Part shown: positions 1 through 40,264 of the stretch, piece after piece | How positions within the stretch are numbered: position 1 is the first letter of the stretch | How the letters are laid out: each line of letters opens with the position of its first letter | Virus record (IMG/VR): IMGVR_UViG_3300028417_000008 | Location: 1 to 40,264 of that record | Length of the DNA stretch: 40,264 nt | Origin: a virus | Reading direction: 5' to 3' (one strand) | Made by a program: the position numbers and the translations under genes | Notes under the pieces: generated by a model | What the model was told of the DNA's origin: nothing | Databases searched by the model: none | The model's input: the letters and a program-made list of their open reading frames with translations, nothing else

Positions 1-187
1 TCTGGAAGAATACATAGGAAAGCCGTATTACAATAAGCGTTATGGTTTTTATTCAATAATCACTACGAAAGATAGGAAAAATTATTTTACTCAGCTTTTG
101 TGGAGGAAAATTGATGCTGATGTTATAAATTACTTTGTTGCTAAAGGGAAATTGTATTTTGCTCTTAGTAACGGTATTTACGAGTCT
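1..187. repeat. Terminal overlap, copy 1 (circular join)
   Basis: These bases are the same as 40078-40264 except at base 128 (a) versus 40205 (g). The repeat lies inside a tail gene whose frame continues across the join, so it is best read as an assembly overlap of a circular or circularly permuted genome of about 40,077 bp. True short terminal repeats usually lie between genes. Confidence 0.93.
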
Positions 188-697
188 TTTGCTGGTACGC
201 AATACTTCATACCTTTTCTAGTTTCCAAACAGTACGACTTTGGAGATGTTTCTATTTACAAGAATGTTAGAAAAATCAAGGTTGACACTAATTATTGGGT
301 TAGAACGAGCGACCCGAACTTTGAGGCTTACTTTCCTGCTTACATAACGAACAGTGATTCTACTCCTCAAAAGTTAAGTTCAATGATAGACCAGTTTACA
401 GTATTGCAGACGAGAAGTGTTTTTCTTTATTCACAGCCGTTACAGTACATAGAATTGTGCGTCGGGTTGCCTAAAGTGGGACAGTATGTTAATTTTTATA
501 CTTCTGTAGGTAGTGTTAACTGGACTACGAGTGATGGAGTTAATGCTGTTTTTACAAATACTATTTTTTATCTTGGAGAATCAAATGGTACTCCTATTTA
601 TTCAAATGAGCCTAAACTTGATACCCAAATAGAGATAAGAAGCTTTAGTGTGGAAGGAACTATAGGAGCAAGAAACAGAAACTTAAGAGGATTATAG
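2..697 (+). CDS. Tail protein, C-terminal part (gene starts at 39167)
   Basis: This is the 3' part of the gene that begins at 39167. Across the join the whole protein is about 535 residues. The frame is open from base 2 to the TAG at 695-697; the internal TTG at 98 is not the real start. The protein is rich in short beta-strand segments and aromatic residues (motifs such as KGKLYFALSNGIYES), like the beta-propeller tail/nozzle or DNA-stabilisation proteins of podoviruses, which follow the head-tail connector as here. At residue 128-130 of the window sequence the codon is AAT (Asn), but the other copy of the overlap has GAT (Asp). The tail role rests on position and composition, not on a diagnostic motif. 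Confidence 0.75.
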   Translation: MEEYIGKPYYNKRYGFYSIITTKDRKNYFTQLLWRKIDADVINYFVAKGKLYFALSNGIYESFAGTQYFIPFLVSKQYDFGDVSIYKNVRKIKVDTNYWVRTSDPNFEAYFPAYITNSDSTPQKLSSMIDQFTVLQTRSVFLYSQPLQYIELCVGLPKVGQYVNFYTSVGSVNWTTSDGVNAVFTNTIFYLGESNGTPIYSNEPKLDTQIEIRSFSVEGTIGARNRNLRGL

Positions 698-698
698 T

Positions 699-1124
699 GT
701 GTACATTTCAAAGCTTCCAGTCAAAGGGAAGTTTGCTTATTCAAATGTTCCAGATATTGACTTTTTGCAAAAGTACAGCGAGCAACACTTTGAAGAGCAT
801 CAGCTAATCGTAAGCGGAATCAATGCTTTACTTGATTATCTTGGAAAGCCTAAACTTAAAAATGTTGAGGAATTTGGTTTAGTTATCTGGGACAAAACTC
901 AGTGGGAAATTTTCTTTAAAAAAAACTTTGAGCAACATCTTTTGTTTTATTCTAAACTGAACGAAATAGGTTCAAGCTTAACTGTACCTGTTTTCGTAGC
1001 TCCTAAGCTTTATCCTTCTATGAAACCTGACTTCCCTTTAGAAACTTTCTTTTTTTACGAATGGCAAATACATAACTTAACTATGAACGCAATAAACAAA
1101 ATAAATCAAACATTGGGGATATAA
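699..1124 (+). CDS. Virion-associated protein of unknown function (141 aa)
   Basis: The start is GTG at 699, one base after the stop of the tail gene; no strong ribosome site is visible, so translational coupling is likely. The protein is mostly helical and aromatic, with no signal peptide and no recognised domain. It sits between the tail protein and the ejection-protein genes, where podoviruses often encode small tail-completion or chaperone proteins. I do not recognise the family. Confidence 0.7.
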   Translation: MYISKLPVKGKFAYSNVPDIDFLQKYSEQHFEEHQLIVSGINALLDYLGKPKLKNVEEFGLVIWDKTQWEIFFKKNFEQHLLFYSKLNEIGSSLTVPVFVAPKLYPSMKPDFPLETFFFYEWQIHNLTMNAINKINQTLGI

Positions 1125-1125
1125 T

Positions 1126-1518
1126 ATGTGGCTACCAAGCCAGGTTTTTGAAAAGCTCGTGTTTTTAGGTGGTGCTGAAGTGTTACAAATGTTAAACGAC
1201 TTTAATTGCTTTTATATCACTCTTAAACTCATTGAATCAGGATTGTTTGCTTATTATCGTGCTGAAAAAGAATGTCTCGTTATTTACGGATTCATTGACG
1301 AATGGAATGGGAAAATAGACGAATCTCTTTATAAAGAGCTTTTGCAGTGCAAAAAGAGTGGAAGGTATGCTTTTGTTTTGTGGGTTGCTGGCAATATTGA
1401 CTTTGAGCTTATGAGGTTGTTTGTTAATCGTAATTTGAAAACTTGTGAAAAAATGGTATTCTATAGACATAAGTATAATCGCTGTAGTGAAATAAATTTA
1501 AGGAGGTTTAAAAAATGA
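1126..1518 (+). CDS. Hypothetical protein (130 aa), possible GNAT-like fold
   Basis: ATG at 1126 follows the previous stop by one base, and the end overlaps the next gene by 4 bases (ATGA), so it is translationally coupled on both sides. The protein has alternating beta and helix segments with a C-terminal segment of the type MVFYRHKYNR. This faintly recalls small acetyltransferase-like phage proteins encoded beside tail genes, but no acetyl-CoA binding motif can be defined. Function unknown. Its position suggests virion assembly. Confidence 0.7.
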   Translation: MWLPSQVFEKLVFLGGAEVLQMLNDFNCFYITLKLIESGLFAYYRAEKECLVIYGFIDEWNGKIDESLYKELLQCKKSGRYAFVLWVAGNIDFELMRLFVNRNLKTCEKMVFYRHKYNRCSEINLRRFKK

Positions 1519-2201
1519 GTTGGGCAGCAGTGGCAGGTGCAGCGTTAGCAGCAGAGGTTGGATTAAGCATATACAAAGCGTTGAATCCTCCTAAAATCAA
1601 AGTTGAAACTCCACACTTGGACGAAAATCTCTTGTCTCAGTTAAAAACCAAAATTAATTCTATGAGTACTTTAAGTGATGTTGCAAGAGTCAATGTAACT
1701 GAAGCACTTGAGAAGTACAGAAAAGGAGAACTTACTCCACAGTACAAAGCTATGCTTGATAGATGGTGGAAAGAAAACTTGCAAAAGTTAGAGCAAACAT
1801 TAGCAGCAAGAGGGCTTTCTCATTCTTCAGTTGCAATGTCTGCTTTACAAGACTTGTCTGCTAAGTATCAGGAGTTAGCAGGGCAGTTGTTACAAAAGCA
1901 ATTGTATGACTCTTTAAGAATAGCAGGATTAACTGATGCAGACATTAGACAGATAGAGCAAACTTTAAACCTTGACTTAAGGGCACAGGCTTATAGGGCA
2001 CAAACAGAGCTTGAGAAAGAAAGAATAAAGTATGGTGTACAGAACAGTGCAATGAATACTTTAGGAAGCACTTTATCTTCTTTTGCTCAGCTTTTTGGTA
2101 GGCAAAGTGGTTCTAGTAGTGGCACTGCTACTGGCATTGCTTCTTTAGGTGGTGGTGGATTAAAACAAGAATTTGACGAAAATAAGCTTACAATTGGATA
2201 A
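1515..2201 (+). CDS. Small ejection / internal virion protein (228 aa)
   Basis: A strong ribosome site (AGGAGGT) lies before ATG 1515, overlapping the previous stop. Residues 1-20 are small and hydrophobic (WAAVAGAALAAEVGLS). Residues about 35-180 form a long helical region with an ARGLSHSSVAMSAL motif, a pattern common in the first of three injected core proteins of podoviruses. The C-terminus is Gly/Ser-rich. The next three genes increase in size, as in the P22 gp7-gp20-gp16 and T7 gp14-gp15-gp16 sets. The role is inferred: injected with the DNA to help cross the cell envelope. Confidence 0.75.
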   Translation: MSWAAVAGAALAAEVGLSIYKALNPPKIKVETPHLDENLLSQLKTKINSMSTLSDVARVNVTEALEKYRKGELTPQYKAMLDRWWKENLQKLEQTLAARGLSHSSVAMSALQDLSAKYQELAGQLLQKQLYDSLRIAGLTDADIRQIEQTLNLDLRAQAYRAQTELEKERIKYGVQNSAMNTLGSTLSSFAQLFGRQSGSSSGTATGIASLGGGGLKQEFDENKLTIG

Positions 2202-2212
2202 GGGAGGAAGCT

Positions 2213-3238
2213 ATGGGTCTTTTTGATAGCATTAAGCACTTTTTCCAAAAAGTATTTGAAGACACGGAAAAGTTTTTCTTCCATAGCCACGGGTTTCCAA
2301 CACCTCAAGATGTACAAAAAACTTTTCAGGAAACTCAAAAGCGTTACATAGAGAGTCGTCCTTGGATTCAAGCAATAAAGAAAATACAACAAAGTAATTA
2401 CACGCTGCCTAACTGGAGCAAAATATTGAGTCTTTATAGAGCAAAAGAAGACGAGTTTAAAGGTAATCTTAACAAGATTGTGCAGGAAGAAATGAAAGCT
2501 TTGGGTGCACTTGAGTCGCAAAGAAAGCACGGAGAGATGGGACTTGCTTCTTTAATAGCTGGTGCAATAGGAAGAAGTGAAACTCCTTTAATGGGATTTT
2601 TTAGAAACAAGCTTTTTGGTTTAGAAAAAGAAGCACGAGAGAAGTACGGCAAGCAAAAGTCTATCTGGCAAAAAGACATTAGTTCAGTGCACGACGCTTT
2701 AGCTAAGCTTTCAGACAAAGACTTTCAAAACAAAATAGCAAAACAAATGCACTTAGCTAGATTATATCATACTTTACTTAAAGAAAAAAATATGGAAGCT
2801 TTAGCTAATGTTGGATTGAAATTAAAGCCTATTTATGAGTCTTACAGCAACTTTTTTAATAAGCTAAAGGAGAGCCTCTTAAATCTAGGATACAGTCAGG
2901 AAGAAGTTGACGAGTACTTAAAAGCGTTAAGTCCAGACTTACCTTACGAAGGAAACCTTGAGTCTGAAGGTGGAATAGCTCATCCTTTAACTATGGCTCA
3001 AGACATGAAGCCAGAAGATAAAGACAAGTTTATTATTCCTCACTTAGACGAAAGTTTTAAAGAAGAAGACAAAACCTTGCGTCAAGCTGGAAGCAGTCAA
3101 AAACTTGACGAAAGAAAATTTATTATTCCTAGAGTGGAAAAACAAGAGCAAACTTTCCAAACTGGTAAACAGCAGACAAAGCCTATACCAAGAGCTAAAC
3201 CTGTTCCCAAGATAGATGTTGGCAAACTAGCCGTTTAA
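2213..3238 (+). CDS. Ejection / internal virion protein (341 aa)
   Basis: ATG 2213 is preceded by GGGAGG. The protein is mainly helical and charged. Toward the C-terminus a short motif occurs twice (DKFIIPHLDE about residue 274 and RKFIIPRVEK about residue 299), followed by a basic Pro-rich tail. This gene lies between two other ejection-type genes with tight spacing (11 and 10 bases). No catalytic motif was seen. It may be an internal core protein whose repeats bind a partner. Assignment is by position and composition. Confidence 0.7.
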   Translation: MGLFDSIKHFFQKVFEDTEKFFFHSHGFPTPQDVQKTFQETQKRYIESRPWIQAIKKIQQSNYTLPNWSKILSLYRAKEDEFKGNLNKIVQEEMKALGALESQRKHGEMGLASLIAGAIGRSETPLMGFFRNKLFGLEKEAREKYGKQKSIWQKDISSVHDALAKLSDKDFQNKIAKQMHLARLYHTLLKEKNMEALANVGLKLKPIYESYSNFFNKLKESLLNLGYSQEEVDEYLKALSPDLPYEGNLESEGGIAHPLTMAQDMKPEDKDKFIIPHLDESFKEEDKTLRQAGSSQKLDERKFIIPRVEKQEQTFQTGKQQTKPIPRAKPVPKIDVGKLAV

Positions 3239-3248
3239 GGAGGAAACG

Positions 3249-5135
3249 ATGAGTCTTTTAAATTTGATAGAGAAAACGGTAAAGGAGATAAGTGAGAAAG
3301 GCAAGCCTGCGTTAGAAACTCTTGCTAAAAAAGTTCCTTCTTCTGTTAAGAAAGTTGGCACTATTGCAGAGAAAGGAGCAGAGCTTGCTGAAAAAACTGG
3401 TGTTAAAAGGATTGCCAAAGGTGTAGCAAGTTTGGCAGAAAACCCATTTATCAGTTATCCTGCAGGTACTGTTTTGTGGGTCTTAACGAATCCTACTAAA
3501 ACAAATGCTCCAGACGAGATGTATAAATACGATGTTAAGGAACAGAAAAAGGACATAAAGAAGCTGGCAGAGTTAGGATTTCAGCCAAAAGAGATAGCAG
3601 CAATCATTGAAGCTCAAAAGAATCTTTACGAAGATCCAGAGTATCAATTAGCTGCACAATATCCGAAAAAAGGTGGTTACGAATATCGTTTATCTCGTTA
3701 TCTGGAAGAACTTTTCAAGACTGCTCAAAAGTATCACTTGAACTTTAACGAGCTTCAAAAAAAGCTTTTTGGAAAAGTTTTTTACGAATACGACGAAGTT
3801 CCTAAACCAGTAGCTTTTCCTATACCTGATGTGCCAGAGAAAAAAGCCCAAACAGTGAGAGTGACTGAAGAAGAAAATTATCCTACTGTTAAGTTGCCTG
3901 AAATAGAAGTAGTTGACACCAAGATAAAAGGCAAGAAACCAAAAGAAGTGGTAACGAAGAAAGTTGGTATTAAGCAAACTGAGCAGGAACCACAAATAGA
4001 AAAAGTTGAACATGCAGTTAAAGAAACTCCTACTATGCACGAGGAGAAAGTTCAAAAGACTGAAGCAACATTGCCTCAAAACGAATTTCAGCAGTACATA
4101 AACCAGCTTGACGCTATTAACAAGCAAAGAAAAGAAATAATGGACAGAATTGACAACTTGATTAAAGACACAGACGAAAAGTTGAGAGAGTATTACGACG
4201 AATACGAAAAAAAGATGGAAAAAGTTTTAAATCAAAAGATGCCTGATGCTCCTACTTATCAGGATGTTATGAAGGTTCACAATGGATTAGAGGCTTTAAC
4301 CAGATTTATTATTCCTGCTATTGTTACGATTGTTGCTATGCTTCACCCTGGGGATTACGGTGAGAACATAGTAGCAGTTGATAAGATGTGGCAGGCTATA
4401 AGAAACAACGACCTTCAGCGTTACAAGTTTGCTTTACAGGATTGGCAGAATCAGCTAAAGAAGTTTGAATACGAAGTTGAAAAAGGAAAAGCAGAAGCTG
4501 ACTTAATTTTGCAGAGAGCCAAGTTTGAAGAAGGCTTGTCTAATAGAGAATTGAAGCTTTTAGAAAACAAGCTTAAGATGTATAACGACATGCAAGAGCA
4601 GGCATTGAATCGTTTAAAGCTTTTCAATAATCTCTGGAATATGTGGTACAACATACTTTGGAAAAACCAATATTTAGATGTACTTAAAACCAATGCGTTA
4701 TTAAAAGGGAAAGGGCTAGAGTTAAGAGAAAAAGAGTTAGGAATAAAAGCAGCAGATGTTGCAAGTAAAGCTAAGTACAGAGAAGAAAGATTAAAGCTTT
4801 TAGAACAACAATTAAAAGAAAGAGCAAAGTATCACGGACTAAGATTAGAGCTTGATAAGTTTAAAGCTATTTTGAGACATGCTAAAGATCCTTATCAAAG
4901 AATTGAAATTTTAACTAGAGCTTTGCACGCTTTAGAAAGTGGACAACATCCAGTAGGAAACTTCTTGCAATTTTTACAAAATATGAGTCAGCAACAACCA
5001 CAGCAAAATCAGGTCAACAGTGTACCAGGTGGTACTAATCAACAAGCTGAATCAAGCGACATTAAGAATCTTTTAAAAGAGATGATTTACGGTGAACTTT
5101 TTAAAACTTTGAAAGAAATCAAAAAACAGAGGTAA
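3249..5135 (+). CDS. Large coiled-coil ejection protein (628 aa)
   Basis: AAGGAGG precedes ATG 3249. The N-terminal third is Lys/Glu-rich with Ala-rich helices. Residues about 290-340 and 400-560 are long heptad-like coiled coils rich in K, E, L and Q. Between them is one hydrophobic stretch (about residues 349-366, with FIIPAIVTIVAML) able to span a membrane. The C-terminus is Gln-rich (about residues 575-600). A long coiled coil with a membrane segment suits a protein injected from the virion to form part of a trans-envelope channel. No enzyme motif is visible. Confidence 0.72.
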   Translation: MSLLNLIEKTVKEISEKGKPALETLAKKVPSSVKKVGTIAEKGAELAEKTGVKRIAKGVASLAENPFISYPAGTVLWVLTNPTKTNAPDEMYKYDVKEQKKDIKKLAELGFQPKEIAAIIEAQKNLYEDPEYQLAAQYPKKGGYEYRLSRYLEELFKTAQKYHLNFNELQKKLFGKVFYEYDEVPKPVAFPIPDVPEKKAQTVRVTEEENYPTVKLPEIEVVDTKIKGKKPKEVVTKKVGIKQTEQEPQIEKVEHAVKETPTMHEEKVQKTEATLPQNEFQQYINQLDAINKQRKEIMDRIDNLIKDTDEKLREYYDEYEKKMEKVLNQKMPDAPTYQDVMKVHNGLEALTRFIIPAIVTIVAMLHPGDYGENIVAVDKMWQAIRNNDLQRYKFALQDWQNQLKKFEYEVEKGKAEADLILQRAKFEEGLSNRELKLLENKLKMYNDMQEQALNRLKLFNNLWNMWYNILWKNQYLDVLKTNALLKGKGLELREKELGIKAADVASKAKYREERLKLLEQQLKERAKYHGLRLELDKFKAILRHAKDPYQRIEILTRALHALESGQHPVGNFLQFLQNMSQQQPQQNQVNSVPGGTNQQAESSDIKNLLKEMIYGELFKTLKEIKKQR

Positions 5136-5138
5136 GCT

Positions 5139-8100
5139 ATGAAAAGACTTTGGGAAGAAGTTAATCCTGAAGTTTCTAAAGAAAGTACTAACATTTCTAA
5201 TAGTGCTGACTTACAAGTTAGTCAAGCAAGTCAAAGTTTCAGCAAAGGAATCTTGACTGAAGATTGGCACATAGAACCAAAATCTGAAGAAAATCAGAAC
5301 AAGGACTTATTGGAAGCTCAAAAGTTGCCAGAGCACTTTAGTATCTTTGGAATGTTAAAAGACTTGTCTAAAACTGCCGTAATGTTAGGATTTGGTTCTT
5401 TAGTAAAAAAAGGAGTTTCTACTGTAGGAAAGTTTTTGCCTGGGGAATGGTGGCTAAAGTACGGAATCAATCTTGCTGAAGACCTTGCTTATGTTGCTGG
5501 ACTCTACGGAGCTGGAAAAGTTTTGTTTAAAGACCAAGACATTCCTGAACTCGTAGCAAGCTTTGTAGGCTGGGAGAAAGGCTTTGACATTGGTGAAAAG
5601 GTATTTAAAGGAGCAGAATTTCGTTTGTTAAAGAGTTTTGGAAAGGTTACCGCTGGAGCTATTGGTTCTGCTTTAGTAGAAACTGGATATGGTACTTTAA
5701 TAGAACACAAACCTTTTAATCTTTATCAAGAAATTAAGAACGAGATTACTGCTAACTGGGTTCTTAATGGTGTAGCAGAAGTTGGTAGCCTTTACTTTAA
5801 AGGTTTGGGGAAAGCTATAAAGTTTACTGGCGAGCAAGTTGCTAAGGCTAACCCAGAATTAGCAGAAGCAATGACGAGAAAAGTAAGTGCCTTTTTCAAC
5901 AAGATGACACCGAGTTTTCTTTTAAGGTTTATGGCAAAAACTTCTACTGGCTTAAACTTTTTGTCTAACTACGCTAACATTGTTATTAAAAAAGAGCTTG
6001 AAGACTTTAGAACCAAGTACGAAAAGCCGTTGATGCACTGGGCTGATGTAATGGACTTAACCAGAATAGACGAGGCTGGTGGTTCTGTAATAAACCCGAA
6101 CTACTTTAAAAAACATGTAGCAAACTTCTTGTTAAAGAAAGAAGAAGGTGAAGCCGTACCTTACTTGTTTTTTGAGTTTATAAGAGACCCTGATGTTCCT
6201 AAGCATCCTTTTTACAAGAAAGTTATTCCTAAGCTGGAAAACAGGTTAGGTATTTCTTATCAGGAATTGAAGAATAGGTTAATGGAAGAATATCCTTTAT
6301 TGTTTAATCATCCTGAAAATTACCTGTACAAGTTGCAGAAGCAAAGTTTTGATTACTTAAGAGAGAAAGGATTATTTGACGGCAAGGCTTATAAGTTTGT
6401 TAAAAGAGTAAGTGAAATAATGACACCAGAAGAATTTTTAAACTTCAGGAAAACTTACGAGTACTTAAACGAAATTGACAAAGTGAAAAAAGACTTACAA
6501 AAAGAAATAGACACTTTAAAAAGCCAATTAGTAACGGCAGTAACTAAAGACAACAAAAAGTTGATTGAAATTAAGTTACAGGAGCTTAAAGAAAAGGAAA
6601 GCAGATTAAACGAATTATTAAAGGAAATAAGAGAAAAAAGAAAAGACTTTATAGCAACGAGAAAAAGATTAAACGAAATAGCCAAAAAGTCTGGTTTTAA
6701 AAACATTGACGAATATCTGAACAGTGAAGTAGGCAAAAACTATGTTACACCGCACGAAGCAAAGTTAGCGTTTGACAAACAAAGAGAAGTAGTAAACGAA
6801 GCTTACCTGCCGAGAACGCTGTTAGACAAAAAGTACATTAAAGACTTTCAAAACAGGTATAACTTATCAGACACAAATTTTGCAAAAGACTTGGAAGAGT
6901 TTTACGAGTTTACTGACTACATGTTTAGAGCTACGATGCCTACAAAAGAATTAAAAAAGAGAGAGTACAGATTTTTCATTGACTATATTTTTAGCAAAGA
7001 ATTTCCAGAGCACGACATTTTTCCTTTATTAAAGCCTGGGGTACACTTTGAAAATGTGGTTACGGCTAAGTACACTTATGCACCATTTTTCCACAGATTG
7101 TTGGACTTTTTAAAGAAAAATGTTGATAGCCCTGAAAGCAAAATTTTCGTAGAGGTTATGAGGAAACATTACAGAGTGCCAGCAGTAGCGAGCAAAGCTT
7201 TGACTGACGATTACCTGCAAGCTTTTCACAACATTGATAACTTGTTTGTACACAAGAATTTGTTAGATACGATAGTGCAATTGAAGTGGTTTGCTACTGG
7301 AATGGAAGGGAGAGCGTTGTACAGTCCTTATGTGCAGAAAATTTCTCCTTTAATGAAGATAAACACTTTGCTTAAGAGTACTGCATTGCTTTTTGGAATT
7401 ATTCACTACAAGTCTCTTGCGTCTGCTGCTTTAGCAACGGGGTTTAGAGGAGCGTTAAAAGAAGCTGCGTCAAAGTTGTTTAAGCCTTACGAAGGAGTTC
7501 TTGAAGACCAGAAACAGCTTCTATGGAGAATATACAAAAAGCTAGAAGAAGACAAAATAGAAGTTCCGCTTACGATAGGAAACATAATAGACGAGAACAG
7601 GTTCTGGAAGACTTGGCAGGCATTAGAGGAAAGTGATAGTACTTTGAAGAAGCTAGCTGGAATTTCGTTAAAAGTGATGAATGAATGGGAAAAAAGTTTG
7701 TGGCACAAGTTTTTTACTACATTAGCATTGAAAAGTATTCACGATGTTTTGTACAATCCTGAGTTTACCAAGACGGAAAAAATAATGATGCTAGAAAAGT
7801 TGAACTCTCTTTACGGTGGTAATCCTGAGTGGTTTGTTATAACACCTGAAAGTAGAGCAATGATAAAGCTTATTGCTTTTGCACCAGATTGGTACTTGAC
7901 GATATTTAAGCACTTCAAAGGATTCGTAGAAAATCATCCTTTATTTGAAGATTTTTTTAAGAAGATTTTCTTTTATCACTACTTGTGGGCTGACTACTAT
8001 TCTCGTAAGCTTTACGGTGAAAGAGTAGTACAGAGGTTTATGCAGACATTGAATCCGTTGGACTTAGTGAGCGTTCCCGTTTACTCTTACAAGAATGGTA

Positions 8101-8963
8101 GACTAAGCGTTAAAAGGTTGTCCCCTATTGGTTTTGAGATTGAAGGAATGGAATTTGTTGGATTTTTGCCTTTATTGGATGCATTTTACAAGGCTAAAGT
8201 GTACTCTAACTGGAATCCGTTTTTTATCTTTAAGAATGTATTTTTAGAGTGGGGCAAGTTTTTAACGGGCAAGATGTCTGCATTTTTGAGAACTTTTGTT
8301 GACCTTGCTAACTTCTTTTATAGAGCTAAAGATTACGATGTGAAGTCAATAGATTCTTTAAAGGATGTGTTAGCAAGTGTACCTTGGACGGTATTGCCTG
8401 CACCTATTTTCGTTACAAAGCTGGCTTTGTTGGAAAACGAAATTATTTCTGGAACGAGAGCAAGGTTTGACCCATTAGAGATGGTTATACTTTCTTCAGT
8501 AGGAACGAAGTACTTTACTGAGGGTACGGTAGGAGATATTTTAGCAAGAAAGTTTTTGAAGCCTTTTAAAAACGATCCTGATTATGTGAAAAGGTTAAGT
8601 GCTGATTTAGAGCTGGTAGTGAGGTTGAAAAACTTAGCGTACAGTTTAGGAATGGCGCCGAAACCAGCGTCTTTGAAAGGTATTTACGAAACGCTTGCTA
8701 CAGGGATAATTAATCATAAGTACTTAAGAGATCTTGACAAATTGGCAAAAACAATAATAATGTATAAGCAGGGAGGACAGCCTTTAGAAGCGGTAGAGGA
8801 GCTTTACAACGAAACTTTAAGAAAGATGTATGAGGACTTGAAGGGTACTTATTACGGAGTAGCAATGAAGGCTGATCCGAATTTGTGGAAGTACTTAGTG
8901 CAGGTATTTAACAGAAAGTTAGCAATGGAGCTTAAAAAGGAAGCTCCAAGTTTGTTAAAGTGA
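5139..8963 (+). CDS. Giant ejection / internal virion protein (1274 aa)
   Basis: The largest gene of the genome starts at ATG 5139 after AGAGGT, 3 bases past the previous stop. Hydrophobic and Gly-rich helices occupy about residues 65-200. A strong coiled coil lies at about 440-540, and aromatic-rich helices with several hydrophobic patches fill the second half. The length and its place as the last of three core genes resemble T7 gp16 and P22 gp16. I could not identify the lytic transglycosylase signature that some such proteins carry. Role inferred: injected core or channel protein. Confidence 0.75.
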   Translation: MKRLWEEVNPEVSKESTNISNSADLQVSQASQSFSKGILTEDWHIEPKSEENQNKDLLEAQKLPEHFSIFGMLKDLSKTAVMLGFGSLVKKGVSTVGKFLPGEWWLKYGINLAEDLAYVAGLYGAGKVLFKDQDIPELVASFVGWEKGFDIGEKVFKGAEFRLLKSFGKVTAGAIGSALVETGYGTLIEHKPFNLYQEIKNEITANWVLNGVAEVGSLYFKGLGKAIKFTGEQVAKANPELAEAMTRKVSAFFNKMTPSFLLRFMAKTSTGLNFLSNYANIVIKKELEDFRTKYEKPLMHWADVMDLTRIDEAGGSVINPNYFKKHVANFLLKKEEGEAVPYLFFEFIRDPDVPKHPFYKKVIPKLENRLGISYQELKNRLMEEYPLLFNHPENYLYKLQKQSFDYLREKGLFDGKAYKFVKRVSEIMTPEEFLNFRKTYEYLNEIDKVKKDLQKEIDTLKSQLVTAVTKDNKKLIEIKLQELKEKESRLNELLKEIREKRKDFIATRKRLNEIAKKSGFKNIDEYLNSEVGKNYVTPHEAKLAFDKQREVVNEAYLPRTLLDKKYIKDFQNRYNLSDTNFAKDLEEFYEFTDYMFRATMPTKELKKREYRFFIDYIFSKEFPEHDIFPLLKPGVHFENVVTAKYTYAPFFHRLLDFLKKNVDSPESKIFVEVMRKHYRVPAVASKALTDDYLQAFHNIDNLFVHKNLLDTIVQLKWFATGMEGRALYSPYVQKISPLMKINTLLKSTALLFGIIHYKSLASAALATGFRGALKEAASKLFKPYEGVLEDQKQLLWRIYKKLEEDKIEVPLTIGNIIDENRFWKTWQALEESDSTLKKLAGISLKVMNEWEKSLWHKFFTTLALKSIHDVLYNPEFTKTEKIMMLEKLNSLYGGNPEWFVITPESRAMIKLIAFAPDWYLTIFKHFKGFVENHPLFEDFFKKIFFYHYLWADYYSRKLYGERVVQRFMQTLNPLDLVSVPVYSYKNGRLSVKRLSPIGFEIEGMEFVGFLPLLDAFYKAKVYSNWNPFFIFKNVFLEWGKFLTGKMSAFLRTFVDLANFFYRAKDYDVKSIDSLKDVLASVPWTVLPAPIFVTKLALLENEIISGTRARFDPLEMVILSSVGTKYFTEGTVGDILARKFLKPFKNDPDYVKRLSADLELVVRLKNLAYSLGMAPKPASLKGIYETLATGIINHKYLRDLDKLAKTIIMYKQGGQPLEAVEELYNETLRKMYEDLKGTYYGVAMKADPNLWKYLVQVFNRKLAMELKKEAPSLLK

Positions 8964-8970
8964 GGTTCAG

Positions 8971-9294
8971 ATGCCAAAAAAGAAAAAAGCTTCAGGTACT
9001 GCCAAACCAGAAGAGATTCTCAACCAGCTTAATCTTCTCACTAATAAGGTTCTTGAAAAGGCAATTGATTCGTTAGAAAGAGGTGAACCTTTAGATAAAG
9101 ACTTTTTTGCAATGTATCTTTTAACGATAGATAAGACGAAAGAAGTGGTTAAGGTTAACACCAAAGCAGACTTTGGGAAGAGTTTCTTTGACGATGTAGA
9201 GGAAGACTTAAGTTTGGTTGAGGAGAAACAGAGTCTATTAGAGAGCTTCTTGAACGAAAACAAAGACAAAAACAAAAAAGGCAAAAACAAGTAA
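8971..9294 (+). CDS. Small charged protein, candidate small terminase (107 aa)
   Basis: GAGGT precedes ATG 8971. The protein has a basic start (MPKKKKASG), a helical acidic middle with a segment resembling small terminases of podoviruses (SLERGEPLDKDFF followed by a helical pair), and a Lys/Asn tail. It opens the short packaging and lysis cluster that ends with the large terminase, a place where the small packaging subunit is often found. No clear helix-turn-helix is visible. The 130-aa gene at 9740 is the alternative candidate. Confidence 0.5.
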   Translation: MPKKKKASGTAKPEEILNQLNLLTNKVLEKAIDSLERGEPLDKDFFAMYLLTIDKTKEVVKVNTKADFGKSFFDDVEEDLSLVEEKQSLLESFLNENKDKNKKGKNK

Positions 9295-9306
9295 GGAGGG
9301 GAGGAG

Positions 9307-9579
9307 ATGAGGTTTTTAATGGTGGCGTTTCTTGAGAGTGGGATTTTGCACTTTATTTTACCGGTGTTATTTGCGTCAATTCTTTTCGTGTTAGCAATGT
9401 TTTTTAACGAGGTAGCACTTCCTTATGTACTTGGATTCTTTGGACTAGAAATAGTTCTTGCATACTTGGTTAGAAAAAAACACCTTGGAGGAAGTGTGTA
9501 TGGAACCACACGAGGTAGAGATTTCGGAACTCAAAATGAAAGTGTCGAATCTGGAGGGCAAGTTGAATGGCAAGACTGA
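9307..9579 (+). CDS. Small membrane protein, holin-like (90 aa)
   Basis: A strong ribosome site (AAGGAGGGGAGG) precedes ATG 9307. Two hydrophobic segments (about residues 12-33 and 38-54) are followed by a basic turn (LVRKKH). The last 30 residues overlap the next gene in another frame and look like chance coding. Removing one A from the A7 run near 9474 would fuse this frame to the next gene, so an indel is possible. The T7-like order (holin, small terminase, large terminase) suggests a lysis role. Confidence 0.6.
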   Translation: MRFLMVAFLESGILHFILPVLFASILFVLAMFFNEVALPYVLGFFGLEIVLAYLVRKKHLGGSVYGTTRGRDFGTQNESVESGGQVEWQD

Positions 9580-9715
9580 GGTCATAGACGACCTTAAAAC
9601 ACGAATGGCTTGTATAGAGAATAAGCTGGACAAGTTGTTTTTATTGGTACTTTCGGAGTTTATTGGCGTTATTGTTGGGCTTTTGTTTTTCGTACTGCAC
9701 CACATTATTAAGTAA
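9500..9715 (+). CDS. XhlA-like holin accessory protein (71 aa)
   Basis: The start chosen is ATG 9500, preceded by TTGGAGG at a suitable distance; the same frame is open further upstream without a good ribosome site. The protein has an N-terminal coiled coil (about residues 5-45) with an IENKLDKL segment and a C-terminal membrane helix (about 47-68). This is the architecture of the hemolysin XhlA family, which works with holins in host lysis. It overlaps the preceding holin-like gene by 80 bases. The family call is by architecture and short motif. Confidence 0.65.
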   Translation: MEPHEVEISELKMKVSNLEGKLNGKTEVIDDLKTRMACIENKLDKLFLLVLSEFIGVIVGLLFFVLHHIIK

Positions 9716-9739
9716 GGCAATGCATAAGGGGAGGGATAA

Positions 9740-10132
9740 ATGGCATTTTCAGTGTGGGAGGCACTGGAGAACATATTGGAAAAAACAACGGAGGTTTCAG
9801 AGGAAAGAAAAGAACAGGTCGTTCGAATATATAACAGTTTACGGCTTGACCGACTCTACAGCGAAAAGCTTCAAGTATTCCTATTAGCAATCTTCTTAAC
9901 TTTCGGTTCTCAAACCTTTGACGGTTGCATAGTTGCTTTCAACAAACATCCGAGCTTTAAGTGGATAAGGAAAGAGGGTAGCGAGATTGATACCTTTGTT
10001 AAGCGTGCCAATATGGTTCATCCTTATAAGGCTCTTATGATTCTCATGCACGCTTTACTCGTTCAGCTTACTCCTAAACAGCTTTACGACTTTAGAGAAA
10101 TATTGACAAATCTACTAAAGGAAATAAGTTAG
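9740..10132 (+). CDS. Protein preceding terminase, candidate small terminase (130 aa)
   Basis: AAGGGGAGG lies before ATG 9740, and the large terminase starts 7 bases after its stop. The protein is helical, with no signal peptide and no metal-binding motif. The position directly before the large terminase is the classic place of the small subunit, but I see no clear DNA-binding helix-turn-helix. Its function is therefore open between a packaging recognition subunit and an unrelated small late protein. Confidence 0.6.
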   Translation: MAFSVWEALENILEKTTEVSEERKEQVVRIYNSLRLDRLYSEKLQVFLLAIFLTFGSQTFDGCIVAFNKHPSFKWIRKEGSEIDTFVKRANMVHPYKALMILMHALLVQLTPKQLYDFREILTNLLKEIS

Positions 10133-10139
10133 TAAATAT

Positions 10140-11900
10140 ATGAAGCTACTTGAAAAGTTTTTGTTATTCTTAGCTAATAGTTGGGTTGCTACTAAGGACT
10201 ACGGTTTAATCAAACTGCATCCGTCTAAGCTTTTTGGTTCTCAGAAAAAACTCATAAAGGACATATTTGAAGAATTAGCTAAAGGTTCAGCAAGAAGAAA
10301 CTTTGTTATTCTTAAAGCAAGGCAGTTAGGAATAACGACGATAACTGAGCTTATTGACTTGTTCTGGGCACAAATCCATAAGGGAATTAAGATTGCTTTC
10401 TTGTGTCAGGATTACACGATGAAGCTTCACTACAGAAGAGACTTAGGTGTTATTTATTCCAGCCTGCCCAAGCACTTTAAGATGCCTTTAGTAAGCGACA
10501 GCAGAGAAGCTTTGGTGTTTAAAAACGGTTCTTCTATTATGTTCTTTCACGAGCCTAAAAAAGGAGCTAAAGAAATTGTTAGAGGGCAGGCTATTACCTG
10601 TCTTCACTCTACAGAAACAGCTTTCTACGAAAACTTTGAACGAATAAAGGGTGGCTTGCTTCCTGCGTTATCAGAAGAACATCCTGCAAGGTATGTTATC
10701 TACGAGAGCACGGCTAATGGTTTTAACCACTTCTACGACTTGTGGCACACTGCTGAAAACGGTGTTACTTATAAGCCAATATTTCTTGGTTGGTGGTTAA
10801 AGGAAAGCTATCGTATTGACCCAGAAAAACAGCCTGAACTATGGGAAGTTTACTCTTATCGTCCTAATAGAGATGAGCGTCTAAGGATGCAAATGGTTAA
10901 GAAACTTTACGGTTACGAGCTTACTCTTGAGCAGCTTGCTTGGTGGAGAATGAAGCTGTTTGAAGAGTTTAACGGTGATGAGGAATTAATGCTACAGGAA
11001 TATCCTTTTACCGCTGAAGATGCTTTCAGGTATACTGGTAACCAGTTTATTAAACCACAGGTGTTAATGGAGATTAAGAAAAACATACTTGAGATTAAGC
11101 CCCACTATTATCTCGTTCAGTTTCCTGACTACAACATGATGGTCGTTAGAGACGGCAATTCAAGGAAGTACAACTTAAAAATATGGGAATATCCTGTTAG
11201 AGGAGAAATTTATTTCCTTGGAGCTGATCCGAGCTATGGTGCTAATCCTGACAGCGACTTTGCCTGCGTTAGCGTATGGAGAGTTGACTGGCAGGAAGAC
11301 GGAGCAAAACTAGTGCAGGTAGCAGAGTTTGGTGAAAGAGAGTGCGATGTTATTAACTTTGCTAAAGTGTGCTTGTGGCTAACGACTATTTATAACGGAG
11401 GCTATTTTAACCTTGAAGTTACTGGTCCAGGGCTTGCAGTTGTTAGAGAGATTGACAGATATAAGGCAAACAACTTCAACATTGGTGAAATAAAGGTAAT
11501 GAGCAAGCGTCCTGAAGCTGAGCACTTGACCCAGTATGTCAGAATGATTAACGAGTATGTTTACTGGAGAGCTGATAGGCTTCGTCCCGGTGGTGGTGTT
11601 AGACACTTCAAAACTATAGGAGAAGAACGAGTAAAGGGGCTATTCTTGCTTAAGTCTCTTATAGAAAACAAGGTAGTCATTCCTCGTTCAGACGACCTGT
11701 TAGAGCAGCTAAAATACATGAGCATAGACGACAGCGGAGTTCCGAGAAGTTTTGGTCCCAACGACGACCTGGTCTTTGGAGCAATGCTTGCAGTAGAGTA
11801 CTTCAATCAGATGCTACCTTATCTTCCTAAAAGGAAACAAAAAGAACTTTCAAGACAGGAAGCACTTCAGAACATTGCCAAGTCTGTATTGATACAATAA
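10140..11900 (+). CDS. terL: Terminase large subunit (586 aa)
   Basis: This is the ATP-driven DNA packaging motor and headful/cos nuclease. The ATPase half shows a deviant Walker A (KARQLGITT, residues 59-67), an acidic Walker B end (LHSTETAFY) and the coupling motif YESTANG. The RNase H-like nuclease half shows the three acidic positions in GADPSYG, NLEVTGPG and GPNDDLV. The length is normal for the family. The ribosome site is weak (AAGGA well upstream). It is the last gene of the rightward arm and ends 7 bases before the convergent tRNA gene. Family assignment is secure. Confidence 0.96.
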   Translation: MKLLEKFLLFLANSWVATKDYGLIKLHPSKLFGSQKKLIKDIFEELAKGSARRNFVILKARQLGITTITELIDLFWAQIHKGIKIAFLCQDYTMKLHYRRDLGVIYSSLPKHFKMPLVSDSREALVFKNGSSIMFFHEPKKGAKEIVRGQAITCLHSTETAFYENFERIKGGLLPALSEEHPARYVIYESTANGFNHFYDLWHTAENGVTYKPIFLGWWLKESYRIDPEKQPELWEVYSYRPNRDERLRMQMVKKLYGYELTLEQLAWWRMKLFEEFNGDEELMLQEYPFTAEDAFRYTGNQFIKPQVLMEIKKNILEIKPHYYLVQFPDYNMMVVRDGNSRKYNLKIWEYPVRGEIYFLGADPSYGANPDSDFACVSVWRVDWQEDGAKLVQVAEFGERECDVINFAKVCLWLTTIYNGGYFNLEVTGPGLAVVREIDRYKANNFNIGEIKVMSKRPEAEHLTQYVRMINEYVYWRADRLRPGGGVRHFKTIGEERVKGLFLLKSLIENKVVIPRSDDLLEQLKYMSIDDSGVPRSFGPNDDLVFGAMLAVEYFNQMLPYLPKRKQKELSRQEALQNIAKSVLIQ

Positions 11901-11906
11901 AAATGA

Positions 11907-11979
11907 CAAGGCGGGCAGGATTCGAACCTGCATCTCTCGGATTTGGAATCCGAGGCTCTACCAATTGAGCTACCGCCTT
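11907..11979 (-). tRNA. tRNA-Trp (CCA anticodon)
   Basis: Read on the minus strand, the sequence folds as a full cloverleaf. It has a 7-bp acceptor (AAGGCGG with CCGCCTT), a D arm with GCTC/GAGC, an anticodon stem TCGGA/TCCGA with loop TTCCAAA (anticodon CCA), and a T arm with GGTTCGAATCC. The discriminator is G and no CCA tail is encoded. There is no intron. A promoter with perfect TATAAT lies about 90 bases upstream on the same strand. Confidence 0.96.
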
Positions 11980-12027
11980 AAACCCCCTCCTGTGTTTGTG
12001 AGTGGAGAGGCTGTTCTGGGTTGTAAT

Positions 12028-12069
12028 GGGCATGCCCTTGGGTATAACACGGTGCACCGTGGGAGCTCC
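12028..12069. other. Three adjacent palindromes in the tRNA leader
   Basis: Between the tRNA promoter and the tRNA are three perfect palindromes: GGGCATGCCC (12028-12037), CACGGTGCACCGTG (12048-12061) and GGAGCTCC (12062-12069). They could be operator sites, or in RNA form small hairpins that direct leader processing or termination of the upstream operon. The 14-base one shares the GGTGCAC word with repeats in the large non-coding region. Confidence 0.7.
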
Positions 12070-12076
12070 AGTAATA

Positions 12077-12104
12077 ATTATACAACAATTTTATTTTTCT
12101 TCAA
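12077..12104 (-). promoter_or_regulatory. Promoter of tRNA-Trp
   Basis: On the minus strand there is TTGAAG (12104-12099), a 16-bp spacer and a perfect TATAAT (12082-12077). The -35 box overlaps the 3' end of the zinc-ribbon gene. The 16-bp spacing matches the three rightward promoters of this genome. Confidence 0.75.
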
Positions 12105-12310
12105 GTTTTTCGTCCATAATTTTGTCATACATTTTAATCCAATCGACTTTAGATTTATTTTTGTTTTTATAACAAAATTTGTAACAAAATGGGCAAAAAC
12201 TCATCCAAGGTGCTAATACAGACCCACATTTTGGACAAATCCATCCTCTTTCTTTTTTTTTCATATTCGATAAAGCCACCATAAGGTTTTGTTAAATCAA
12301 ACCAACACAT
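12091..12310 (-). CDS. Zinc-ribbon protein split by an A9 run
   Basis: A good ribosome site (AAGGAGAAATAAA) points to ATG 12310, giving MCWFDLTKPYGGFIEYEKK. That frame then loses the conserved part and runs on as unlikely sequence. One base over, the frame reads KKERGWICPKCG and SFCPFCYK, a zinc ribbon (two CxxC pairs) ending at 12091. The frames meet at nine A's on the minus strand (12253-12261); eight A's would make one protein of about 72 residues. It is either transcriptional slippage, a real indel or a homopolymer sequencing error. The ORF starting within the second frame (ATG 12282) has no good ribosome site. Function unknown. Confidence 0.65.
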
Positions 12311-12311
12311 T

Positions 12312-12488
12312 TTATTTCTCCTTATTAATTAATTCTTTAAATACAAGAAAAAGAATACAACTTTGTTTTTCTTTATCATACCACATACACAATTCTTTCC
12401 AACAAGGATTAAATCCAAATAAAGGGCATCTCATTACTTCCATTTCTTTTATATGCTGTTCAACTTGCTCAACAAAAGTTTTAGCCAT
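12312..12488 (-). CDS. Small Cys-rich protein, paralog of 21512-21703 (58 aa)
   Basis: From ATG 12488 the frame encodes 58 residues with CP at 21-22 and then C29-x4-C34-x9-C44 around MWYDKE. The same spacing and WYD core occur in the 63-aa protein at 21512-21703. This is a known type of small phage Cys protein, probably binding a metal. The best ribosome site (AAGGAGG) is 6 bases before an in-frame ATA at 12530, so a rare AUA start giving 72 residues is possible. Confidence 0.65.
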   Translation of the reverse strand: MAKTFVEQVEQHIKEMEVMRCPLFGFNPCWKELCMWYDKEKQSCILFLVFKELINKEK

Positions 12489-12516
12489 TTTTTCTGCTTT
12501 AAAAGGATTAAGTTTT

Positions 12517-12738
12517 TTAAGCAGTTTTATTTTTTTCCTCCTTAATTTCTCTATAATTAACTACATCGAATCCAGTTTTTTTAGCAGCTTCCATAATAAA
12601 TTGCTTAAAAGCATCTTCCATTCTTTGAGCTATTTGCCATTCATATTCGTTAGCGTCTTCTCTTTTAAGTAAATTTAAAGTCATTTTTAATTTACACATT
12701 TTTTCATCTACTTCAATGTTTAATTGTACTTGTACCAT
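12517..12738 (-). CDS. Hypothetical protein (73 aa)
   Basis: The start ATG at 12738 follows AGGAGGTAATAAAA. The protein has an N-terminal beta segment (VQVQLNIEV) and two charged helices. No known family was recognised. Tight spacing with its neighbours places it in the leftward early operon. Confidence 0.65.
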   Translation of the reverse strand: MVQVQLNIEVDEKMCKLKMTLNLLKREDANEYEWQIAQRMEDAFKQFIMEAAKKTGFDVVNYREIKEEKNKTA

Positions 12739-12743
12739 TTTTA

Positions 12744-12947
12744 TTACCTCCTTAAAATAGTTTCGTGGATTATTTCAAAAGACCTTTTTAGCTGGTCGCT
12801 AAGATTGTACAAAAGGTCTGTATAGGCAAAGAAGAAACTTGGTCTGTTATCAATCATGTTGTCGTTTAGCGTGTCAATTATTTTTTGCAATCTTTCTATT
12901 AAAGCGTTTGCTTCTAAGAAAAGATTAAGGGACTCTTTTTGCTCCAT
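12744..12947 (-). CDS. Hypothetical helical protein (67 aa)
   Basis: AGGAGGTAGCT precedes the ATG at 12947. The protein is almost entirely helical and amphipathic (ALIERLQKIIDTLND) and could dimerise. It lies 5 bases upstream of the next gene in the operon. No function recognised. Confidence 0.65.
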   Translation of the reverse strand: MEQKESLNLFLEANALIERLQKIIDTLNDNMIDNRPSFFFAYTDLLYNLSDQLKRSFEIIHETILRR

Positions 12948-12949
12948 AG

Positions 12950-13255
12950 CTACCTCCTTCTATTAAGAATTTTTTCAAGTTCTTCGTAGTTCTGTTTCCA
13001 GTACTTGCCAGTGTGAAGCACTTCGTTGTCTCTAATAAAGATTTTGTAATCATCAGCAGGAAGAGGAAGAAAAGACTTGCACATGGTACACTTGCTAACA
13101 ATAAAGTTTTCAACTTTGTCGCTGACAAACTGAGAAACCTTGCCGTCAGGATTGCACACTTTCCTAATGAAGTTGATAACGCTTATCTGCTCGTCCATCC
13201 ATAGTGACGGTTCGTAACAACGAGGACAAATAAAGTAAAGACCATCTTTAAGCAT
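12950..13255 (-). CDS. Putative zinc-binding protein (101 aa)
   Basis: AAAGGAGG precedes ATG 13255. Two CxxC pairs (C10/C13 and C56/C59) fit a zinc ribbon, and C34 is an extra cysteine. The C-terminal half has a charged helix. It may bind nucleic acid or a protein partner in the replication operon. The particular family is not recognised. Confidence 0.68.
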   Translation of the reverse strand: MLKDGLYFICPRCYEPSLWMDEQISVINFIRKVCNPDGKVSQFVSDKVENFIVSKCTMCKSFLPLPADDYKIFIRDNEVLHTGKYWKQNYEELEKILNRRR

Positions 13256-13309
13256 TTTTTCCTCCTTTTGTTGTTTTAGTTTTTCAATACTTATTTTTAG
13301 CCAATCTAT

Positions 13310-13609
13310 TTACATCTCCTTTACGAATTTCCCGTCAACCATTTTGCCTTTTCTGTTTTTGATTTGTTGATAAGCGTAGTTAATGCAATCTTCTAAAGAC
13401 AAACCGTGCATCTTAGCAAGAATAACAAGCGTAACAAAAACATCACCGATTCCATCTTTAATTTCATGTATATCTTCTGTATACACGCCTTTCCACAATT
13501 CTTGAGCTTCTTCAAGCATCTTGTCAGCCTGTCCTTTTTTAGTACCTTTTAAAAAAATACCACGCTGTTTAGCCCATTTTAAAATTAAGTCAACATACGC
13601 TTCAATCAT
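13310..13609 (-). CDS. MazG-like nucleotide pyrophosphohydrolase (99 aa)
   Basis: The protein has the all-alpha NTP pyrophosphatase pattern: EExxE (E33, E34, E37) on one helix and ExxD...D (E49, D52, D56) on the next, then a long helix (VFVTLVILAKM). The length is right for a single-domain phage MazG. Such enzymes hydrolyse NTPs or dNTPs to the monophosphate and are carried by many phages to adjust nucleotide pools or alarmones. The start ATG 13609 follows AAGGAGGGGAGCT. Confidence 0.88.
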   Translation of the reverse strand: MIEAYVDLILKWAKQRGIFLKGTKKGQADKMLEEAQELWKGVYTEDIHEIKDGIGDVFVTLVILAKMHGLSLEDCINYAYQQIKNRKGKMVDGKFVKEM

Positions 13610-13620
13610 AGCTCCCCTCC

Positions 13621-13914
13621 TTATTTTGTTTTTGTATATTGGTTAGGAGTTTCTATAACAAAATAATCAAAATTATCCATATATATTGTTTTTTTAGCTT
13701 CAATTATGTCAAAAGCAATTATTTCTTTTTCTTCATCTTTTTGCCAATTCCAGCATAGCGTTTCAATTTCTTCTACTGCTTCTTTTAAAGTAGTTGCAGG
13801 AACTAAAAAAGTTTTAACACCTAATCTTCCATCTTTTGTCCAAAATTCAACTTCAATCACATAAAAATAAGTCGCTAAAATCCATTGCTTTTTGTTAGAG
13901 ATTATAGTAATCAT
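13621..13914 (-). CDS. Hypothetical protein (97 aa)
   Basis: It has the same ribosome-site sequence as the MazG-like gene (AGGAGGGGAGCT before ATG). The N-terminal half is beta-rich (YFYVIEVEFWT), with a helix (TLKEAVEEIETL) and a closing beta segment. It resembles small phage alpha/beta proteins of the DUF4494 kind only in outline. Function unknown. Confidence 0.62.
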   Translation of the reverse strand: MITIISNKKQWILATYFYVIEVEFWTKDGRLGVKTFLVPATTLKEAVEEIETLCWNWQKDEEKEIIAFDIIEAKKTIYMDNFDYFVIETPNQYTKTK

Positions 13915-13927
13915 AGCTCCCCTCCTT

Positions 13928-15415
13928 TTACATTATTTCTCTTATGCTTGCCTTTATTAAAGCTCTTTGTTTACATCTTGTTATAGCAACAAATGCCATT
14001 CTTCTGTTTTCTTCTAAGTAGGTCAAGTTTTTCTTGTTGCCTAAAGAGTGAACATAAACCACATTGTCAGCTTCTCTTCCCTTGAACTGATGCACCACTC
14101 CTACATAAACATTGCCTTTAACCTTATTGAAACTACCCTGCCAGATTAATAGAGGTACTTGCTTGTACTTCTTCCACAAAGATTGAATCTTTCTATTGCC
14201 TATTAATCTTAATCCTTCTAAGCCGGATTCTTTGTAAACTCTTCTAATAAAGGAAAACAAAGGGTCTTTTTGGACGATAGCTTTAGGAATTTTACCAAGA
14301 ATTTTTTTACCGAGTTCTCTGTAGTATTCTGGGTCCAAACGGTTCTTGATAAAGAAAACACGGTCAATGCTGTTGGCAAAAACCGTGAATGCTTCCCAGG
14401 GCATCTCTTCTAGGTATATCACTTTCTTGGCATACTTCAAGTAAGAGTGCAAACGCTTTGAATAAAAAGGCACACCGTAGCCGTTTTTAACGACGAAACC
14501 TTCGTTAAGAAATCTCAAGCCTAAAGGCACGACTGCTTTGGAATAGTTGACGATAACGAAAGTATCACCTTCTAAAGACACTATTTCAGGAATGATTTCT
14601 TTTAAAGAGGTGAAGTACTTTATTTCGCCGCCTTCAGTTCCAGTCCAGTCATAGCTAATCCTAACGGTGTTTCTGTTAATGATTTGCTGGCTCAACCTGA
14701 CGACTTCGTTTGGTACACGATAGGACTTGGTGAAAAAGACTATCTTATCGTGCTTGAAAAGGATAAACATTTTAGGGTCTGAGCCGAAGCTGGAAAATAT
14801 TGCCTGATTGGGGTCTCCTATTAAAATAGCTCCTTTCCTTGCGTTAATCTTGTTAAAAGCTAAGTGCCACATAATAGGAGTTAAGTCTTGAGCTTCGTCT
14901 ATTACCAGCCAGTCAACGGTCTTAGTAGGTACGATGTCTTCAACCATACGATAAAAGAGCTTGTCTACAGGAACATTTCTGATAAACATCTCAGAGGCTT
15001 GAATGAAGCGTTTAAGAAAGTCAAGGTCAATGTCCTTGTAATAAGAAGCTCTTTGAAGAAACACATCTAAAGACACGAAGCTGTTAAAGTACTGCACTAG
15101 AAACCTGAAGTAAGTATTTTCTCTAACGGCATCTCTGATGTTGTCTGGAAGCACTATTTTAAACTCAGCTTCAAGGTAGTTCTTGAGTTTAGCGTAGTCC
15201 TGAATTTTGATGTCTTTACTAAAGTATTCTCTAAAGGTGTAAGCCCTGACTTCTTCCTGATGAGCTTTAATAACGGTGCTTCTAGTCATTGATAAGAATA
15301 ACACTTCGTCGTTGGGTTTGATGTTTGCTATTGGATTGGGTTCTCCTTTAAGGGCTTTTATTATCTGAGTCGTTTTTCCTGATCCAGGGCAACCAACGAC
15401 TTTGATTACTTGCAT
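13928..15415 (-). CDS. SF1 (UvrD/Rep-like) DNA helicase (495 aa)
   Basis: All SF1A helicase motifs can be seen: motif I GCPGSGKTT (residues 8-16), II VIDEAQDL, III GDPNQAIFSSFG, IV KSYRVP, V VHQFKGREADNVV and VI VAITRCKQRALI. It is shorter than cellular UvrD (about 720 aa), like other phage helicases of this group. It probably unwinds DNA 3'-5' during replication or recombination. Ten bases overlap the upstream Hjc-like gene, and the ribosome site (AAAGGAG) lies inside that gene. Confidence 0.93.
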   Translation of the reverse strand: MQVIKVVGCPGSGKTTQIIKALKGEPNPIANIKPNDEVLFLSMTRSTVIKAHQEEVRAYTFREYFSKDIKIQDYAKLKNYLEAEFKIVLPDNIRDAVRENTYFRFLVQYFNSFVSLDVFLQRASYYKDIDLDFLKRFIQASEMFIRNVPVDKLFYRMVEDIVPTKTVDWLVIDEAQDLTPIMWHLAFNKINARKGAILIGDPNQAIFSSFGSDPKMFILFKHDKIVFFTKSYRVPNEVVRLSQQIINRNTVRISYDWTGTEGGEIKYFTSLKEIIPEIVSLEGDTFVIVNYSKAVVPLGLRFLNEGFVVKNGYGVPFYSKRLHSYLKYAKKVIYLEEMPWEAFTVFANSIDRVFFIKNRLDPEYYRELGKKILGKIPKAIVQKDPLFSFIRRVYKESGLEGLRLIGNRKIQSLWKKYKQVPLLIWQGSFNKVKGNVYVGVVHQFKGREADNVVYVHSLGNKKNLTYLEENRRMAFVAITRCKQRALIKASIREIM

Positions 15416-15873
15416 TTTATAAGCTCCTTTTGAAGCTCTGCAAATTTTTCTTTCCTGATAACAACATTTTGAACGCTGTGAGTTTTCATAATAGCAAAGT
15501 TGTACTTCTCAACCTTTTCTTTTAGCTTCCTGTTAAGCCTATCAAGTTCAATGTCTGCTATTGGTACTACACCAGTTCCGTTTTTAAGAAAGTGCAAAAA
15601 AGTTTCTAAAGACATAAGCAGGTACTCGTAAGGCATAATCATATAAGCAGTATTTCTCTCAATAGGCTTGAAAAAACACAAAGGGCTTCTATACTTCTTT
15701 CCTCTAAACGCAACATCTCCTATTAACTTTTTACCGTTAGGAAGATACACTACAATATCACCTTTGAATCCTCTTGCATTACCAGAACAGGGAACTCTTT
15801 CACACTTGAAGCCAGCCTGTCTAAATAAGTCTCGAATGTGATACTCGTGGTATTTGTACTTTTTGTTAGGCAT
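15406..15873 (-). CDS. Hjc-like Holliday-junction resolvase homolog, altered active site (155 aa)
   Basis: The start chosen is the ATG at 15873, after AAAGGAGGAAGT; a longer frame upstream runs into the previous gene. Residues 10-60 follow the archaeal-type Hjc/PD-(D/E)xK layout: E10, R26, SG at 30-31, GFKGDIVVY with D39, then LIGDVAFRGKK. In active enzymes the last strand carries ExK. Here that position reads D53-V-A55, so the catalytic lysine is replaced. It may be a diverged nuclease or a binding protein. It is coupled to the SF1 helicase gene. Confidence 0.62.
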   Translation of the reverse strand: MPNKKYKYHEYHIRDLFRQAGFKCERVPCSGNARGFKGDIVVYLPNGKKLIGDVAFRGKKYRSPLCFFKPIERNTAYMIMPYEYLLMSLETFLHFLKNGTGVVPIADIELDRLNRKLKEKVEKYNFAIMKTHSVQNVVIRKEKFAELQKELIKCK

Positions 15874-15883
15874 ACTTCCTCCT

Positions 15884-16237
15884 TTAGAAAGCGTTTTTTG
15901 TAATACACTTAACACCAATGTTTGACAAAAGTTTAAGTCCTTTTAAAGGGTCGTATTTTGTACTAGTACAAATTTTGAAACACACATCAGCATTGGCTTT
16001 GCTCGTTTCTGGAGAATGCAAGATGCTGTTAAGAAACTTATAGAAGTCGTTTGCAATAAGATAACAACTTCTATCAGGTTTTAACGCTTCCCAATAACAA
16101 TAACTAAACACATTGCTTAACATTACACAGTTTTGAACATTGTTTAAGTTAAGACCAGTATAAACATCGTAAGCTCTAGCATTAACGCTAAACAAAAATA
16201 ACGCTAAAGCAAATACAATTAACCCAAGCCTCCTCAT
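15884..16237 (-). CDS. Secreted six-cysteine protein (117 aa)
   Basis: A clear signal peptide (residues 1-22: RR, then LGLIVFALALFLF, ending NARA) follows a strong ribosome site (AAAGGAGGGGAGGCT). The mature part has six cysteines (C37, C47, C58, C86, C90, C111), an even number that suits disulfides in the periplasm. The general layout recalls Rap1a/Tai-type periplasmic proteins, but this is only a weak likeness. An exported protein in a replication operon might act in superinfection exclusion or envelope control. Not a recognised family. Confidence 0.7.
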   Translation of the reverse strand: MRRLGLIVFALALFLFSVNARAYDVYTGLNLNNVQNCVMLSNVFSYCYWEALKPDRSCYLIANDFYKFLNSILHSPETSKANADVCFKICTSTKYDPLKGLKLLSNIGVKCITKNAF

Positions 16238-16283
16238 AGCCTCCCCTCCTTTATTAATTATTTTGCTACTTTACTTAATCAAT

Positions 16284-17687
16284 TTATCTAGTTTCTTTTC
16301 TCATCTGCTCAAGTATTCTTCTTATCTCTTTTTCAAGGCTGATAGGAAGAATGTTTTTAAGAGGACAATCCTCAGTAGCTTGAATCTTGTTTAACACTTT
16401 CGTTACCAATGTGTCAACTTTTGCTATTTTCCACTCTGGAAAGGTTACTATCATTTGTCTTATAATTAATTCCTCGTCGTCTATCAAGCCTTTTTCGATG
16501 TCCTCTTTAGTAATTACCTCTTCCATTCTACCTTCTACTACTTCTTTTTCCTGCTCAGTTAGTGGTCGCTGATAGAAAGTGTCGTCGTTTTCTTTAACCA
16601 CTTCAAAACCAAGTTTTTTAACGAGAATGTTTTTAACGATGTAGTCGTTCAAGTACTGCTTGTAAATTTTAAGTGCAGACTGGATAAGCAGGTGAATTGC
16701 AACCTCGTTTAGCTTAACCTTATCTTCCTCTACCAGCAAAGTAAATATTGCATAACGGAGATTCTCGTAAAAAACTCTTCTATCTCTAGTGAAGTTAGTG
16801 GTGCTTTTAATAACGACAAAGTTCCGAATGATGTTAACATACTCGGGTCTATCGTAGTAATTATTTAGTTTTTCTCTTAAGTTATATTTATCGTAAAGAT
16901 ATTGCCAAAATGCGTAAAAGTGCCCCTGCTTAAGAAGGACGCCGATGTCAATGCCAGCCCTTGAACAAAAAAGCTGTCTGAACTTAGAGTAGTTTATCAT
17001 GTCTGCTGGAATTTCTATCTTGGTCTTATTCGTGTCTATCAAGAAAGTTAATCCTCTGTGAGAATAGAAGCAGGAGATGTCCCGGATGCCGAGTCGCTCT
17101 TCTATTATCTTGTAGCTATCTTCTGTTAGATCAAGGTCTTTTAGAATGTCGTGGACATAATTTTCTCTCGTGATGTCGTAGATGGAAGCAAGCTCTCTTT
17201 CAGGGTTAATGTAAACGATAAGGTAGCAACCTTCACCGTGCTTGGGACAGGTATAGAGCTTGTAGCCGTCACCCTCGTGTATCTCTGAGGAAAGTTTCTC
17301 TAATAAAGGAAGTTGAAGAAAAACCTTGTGACTGAAAACCTTTGGCTTGATTACGATGAACGGGTCAAACAGGTAGCCGTAGCGTTCGATGAGGTTGGGA
17401 TAGCGTTCAAGCACATCTGAAAGGTGCATCACTTGAGGCTTCCACAATCCAAACTTTCTTGCTATGATTCTAACCATCTTTTCTGATAAAGGGAAAGAAG
17501 GAATACAAATGTAGTAGCCCCTGTTGGTCTTGTTGGTTCTTTTCTCGTAAGGCTTGATTACTTTGCTCTTGTTAGGGAAAAAGTCTGCTTTAAAGACGAA
17601 ACAGGTTTTGGTAGGCAAGTCTTCGTAGTGTGCGTCCAGCATAAACACGGGTTCCTTTTTTGGTGCATTATTTTCTTGTTGCATCAT
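16284..17687 (-). CDS. Large unknown replication-arm protein (467 aa)
   Basis: The start chosen is ATG 17687, preceded by AAAGGAGGAATA; the longer frame to 17792 would overlap the helicase gene. The protein lies between the DinG-like helicase and smaller genes. It has mixed alpha/beta N-terminal regions, including YKLYTCPKHGEGCYLIVY, and a charged C-terminal third ending in helices. There is no Walker motif, no clear DxD primase triad and no polymerase motif. By size and place it could be a replication initiator, primase-like or helicase partner protein; this is conjecture. Confidence 0.72.
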   Translation of the reverse strand: MMQQENNAPKKEPVFMLDAHYEDLPTKTCFVFKADFFPNKSKVIKPYEKRTNKTNRGYYICIPSFPLSEKMVRIIARKFGLWKPQVMHLSDVLERYPNLIERYGYLFDPFIVIKPKVFSHKVFLQLPLLEKLSSEIHEGDGYKLYTCPKHGEGCYLIVYINPERELASIYDITRENYVHDILKDLDLTEDSYKIIEERLGIRDISCFYSHRGLTFLIDTNKTKIEIPADMINYSKFRQLFCSRAGIDIGVLLKQGHFYAFWQYLYDKYNLREKLNNYYDRPEYVNIIRNFVVIKSTTNFTRDRRVFYENLRYAIFTLLVEEDKVKLNEVAIHLLIQSALKIYKQYLNDYIVKNILVKKLGFEVVKENDDTFYQRPLTEQEKEVVEGRMEEVITKEDIEKGLIDDEELIIRQMIVTFPEWKIAKVDTLVTKVLNKIQATEDCPLKNILPISLEKEIRRILEQMRKETR

Positions 17688-17697
17688 TATTCCTCCT

Positions 17698-19212
17698 TTA
17701 AATGTCTTTCGTTGAGTTAAGCAGTTTGACTCGTTGTCTGAACCACAACGGAAAGAAGCTCTTGCGTTGCATATAGAGTTCATAAGCCCCACCGTCTAAC
17801 ACATAAGTGGTGCAGTAGTCGTCCTCACTTCTCGTGCCTCTACCAGAGCCCTGTACGAGGTTGATTGCCTCTAAGTAATTATACCATAACTCCCCTTTCT
17901 TACCAAATGCGTATAGCTTGGTCGAGGTGTACTTGTCAAGCCCCGGTTTTGGACTCTTGACAAAGATGATAAACCTGCAAAGGTCTCCTTTAAAGTCAAA
18001 GCCTCTCACTACAGCAGGGCTGATAAGAACAGCGTTTTTGCGTTTCTTGAACTCTCTTAGTACATCGTAAACGCTACCACCTTCGTGAAGAATAACCCTG
18101 TCTTTAAATGCCCAAGCAATTTTCTTTGCACGGTTGTAGCTAACTGAGTGAATAATTCCTCTTTCGTTTGCGTGTTTCTTGAGAATTTTTTCAATAAGGG
18201 GAAGAGTGAGTTTGTCAAAGTAGTGGCTTTCGTTTTGCTTGGTTAAGATAGGAAGGGATTCAAATAGCAGGACAGGGCTTCTTTCAGGGTCAAACACGGA
18301 AGAGATTTCTAAGGAAGCAATGGCATTTAAGGGGACATCGTAAAGAAGGCTGAACATAATTCCGTCTGGCAATGTAGCAGATGTTAAGACGAATTCTTTT
18401 CCTTTAACCCAGAAGTCTTCTGCGTAGTACTGAAACTTGAGCCAGAAGGGTTTAAAGTAGAGCTTATCGTGTTTCTCGTCATAGTAATAGAACCAGTTGT
18501 CCTCCCAGTCTTCTTCAAATGCATAAAGGTTCTCTATCTTTTTAAGCAAGCTTCTATAATAGTTGATGGTCGTAACTTTTCTCTTACCAATGTTGATTTC
18601 TTTTTCAAGCTCTGCCAAGCGTCCTTTAACGAAGTCGTATAACTTTGGAATAAAGTCAACGAAGTCTTTTATAACTGTTTTCTTAGACGGTCTTTCTTTA
18701 AGTGCTTTGGGTAGCTTGAGTTCTATGCTGAGAAACTTTTCTATCTCAGACAGAAGCTCGTCTGCCTCGTCACAGTAAATATTTCTCTGTCCGTGTTTAT
18801 TGAAAAAACTTTCAGGCTTGTTTAAGAAAACCTGGTAGTTGACGCAAGATTGCTTGCTTCTAAAGACTCGTTCAACCTGTTTCCTGTAAGCACAGTCCTT
18901 GCAGTTGATACGGGGGCAATGCTCAACGCTGGGATAGTAGTTTCTAATGCATGGATAGTTAGCTTTTCCCATAAGGATAGGAATCTTGTAGTCTCGGTTA
19001 AGTTGTCTTTGAAGGTCTTTAGTAGAGCAAACATACCAGAAAGCGTCGTTATACCAAGCAATAAAAGGAACCAATGACTTGCCACATCCACAAGGAGCGT
19101 TAATTAATTTAACTGGTTTCTCGTTGTTAATAATAAAGGAAACGATTTTTTTCTGAGACTTCCTTAGCGTGTACTCTTTGTTGTTTTTTAGTATTACTTT
19201 GTCGTTAATCAT
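17698..19212 (-). CDS. DinG/XPD-type SF2 helicase with Fe-S domain (504 aa)
   Basis: A Q-motif-like RKSQ (17-20), Walker A APCGCGKS (39-46), DEAD box (148-151), SATLPDG, VRGFDFKG and the motif VI QGSGRGTR define an SF2 helicase. Between motifs Ia and II are C88, C99, C104, C107 and C123, as in the 4Fe-4S domain of XPD/DinG. It is shorter than cellular DinG (about 700 aa). It likely unwinds DNA 5'-3' and may resolve R-loops or D-loops. GGAGG precedes ATG 19212. Confidence 0.9.
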   Translation of the reverse strand: MINDKVILKNNKEYTLRKSQKKIVSFIINNEKPVKLINAPCGCGKSLVPFIAWYNDAFWYVCSTKDLQRQLNRDYKIPILMGKANYPCIRNYYPSVEHCPRINCKDCAYRKQVERVFRSKQSCVNYQVFLNKPESFFNKHGQRNIYCDEADELLSEIEKFLSIELKLPKALKERPSKKTVIKDFVDFIPKLYDFVKGRLAELEKEINIGKRKVTTINYYRSLLKKIENLYAFEEDWEDNWFYYYDEKHDKLYFKPFWLKFQYYAEDFWVKGKEFVLTSATLPDGIMFSLLYDVPLNAIASLEISSVFDPERSPVLLFESLPILTKQNESHYFDKLTLPLIEKILKKHANERGIIHSVSYNRAKKIAWAFKDRVILHEGGSVYDVLREFKKRKNAVLISPAVVRGFDFKGDLCRFIIFVKSPKPGLDKYTSTKLYAFGKKGELWYNYLEAINLVQGSGRGTRSEDDYCTTYVLDGGAYELYMQRKSFFPLWFRQRVKLLNSTKDI

Positions 19213-19537
19213 TCTTGCCTCCGCTAATCTTTACTTGCTTCTACCTTTACAACATCCAACATAGCCAAGCAATTCAACACCTTCACTCTTCTTAGCTTTG
19301 CCTGGCATAGCAATGCACTTGCTGTTCCCCACTGCACCTGTCCTTCACAATTCAATGTTTTACTGAACCATTCCATTTCTTCTCGGCTCTTAGCCTGTCC
19401 CTGCCAAAACTTTGCTAAACAGTTGAACACCCAGCTCAACCATTGCGTCCCATACGGTTCATTGCATTTCCTTAACGCTGCTTTTTTTTACTCAATGCCT
19501 TTACTGCACTTGACCTCACATTACTTAACAAAACCCA
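19213..19537. other. Non-coding spacer, purine-rich on minus strand (325 bp)
   Basis: This is an unusually long gap within a tight operon. The minus strand is purine-rich and wordy (GCAAAG, GGACAGG, TTGAATTG, GGCTAAGAG recur). The only frame (TTG-started, 71 residues, 19439-19224) has no ribosome site and a repetitive composition, so I do not call it. Part of the word usage recurs in the spacer at 23606-23722 (for example GGATGTTGTAAAG here and GGATGCTGTAAAG there). Confidence 0.55.
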
Positions 19538-20068
19538 TTACAATACTTGGCAATTCACCACCCTTGCTCGTCTTATTGCGTTGTAACTTTTTCTAAGAAA
19601 GTAAAGCACAAAGTACTTTGCCATTACTCTATCTACAGCAAAAAAGAAGTTCCAGCCTCTTGCCATAAAAGAAATAATGGAGTTAAGCACGACCCTAAAT
19701 TTTACATCGTTAATGGAATCAATAAGCAAGTCGTTAAAAGAAATACCTTCAATAAGGATAGCCTTACAAATGTAGTTTTTCCCTCTTAACAGCTCTTTTT
19801 CAAAGCGTTCTCTGTGGTTAGTAAGGCAGTTTTCAAAGTCGTTTTGTTTCTTGCGTTCTACTGTTATCAGGTTCTCAAGTCCTGCTATGGAGTAGTCACC
19901 TACATCAAGTTTTTTCCTAACGATGGATAAGTTCTTGGTAGTAGCAAACAACGGGTCGCTTTCTCTAGTGTCCACTATAAGTGTGAGTTTCTTTTCTTGC
20001 CACTTTTGAACTTCTGCTTTTAACAACGGCTCTATTTCGTTGCGTAGGCTTAAGTGCTCAATTATCAT
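19538..20068 (-). CDS. ERCC4/XPF-family nuclease (176 aa)
   Basis: The protein carries the XPF nuclease core: VDTRES (D33, R35, E36), DVGDYSI (G57, D58) and VERKK (E71, R72, K73), i.e. the GDX(n)ERKX(3)D type. Downstream NDFENCL and RERFEKEL match the family. It is a single-domain form without the helix-hairpin-helix pair of cellular XPF. It likely cuts branched or flap DNA during recombination-dependent replication. The C-terminal residues (RRARVVNCQVL) run into the odd spacer and may be extended by it. Confidence 0.92.
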   Translation of the reverse strand: MIIEHLSLRNEIEPLLKAEVQKWQEKKLTLIVDTRESDPLFATTKNLSIVRKKLDVGDYSIAGLENLITVERKKQNDFENCLTNHRERFEKELLRGKNYICKAILIEGISFNDLLIDSINDVKFRVVLNSIISFMARGWNFFFAVDRVMAKYFVLYFLRKSYNAIRRARVVNCQVL

Positions 20069-20070
20069 TT

Positions 20071-20487
20071 TTATTCCTCTTTTAGAAGTTCTGGATTGTC
20101 ATAAATGTTACCTATAACTTCAAGTTCTTCACTACCAAAAGAGCATAACAAGTCTGTCCATTCTTCATCTGTTAGCCATTTTTGAGCACCATCAACATAA
20201 AAACATCCGTTAAAGAACTTAACAACTCCTGTTCCATACCAAGTTTTAAGTATGTCCCCTTCATAAATTTCTTTTCCGTTTTTGTCATACAAACCAGTAA
20301 ACTGCCCTATTGTTTCTGGAATAATTTCATGCCACTCATCTTTATCAACCAATATGTAATATGTTCTCTTCCAAGCCTCTTCCTTTTCCCAATTTTTATC
20401 ATCAATCAACTCACTATCTTCCAATAAAAAACCGTACTCCCACTCATTTTTATCTTTTCTTTTCCCTCTAAACTTAATTTCTCGCAT
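20071..20487 (-). CDS. YopX family protein (138 aa)
   Basis: The sequence fits the YopX family from end to end: REIKFRGKR at the start, then IGQFTGLYDKNGKEIYEGDIL in the middle and EVIGNIYDNPELL at the end. The family is widespread in phages of Gram-positive and other bacteria and its biochemical role is unknown. It is coupled to the ERCC4 gene (2-base gap). AGGAGG precedes ATG 20487. Confidence 0.95.
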   Translation of the reverse strand: MREIKFRGKRKDKNEWEYGFLLEDSELIDDKNWEKEEAWKRTYYILVDKDEWHEIIPETIGQFTGLYDKNGKEIYEGDILKTWYGTGVVKFFNGCFYVDGAQKWLTDEEWTDLLCSFGSEELEVIGNIYDNPELLKEE

Positions 20488-20528
20488 TATTTCCTCCTAA
20501 GCGGGGGCACAAGCCCCCTTAGAGTTGC

Positions 20529-21020
20529 TTAATCGTTAAAGATGTCGTCGGCTAACTCGTCGTCATTAACTTCTGGCAATGCGTCTTCTTTCTTAGCAAA
20601 GTCAACTTGGGTTACATTTTGATAAGTCTTTCCGTCTTTTCCTTCAGAGCTTTCAAGAAGCACTCTAATAGGACGCCCAGGAAGATACTTCTCGAGTTTT
20701 GGATAAAGTTTTTCCCATCTACCGTTAGCAAGGTACTTTTCAGTAAATTCTGAGACAGTCATTTCTTTCTGAATTCCCATTTGCTTGTCTGTTCCAGTAA
20801 TGCCAATAATAGTAGCTAATGCCCTCAAACCACCGTTTGTTTCAGGATTAATAAACATAGAACGCTCATAAACGAAAGCGTCTGCAATGATGCTGAAAAC
20901 TACACGAATGCGTCTGCCGTACTCGTTTTCAAGAAGCTCCAAGCGTTCAATCTTGGCATCGTGCCATCCGTCTTCAAGTCTGCGTCCTCCGAGTACCTTG
21001 TCCTTGTCGTCAATAATCAT
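20529..21020 (-). CDS. ssDNA-binding protein, DUF669-like (163 aa)
   Basis: The beta-rich body (WHDAKIERLELLENEYGRR and RIRVVFSI) fits the OB-fold-like DUF669 phage proteins, and the C-terminus is a very acidic tail (EVNDDELADDIFND) as in single-stranded DNA-binding proteins, where it recruits partners. The DUF669 group often occurs near a Sak4-like ATPase, as here (22859-23605). It likely coats ssDNA for replication and annealing. AAGGAGGTGTGTT precedes ATG 21020. Confidence 0.75.
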   Translation of the reverse strand: MIIDDKDKVLGGRRLEDGWHDAKIERLELLENEYGRRIRVVFSIIADAFVYERSMFINPETNGGLRALATIIGITGTDKQMGIQKEMTVSEFTEKYLANGRWEKLYPKLEKYLPGRPIRVLLESSEGKDGKTYQNVTQVDFAKKEDALPEVNDDELADDIFND

Positions 21021-21043
21021 AACACACCTCCTTTTAGTGGTTT

Positions 21044-21130
21044 TTAGTAGTTGTAGTCGTTAAAAAACTTTTCGTAACAAATGTAAGCAATAACGCCAAT
21101 GCCAACTAACTTAAGCAGTTTCTTAAACAT
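21044..21130 (-). CDS. Tiny membrane peptide (28 aa)
   Basis: A very strong ribosome site (AGGAGGTGATGT) lies before ATG 21130. The peptide starts MFKKLLKLVGIGVIAYICYEKFF: basic start, one hydrophobic helix (about residues 5-19), then an acidic/aromatic tail. It fits exactly between its neighbours. Likely membrane-associated; function unknown. Confidence 0.6.
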   Translation of the reverse strand: MFKKLLKLVGIGVIAYICYEKFFNDYNY

Positions 21131-21144
21131 ACATCACCTCCTTT

Positions 21145-21510
21145 CTATGTTCTCTTGTAAAGCTCTTTTACTGTTAGCTTGTAGAAAACAATGTCGCCTC
21201 TTTCGTGCATTCTTATAAGCTCGTCAAAGGTGTAAACTTTGTTTTTTGGTAGTTCAAGGTTAATTTCGATTATCAAAACTTCGTCACTATCCTCGACTTT
21301 TACAGTTTCCTTGTTGACTTCAACGGGCAATTTAGTTAAAGCTGCCACTATTTTTGCAGTAGCCTTGTTATCAATTGCAGACTTGAAGTCAATCTTGCCA
21401 AACCACTTGTGCAATGTGTCGTCAAACTCGTCAAAACCGATTTTGAACAGCTTAATCTTGCACGGGCACATAAACATACTTGGGCTTAGTGAGTTAAGTA
21501 AGTATTTCAT
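21145..21510 (-). CDS. DUF1874 / AcrIII-1-like protein A, altered active site (121 aa)
   Basis: The pattern of the DUF1874 family (viral ring nucleases that destroy cyclic tetra-adenylate, blocking type III CRISPR) can be followed along the chain: YLLNSLSPSM at the start, FKSAIDNKAT at 42-51, a helix AKIVAALTKLPVEVNK, then DEVLIIEINLELP and LIRMHERGDIVFYKL at the end. The family's IGH core with the catalytic His (His47 in the SIRV1 protein) reads I46-D47-N48 here, and the Glu equivalent (E88) appears as K89. It may therefore bind rather than cut the ligand. A paralog-like protein is at 25098-25472. AAAGGAGG precedes ATG 21510. The family call rests on my reading of motifs. Confidence 0.72.
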   Translation of the reverse strand: MKYLLNSLSPSMFMCPCKIKLFKIGFDEFDDTLHKWFGKIDFKSAIDNKATAKIVAALTKLPVEVNKETVKVEDSDEVLIIEINLELPKNKVYTFDELIRMHERGDIVFYKLTVKELYKRT

Positions 21511-21511
21511 T

Positions 21512-21703
21512 TTAAGCCTCCTTTGATTTATATTTTTTAGTTATAGAAACTAATACACATTGTTTACGCTTTTCGTCATACCAAGCACATGCATATTCCA
21601 TACACCAAGGTTCACATTTAAATCCTTCAAAATCTTTATGTTTCCAATATGCTTCTGCAGCAATTTCCCAAGCCATCAGTCGTAAAGGACACCATTTTTT
21701 CAT
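21512..21703 (-). CDS. Small Cys-rich protein (63 aa)
   Basis: Cysteines at 5, 30, 34, 39 and 49, with the C34-x4-C39-x9-C49 core and AWYDEK, match the 58-aa protein at 12312-12488. CP near the N-terminus is also shared. This type of small phage Cys protein probably binds zinc or a Fe-S cluster. The start ATG 21703 (GAGGTGCGTA upstream) lies inside the end of the previous gene, a 68-base overlap. Confidence 0.75.
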   Translation of the reverse strand: MKKWCPLRLMAWEIAAEAYWKHKDFEGFKCEPWCMEYACAWYDEKRKQCVLVSITKKYKSKEA

Positions 21704-22157
21704 TACGCACCTCTTTTTTTTGTTCTTTCCAGAATTTTATAACTATGGAACATATTAGTCCAATTAGAAATTCTTCAAACTTTAAAGGAGACATTAGTCC
21801 TTTCCTTTTTGATAATATTTTTGATTCAAATTCAAAATTTTCTAAAGGGACTTCAAGCCCTAAAATTTCTTCAAATGAAAGCTCGTGTAATTCCTTATTT
21901 TCACTTTTAGAATCATTAGGATCATAAGCAAAAATGTATCCAGGATAAAGCCAAAGAATTTTGTATTTTCTTTTAGGTTCGATTTTGCTATTGAATAAAA
22001 AATTAATGACTTTTTCTCTATCCCATTGTGGAATAGGGTGCAAACATCTTGTTTCTGGGCCATTTAAATTTTCAGTTTTAATTAACCATTCTATTATGTT
22101 ATCAACATAATTTTTGTTATCTTTTTTTATTTTTTCTAAAAATTCTTTCAGAATCAC
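21636..22157 (-). CDS. Hypothetical protein (173 aa)
   Basis: The start chosen is GTG 22157, 4-5 bases after AGGAGGGTAAAA; eight more in-frame residues exist upstream but have no ribosome site. The protein is charged and helical, with one hydrophobic stretch (LIGLICSIVIKFW, about residue 133) near the C-terminus. The last residues overlap the next gene in another frame. No family recognised. It may associate with the membrane. Confidence 0.62.
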   Translation of the reverse strand: MILKEFLEKIKKDNKNYVDNIIEWLIKTENLNGPETRCLHPIPQWDREKVINFLFNSKIEPKRKYKILWLYPGYIFAYDPNDSKSENKELHELSFEEILGLEVPLENFEFESKILSKRKGLMSPLKFEEFLIGLICSIVIKFWKEQKKEVRNEKMVSFTTDGLGNCCRSILET

Positions 22158-22159
22158 TT

Positions 22160-22420
22160 TTACCCTCCTTTTTCTTCCCACATTTTTACTAACTTAAAGA
22201 ACCCGTAAGCCTTCTTAATAGCAGTTTCTTTATCCATTCCAAGACACATTCCGTAGTAAACAAGGCACTCAAAAAGAAGTTGAAGAAATATCGTTATGTC
22301 AAAGTGTTTCCCTAAGCCTTCTTCGTAAAAGGCTAAACTAAGTATAACTGCTTCTTTAATGTCGTAATCAGGTTTTTTGATGTCTTTAATCATCTGTCTT
22401 GCTACATCCAGAAGCGTCAT
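22160..22420 (-). CDS. Hypothetical helical protein (86 aa)
   Basis: The start overlaps the previous gene by 35 bases (ATG 22420, AGAGAGG upstream). The protein is all-helical with a hydrophobic core (TIFLQLLFECLVYYGMCLGM) and a charged end. It is not a clear membrane protein, since the hydrophobic helix contains Glu and is amphipathic. Function unknown. Confidence 0.62.
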   Translation of the reverse strand: MTLLDVARQMIKDIKKPDYDIKEAVILSLAFYEEGLGKHFDITIFLQLLFECLVYYGMCLGMDKETAIKKAYGFFKLVKMWEEKGG

Positions 22421-22859
22421 CGTTTTCCTCTCTTATTTGCTGTGCTTTTTTAATTTCTTTTAAGAAAGGATTAACTTTTTCGTTCATTTCTTCTTGCGTT
22501 TCTGTTAAAAATTTGCAAAAATCACAGATAAGTAATCCAATTTTCCCTAACCAATCAGTACCTTTATCACTATAATGTTGCAAGGCTTCAATCATATACT
22601 TTTTAGGATTTTTGTTTAATTTTTGAACGATATAGTAAAAATTTTCAATAAAGTGGAAAAACCATCCATTATGACACATAATTCCCATCTGGTACGCTTG
22701 CATAAAGTTTTCTAACAAAGCAAAAGTAAACTTAAAATCTTCGTCTTTGCAATACTTTTCAATAATGTCTGTAGCTCTTAAATTAAAATAGCCCAATAGA
22801 TTTAATAAAGCCCTGCAATAATCGTCAAAAGTTTCTTGGTGATAGTAAAGTGGATTCAT
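22386..22859 (-). CDS. Hypothetical helical protein (157 aa)
   Basis: GGGAGGTAAGTA precedes ATG 22859, which shares a base with the stop of the Sak4-like gene (TAATG), so the two are coupled. The protein is helical and rich in Tyr, Phe and Cys, with an acidic tail (REENDDASGCSKTDD) that is typical of proteins binding basic partners. No recognised domain. It may be an accessory of the recombinase. Confidence 0.62.
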   Translation of the reverse strand: MNPLYYHQETFDDYCRALLNLLGYFNLRATDIIEKYCKDEDFKFTFALLENFMQAYQMGIMCHNGWFFHFIENFYYIVQKLNKNPKKYMIEALQHYSDKGTDWLGKIGLLICDFCKFLTETQEEMNEKVNPFLKEIKKAQQIREENDDASGCSKTDD

Positions 22860-23605
22860 TACTTACCTCCCTTTATGATTTTTATTATTTTGCTCAAATC
22901 ATAAGGAAAAGCTTTTTTATCCAAGTTAGGACCCGTCCATTTGGCAACAAAAGTGCCGTCAGACTCAAAGTAAACTGCAGGTGGATAAATGACCTTGCCA
23001 TCCTTAACACGAGGTCTAACCAAACCAATGCAATCAAACCAAGCAGGATAGCTCTTGTTAAACTTCTCGCCGATAAAGTTAGGAGCACAAGCAAGCTCTA
23101 CATTCCACTTAGGATTGTCAGTAGCAAGAGCAATTCCTACGACATATTTGCCTTGCTTGACATAATTGCCCATAAAGGTGGTAATACGATTCATCCAAGA
23201 ACCGATAGCACCGTAACCGGACAGGTCGGTTCTAACTAGGTTGACGAGTTTTCTCTTAGAAGTGTCAAACACTTTTGCTTCAGCAGTTTCTTTTTCAATT
23301 TCAGTTAAAAGCATAACATTGCACAGGTAGGTCATGCTGTCAATAACGATAGTCTGGTAATCTTTAAAGGTGCTGTAGTCTTCCATTGCACGGATAAAGT
23401 CCCAGAAGTCTTCAGGCTCAAAGATGTCAATGTTTCTGTCTTTAAGAATGCCAGCTACGAAAGAAAGGTCTCTTGGCTCAAGCATCACATAAGCTACTGG
23501 TTCCGGTGCAGTTAGCAAGGTAGTCGTGGTTTTCCCGACTCCCGTGTCTCCGTAGATTAGAAAACTTATCCCTCTGTTAACTGAAGTGATTTTACTTTTT
23601 TTCAT
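22859..23605 (-). CDS. Sak4-like RecA-fold ATPase (AAA_24; 248 aa)
   Basis: Walker A is GDTGVGKT (19-26) and Walker B is TIVIDSMT (about 83-90). A conserved YVMLEPRD strand follows the P-loop, and the C-terminal half is beta-rich. The size and order fit the phage Sak4 / AAA_24 group, single-strand annealing or Rad51-like recombinases, which often come with a DUF669-like ssDNA-binding protein as in this operon. AAGGAGGTAGCG precedes ATG 23605. Confidence 0.87.
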   Translation of the reverse strand: MKKSKITSVNRGISFLIYGDTGVGKTTTTLLTAPEPVAYVMLEPRDLSFVAGILKDRNIDIFEPEDFWDFIRAMEDYSTFKDYQTIVIDSMTYLCNVMLLTEIEKETAEAKVFDTSKRKLVNLVRTDLSGYGAIGSWMNRITTFMGNYVKQGKYVVGIALATDNPKWNVELACAPNFIGEKFNKSYPAWFDCIGLVRPRVKDGKVIYPPAVYFESDGTFVAKWTGPNLDKKAFPYDLSKIIKIIKGGK

Positions 23606-23722
23606 CGCTACCTCCTTTTAAAATTTTTCTACACCCTAACAAGCAGTGCGATGCCTTTGCTCTGCTTAACCATCCTTACTTAACCTTTGCTTTACAGCAT
23701 CCTACCTGTCGGCACAGTACCG
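23606..23722. other. Non-coding spacer similar in wording to 19213-19537
   Basis: A 117-bp gap in the operon. Its minus strand reads as purine-rich words (GCAAAGG, GGTTAAG, GTAAGGATGG) like the longer spacer. I see no gene or promoter in it except the ribosome site for the Sak4-like gene. Confidence 0.5.
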
Positions 23723-24448
23723 TTACTTTTTTCTCACCTTTAACTTTACCTTCCCATTGCTTTTAATCGTTACCCCACCATCTATCAATTCCCACTTAAA
23801 CCTTCCAAAACCACCGTTCCTAAACTGAGAGATGCCAAGCAAGAAACCATAATCAAGCATTGACTTAATTTTCTCAAAGGTAAGCTCCTTATTTTCAATA
23901 AGCACAAGCTTGATTTCGTTAGTCGTTACTGGGTTTTCTTCGCTTGCCTTGATACGCTCTGAAGCTACGAGAGTAACACGCTCACCCTGACGGGTCATAC
24001 CTCTTAAAGGGCGAACATAGATGTCGTCTGGTTCTTTAATTAGCTCGCCGTTGCGATAAAAGTGGATGTGGTTAGGAAAAACGAACAGGAAACAGTCAAT
24101 CTTTTTCTTGTAAGCTTTAAGCGAAAGCTGGTCTTTAAGAGCCTGAGCAGCACTCTTGAAAAAGCCCTTAACCATAAAATTAGGAATGTAAATAATTCCG
24201 TTCTTGTCTCTTCTAAAGTAGGTCATTCCAGAGATTTCTTCGTTTTCTGGTGTATCGTAATCTTCTTCGGTGTAAGATTCTTTAGCAAGTTCTTTGGCTT
24301 CCTCTAGTATGTTTTCGATTTGCTCTTTTACTTCCTCTTGTTTCTTCTGAAAAAACTCTTTTTGTAAAAGCTCTTGGCTTGGTGCTGTTCCAAGTATGTC
24401 GCTAATAAAGGTAAGTTTAATCGTGTGCTCTAAGGTTTTGAAGTTCAT
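23723..24448 (-). CDS. Phage protein of the 'LGTAP' family, RAMP-like end (241 aa)
   Basis: The chain shows the signature of a phage family common in Clostridia and relatives: ISDILGTAP near the N-terminus, MTYFRRDKNG, PNFMVKGFFKSA, RPLRGMTRQGERV and, at the end, LLGISQFRNGGFGRF. The family has no proven role. Its final glycine-rich loop and the overall beta pattern look like the G-loop of RAMP/Cas7-like proteins, which is only my suggestion. It may bind nucleic acid. AAGGAGGGGAGGTT precedes ATG 24448. Confidence 0.8.
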   Translation of the reverse strand: MNFKTLEHTIKLTFISDILGTAPSQELLQKEFFQKKQEEVKEQIENILEEAKELAKESYTEEDYDTPENEEISGMTYFRRDKNGIIYIPNFMVKGFFKSAAQALKDQLSLKAYKKKIDCFLFVFPNHIHFYRNGELIKEPDDIYVRPLRGMTRQGERVTLVASERIKASEENPVTTNEIKLVLIENKELTFEKIKSMLDYGFLLGISQFRNGGFGRFKWELIDGGVTIKSNGKVKLKVRKK

Positions 24449-24461
24449 AACCTCCCCTCCT

Positions 24462-24716
24462 TTAGATATGGAATTTTATGTGCAAGCTGTTCGTTTCTTC
24501 GTTCACCCAGAGTTCTATTTTTTGCACTACTAAAGTTCCGTCAATAACGCCACCTATCCACATTCCATCCTTGTAAATTCCCGTGTATGCTTTTATGCCT
24601 CTAAAGATTTTCATAGGTAATCTCAAGTCGAGCTTTTCTAAAAATACCTCTAAGGTTTTTAAGTCTTGCTTTATGTTAAGTAGCATCTCCTCGTTAATTT
24701 CCCATAGCTTTTTCAT
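24462..24716 (-). CDS. Hypothetical protein (84 aa)
   Basis: Two helices (about 8-30) are followed by a beta-rich half (YTGIYKDGMWIGGVIDGTL). AAAAGGAGGTGAGAC lies before ATG 24716, inside the preceding gene (23-base overlap). No family recognised. Confidence 0.62.
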   Translation of the reverse strand: MKKLWEINEEMLLNIKQDLKTLEVFLEKLDLRLPMKIFRGIKAYTGIYKDGMWIGGVIDGTLVVQKIELWVNEETNSLHIKFHI

Positions 24717-24900
24717 TTTGTCTCACCTCCTTTTCAATCTTTGGTATGAGGTGCCTTAATCTCCAGACGAATCTTTTAGCCAGCTCTTCTTCGTAAAAAA
24801 TCTCAGACACCTCAAAAGCGTCAATTGTAGGAGCAAGAAGGTCGTCTTTGATTTTTATAAGATACTTTCCATTGCTCGCTTTAACGACTTCTGCTATCAT
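24694..24900 (-). CDS. Hypothetical protein (68 aa)
   Basis: It starts at ATG 24900, sharing a base with the previous stop. A beta N-terminus (EVVKASNGKYLIKI) leads to two charged helices. The end overlaps the next gene by 23 bases. Function unknown. Confidence 0.6.
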   Translation of the reverse strand: MIAEVVKASNGKYLIKIKDDLLAPTIDAFEVSEIFYEEELAKRFVWRLRHLIPKIEKEVRQNEKAMGN

Positions 24901-25082
24901 TATTCTCCCTCCTTGTAGTTATCTCCGTAATAATTAGCTACCATATAATCTTCATAAGTAACACCATCAACCCAACCTTCACCGTTGCAGAGGTAACACT
25001 CTGGGTCGTCTCCGTCACACTCAGGACAGCGGTGTAAAAGTATATCCTCTTCACTTCTTATTAATTCCTTTGCAAAAAACAT
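24900..25082 (-). CDS. Small DnaJ-type zinc-finger protein (60 aa)
   Basis: C19, C22, C29 and C32 occur as CPECDGDD and CYLCNGEGW, the CxxCxG pattern of half a DnaJ zinc finger. The tail is acidic and Tyr-rich. AAAGGAGGTGGTACC precedes ATG 25082. Probably a zinc-bound adaptor; the partner is unknown. Confidence 0.72.
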   Translation of the reverse strand: MFFAKELIRSEEDILLHRCPECDGDDPECYLCNGEGWVDGVTYEDYMVANYYGDNYKEGE

Positions 25083-25097
25083 GGTACCACCTCCTTT

Positions 25098-25472
25098 TTA
25101 TAAGGTTGTATAACTATCCAAAATTTTTGCATAGAAAAGTTTCAAGATGCCATCTCTGTGAAGTGCGTAGTACTGAATGTCGTTTAACTCGTTTAGCTCT
25201 GGATAGTCAGGGACTTTTACGATTAAAAACTCGTCTCCCTTATTAGGAATTATTGTAGGTTCGTAATTATGCTCGCAAAGATTAACGGTTGTCAAAGCAA
25301 AAACAACCCTTTTAATAAGGGAAGAATGAATGCAGTGCTTAAAGTCGGATAAATATTCCCACTCACGGAGTCTTTTACTAAACTGAGGGATGATAAGAGA
25401 AACGATGTTACACTTATAATGACAATCCTCTAGGAACTCAAAAAACTTGCTGTCTTCTATGAGATACTTCAT
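25098..25472 (-). CDS. DUF1874 / AcrIII-1-like protein B (124 aa)
   Basis: It resembles protein A (21145-21510) along its length: both begin MKYL, share DFK-x-x-I at mid-chain, a VxxALT helix, DE-x-LI(I/V) and a final hydrophobic strand ending FY-x-K. At the position of the family's IGH core it reads I48-H49-S50, so a histidine is next to, but not at, the catalytic place. It is the first gene after an internal promoter (25500-25528), unlike protein A. Similarity to the known family is weaker than for A. Expected role: binding or breaking cyclic oligoadenylate of type III CRISPR. GAGGAGGGGAGGCAAAG precedes ATG 25472. Confidence 0.55.
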   Translation of the reverse strand: MKYLIEDSKFFEFLEDCHYKCNIVSLIIPQFSKRLREWEYLSDFKHCIHSSLIKRVVFALTTVNLCEHNYEPTIIPNKGDEFLIVKVPDYPELNELNDIQYYALHRDGILKLFYAKILDSYTTL

Positions 25473-25499
25473 CTTTGCCTCCCCTCCTCTTATTTGATA

Positions 25500-25528
25500 A
25501 ATATACCATAACTTTTCTTATTTGTCAA
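25500..25528 (-). promoter_or_regulatory. Internal leftward promoter
   Basis: On the minus strand there is a perfect TTGACA (25528-25523), a 17-bp spacer and TATATT (25505-25500), with TG one base upstream (extended -10, TGGTATATT). The -35 box lies in the last codons of the Cas4-like gene. It would drive the DUF1874-like B gene first, then the genes beyond. Confidence 0.8.
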
Positions 25529-26294
25529 GTAAAATTTTAGCAAATTTTTCAAAATTTTCTTGTCTTTTTTTAAAGTGGGGATGTTCTATTTCAAAGATGT
25601 CTTCTATGGTCTGGACGGCTTGGCAGATGGGTTCGTAAAGGCAGGAACTGAAGGCACAAGCGTAAGACTTCTCAAAAAAACGGTACTTAAGACGGAGTAA
25701 GATGGTTTTATAAAGGACGGTTAGTTTTTGCTCAAGGGCTTCCTTATTAAACTCGTCACGGTGAAATCTAAAGCCCCAGAGTTCAGAGTTTTTGCGTAAG
25801 TAGGGCAAGAATTCACCAGGACGACGCTGTATTCGGTCTAAGAGTTTTTCGAAGTCTTCTTCGTTTTTGGGCTTTTTTCGGTAAACAGGCAAGAGGTAAA
25901 ACCATTCAATATTGGGAAAAAGCAAGGAGTAAAACTCAAGTTGCTCTTTAGCCCAGGATTCCATGTAGATAGAGCCTAAAGACTTGGTAGTAAACTTAAT
26001 TTCTCCTATCCAGCCGTCGCCGAGAATGTCGGCTTTTCCGATTAGAGTAAACCCCTCAAATTCTTTAGTAGCTTCTTGCTCGTATTTAACATTATCAGGC
26101 AAGACGGATTTAATAAGGTCTCGGTAGGCAATAATAAGACGGTTTTCGATGTAAGAGCCTTCGAGGGAACGCATAAGATCAACTCCAAATTGCATTGGAT
26201 CGGGTAAGATTTGAGGCTCAAACAAGCGTGACAAGAGAAATTTCATAGGACACTTATAAAAATCTCTTATTGCTGAATAGCTTAATTGCAACAT
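25518..26294 (-). CDS. Cas4/RecB-like Fe-S exonuclease (258 aa)
   Basis: The PD-(D/E)xK nuclease is complete: GKAD with D89, E98-x-K100 and Q118-xxx-Y122 (the QxxxY motif of RecB/Cas4). C15 together with C213, C218 and C224 has the layout of the 4Fe-4S cluster of Cas4/AddB. It likely processes DNA ends in recombination; it is unlikely to be a CRISPR adaptation protein because no cas1 or array is near. AAAGGAGG precedes ATG 26294. Confidence 0.88.
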   Translation of the reverse strand: MLQLSYSAIRDFYKCPMKFLLSRLFEPQILPDPMQFGVDLMRSLEGSYIENRLIIAYRDLIKSVLPDNVKYEQEATKEFEGFTLIGKADILGDGWIGEIKFTTKSLGSIYMESWAKEQLEFYSLLFPNIEWFYLLPVYRKKPKNEEDFEKLLDRIQRRPGEFLPYLRKNSELWGFRFHRDEFNKEALEQKLTVLYKTILLRLKYRFFEKSYACAFSSCLYEPICQAVQTIEDIFEIEHPHFKKRQENFEKFAKILLDK

Positions 26295-26305
26295 TTTTGC
26301 CTCCT

Positions 26306-26599
26306 TTATTCTGATGGTATTATTGCAGTAAAAATGTAGTATTTTTGTTCGTTAATAATAAGGATTTTTGTATGTACAGGTTGAAAAATTAAATAAGCTT
26401 CAAGTTTTTTGCTTTGTTTTACTTCTTTTTTGAGTTCTTCTAAATTAACAGATTCAAAAGTTTTAAAATTTCTTATGTTTTTATCAATAGACAAATTTAA
26501 AATTTTCATTACAGCTCTTTTATTAAGTTTATAAAAGCCTTCGTCAATTTTGGTTGCTGTAGTATGTGAGGCTTCTACATACAAATCAACTTTTTTCAT
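26306..26599 (-). CDS. Hypothetical protein (97 aa)
   Basis: Basic and beta/alpha mixed (VDLYVEASHTTATK at the start, EAYLIFQPVHTKILI later). It overlaps the ferredoxin gene by 4 bases (ATGA) and is coupled to it. No family recognised. Coupling to the ferredoxin suggests a related task. Confidence 0.65.
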   Translation of the reverse strand: MKKVDLYVEASHTTATKIDEGFYKLNKRAVMKILNLSIDKNIRNFKTFESVNLEELKKEVKQSKKLEAYLIFQPVHTKILIINEQKYYIFTAIIPSE

Positions 26600-26826
26600 T
26601 TTTTTACCTCCTTAAATGTGATTGCTTTATTGCTACATACCTTTAGACAATTAAGACACTTGACGCACTTATGTTTGAACCATCGAGGTGGATCGTGAAG
26701 GTTTGAAATGTGAAGAGCGTCGTGGGGACAGGAGTCAACGCAGGAAAAACAGCGTATGCATAACGAGTCTTCAATCGTGCGTGTAAAACCCTGAAACTTG
26801 TAGTCTTCTTCAGACCAGAAACACAT
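26596..26826 (-). CDS. 2x[4Fe-4S] ferredoxin (76 aa)
   Basis: Two complete cluster motifs occur: C23-I-R-C-F-S-C-V-D-S-C33-P and C54-V-K-C-L-N-C-L-K-V-C64. This is the classic bacterial 8Fe-8S ferredoxin layout in 76 residues. It would carry electrons in the cytoplasm. Phage ferredoxins of this kind are unusual. It lies two genes upstream of the Cas4-like Fe-S nuclease. AAAGGAGGTGTCGTT precedes ATG 26826. Confidence 0.9.
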   Translation of the reverse strand: MCFWSEEDYKFQGFTRTIEDSLCIRCFSCVDSCPHDALHISNLHDPPRWFKHKCVKCLNCLKVCSNKAITFKEVKK

Positions 26827-26839
26827 AACGACACCTCCT

Positions 26840-27139
26840 TTAAAGGGATTTTAACATTTGTTCGTCTTTGTGTTTATCGTAATAATAGTCTATCAAGTCA
26901 GACATGGAGTCTTCCCTGGGTGGATTGTCTGGAATTACTTCAAATTTTATGATGTTTTCGTTACTTGTCCAGGGAATGCAGTGCTTCTTGCCACAGGTAA
27001 AACACTGGAACGGATGCAAGACTGCACCACTACGAGCACGGAAAGGCTTGCCAACGAGGACACCGATGTGAACACCGTTAAGTTTTGAGCGTCTCCAGGT
27101 TATAGTACACTTAATTTTTTGACCTGGTTTTGGATACAT
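26840..27139 (-). CDS. Hypothetical Cys-containing protein (99 aa)
   Basis: A beta-rich start (KIKCTITWRRSKLNG) leads to C46-F-T-C49-GKKH-C54, a partial zinc- or Fe-S-binding cluster (C11 may be the fourth ligand). The C-terminus is acidic and helical. AAGGAGGCGTGT precedes ATG 27139. It is next to the ferredoxin gene. Not a recognised family. Confidence 0.66.
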   Translation of the reverse strand: MYPKPGQKIKCTITWRRSKLNGVHIGVLVGKPFRARSGAVLHPFQCFTCGKKHCIPWTSNENIIKFEVIPDNPPREDSMSDLIDYYYDKHKDEQMLKSL

Positions 27140-27149
27140 ACACGCCTCC

Positions 27150-27272
27150 TTATGGCATTATTATTTTTGCTAATTTTCCGAGCAATGTAAGACCGCAAGG
27201 GTCTTTAATTAAGCTCCAGACTAAAAGCAAAAGTAAAACCAATAACACGGGTAAAATATCGTTAAAGCGCAT
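27150..27272 (-). CDS. Small membrane protein (40 aa)
   Basis: ATG 27272 follows AAGGAGGC. The peptide has one strongly hydrophobic helix (LPVLLVLLLLLVWSLI, about residues 7-22), then DPCGLTLLGKLAKIIMP. It fits the gap between its neighbours exactly. Location at the membrane is very likely; function unknown. Confidence 0.6.
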   Translation of the reverse strand: MRFNDILPVLLVLLLLLVWSLIKDPCGLTLLGKLAKIIMP

Positions 27273-27282
27273 AAAAGCCTCC

Positions 27283-27474
27283 TTAACTAAAGTTTAGTTT
27301 CTTCTGAAAAATATACACATAAAACACCTGTCCGTCCTCTGTTATGTCCTCGTAAAATTCTACTAAGTGGACGGGTAGGTTGATAAGTAAAGATTTTTTA
27401 ATGGGATTTTTGGATTTAAAGAAGATGTAAAACCCTGATGTTGAAAGTATTTTGTTTAAAAGTTGCTTAAGCAT
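27283..27474 (-). CDS. Hypothetical small protein (63 aa)
   Basis: AAGGAGGTGGCACT precedes ATG 27474. The protein is basic at the start (MLKQLLNKIL) and beta-rich later (VFYVYIFQKK). No recognised domain. Confidence 0.6.
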   Translation of the reverse strand: MLKQLLNKILSTSGFYIFFKSKNPIKKSLLINLPVHLVEFYEDITEDGQVFYVYIFQKKLNFS

Positions 27475-27491
27475 AGTGCCACCTCCTTTTT

Positions 27492-27737
27492 TTATTTTTT
27501 AGAAATTTCAATGTAAGGATAGATGTAAAAACCGCCTTTTACATCCCCTCCACCGTAAATCCGAATGCACTTTTTGGTTTCTATAACATCACCGCTTCTA
27601 AAAGAAGCATACTTTCTCGATGTAAAACCGAACTTAAGTCCATGTTTTTCTGCAAATTCACAGGCTTTTTGTTTATTAAAGCCTCTACCGTCAAAAACTT
27701 CTCTTTTAATTAACTCAATTAATTGTTTTGCTTTCAT
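27492..27737 (-). CDS. First gene of the leftward operon (81 aa, unknown)
   Basis: GGAGGGAAGAAA precedes ATG 27737. The protein is basic, with helices at the start (AKQLIELIKREVF), then a beta-rich Gly-containing half (IRIYGGGDVKGGFYIYPY). As the gene nearest the early promoter it would be made first after infection. No family recognised; a small nucleic-acid-binding or host-takeover protein is possible. Confidence 0.62.
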   Translation of the reverse strand: MKAKQLIELIKREVFDGRGFNKQKACEFAEKHGLKFGFTSRKYASFRSGDVIETKKCIRIYGGGDVKGGFYIYPYIEISKK

Positions 27738-27782
27738 TTTCTTCCCTCCTTTTTGATTTTTTTCTTTTTCATTCTACAACTA

Positions 27783-27811
27783 ACATTAACCCAAAACTCC
27801 ATTTTTGTCAA
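27783..27811 (-). promoter_or_regulatory. Leftward early promoter (candidate)
   Basis: On the minus strand there is a perfect TTGACA (27811-27806), a 17-bp spacer and TAATGT (27788-27783, 3 of 6). It would start transcription about 40 bases before the first leftward gene. The -35 box is strong and the -10 box weak, so an activator may be needed. Confidence 0.5.
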
Positions 27812-27989
27812 ACTCTAAAATCCACCATTAACACTAATTATCCCAACAAAACCAAACCTAAGCTCTATCTTTCTAACTTTTTCGCTATTTTTCACGATTT
27901 TTACACCAGCTTCAACCCTTTGTTGACTAAGTCACTAAAGAAAAGATAGTTGAAGTCTAACCCCTCATTTATCTTTAATTTTCGTGAAA

Positions 27990-28238
27990 CCCGCATTATT
28001 TCTGGCTTAGCAGGAATTTTTGAGGCTTAATAAAGCCACCTTTTTGTAAAAAACAAAGTTCTATTGTAAAAAGATTTCGTTTTATAATAGCAATCGCGCA
28101 AACAAGTTTTACAGTGTTTATACTACCTCAAAAATTCCGTGGAACACCGATGAATTCTAGGGTGCACGCTCACGAAAGTCGAGGTGTCTATCGTGTCACT
28201 TTTCTAAAATTCGTGTCTCCGTTCTAGCCCGCATTATT
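27990..28238 (+). repeat. CCCGCATTATT direct repeat pair
   Basis: The 11-mer CCCGCATTATT occurs at 27990-28000 and 28228-28238, each followed by a similar TTCTGG/TCCTAG. It lies in the non-coding region beside the other repeats. Confidence 0.7.
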
Positions 28239-28665
28239 CCTAGTATTGAGTTCTAATTGTAATTAAGATTCAGTTTCAGTTTAAAGTGGGGAATTTTTAC
28301 CCAATTCTAGGAAGTGCTGATTACATCTAGGGTGCACGAAAATCAAAGAAAGTAACACATAATTCTATGGTTACAGTGATTCGTGACACGCTTCCGTGGA
28401 ACACCGATGGTTCCTTGGATTGAGCTTGGTAATTCTATTGTTTAGTGAAGAATTTGGTTTAGTTAATTAATGGATAAAGTAGATTTGCTGGGAGCTAGGG
28501 CTGGTGCTGGCTAGATGGGAATTTATTTTTGTCAAGAAAGGCGTGGAACATTTCTCAGTTTTTGGAGCTGGAAGCCGTTCCGTGGAACACGCATAAATGC
28601 TGGGTTTCGAGCGCTGTGCGGTCGCCGTGCCTTTTGACGCCGTGTTACGAACCAGCGTGGAACAC
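28135..28665 (+). repeat. Five CGTGGAACA repeats (iteron-like)
   Basis: CGTGGAACA occurs at 28138, 28395, 28542, 28581 and 28656, all on one strand. Two copies extend to an identical 18-mer, TTCCGTGGAACACCGATG (28135-28152 and 28392-28409), and a third shares 13 bases (28578-28590). The core TTCC-GT-GGAA is a near-palindrome. Likely binding sites for an initiator or regulator. Confidence 0.85.
28156..28338 (+). repeat. TCTAGGGTGCACG direct repeat pair
   Basis: Identical 13-mers lie at 28156-28168 and 28326-28338, 170 bp apart. The GGTGCAC core also occurs in the palindrome CACGGTGCACCGTG of the tRNA leader (12048-12061), so one regulator may bind both places. Confidence 0.75.
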
Positions 28666-29071
28666 TTCTGGTGGCACGACCCTATCATAACGGAGCGATT
28701 GAGACTCAATTGCGGTGTTACTCTTGGTCTGCTTTTATATTAATGTTGAGCTTAGTTAGTACTTACTTTCGTTTTATTGAATGGGGTTTTGGGTTTTATG
28801 GGGTTTTTGTCTTTATTATTTTTTTGTTTTTTCTTTAATGGGTCTTTCCCTTTATTAATTTTGCTTTACTAGTTTTTGCTTTAAGCGTTTCTGAAATTAC
28901 CCTCTAATAGCCCCAGATTTGCCCTTATTTGCCTTTTAACTTTGCGGGCTAATGGTTTATACTTGCCTTAATCTTAAAGGGCCTTATAAGCCAAATTTGA
29001 GTCTATTTTCCCCTTTAGCCACCAGACATTTTGTTTGCACTCGAGCCTTTGATTCTCAGTCGCATTCGCAA

Positions 29072-29099
29072 AAGCATTCTTGCTCGCTTAAGCATTCTT
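29072..29099 (+). repeat. AAGCATTCTT tandem pair
   Basis: AAGCATTCTT occurs at 29072-29081 and 29090-29099 (18-bp step). Around it TTTGATTCT plus AGTC recurs (about 29048 and 29122). A C9 run follows at 29201-29209. Confidence 0.65.
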
Positions 29100-29241
29100 A
29101 CCTTGCCTTGATTGAACGCTTTTGATTCTGAGTCTGAGTCGCAGTCGCCTGGAGCAGGCGTTGGAACTTTGGCTGGCTGATGGATGTGGGCTTCACCTCT
29201 CCCCCCCCCAGGAGAATTTTAAACTATGCAAAGAGGGGTTG

Positions 29242-29262
29242 TTAAGGGGAGAATCCCCTTAA
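29242..29262 (+). terminator. Hairpin of module 1
   Basis: TTAAGGGG, loop AGAAT, CCCCTTAA: a perfect 8-bp stem directly before promoter P1. No U run follows at once, so it may be a terminator of read-through around the circle or an operator-like site. Confidence 0.55.
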
Positions 29263-29264
29263 AC

Positions 29265-29292
29265 TTGACTAAATAAAGAAGTAAGCTAAAAT
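29265..29292 (+). promoter_or_regulatory. Rightward promoter P1
   Basis: TTGACT (29265-29270), a 16-bp spacer, TAAAAT (29287-29292). It drives the 64-aa gene and the portal gene. The sequence before it (GCAAAG, G run, hairpin) is repeated before P2. Confidence 0.8.
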
Positions 29293-29320
29293 AATAAAAA
29301 AGAGCGCGGAGGGGAAGTGT

Positions 29321-29515
29321 ATGTACATAATCAAGAATCCGAAACTGCTCAGGGCGGTTGACAGGTTGATGCAGGTAGCGAGTGGTGAAGTAAAGCCTCA
29401 GCGTGGTAGAGGTGGTTTGGGAAGTGGAAGGTTTGATGTGTGTGTGGTGGACTTGGAGAAGGGTCGAGTTGGAGTAGAGGATGTGTTGAAGGAGAGAAAA
29501 GAGAGGAAGGGGTAA
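29321..29515 (+). CDS. First late-arm gene, unknown (64 aa)
   Basis: GGAGGGGAAGTGT precedes ATG 29321. The protein is basic and Gly-rich (RGRGGLGSGRFD) with a charged end (LKERKERKG). It is 6 bases from the portal gene, a place where small packaging subunits can be encoded, but there is no diagnostic motif. Guanine-rich codons differ from most of the genome. Confidence 0.6.
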   Translation: MYIIKNPKLLRAVDRLMQVASGEVKPQRGRGGLGSGRFDVCVVDLEKGRVGVEDVLKERKERKG

Positions 29516-29521
29516 GAGGGG

Positions 29522-31075
29522 ATGGATAAGGGGAGAGAGGTGAAGGAGAAGAAGGTGCGGTTTTTGGCGGACGAGGAGGTGTTATATCTCGTTGAGCAGT
29601 GTTTGCATGGTGTTGATGAGAGGCGGAGGTTGTACGAGGGTTACTTGCGGGATTACTTAAACAATCGTGAGCAGAACATGATTTATGTGTTTCTCAATGC
29701 AGTGTTGTCGCTTATTTATTATCCTGACAATGTGGTGTTTGACATAAAGGGGAAGTACAGGTTTGCGGATGCGATGGCGGAGGAGTTGAAGACTTCGTTT
29801 TATCGTGATGGGCTTGACCTGTGGCTTTATGGTGTTATCACGCTTGGGTTAGTGCTTGGGTCTGTTATTGTTAAGAGTGTGTGGCGAGATGGTCGTGTTA
29901 AGCATATTCTCGTTATGCCTCACAACTTTGGTGTGTTATACGAGGACATGGATGAGATTGACAGTCGTTCTCAGGTAGTTTGTGAGGTTGCCTATCTCCC
30001 TTATCGTGAGGCTGTGTGGAAGTTTGGTGAAGATGTGGTGCAGGCTGGAAAGATTGAAGGCGATAAGGGTCTCATTAATGGTGAGGGTTTGCTTGGGATC
30101 GTTTTAACTAAGGCTAAGCAGGCGTACCTTGAGCGTCCTGAGATAACAGGTGAGCCGAATTACGAAGAGATATTACAGCCACATACAGGCGACTATGTAG
30201 AGGTTAAGGAACTATGGGTGTACGACTACCATTTAGAAGACTGGGTTGTTTATCAGGTAATTGGCAGTCAGGTAGTGCGTCGTTTTCGTAATCCTTACTA
30301 TAAAGGTATTCTCCCTTATTCGAACTTTACTGCTAACGACATTCCGAACTATTTCTGGGGTCGTTCTGAGATTTACTACTTACGCAACCTTCAAAAGAAG
30401 ATTGACGAGTACCAGAGGCTCTTTGACGAGAGCATAAACCTGCTCAAGAATCCACCTATACTCGTTAACGGGCAGGTAGCTGAAGAGGTAGCCGACGAAA
30501 TCAAGCAGAAGCTTGTAACACCAGGGGAAATCGTACCACTCCCGTTAGTAACGGGAGACATTAAGCCGTACGAAAGCAGGCTTAGTCCTGACATAGTGCT
30601 TCAGATATTCCAGAGTTACAAGAACCTTTTTATGGAAACTTCTGGATTATCTGAGATACTATTGGGGTCTTCCCTTAAAAATGTTCGTTCTGCTAGTCAC
30701 GCTCAGATACTTGCCAACTTTGCTTCTGCTCCTCTTAAGCAGAAGGCATTGCGAGTGGAAGCCTTTATCGAACGCTTGATGACCACGCAAGCCTACTACA
30801 CGATGCTAAACGAACCTAATTTATACGACCCGGACGCAGACTTCATCGTCGAGGTTTACGCACACACTAGCTCCCCTATTACGATGATAGCCTACCAGGA
30901 CATTCTATTCGAGCTAACCAAAGCAGGCTTGCTACCCGTTGATGTCCTTATTGATGTACTTCCCATTCCACAAAAAGACCGAATAAAGCAGTACATAGCA
31001 ATGAAAGAAATGATGGCGATGCAACAAGCCGTCCAACAGCAACAGCAGCCTCAAACGAAAAAGGAGAAGAAGTGA
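29522..31075 (+). CDS. Portal protein (517 aa)
   Basis: The length and pattern fit the portal of podoviruses: an alpha/beta body with IYVFLNAVLSLIYY near the N-terminus, the clip/wing region, and the long helical stem (about residues 300-420: YQRLFDESINLLKNPP, then FMETSGLSEILLGSS). The SGL-xxxLLGSS helix is typical of portals. The C-terminus is Gln-rich and basic (QQQQQPQTKKEKK). Twelve copies would form the ring for packaging and ejection. GAGGGG is close before ATG 29522. Confidence 0.88.
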   Translation: MDKGREVKEKKVRFLADEEVLYLVEQCLHGVDERRRLYEGYLRDYLNNREQNMIYVFLNAVLSLIYYPDNVVFDIKGKYRFADAMAEELKTSFYRDGLDLWLYGVITLGLVLGSVIVKSVWRDGRVKHILVMPHNFGVLYEDMDEIDSRSQVVCEVAYLPYREAVWKFGEDVVQAGKIEGDKGLINGEGLLGIVLTKAKQAYLERPEITGEPNYEEILQPHTGDYVEVKELWVYDYHLEDWVVYQVIGSQVVRRFRNPYYKGILPYSNFTANDIPNYFWGRSEIYYLRNLQKKIDEYQRLFDESINLLKNPPILVNGQVAEEVADEIKQKLVTPGEIVPLPLVTGDIKPYESRLSPDIVLQIFQSYKNLFMETSGLSEILLGSSLKNVRSASHAQILANFASAPLKQKALRVEAFIERLMTTQAYYTMLNEPNLYDPDADFIVEVYAHTSSPITMIAYQDILFELTKAGLLPVDVLIDVLPIPQKDRIKQYIAMKEMMAMQQAVQQQQQPQTKKEKK

Positions 31076-31201
31076 TTAGCCCAGGAGCCAGCCTCCCCTC
31101 CACCCTGCCTCCCTCTTCCAGGTGCCACCTCCTCTCTGGGCTTCTGGGCACCCATTTCCAACCACCAAGCCACCAACCACCCAAGCAAAGGGGGGGGGTT
31201 G

Positions 31202-31223
31202 ATAAGGGGGTACTCCCCCTTAT
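31202..31223 (+). terminator. Hairpin of module 2
   Basis: ATAAGGGGG, loop TACT, CCCCCTTAT: a perfect 9-bp stem with a tetraloop. A T-rich stretch follows within a few bases, so it could terminate transcription of the portal gene. It lines up with the hairpin at 29242. Confidence 0.65.
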
Positions 31224-31224
31224 A

Positions 31225-31252
31225 TTGACTTTTTCTATTTTTGTGCTATAAA
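31225..31252 (+). promoter_or_regulatory. Rightward promoter P2
   Basis: TTGACT (31225-31230), a 16-bp spacer ending TGTGC, TATAAA (31247-31252); TG before the -10 makes it extended. It drives the mini-gene at 31431 and the fibre and lysis genes. Confidence 0.85.
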
Positions 31253-31394
31253 ACTTAATAAGATGCTTGGCAAAGAAGCGAAATGCTTGGTGACGGTAGA
31301 TGGGGTTACGGCGAAAAAGCCGAATAACGAGGTTTCATGTGCCAGAGCCGTTGTTTATGAGAAGACGCAAGAAGTATAACCGAAAGAAGAAAAG

Positions 31395-31505
31395 CCCAGC
31401 CCAGCCGAAACTAACCAGGAGGTAGTTGAGATGGCAAGAAGGAAGCACAGGAAAAAGAAAAGAGGACGCAAGTAACTAACCTCTGATGAAAACGGCTGGG
31501 CTGGG
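31395..31505 (+). repeat. 13-bp inverted repeat around a mini-gene
   Basis: CCCAGCCCAGCCG (31395-31407) and CGGCTGGGCTGGG (31493-31505) are perfect complements. In RNA they would form a very stable GC stem with an 85-base loop holding the ribosome site and the 14-residue mini-gene at 31431-31475. GC-rich arms like these are foreign to the neighbourhood. Confidence 0.85.
31431..31475 (+). CDS. 14-residue polybasic peptide
   Basis: AGGAGGTAGTTGAG is followed by ATG and MARRKHRKKKRGRK, then TAA. Eleven of the 14 residues are Arg, Lys or His. The strong ribosome site suggests real translation. Very basic ends also close the proteins at 35809-36075 and 36078-36326, so it may be a protamine-like DNA- or RNA-binding peptide. 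It could instead be a leader peptide whose translation opens the surrounding stem. Confidence 0.5.
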   Translation: MARRKHRKKKRGRK

Positions 31506-31547
31506 TGTTAAAAGTTTAGATAAAAAGCTGAAAAGGAGGTTTAGCAA

Positions 31548-32138
31548 ATGGCTCATTTTTACATTAGCGACAATCAGCCAGTTAATCCCGTTAGTGGTGA
31601 TTTTTGGTTTAAGCCTAGTGATAACAAGGTTTACAAGTTTGACGGTTCAGCGTGGAACGAGTTAGCTGGATTGCCTATTGACTTCAGTACATTATTTTCT
31701 GGAACGGTTCCTATTGAAGGGTTGGTATTGGCTTATGCATTGCTTGCTGATACTGGATTGCCAAGTGCAGTGAAGGCACACTTTGTTAAGTCTGCTGCTC
31801 CTACAGTTGGAACTGGTGGAGTTTACGGTGCAGCGGTTGACATTGAGCCTGCTGCTAACAAGTCTATCTTGCCCTTACAAGTCAAGACTTCTACGGCAGG
31901 AACTTTTGGTACAGGTGAAACCGTTACTGTTCGTGTTACTGCTACTTTCAGTGATGGTACTACTGCTTCCGTTACCAAGACTCACAGTGCAGCGGGAGAC
32001 ATCTGGTTTGCAGAGGCAGACCTTGCTGGATTGATGAAAGACGGCGCTTACATAACGAAGCTATCTGTTGACGCAACTTCAAGTGCTGCTACTACGGCGG
32101 TAATTGCAAGCGTTGATGTGTACGGGTTGCAGGTATAA
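31548..32138 (+). CDS. Virion fibre / decoration-type protein (196 aa)
   Basis: AAGGAGGTTTAGCAA precedes ATG 31548. The first 35 residues (PVNPVSGDFWFKP, then YKFDGSAWNE) are typical of phage fibre and base-plate proteins. The rest is beta-rich, made of Thr, Ala, Val and Gly repeats (GTGETVTVRVTATFSDG). It is likely a surface virion protein: fibre, head fibre or decoration. Confidence 0.75.
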   Translation: MAHFYISDNQPVNPVSGDFWFKPSDNKVYKFDGSAWNELAGLPIDFSTLFSGTVPIEGLVLAYALLADTGLPSAVKAHFVKSAAPTVGTGGVYGAAVDIEPAANKSILPLQVKTSTAGTFGTGETVTVRVTATFSDGTTASVTKTHSAAGDIWFAEADLAGLMKDGAYITKLSVDATSSAATTAVIASVDVYGLQV

Positions 32139-32443
32139 TGATTGGGCGTGTATTTTGGGACATAGAGCCGTTATTTGAGAAGGCTGTACCGAAAGTAGTT
32201 AAAGAGCTTGTGTGTCCTGTTTGTGGTTTTGGCAACTTTTTCTTTAAGCACGCACACGCATTCAGGAGAGGAGCAGGGCAGTACAGGGTGGACATAGCGG
32301 TTAAGTGTGAAGCGTGTGCATTGGTGTTGCAGTTTGGGGTGCACATAAGTCAACACGAATACGAGGCTTTGGTTAAAGTTTGGGGCAAGCAAACGCTTGA
32401 TTACAACGATGTTGGGCACATTAAAATTGAAACAGGAGGTTAA
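32138..32443 (+). CDS. Zinc-ribbon protein in the late region (101 aa)
   Basis: It shares the last base of the previous stop (TAATG). C26/C29 (CPVCGFGN) and C57/C60 (CEAC) make a zinc ribbon. A small metal-binding protein among virion genes is unusual; it may be a late transcription factor or an assembly protein. Family unknown. Confidence 0.68.
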   Translation: MIGRVFWDIEPLFEKAVPKVVKELVCPVCGFGNFFFKHAHAFRRGAGQYRVDIAVKCEACALVLQFGVHISQHEYEALVKVWGKQTLDYNDVGHIKIETGG

Positions 32444-32445
32444 CG

Positions 32446-32847
32446 ATGCCTACTATAGACGACTTGAGAGCAATAGCAGGAAGTGAAGCACCAGCGGGAG
32501 CAGAAAATGCACCAGAAACACAGGCACAGGAACAGGCAGAACCAGCGCCAGCAGGAATGCAGATAGGAGCACCTGCGGGTGGCGAAGAGATGATGCAGGC
32601 TGGTGTTAACATGCTTGCCAAAACTGTCGTAGCCAATGCTATCGTTTCCTTAGAGGATGTTATTCCTCTTATTGGTTCTACTTCTGACTTAGGCAAAGCT
32701 ATTGATAAGGCAATCAAGTCTCTTTCCAAGCATGTGGACAAAGACTTGATTGAAAAGATAAGAGCTACCAAAACACAAATGACTGCTCAGGCGTTAGGTG
32801 GAATAATGGGTGGAGGAGCACCTGCAGGAGCACCACCAGTTGTATAA
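32446..32847 (+). CDS. Ala/Pro-rich virion protein (133 aa)
   Basis: ACAGGAGGTTAACG precedes ATG 32446. The first half is disordered (many Ala, Pro, Glu, Gln). The second half is helical (DVIPLIGSTSDLGKAIDKAI) and the end is GGGAPAGAPP. It could be a tail or head accessory. No recognised domain. Confidence 0.65.
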   Translation: MPTIDDLRAIAGSEAPAGAENAPETQAQEQAEPAPAGMQIGAPAGGEEMMQAGVNMLAKTVVANAIVSLEDVIPLIGSTSDLGKAIDKAIKSLSKHVDKDLIEKIRATKTQMTAQALGGIMGGGAPAGAPPVV

Positions 32848-32860
32848 GGGGGTGGTGTAA

Positions 32861-33907
32861 ATGCCGTTTTATAACATTAACGACTATCTTTTAGCAAATC
32901 AAAATTCTGCACCAGTTACTATTCTTGACGATAATTTTACTTTTCTTAAAGATAGATTAATTGTTGGTTCTGGTGCACCGACGACTACTCCAGAGCAGGA
33001 CATAGCGTTTTATCTTGACACGAGTACCAATCCGTGGACGCTGTATGTTTGGGACAAAGTTTCTGCAAGTTGGGAAAAAACTCAGGTTAATGATTTTACA
33101 ATTCAGGGTACCGTCAATCTTGTTAGAAATGGAAATTTTTTCAGTTGGTCTAATGGTACATCTGCTGCTCCTGATGGATGGAGTTTTACGGCTACAGGTA
33201 CGGCACCAAGTGTGAGCCAGGATTTAGATGGGAGCGTCAAGCTTGCTGCTGATGTTGATACTACTTCACTTGTTTTTAAACAGACTTTTGATACTGTTAA
33301 TGTTTCTGATTTGATAGGAAAACAAGTTATAGCTAAAGTAATTGCAAAGACAACTTCAACCACAGCCGTAGTTAAAATTAATGATGGAATAGGAGCTACG
33401 AGTGTTGCTATTCCTTCAACTGGTGTTAAAGAAGAAGTTGTAGTAAGGCATACTGTTAACGCTGGAGCTACGACGCTTGAGTTGTCAGTAGAAGACACAA
33501 CTGCAAGTGTAATAATCAATGTTTATCAAGCAAGCTTAAACTTAGGAAATTTAATTTTAACTTATCAAGAAAATCCACTCGATAGAGCTTTACAGGCTAT
33601 ACATTATCAAGATAGTGCTGGTACTAATCATGAATATAGAGGGTTGCGAACTGAAGCTGGTTACTATGTTTTTACTAACCCATTAGCAACTTATGTTAAC
33701 ACTACAATTACATTTCAAAAACCTTTTAGAAAAGTATTGGCAGTTATGGTTGCTTGTGATGGTGCTTTTCGAACAGCAAACATTGCAGGAGCAGTTGGAG
33801 TTTCTAACAGTGCTTTTGGTTTGCAAATTATTTCAGTTGATGGTAGTAATTTAAGTGCACAAACAGCTACGACTAATGCTTGGTGGATAGCGATAGGAGT
33901 TGATTAA
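32861..33907 (+). CDS. Tail fibre / receptor-binding protein (348 aa)
   Basis: AAGGGGGTGGTGTAA precedes ATG 32861. Residues about 85-230 look like a carbohydrate-binding jelly roll (LVRNGNFFSWSNGT, then APDGWSF). The C-terminal part (FQKPFRKVLAVMVACDGAF, ending WWIAIGV) fits the phage gp53-like tail-fibre end. It probably recognises host surface sugars. Confidence 0.8.
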   Translation: MPFYNINDYLLANQNSAPVTILDDNFTFLKDRLIVGSGAPTTTPEQDIAFYLDTSTNPWTLYVWDKVSASWEKTQVNDFTIQGTVNLVRNGNFFSWSNGTSAAPDGWSFTATGTAPSVSQDLDGSVKLAADVDTTSLVFKQTFDTVNVSDLIGKQVIAKVIAKTTSTTAVVKINDGIGATSVAIPSTGVKEEVVVRHTVNAGATTLELSVEDTTASVIINVYQASLNLGNLILTYQENPLDRALQAIHYQDSAGTNHEYRGLRTEAGYYVFTNPLATYVNTTITFQKPFRKVLAVMVACDGAFRTANIAGAVGVSNSAFGLQIISVDGSNLSAQTATTNAWWIAIGVD

Positions 33908-33925
33908 ATATAATAAGGAGTTTTT

Positions 33926-34270
33926 ATGAAAATAAAAAAAATTATCCAGCAACCTGTTAGTTTTCTTGAATTTAACGGACAAGTTAGTTACGATGCAACT
34001 ACTGGTGAAATAATAATACACGCTAATAAGTTCAAAATATTTGGACACGAAGTAGAATGGACTGAAGACGAAAAATTTGTGCCACAAGAGGACGATAGAG
34101 TTTACATTACAGACCAAGGTTTAATACTTGTTAGAGATGAAGTAGATGTTGATTTTTCTCAGTTCAAACGCTACGATTTATTCGGTTGGGTGGAGAAAGA
34201 CTATCAGACAGGTGAACTTGTTTTCAAGTATATAGTACATCCACCAGTTAGTAAGGAGGAAAACAAGTGA
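33926..34270 (+). CDS. Fibre-associated hypothetical protein (114 aa)
   Basis: ATAAGGAG precedes ATG 33926. The protein is beta-rich (VSYDATTGEIIIHANKF), with an acidic middle and no signal peptide. It follows the fibre gene and overlaps the next by 4 bases. It may be a fibre cap or assembly factor. Confidence 0.65.
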   Translation: MKIKKIIQQPVSFLEFNGQVSYDATTGEIIIHANKFKIFGHEVEWTEDEKFVPQEDDRVYITDQGLILVRDEVDVDFSQFKRYDLFGWVEKDYQTGELVFKYIVHPPVSKEENK

Positions 34271-34566
34271 TAGTGTTTGAAAAAAAAATAGAAGACTTTA
34301 AGTTTGAAAAAATAAAGCAATTAAAAAAGATAGTTCATAAAGCGTTGCAAAAAACAGATTGGATTGTTATTAAGTGCAATGAACTTGGAATTGATCCAAA
34401 AGAAAAATATAGTGTAATAATGAAACAAAGAGAAAGTTTAAGGAATTGGTGCAATCAAAAAGAACAAGAAATTAAAAATGCAAAAACAAAAAAAGAATTG
34501 AAAAATATAGAGCTTAAAATACCAGATGAGTATTGCAAACTGGTTGCTGAAATTATGGAACAGTAA
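34267..34566 (+). CDS. Tail-fibre assembly-like protein (99 aa)
   Basis: The start is GTG 34267 overlapping the previous stop (AAGGAGGAAAACAA upstream). TDWIVIKCNELG followed by QRESLRNWC resembles the TDW...R..LR pattern of phage fibre-assembly proteins. The rest is a Lys/Glu helix. Position after the fibre gene supports this. Moderate confidence. Confidence 0.6.
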   Translation: MIVFEKKIEDFKFEKIKQLKKIVHKALQKTDWIVIKCNELGIDPKEKYSVIMKQRESLRNWCNQKEQEIKNAKTKKELKNIELKIPDEYCKLVAEIMEQ

Positions 34567-34876
34567 GTTGAATCCATTAGGAAACTACGATGACCCGATT
34601 CCACCTGAATGGTGTTTTCAGAAACATGGAAAGCTTGCTTATTTCTACTGGTATTTTATTCGCAACCCCTTGCACAACTTTACACATTACTGGATAGGAA
34701 CGATGGGTAGTCCGTGCTGTTGGAATGTTTTTTGTCAACATAAATCTTGGAATTTGATTTTGCCTTTTTTCTCTTATAAAAATCGTTTTTTTGAGTTTTA
34801 CATCGGTTGGCGTCCTAAAGGTGAAGGTGATTATAGACAAGTTTTTGGGATTGCATTTAGGATAAGAAAAAAATGA
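34526..34876 (+). CDS. DUF7338-like phage protein (116 aa)
   Basis: The RNPLHNFTHYWIG segment near residue 46 and the NPLGNYDDPIP start are hallmarks of a phage family of unknown role found near lysis genes. The ATG at 34526 lies in the previous gene (41-base overlap). TTG 34568, just past the previous stop, is an alternative start. Confidence 0.72.
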   Translation: MSIANWLLKLWNSKLNPLGNYDDPIPPEWCFQKHGKLAYFYWYFIRNPLHNFTHYWIGTMGSPCCWNVFCQHKSWNLILPFFSYKNRFFEFYIGWRPKGEGDYRQVFGIAFRIRKK

Positions 34877-35076
34877 AGTTTGAACTTTTGTTAGAAGTTT
34901 TGAACAAAATTCTTGACTTTTTGCGTTCTTTTATTAAAACGCAAAAAATAAAGAACGAGGAAAAGAAGTATGAAAAGATTCACGAAAATCCTGATAGTGA
35001 GTTTGCTAAGCATTTTGGCAGTAAGTTGTATGATGACGCAAACAGTACCAACAGAGATGATGCCAGCAAAACCTAA
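34873..35076 (+). CDS. Short lysis-cluster protein (67 aa)
   Basis: The protein has an amphipathic N-terminal helix (LLLEVLNKILDFLRSF), a charged middle and an ENPDSEFAKHFG motif seen in small phage proteins encoded directly before Rz1-like lipoproteins. The lipoprotein gene at 34970 starts inside it in another frame. It might be the partner (i-spanin-like), though it has no true membrane helix. Confidence 0.65.
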   Translation: MKFELLLEVLNKILDFLRSFIKTQKIKNEEKKYEKIHENPDSEFAKHFGSKLYDDANSTNRDDASKT

Positions 35077-35191
35077 CTTGCATGTGTATAAGTGGAAAAA
35101 TGGAGGAATTTGTTTAAATAGACAGGATACTGAAAATCTGTTAAAATACATAATAGAGCTTGAAAACTGTTGTAAAGCTTGTGCACAATAA
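34970..35191 (+). CDS. o-spanin / Rz1-like lipoprotein (73 aa)
   Basis: MKRFTKILIVSLLSILAVSC is a lipoprotein signal with lipobox AVSC (Cys20). The mature part has HVYKWKNGGICLNR and a paired-Cys end (CCKAC), like small phage lysis lipoproteins. Out-of-frame overlap with the upstream gene by 107 bases is typical of Rz/Rz1 pairs. It would sit in the outer membrane and help fuse the membranes, implying a Gram-negative (diderm) host. Confidence 0.8.
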   Translation: MKRFTKILIVSLLSILAVSCMMTQTVPTEMMPAKPNLHVYKWKNGGICLNRQDTENLLKYIIELENCCKACAQ

Positions 35192-35209
35192 CTATAAGGA
35201 GGTTGAAAG

Positions 35210-35446
35210 ATGCCAGAGCAGACGCAACAGGAAGTTAAGAAGTGGTATCAAAGCAAAACTATTTGGGCTAGCTTGATTAGCATTATTGCTATTATTTATT
35301 CATTTATTACTGGACATCACATTTCCAGTGAGACACAGCAGGCAGTTACTAATAATGTTTATCAGATTGTTTCTTACATTGTTGCTATTGCAGGTGCTAT
35401 TGGTGCTATTATTGGTCGTTTAAAGGCAGACAAAATAATTAAGTAG
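35210..35446 (+). CDS. Holin (78 aa)
   Basis: AAGGAGGTTGAAAG precedes ATG 35210. WYQSKTIWASLISIIAIIYSFITG is the usual start of a phage holin family, with a second membrane helix (about residues 49-68) and a basic end (GRLKADKIIK). It lies directly before the endolysin gene. It forms the inner-membrane lesions. Confidence 0.85.
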   Translation: MPEQTQQEVKKWYQSKTIWASLISIIAIIYSFITGHHISSETQQAVTNNVYQIVSYIVAIAGAIGAIIGRLKADKIIK

Positions 35447-35455
35447 GAGTTAAAG

Positions 35456-35809
35456 ATGCCCTGGAAGTACTTTAAAAAAGACGAATTTAAGTGTCCTTGT
35501 TGTGGGCAAAACAAGATTAACGACTTTTTAGTGGAAAAACTTGACATTGCTAGAGATATTGCTGGAGTACCTTTTATTATTAGTTCTGGTTATCGTTGCA
35601 CAAAACACAATGCAGAGGTTGGTGGCAAGAAAAATTCTGCACACTTAAAAGGACTTGCAGCAGATATTTATGTAGAAGACGACGAAACCAGGTGGAAAAT
35701 ACTTGATGCATTATTAAAGGTTGGTTTTAATAGAATAGGTATTGCTAAAGACTTTATACATTGTGATATAGACGAAACTAAGCCTAATCCAAGGATCTGG
35801 TTATACTGA
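35456..35809 (+). CDS. Endolysin, peptidase M15 (117 aa)
   Basis: The M15 zinc site is complete: H63 and D70 in SAHLKGLAAD and H102-C-D104. SGYRCTKHN upstream is the standard family segment. It is an L,D- or D,D-carboxypeptidase/endopeptidase that cleaves peptidoglycan cross-links. CPCC at 13-16 is an additional Cys group. Part of the holin-endolysin-spanin cassette; its end overlaps the next start (ATGA). Confidence 0.93.
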   Translation: MPWKYFKKDEFKCPCCGQNKINDFLVEKLDIARDIAGVPFIISSGYRCTKHNAEVGGKKNSAHLKGLAADIYVEDDETRWKILDALLKVGFNRIGIAKDFIHCDIDETKPNPRIWLY

Positions 35810-36075
35810 TGGCTACGAAATACTATCGTTACAAAACAGGAAAGTATGTTAGGCAAGAGTTAGCAACGAGACGGGGTTGAACGAAGCAGTTTAGAGTAGT
35901 CCCAGTGCCACACAAAAAGGGACGAAAAGTTTTAGTTTGTATAACTAGAAAGAAAGGACCGAGAGGTGGAAGAACCAAAGCAGTAGCATTACTTAGAAGC
36001 TTAAGCACAACTAAAGGCAAAAGGCTTGCTAAGAGGGCAAAGGTTAAAAGAGAGCGACGCAAAAGGAGGCGATAA
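35809..36075 (+). CDS. Very basic protein interrupted by an in-frame TGA (88 codons)
   Basis: ATG 35809 overlaps the endolysin stop. After 23 codons (MATKYYRYKTGKYVRQELA...RRG) a TGA at 35878-35880 stops the frame. The same frame then stays open to TAA 36073-36075 and is extremely basic, ending KRERRKRRR. No start with a ribosome site lies after the TGA. It is either UGA read-through (as Trp or near-cognate), a broken gene or a base error. TGA is used as a true stop elsewhere (35809, 5' genes), so the code is not altered. Confidence 0.6.
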
Positions 36076-36077
36076 CG

Positions 36078-36326
36078 ATGGCTAAAAGAGGCAGAAAAGC
36101 TAAAAGAAAAATTGCTCAAAAAATTAACAGGGAAATAGAAAAAAGAGGAACTAAAGGCAGCTTCAGGAAGTGGTGCAGACGACACGGTTTTAGTGGTGGA
36201 ACTGCTGCTTGTGCAAGATATGCTTTGAAACTTTATAGACGAGGAAAAACAAGTAGAAGCATAATGAAAAAAGCAAGAACTGCTTTAGCTTTTGCTTCTA
36301 TGAGAAAAGGTAGAAAGAGAAAGTAA
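36078..36326 (+). CDS. Very basic Arg/Lys-rich protein (82 aa)
   Basis: AAAAGGAGGCGATAACG precedes ATG 36078. Almost 40% of residues are Arg or Lys: MAKRGRKAKRKIA at the start and MRKGRKRK at the end. The middle (FRKWCRRHGFSGGTAACARYAL) looks helical and folded. It is likely a DNA-binding, nucleoid-like or virion core protein. Family not recognised. Confidence 0.72.
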   Translation: MAKRGRKAKRKIAQKINREIEKRGTKGSFRKWCRRHGFSGGTAACARYALKLYRRGKTSRSIMKKARTALAFASMRKGRKRK

Positions 36327-36335
36327 ACGGGGATC

Positions 36336-36386
36336 TTAAAGAGGGTGCCCCCATTAACTTGACATTTTAAATTTTTATGCTATACA
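36336..36386 (+). promoter_or_regulatory. Rightward promoter P3 with hairpin
   Basis: TTGACA (36359-36364, perfect), a 16-bp spacer ending TATGC, TATACA (36381-36386); TG before the -10. An imperfect hairpin (TTAAAGAGGG / CCCCCATTAA, 36336-36357) precedes it, as at P1 and P2. It drives scaffold, capsid and the long run to the terminase. Confidence 0.85.
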
Positions 36387-36421
36387 ATTAAATTAAGGAC
36401 AAAACTTAAGGAGGTTTAGTG

Positions 36422-36598
36422 ATGGCAAGAAAGAAAGGCGTTGGGTTAAATTGGCAACAGGGGAAAGCAGTAGAGAAGTTTGACTATGAGGTGTCTACTG
36501 ATAGGTGGGGAATTGACGCTAGGGCAAAGAAGAAGTTTGAACAGAGCAAGAAAGCACCTAAGATACCTGTTATTAAAATTGAAGTACCTACCAAGTAA
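36422..36598 (+). CDS. Small protein before scaffold (58 aa)
   Basis: AAGGAGGTTTAGTG precedes ATG 36422. The protein is basic, starting MARKKGVGLNWQQG and ending PVIKIEVPTK. It is the first gene after P3. No family recognised. The MARKK start is like that of the 14-residue mini-gene. Confidence 0.68.
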   Translation: MARKKGVGLNWQQGKAVEKFDYEVSTDRWGIDARAKKKFEQSKKAPKIPVIKIEVPTK

Positions 36599-36626
36599 AA
36601 AACTTGATTGAGGAGGGGAGGTAGTG

Positions 36627-37184
36627 ATGGAGGAGATTTTTGGAATGGAAGGACAAGAAGGAATGAACGAGTTTCAGAAGTACAAAGAAGAATACGAGAA
36701 GCTAAAAGCTGAGTACGACAAGTTACAGCAAGACATAGCTCAGCTTTATGAAGATCCTGAAACGAGACCGCTCGTTAAGAAGCTCTATCAGAAGATAGCA
36801 GGAGTTGAGCTTGAAGACCCTGCTTATGCAAAAGAGGTTGAGGCAAGATTGAAGCCGTTAAAAGAGGAGCTTAAGGAAGTTAAGCAGAAGTTGAAACAGA
36901 AAGAGGAGAATGAGAAAAAGGAACAGGTAGTTAAGTTGCTTGAGGCTAATGGACTTGATCCTGAGAAAGATGCAGAAAAATTGGCAGAGTTTATGGCTTC
37001 AAGGGGAATTACCAATCTTGAGTACGGAATTGCTGAGTACAAGAAGAACCTCGTGTTACAGAATCGGCTTTATGGGAAGCGTTTTATTGACAAGTTTAAC
37101 AACGAGGAGTTTTTAAAAGACCCTGAAGGTTACACTATGAAAACGGTTTCGCAAACCTTGAATAGATTTCTTGGAAGATTTTAA
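36627..37184 (+). CDS. Scaffolding protein (185 aa)
   Basis: ATG 36627 is preferred (GGAGGGGAGGTAGTG upstream). A long charged coiled coil (residues about 15-110) dominates, followed by a short helical end (KTVSQTLNRFLGRF) of the kind that binds capsid protein. Directly before the major capsid gene, this is the normal place and composition for a scaffold that guides procapsid assembly. Confidence 0.85.
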   Translation: MEEIFGMEGQEGMNEFQKYKEEYEKLKAEYDKLQQDIAQLYEDPETRPLVKKLYQKIAGVELEDPAYAKEVEARLKPLKEELKEVKQKLKQKEENEKKEQVVKLLEANGLDPEKDAEKLAEFMASRGITNLEYGIAEYKKNLVLQNRLYGKRFIDKFNNEEFLKDPEGYTMKTVSQTLNRFLGRF

Positions 37185-37203
37185 AAAATAGGAGGTGTAA
37201 ACG

Positions 37204-38295
37204 ATGGCTAACTTACCTACAATTGAAGTTGGACCAGTACCTAGTTCTTTTCCGATTGATGTAGCACAGCAGCAAACTCTGGTTGAAACCATAGCAAGGC
37301 AGACTAGCCCTGCTGTGGTTTATCATCAGTATCAGACATTTAGACCGTTTTTTAAGTTTTTGATGGCTAAGGCAAAGGTTAGAGAGTGGGCGGCAAACTT
37401 TCTTGAGATTCCAGTAACCGTGCCAAAGGACTACTCTGCTAGAGTGGGAACGCTTGACTTTGCTGGAAATGTGACCATACCTGCGGTTGATGTTGGCGAG
37501 TACCAGTGGGCAAGGTATCAGCCAGTAATCAAGGACATCGGAATTACTTTTAGTGAGCCTCAGATTAAGCTCTGGAAAGAGTCTCCTTACAGAATGATTG
37601 ACGACATTAAGAAACAGCTTATGGATACTTACAAAGCTCTTTTTGACACCGTTTCAGAGAACCTTTACACTTCTGGTTACGATGCTACATTGACTCCACC
37701 TGCTTGGAACAACACCAAGTTTCTTGGTTTGCAGGATGTAGTTGACGATGGAACTACTGCACCAGACTTTGGTGGTATTGATAGAAGCACTTATACTTGG
37801 TGGAGTGCGTTTGTAGTTGACGCTACTACTTTAGGAGTTGCTGCTGGGTCTGAGTATCTTATAGTGCGTTACGCAGCAGCAAAGTACCAGAAGACTATTA
37901 AAGAGCCTCATCCTACTTTAGCATTCTGTAATTTTGGAACTTTTGAAAAGTTAGCTGCATCTATGCTTGCAACCTTGCCTACTGAGAGAGTTCAGTACAC
38001 TACTTCTTACGACCAGATTGCTTCTAGAGAGGCAGAAACTACTGGAATCAAGATTGCAGATGTAGTGTTCTTGGTTGACCCAAATATTGACGAGGGAACG
38101 ATTTACATACTTGACCCAGAGGCAATTCAGTTTGACTTTATTGAGGGTTACGATGTTGAGATGAGACCTTTTGTAAGTCTTGAGCCAGTAGGAAAGTTTG
38201 CATTTGCAAGCTGGCTCTTGTTTGGTGGACAGCTTTATTCTCAGAGCCCATACAGACACATTAAGATAACCAATGTGCCTTATGTAACCTTATAA
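37204..38295 (+). CDS. Major capsid protein, HK97 fold (363 aa)
   Basis: AGGAGGTGTAAACG precedes ATG 37204. The length and succession of beta strands and Gly-rich loops fit an HK97-fold capsid without a delta domain (scaffold is separate). Characteristic stretches are RPFFKFLMAKAKVREWA in the N-arm/E-loop region and VVFLVDPNIDEGTIYILDP toward the end. It forms the icosahedral shell. It follows the scaffold gene. Confidence 0.88.
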   Translation: MANLPTIEVGPVPSSFPIDVAQQQTLVETIARQTSPAVVYHQYQTFRPFFKFLMAKAKVREWAANFLEIPVTVPKDYSARVGTLDFAGNVTIPAVDVGEYQWARYQPVIKDIGITFSEPQIKLWKESPYRMIDDIKKQLMDTYKALFDTVSENLYTSGYDATLTPPAWNNTKFLGLQDVVDDGTTAPDFGGIDRSTYTWWSAFVVDATTLGVAAGSEYLIVRYAAAKYQKTIKEPHPTLAFCNFGTFEKLAASMLATLPTERVQYTTSYDQIASREAETTGIKIADVVFLVDPNIDEGTIYILDPEAIQFDFIEGYDVEMRPFVSLEPVGKFAFASWLLFGGQLYSQSPYRHIKITNVPYVTL

Positions 38296-38316
38296 TTTTG
38301 ATTGAGGGAGGGGAGG

Positions 38317-38574
38317 ATGCTTATTAGGAATGATTGTGATAAAGACTTGATTTTAGAGCTTGGAGAAAAGACTTGGACTATACCAGCAAAGGATGTGGCA
38401 GATGTGCCTGACATCGTGGCAAAGATGTACTTTGGCATAGGGAATGTGGATTTGTCCACGCCCTATGCCAAGTATGTTTTGCTTATGAGAATAAAAGCAA
38501 GAAATCGTTGGTTTGACGAAAAAGACTTTGCTAAGATTAGTTTGGCAAGTCCTGAGGATGTGAAGAAGAAGTAG
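38317..38574 (+). CDS. Small capsid-adjacent protein (85 aa)
   Basis: The start chosen is ATG 38317 after GAGGGAGGGGAGG; five extra residues upstream start from a weak TTG. The protein has a beta-rich first half (DLILELGEKTWTIPAKDV) and a helical end. It may be a head-completion or decoration protein, by position only. Confidence 0.68.
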   Translation: MLIRNDCDKDLILELGEKTWTIPAKDVADVPDIVAKMYFGIGNVDLSTPYAKYVLLMRIKARNRWFDEKDFAKISLASPEDVKKK

Positions 38575-38585
38575 GGGACATTAAT

Positions 38586-39164
38586 GTGGCTACAGGGCAG
38601 GAATATCTTACTCTTGCTAAAACATACTACTCTGTTGACCTGCCTGTTGGTGATTACACTTATCTTAATCTAAACGAAGCACGGCGTTATGTAAAAAAGC
38701 AGTTTCCTGACTTTGCTGAATACTCTTTTACCTATTCAGTAACTAGCGGGCAGAAGGTCGTTGAAGAGACCTTGCCTGCTAATCTTGGTGTTCTAAAGGT
38801 CTGGTTTGACGACGGCAATGGATTCTTTTACGAGCTTAAGCGTATTCCTAGGTTACCAGATAGTCTTGGCTTATATGCAGGTTTGCCTTACTGGTACTTT
38901 ATAGACAGTGCCAGACAAAAAATCAAGGTTTATGTTTCTGCCAATGTTGACGGTTCTATTTATGTTCGTTATGTGCCTGACCTGCAATTGATTTACGACA
39001 GCAGTAACCTTGACACGGAAGATACTGACATTCTTGACAAGTACAAAGAGGCTGTAGCAATTGAACTTGCTATTAAGATGGCATTGTTTGACCAGCAGTA
39101 CGACTTGTCTGCTTTCCTTTACAAGCTGAGAAACCGAATCTTTTCTGAATTGGTTGAGCTTTAA
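38586..39164 (+). CDS. Head-tail connector / adaptor (192 aa)
   Basis: The start is GTG 38586. The N-terminal helical part (LAKTYYSVD and LNLNEARRYVKKQFP), beta middle (IPRLPDSLGLYAGLPYWYF) and helical end fit podovirus gp4-like or gp6-like connectors that bind the portal and the tail. It is located between capsid and tail genes. Confidence 0.78.
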   Translation: MATGQEYLTLAKTYYSVDLPVGDYTYLNLNEARRYVKKQFPDFAEYSFTYSVTSGQKVVEETLPANLGVLKVWFDDGNGFFYELKRIPRLPDSLGLYAGLPYWYFIDSARQKIKVYVSANVDGSIYVRYVPDLQLIYDSSNLDTEDTDILDKYKEAVAIELAIKMALFDQQYDLSAFLYKLRNRIFSELVEL

Positions 39165-39166
39165 AA

Positions 39167-40264
39167 ATGGCTAGGAAGTCTAGCAACTTTAATCTTTCTA
39201 AAGGAATAGTCAAGCACTTTGCTATCAAAGAGCCTCAAATTCTTGGAATGGTTACTGCTATTAATCCTATTACGCTTCCAGATGGCTATTGTCAGTTTTG
39301 TAACGGTTTTCCTTCTTTGACTGGTGCTTTGGAAGGATATTTAGAACCCAAGCTAGTTTACACACCAGACATTACTATAGAAAAAGCAGACGCATTTAAC
39401 TTTGGTGACGATTTTTATGTACTTATTTGTAACTTTTCAAGTGTTGCTACTGTTAACACGGAAGTTATTAAAAACTTTTCTACGGTTGTTGGATCTTTTA
39501 ATTTTCCCTTTAATGATTTTGACCTTTACTACGATTGGTTGCTTTTGGTTGGTGATTCTAATTTAGTTGCTCTTAACTTGACGAACGGTACCGTTAGAGA
39601 TTTGACTTCTGAAGGAATTTTTGGTGATACGATAACGGCTTGGAAAGGTAGAATTTTCGTTGGCAAAGACGATACCATAACATATTCTATTCCTAATCCT
39701 GACCTTAGCAACACGACTCAAACGGTATTTGACACTACGGCAGGTGCTGGGTGGATTCAGATTAATACCAAAGGTGCAAAGATTAAGAAACTTTTGCCTA
39801 AAGAGGACACGATTTACATTTTCTTATCTACTGGTATTCACGCTTTATTTGGCACTACTATTTCTAATGACCCTCAAACATGGTACTTGACTGAGCTTAA
39901 TTCTCAAATCGGTTTGCTTGACACGAGAGCTTATGCTATTAGCAAGAATGGAACTATTTACTTTTTAGACCAGGAAGGGCGTTTAAACAAATTTGTTGCT
40001 ACTACACCAGAAAGAATTGACGACCTCGTTTACAACATTGCTCCAAGCCACAACAAGGTCGTTTTGTTTATATACGGTCTGGAAGAATACATAGGAAAGC
40101 CGTATTACAATAAGCGTTATGGTTTTTATTCAATAATCACTACGAAAGATAGGAAAAATTATTTTACTCAGCTTTTGTGGAGGAAAATTGATGCTGATGT
40201 TATAGATTACTTTGTTGCTAAAGGGAAATTGTATTTTGCTCTTAGTAACGGTATTTACGAGTCT
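39167..40264 (+). CDS. Beta-propeller tail protein, N-terminal part (continues at base 2)
   Basis: ATG 39167, 2 bases after the connector stop. 366 codons lie in this part; the gene goes on across the join and ends at 697 (535 residues in total). The N-terminus is basic (MARKSSNFNLSKG), followed by repeated beta blades (AWKGRIFVGKD, KEDTIYIFLSTG, SKNGTIYFLDQEG) of the kind in podovirus tail stabilisation/nozzle proteins. Likely a tail tube or gatekeeper protein. Confidence 0.78.
   Translation, partial: MARKSSNFNLSKGIVKHFAIKEPQILGMVTAINPITLPDGYCQFCNGFPSLTGALEGYLEPKLVYTPDITIEKADAFNFGDDFYVLICNFSSVATVNTEVIKNFSTVVGSFNFPFNDFDLYYDWLLLVGDSNLVALNLTNGTVRDLTSEGIFGDTITAWKGRIFVGKDDTITYSIPNPDLSNTTQTVFDTTAGAGWIQINTKGAKIKKLLPKEDTIYIFLSTGIHALFGTTISNDPQTWYLTELNSQIGLLDTRAYAISKNGTIYFLDQEGRLNKFVATTPERIDDLVYNIAPSHNKVVLFIYGLEEYIGKPYYNKRYGFYSIITTKDRKNYFTQLLWRKIDADVIDYFVAKGKLYFALSNGIYES
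40078..40264. repeat. Terminal overlap, copy 2 (circular join)
   Basis: This repeats 1-187 with one substitution: 40205 is g where 128 is a (Asp instead of Asn). See the first copy. Confidence 0.93.

Follow-up and report, generated by a model that had tools for sequence, protein, structure and literature searches.

Two diverged DUF1874 (AcrIII-1-like) paralogs with exchanged active-site residues in a phage related to Hydrogenobaculum phage 1: candidate non-catalytic nucleotide binders

The virus record IMGVR_UViG_3300028417_000008, a stretch of 40,264 bases that we analysed whole (the window), encodes two small proteins of DUF1874 type in which the residues of the AcrIII-1 active site have been exchanged. 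Protein A, of 121 amino acids (21145..21510, minus strand), belongs by its sequence matches to the DUF1874/PF08960 (AcrIII-1/Crn2) family, and protein B, of 124 amino acids (25098..25472, minus strand), is a diverged paralog of A with a predicted AcrIII-1 fold. AcrIII-1, a dimer, is the textbook example of a viral ring nuclease. The DUF1874 family is known; A and B constitute a variant of it with an exchanged catalytic set and without close relative in the collections searched. Canonical cutting of cA4 by A and B appears unlikely, because both lack the catalytic His47 and A lacks all other markers of the site. The reading that we tentatively favour is that A and B are small dimeric, non-catalytic binders of a nucleotide ligand that have kept the DUF1874 fold, in other words pseudo-ring-nucleases.

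A first-pass annotation had proposed two DUF1874-like frames at these coordinates, and both open reading frames are present there, on the minus strand; the plus strand is interrupted by stops at the same positions. For A, profile searches support the proposed family membership: PF08960 matches it with 47.3 bits (E 2.3e-12), exceeding the curated cut-off of 26 bits, phrog_5063 matches it with E 1.6e-15, and phmmer aligns it with SIRV1 AcrIII-1 (2x4i, E 4.5e-8) as well as with the solved STIV and AFV3 proteins. A is the sole PF08960 match in the whole record. The Csx16 model of PADLOC also recognizes A (E 6.8e-7), but this model cannot separate Csx16 from DUF1874, since it equally matches the canonical DUF1874 domains of Aquificota fusion proteins.

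B is linked to the DUF1874 family through its paralogy to A and its predicted fold. The earlier description of B as DUF1874-like stands on these two grounds and not on the family profile: PF08960 gives no match to B at E <= 1, profile searches including Pfam and PHROGs found no direct evidence for it, and its score against a family profile built without A does not stand out from those of its shuffled versions. The paralogy itself is borne out by the alignment of A with B, which share 30% identity over 116 amino acids (BLASTP) and reach a local score of 85, that is, 11 standard deviations above shuffled sequences (mean 28.8, standard deviation 5.0, maximum 64; none of 20,000 shuffles reach 85). 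By this comparison the similarity is not due to chance, and A and B are mutual best matches among the 376 ORFs of the record. AlphaFold2 models B alone poorly, with a pLDDT of 39.8; with a four-row alignment, composed of B plus A, L011 and L013, the pLDDT is 90.4 and the pTM 0.85, the fold being partly owed to the family members that this alignment contains. The resulting model matches the STIV protein 2j85 in Foldseek (6.6e-7), and its VIA Z scores are 15.1 for 2j85, 14.3 for 2x4i, 13.3 for 8y7f, 12.2 for 6scf and 10.7 for 2j6b, all of them solved DUF1874 proteins, while the best unrelated structure reaches only 2.7. Taken together, the model and the A-B score are good evidence for a DUF1874 fold of B. 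Three viral proteins with predicted structures in BFVD, A0A1B2IEC3 (Erwinia phage vB_EamM_Kwan), A0A8E7FZ07 and R4II49, match the same model with a Foldseek probability of 1.0 at 9-12% identity, and are possible further diverged proteins of DUF1874 fold.

In the enzyme to which A and B must be compared, cleavage of cA4 proceeds by in-line attack and His47 serves as the general acid (PMC7371418, PMC12830947, PMC13148439). Among 46 homologs, drawn from phages, viruses of archaea, stand-alone genes of bacteria and archaea, and fusion proteins of Aquificota, the His47 column of SIRV1 AcrIII-1 holds His in 43, Tyr in two and a gap in one; Arg66 is present in 45, Arg85 in all 46 and Glu88 in 45. In A all four positions are changed, to Asn48, Lys67, Glu86 and Lys89 respectively, two of them with reversal of charge; Asp47 replaces Gly46, and Asn90 replaces Gly89. 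The register is firm because the aligned blocks are free of gaps: SAIDNKAT lies on NSIGHDST, the codons of Asp47-Asn48 (vs Gly46-His47) being at 21367..21372 on the minus strand, and ELPKNK lies on RLEEGK, with the codons of Glu86-Leu-Pro-Lys89-Asn90 (vs Arg85-Leu-x-Glu88-Gly89) at 21241..21255, also on the minus strand. With B aligned on A, the positions of His47, Arg66 and Arg85 are occupied in B by Ser50 (directly preceded by His49), Tyr70 and Asp89, and that of Glu88 retains its Glu, as Glu92. The first-pass annotation had already noted Asn48 and Lys89 in A and Ser50 beside His49 in B, all of which the alignments reproduce; the changes of Arg66, Arg85 and Gly89 in A, and of Arg66 and Arg85 in B, come in addition.

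B was placed by pairwise and 4-5-sequence alignments, in which its DFK motif sits on the DFK of A. Alignments of 7 or 16 sequences were set aside, as they displaced B by ~10 residues with respect to A, and the appearance of B His46 in the His47 column of a 48-sequence alignment was judged to be a misalignment. The pattern of conservation in A is the opposite of that expected from ordinary drift: only one of the six columns conserved at >=96% is retained (Asn8), as against identity at 11 of the 20 columns conserved at 60-89%, which points to a fold that was retained while the active site was exchanged. Among the homologs, two solo DUF1874 genes (L015:3998-4315 and L030:1429-1776) have Tyr for the catalytic His, and the second has also Asn for Glu88.

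In the phylogenetic tree A and B group together, outside the other 39 rows, with support of 92/87, B lying on a very long branch of unsure placement. Neither is near the DUF1874 type of Hydrogenobaculum phage 1 and, for this reason, they are probably not simple orthologs of that protein. We found no close relatives of A or B in viral_contigs, none of B in the phages searched and none of A in the plasmids searched; in Aquificota, B met only weak matches that lie within long frames and are probably due to chance. In the literature searched, we found no account of DUF1874 paralogs whose catalytic residues had all been replaced. The homologs from Aquificota include six proteins of about 560-613 amino acids (L018, L020, L023, L024, L025, L028) with a CRISPR-Lon/SAVED-Lon match at residues 10-390 and, C-terminally, a ring-nuclease domain of canonical DUF1874 type. 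These are Lon(-SAVED)-Crn2 fusions, of which we found no description in the literature searched.

The record carries the genes of a tailed phage that is most related to Hydrogenobaculum phage 1, the nearest match of its large terminase (TerL, 37% identity). The TerL is also near IMG/VR contigs that include relatives of the same phage and, because of these affinities, the host is likely to belong to the heat-loving bacteria of the Aquificota. Searching for the host by DNA match of the record returned tRNA-like and short matches only. A tRNA-Trp gene (anticodon CCA; 11905-11980, minus strand), which adjoins the terminase gene, has 75-81% identity to stretches of Aquificota genomes. The SAVED domain (PF18145) occurs in 56 of 136 Aquificota genomes (G006-G141), so that signalling of the cA4 type appears to be common there; many of these matches fall in frames of about 480-500 amino acids, the size of CalpL.

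From ~12 to 27.7 kb of the record the genes are oriented leftward, and A and B lie inside this run, their genes 3.6 kb apart, each preceded by a strong Shine-Dalgarno site (aaaggaggcttaaaATG for A, gaggaggggaggcaaagATG for B). The run, entirely on the minus strand, contains helicases, a MazG-like protein, many small genes and several enzymes of DNA processing: an ERCC4-type nuclease (19538..20068; PF02732, E 3.2e-7), a Sak4-like ssDNA annealing ATPase located between the two paralogs (22859..23605; phrog_124, E 1.2e-18; AAA_24, E 2e-9) and, directly upstream of B, a PD-(D/E)XK/Cas4-like nuclease (25518..26294; phrog_1706, E 1.9e-6; PDDEXK_1, E 6e-4, just under the cut-off). Next downstream of A lies a gene weakly resembling single-strand DNA binding proteins (20529..21020; phrog_378, E 0.034 only), and a small 4Fe-4S ferredoxin-like protein is encoded at 26596-26826, in the replication region of the phage. 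A RAMP-like gene (23723-24448, minus strand), which matches Cas7_IIId weakly (E 0.006) and nothing in Pfam, PHROGs or NCBIfam significantly, encodes a glycine-rich end, GISQFRNGGFGRF; it is found also at L002:3128-3898 and L169-L248, is widespread in phages (248 matches), and possibly represents a Cas7-like fold of phage recombination modules. In Hydrogenobaculum phage 1 a canonical DUF1874 gene is paired with a RAMP-like gene. A pairing of A or B with the RAMP-like gene of the window was nevertheless rejected, given how widespread this gene is and that none of 80 loci surrounding it has a detectable DUF1874 gene.

How might the phage use two such proteins? According to our favoured reading, A and B, paralogs of ancient origin that share the DUF1874 (AcrIII-1/Crn2) fold, would no longer cut cA4 by the His47-dependent in-line mechanism and would, as dimers, sequester a nucleotide ligand without cutting it. 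The ligand would differ from cA4, or cA4 would be held differently, and each copy may have its own ligand, or the two may pair as a heterodimer. A departure from canonical cA4 binding, in the ligand or in the way it is held, seems probable because Arg85, present in all 46 homologs, is replaced by Glu86 in A and by Asp89 in B; otherwise, the site may no longer accept a phosphate ring. This reading draws on the membership of A in PF08960, on the paralogy of B and its model that matches DUF1874 proteins only, and on the loss of the active site while the fold was kept; it draws also on the binding of cA4 by the H47A variant of SIRV1 AcrIII-1, on the precedent of Csx15, in which sponge and enzyme occur inside one ring-nuclease family (PMC13148439), and on the frequency of SAVED in Aquificota. 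It is weakened by the very substitution of Arg85 with Glu or Asp, which should diminish phosphate binding, by the view that sponging is possibly fruitless given the large amount of messenger produced by type III systems (PMC13148439), and by the report that natively expressed AcrIII-1 in SIRV2 is without anti-CRISPR action (PMC11065993); moreover, the host, and type III CRISPR in it, are only what we infer. A bolder proposal, which we consider doubtful, is that a viral ring nuclease was duplicated in the lineage of the phage and that both copies became pseudo-enzymes with a re-charged pocket, capturing a different immune messenger (e.g., cA3, cA5, cA6, SAM-AMP or a CBASS signal) or mimicking the DUF1874 domain found in Lon/SAVED-DUF1874 effectors of the host and pairing with it. 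They would then form a new sponge family built upon the AcrIII-1 fold.

The main rival to the non-catalytic binder is a role in nucleic acid binding, in which A and B would have been repurposed as accessories of replication or recombination, keeping the DUF1874 fold without a signalling ligand. We regard this as possible, if somewhat unlikely. It would suit the company of the Sak4, Cas4-like and ERCC4 proteins, of the helicases and of the SSB-like gene, and recalls the acrIII-1 gene of SIRV, which shares an operon with a Holliday junction resolvase and is expressed at the middle stage (PMC11065993); several family members carry the annotation of DNA binding protein, and A, with a pI of 7.7, is more basic than the SIRV1 or STIV proteins (4.8-4.9). 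However, those annotations go back to old work, gene neighbourhood says little when a phage genome is compact, and the canonical enzymes of related phages are found among such genes, too. The simplest sponge, with cA4 bound as in the H47A variant and left uncut, is improbable in our estimation. Since H47A of SIRV1 AcrIII-1 is inactive and still binds cA4 (KD about 25 nM; PMC7213978), loss of the His alone would make a sponge, and phages commonly deploy sponges against other nucleotide systems (PMC13148439). Against this stand the exchanges of Arg85 (Glu86 and Asp89) and Arg66 (Lys67 and Tyr70) at near-invariant family positions, and the output of type III systems, about 1000 cA4 per target RNA (PMC7213978). 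Binding instead of cutting, as the first-pass annotation had suggested, is compatible with the residues of A and B, but a plain cA4 sponge is less likely than it implied because the charge is reversed at the invariant Arg85.

Residual catalysis would require that an A-B heterodimer, or residues that have moved (His49, His46 and Glu92 of B), form a composite site still cutting cA4 or another cyclic nucleotide. In B, His49 immediately neighbours the catalytic position and Glu92 is retained, AcrIII-1 is dimeric, and in the unrelated viral ring nuclease AcrIII-2 activity returns when two inactive variants are mixed (PMC12751052). Yet neither A nor B supplies Arg85, A lacks both His47 and Glu88, and the genes are separated by 3.6 kb and about 30% identical; a composite site appears a slim prospect, suggested by His49 and Glu92 of B and no further. 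Even less probable is that A and B are decaying remnants without function, as might be surmised from the very long branch of B and from the absence of close relatives in the collections searched, given that both ORFs are intact, tightly packed and preceded by strong Shine-Dalgarno sites, that A retains the pattern of the fold core and that the B model has a pLDDT of 90.

The anti-CRISPR role of AcrIII-1 in native infection is disputed, and natural DUF1874 proteins in which the fold persists but the whole catalytic set has gone would offer a direct probe of what this fold does besides cutting cA4: acting as a sponge, handling another ligand or taking part in replication. A and B also warn against calling DUF1874 proteins ring nucleases on the basis of the domain alone.

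In comparison with known systems, A and B have fold, length and viral setting in common with AcrIII-1 (SIRV1 gp29, 2x4i/6scf; STIV B116, 2j85; THSA-485A), in the case of B by paralogy and model; they differ from it in that A is devoid of His47, Arg66, Arg85 and Glu88, B of three of these four, and in that two paralogs occur in one phage. The AcrIII-1-like protein of Hydrogenobaculum phage 1 (ALG96929) and its IMG/VR relatives (L004-L008, L055) are likewise encoded by a DUF1874 gene in a related phage, but retain the Gly-His, Asn-Arg and Arg-Leu-Pro-Glu-Gly motifs, are single copy and belong to another DUF1874 lineage in the tree. Crn2 and Csx1-Crn2 share the fold of the B model (8y7f) and, unlike A and B, are cellular, linked to CRISPR and endowed with a canonical active site. 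Csx15, a cA4 sponge in one member and a slow ring nuclease in another, is the precedent for the alternative of sponge vs enzyme, even if it has a CARF/SAVED-related fold, is cellular and has not been seen in phages. Finally, the phage sponges Tad1, Tad2, Acb2 and Acb4 resemble A and B in the mode of action that we propose, to sequester rather than to cut, while having unrelated folds and other ligands.
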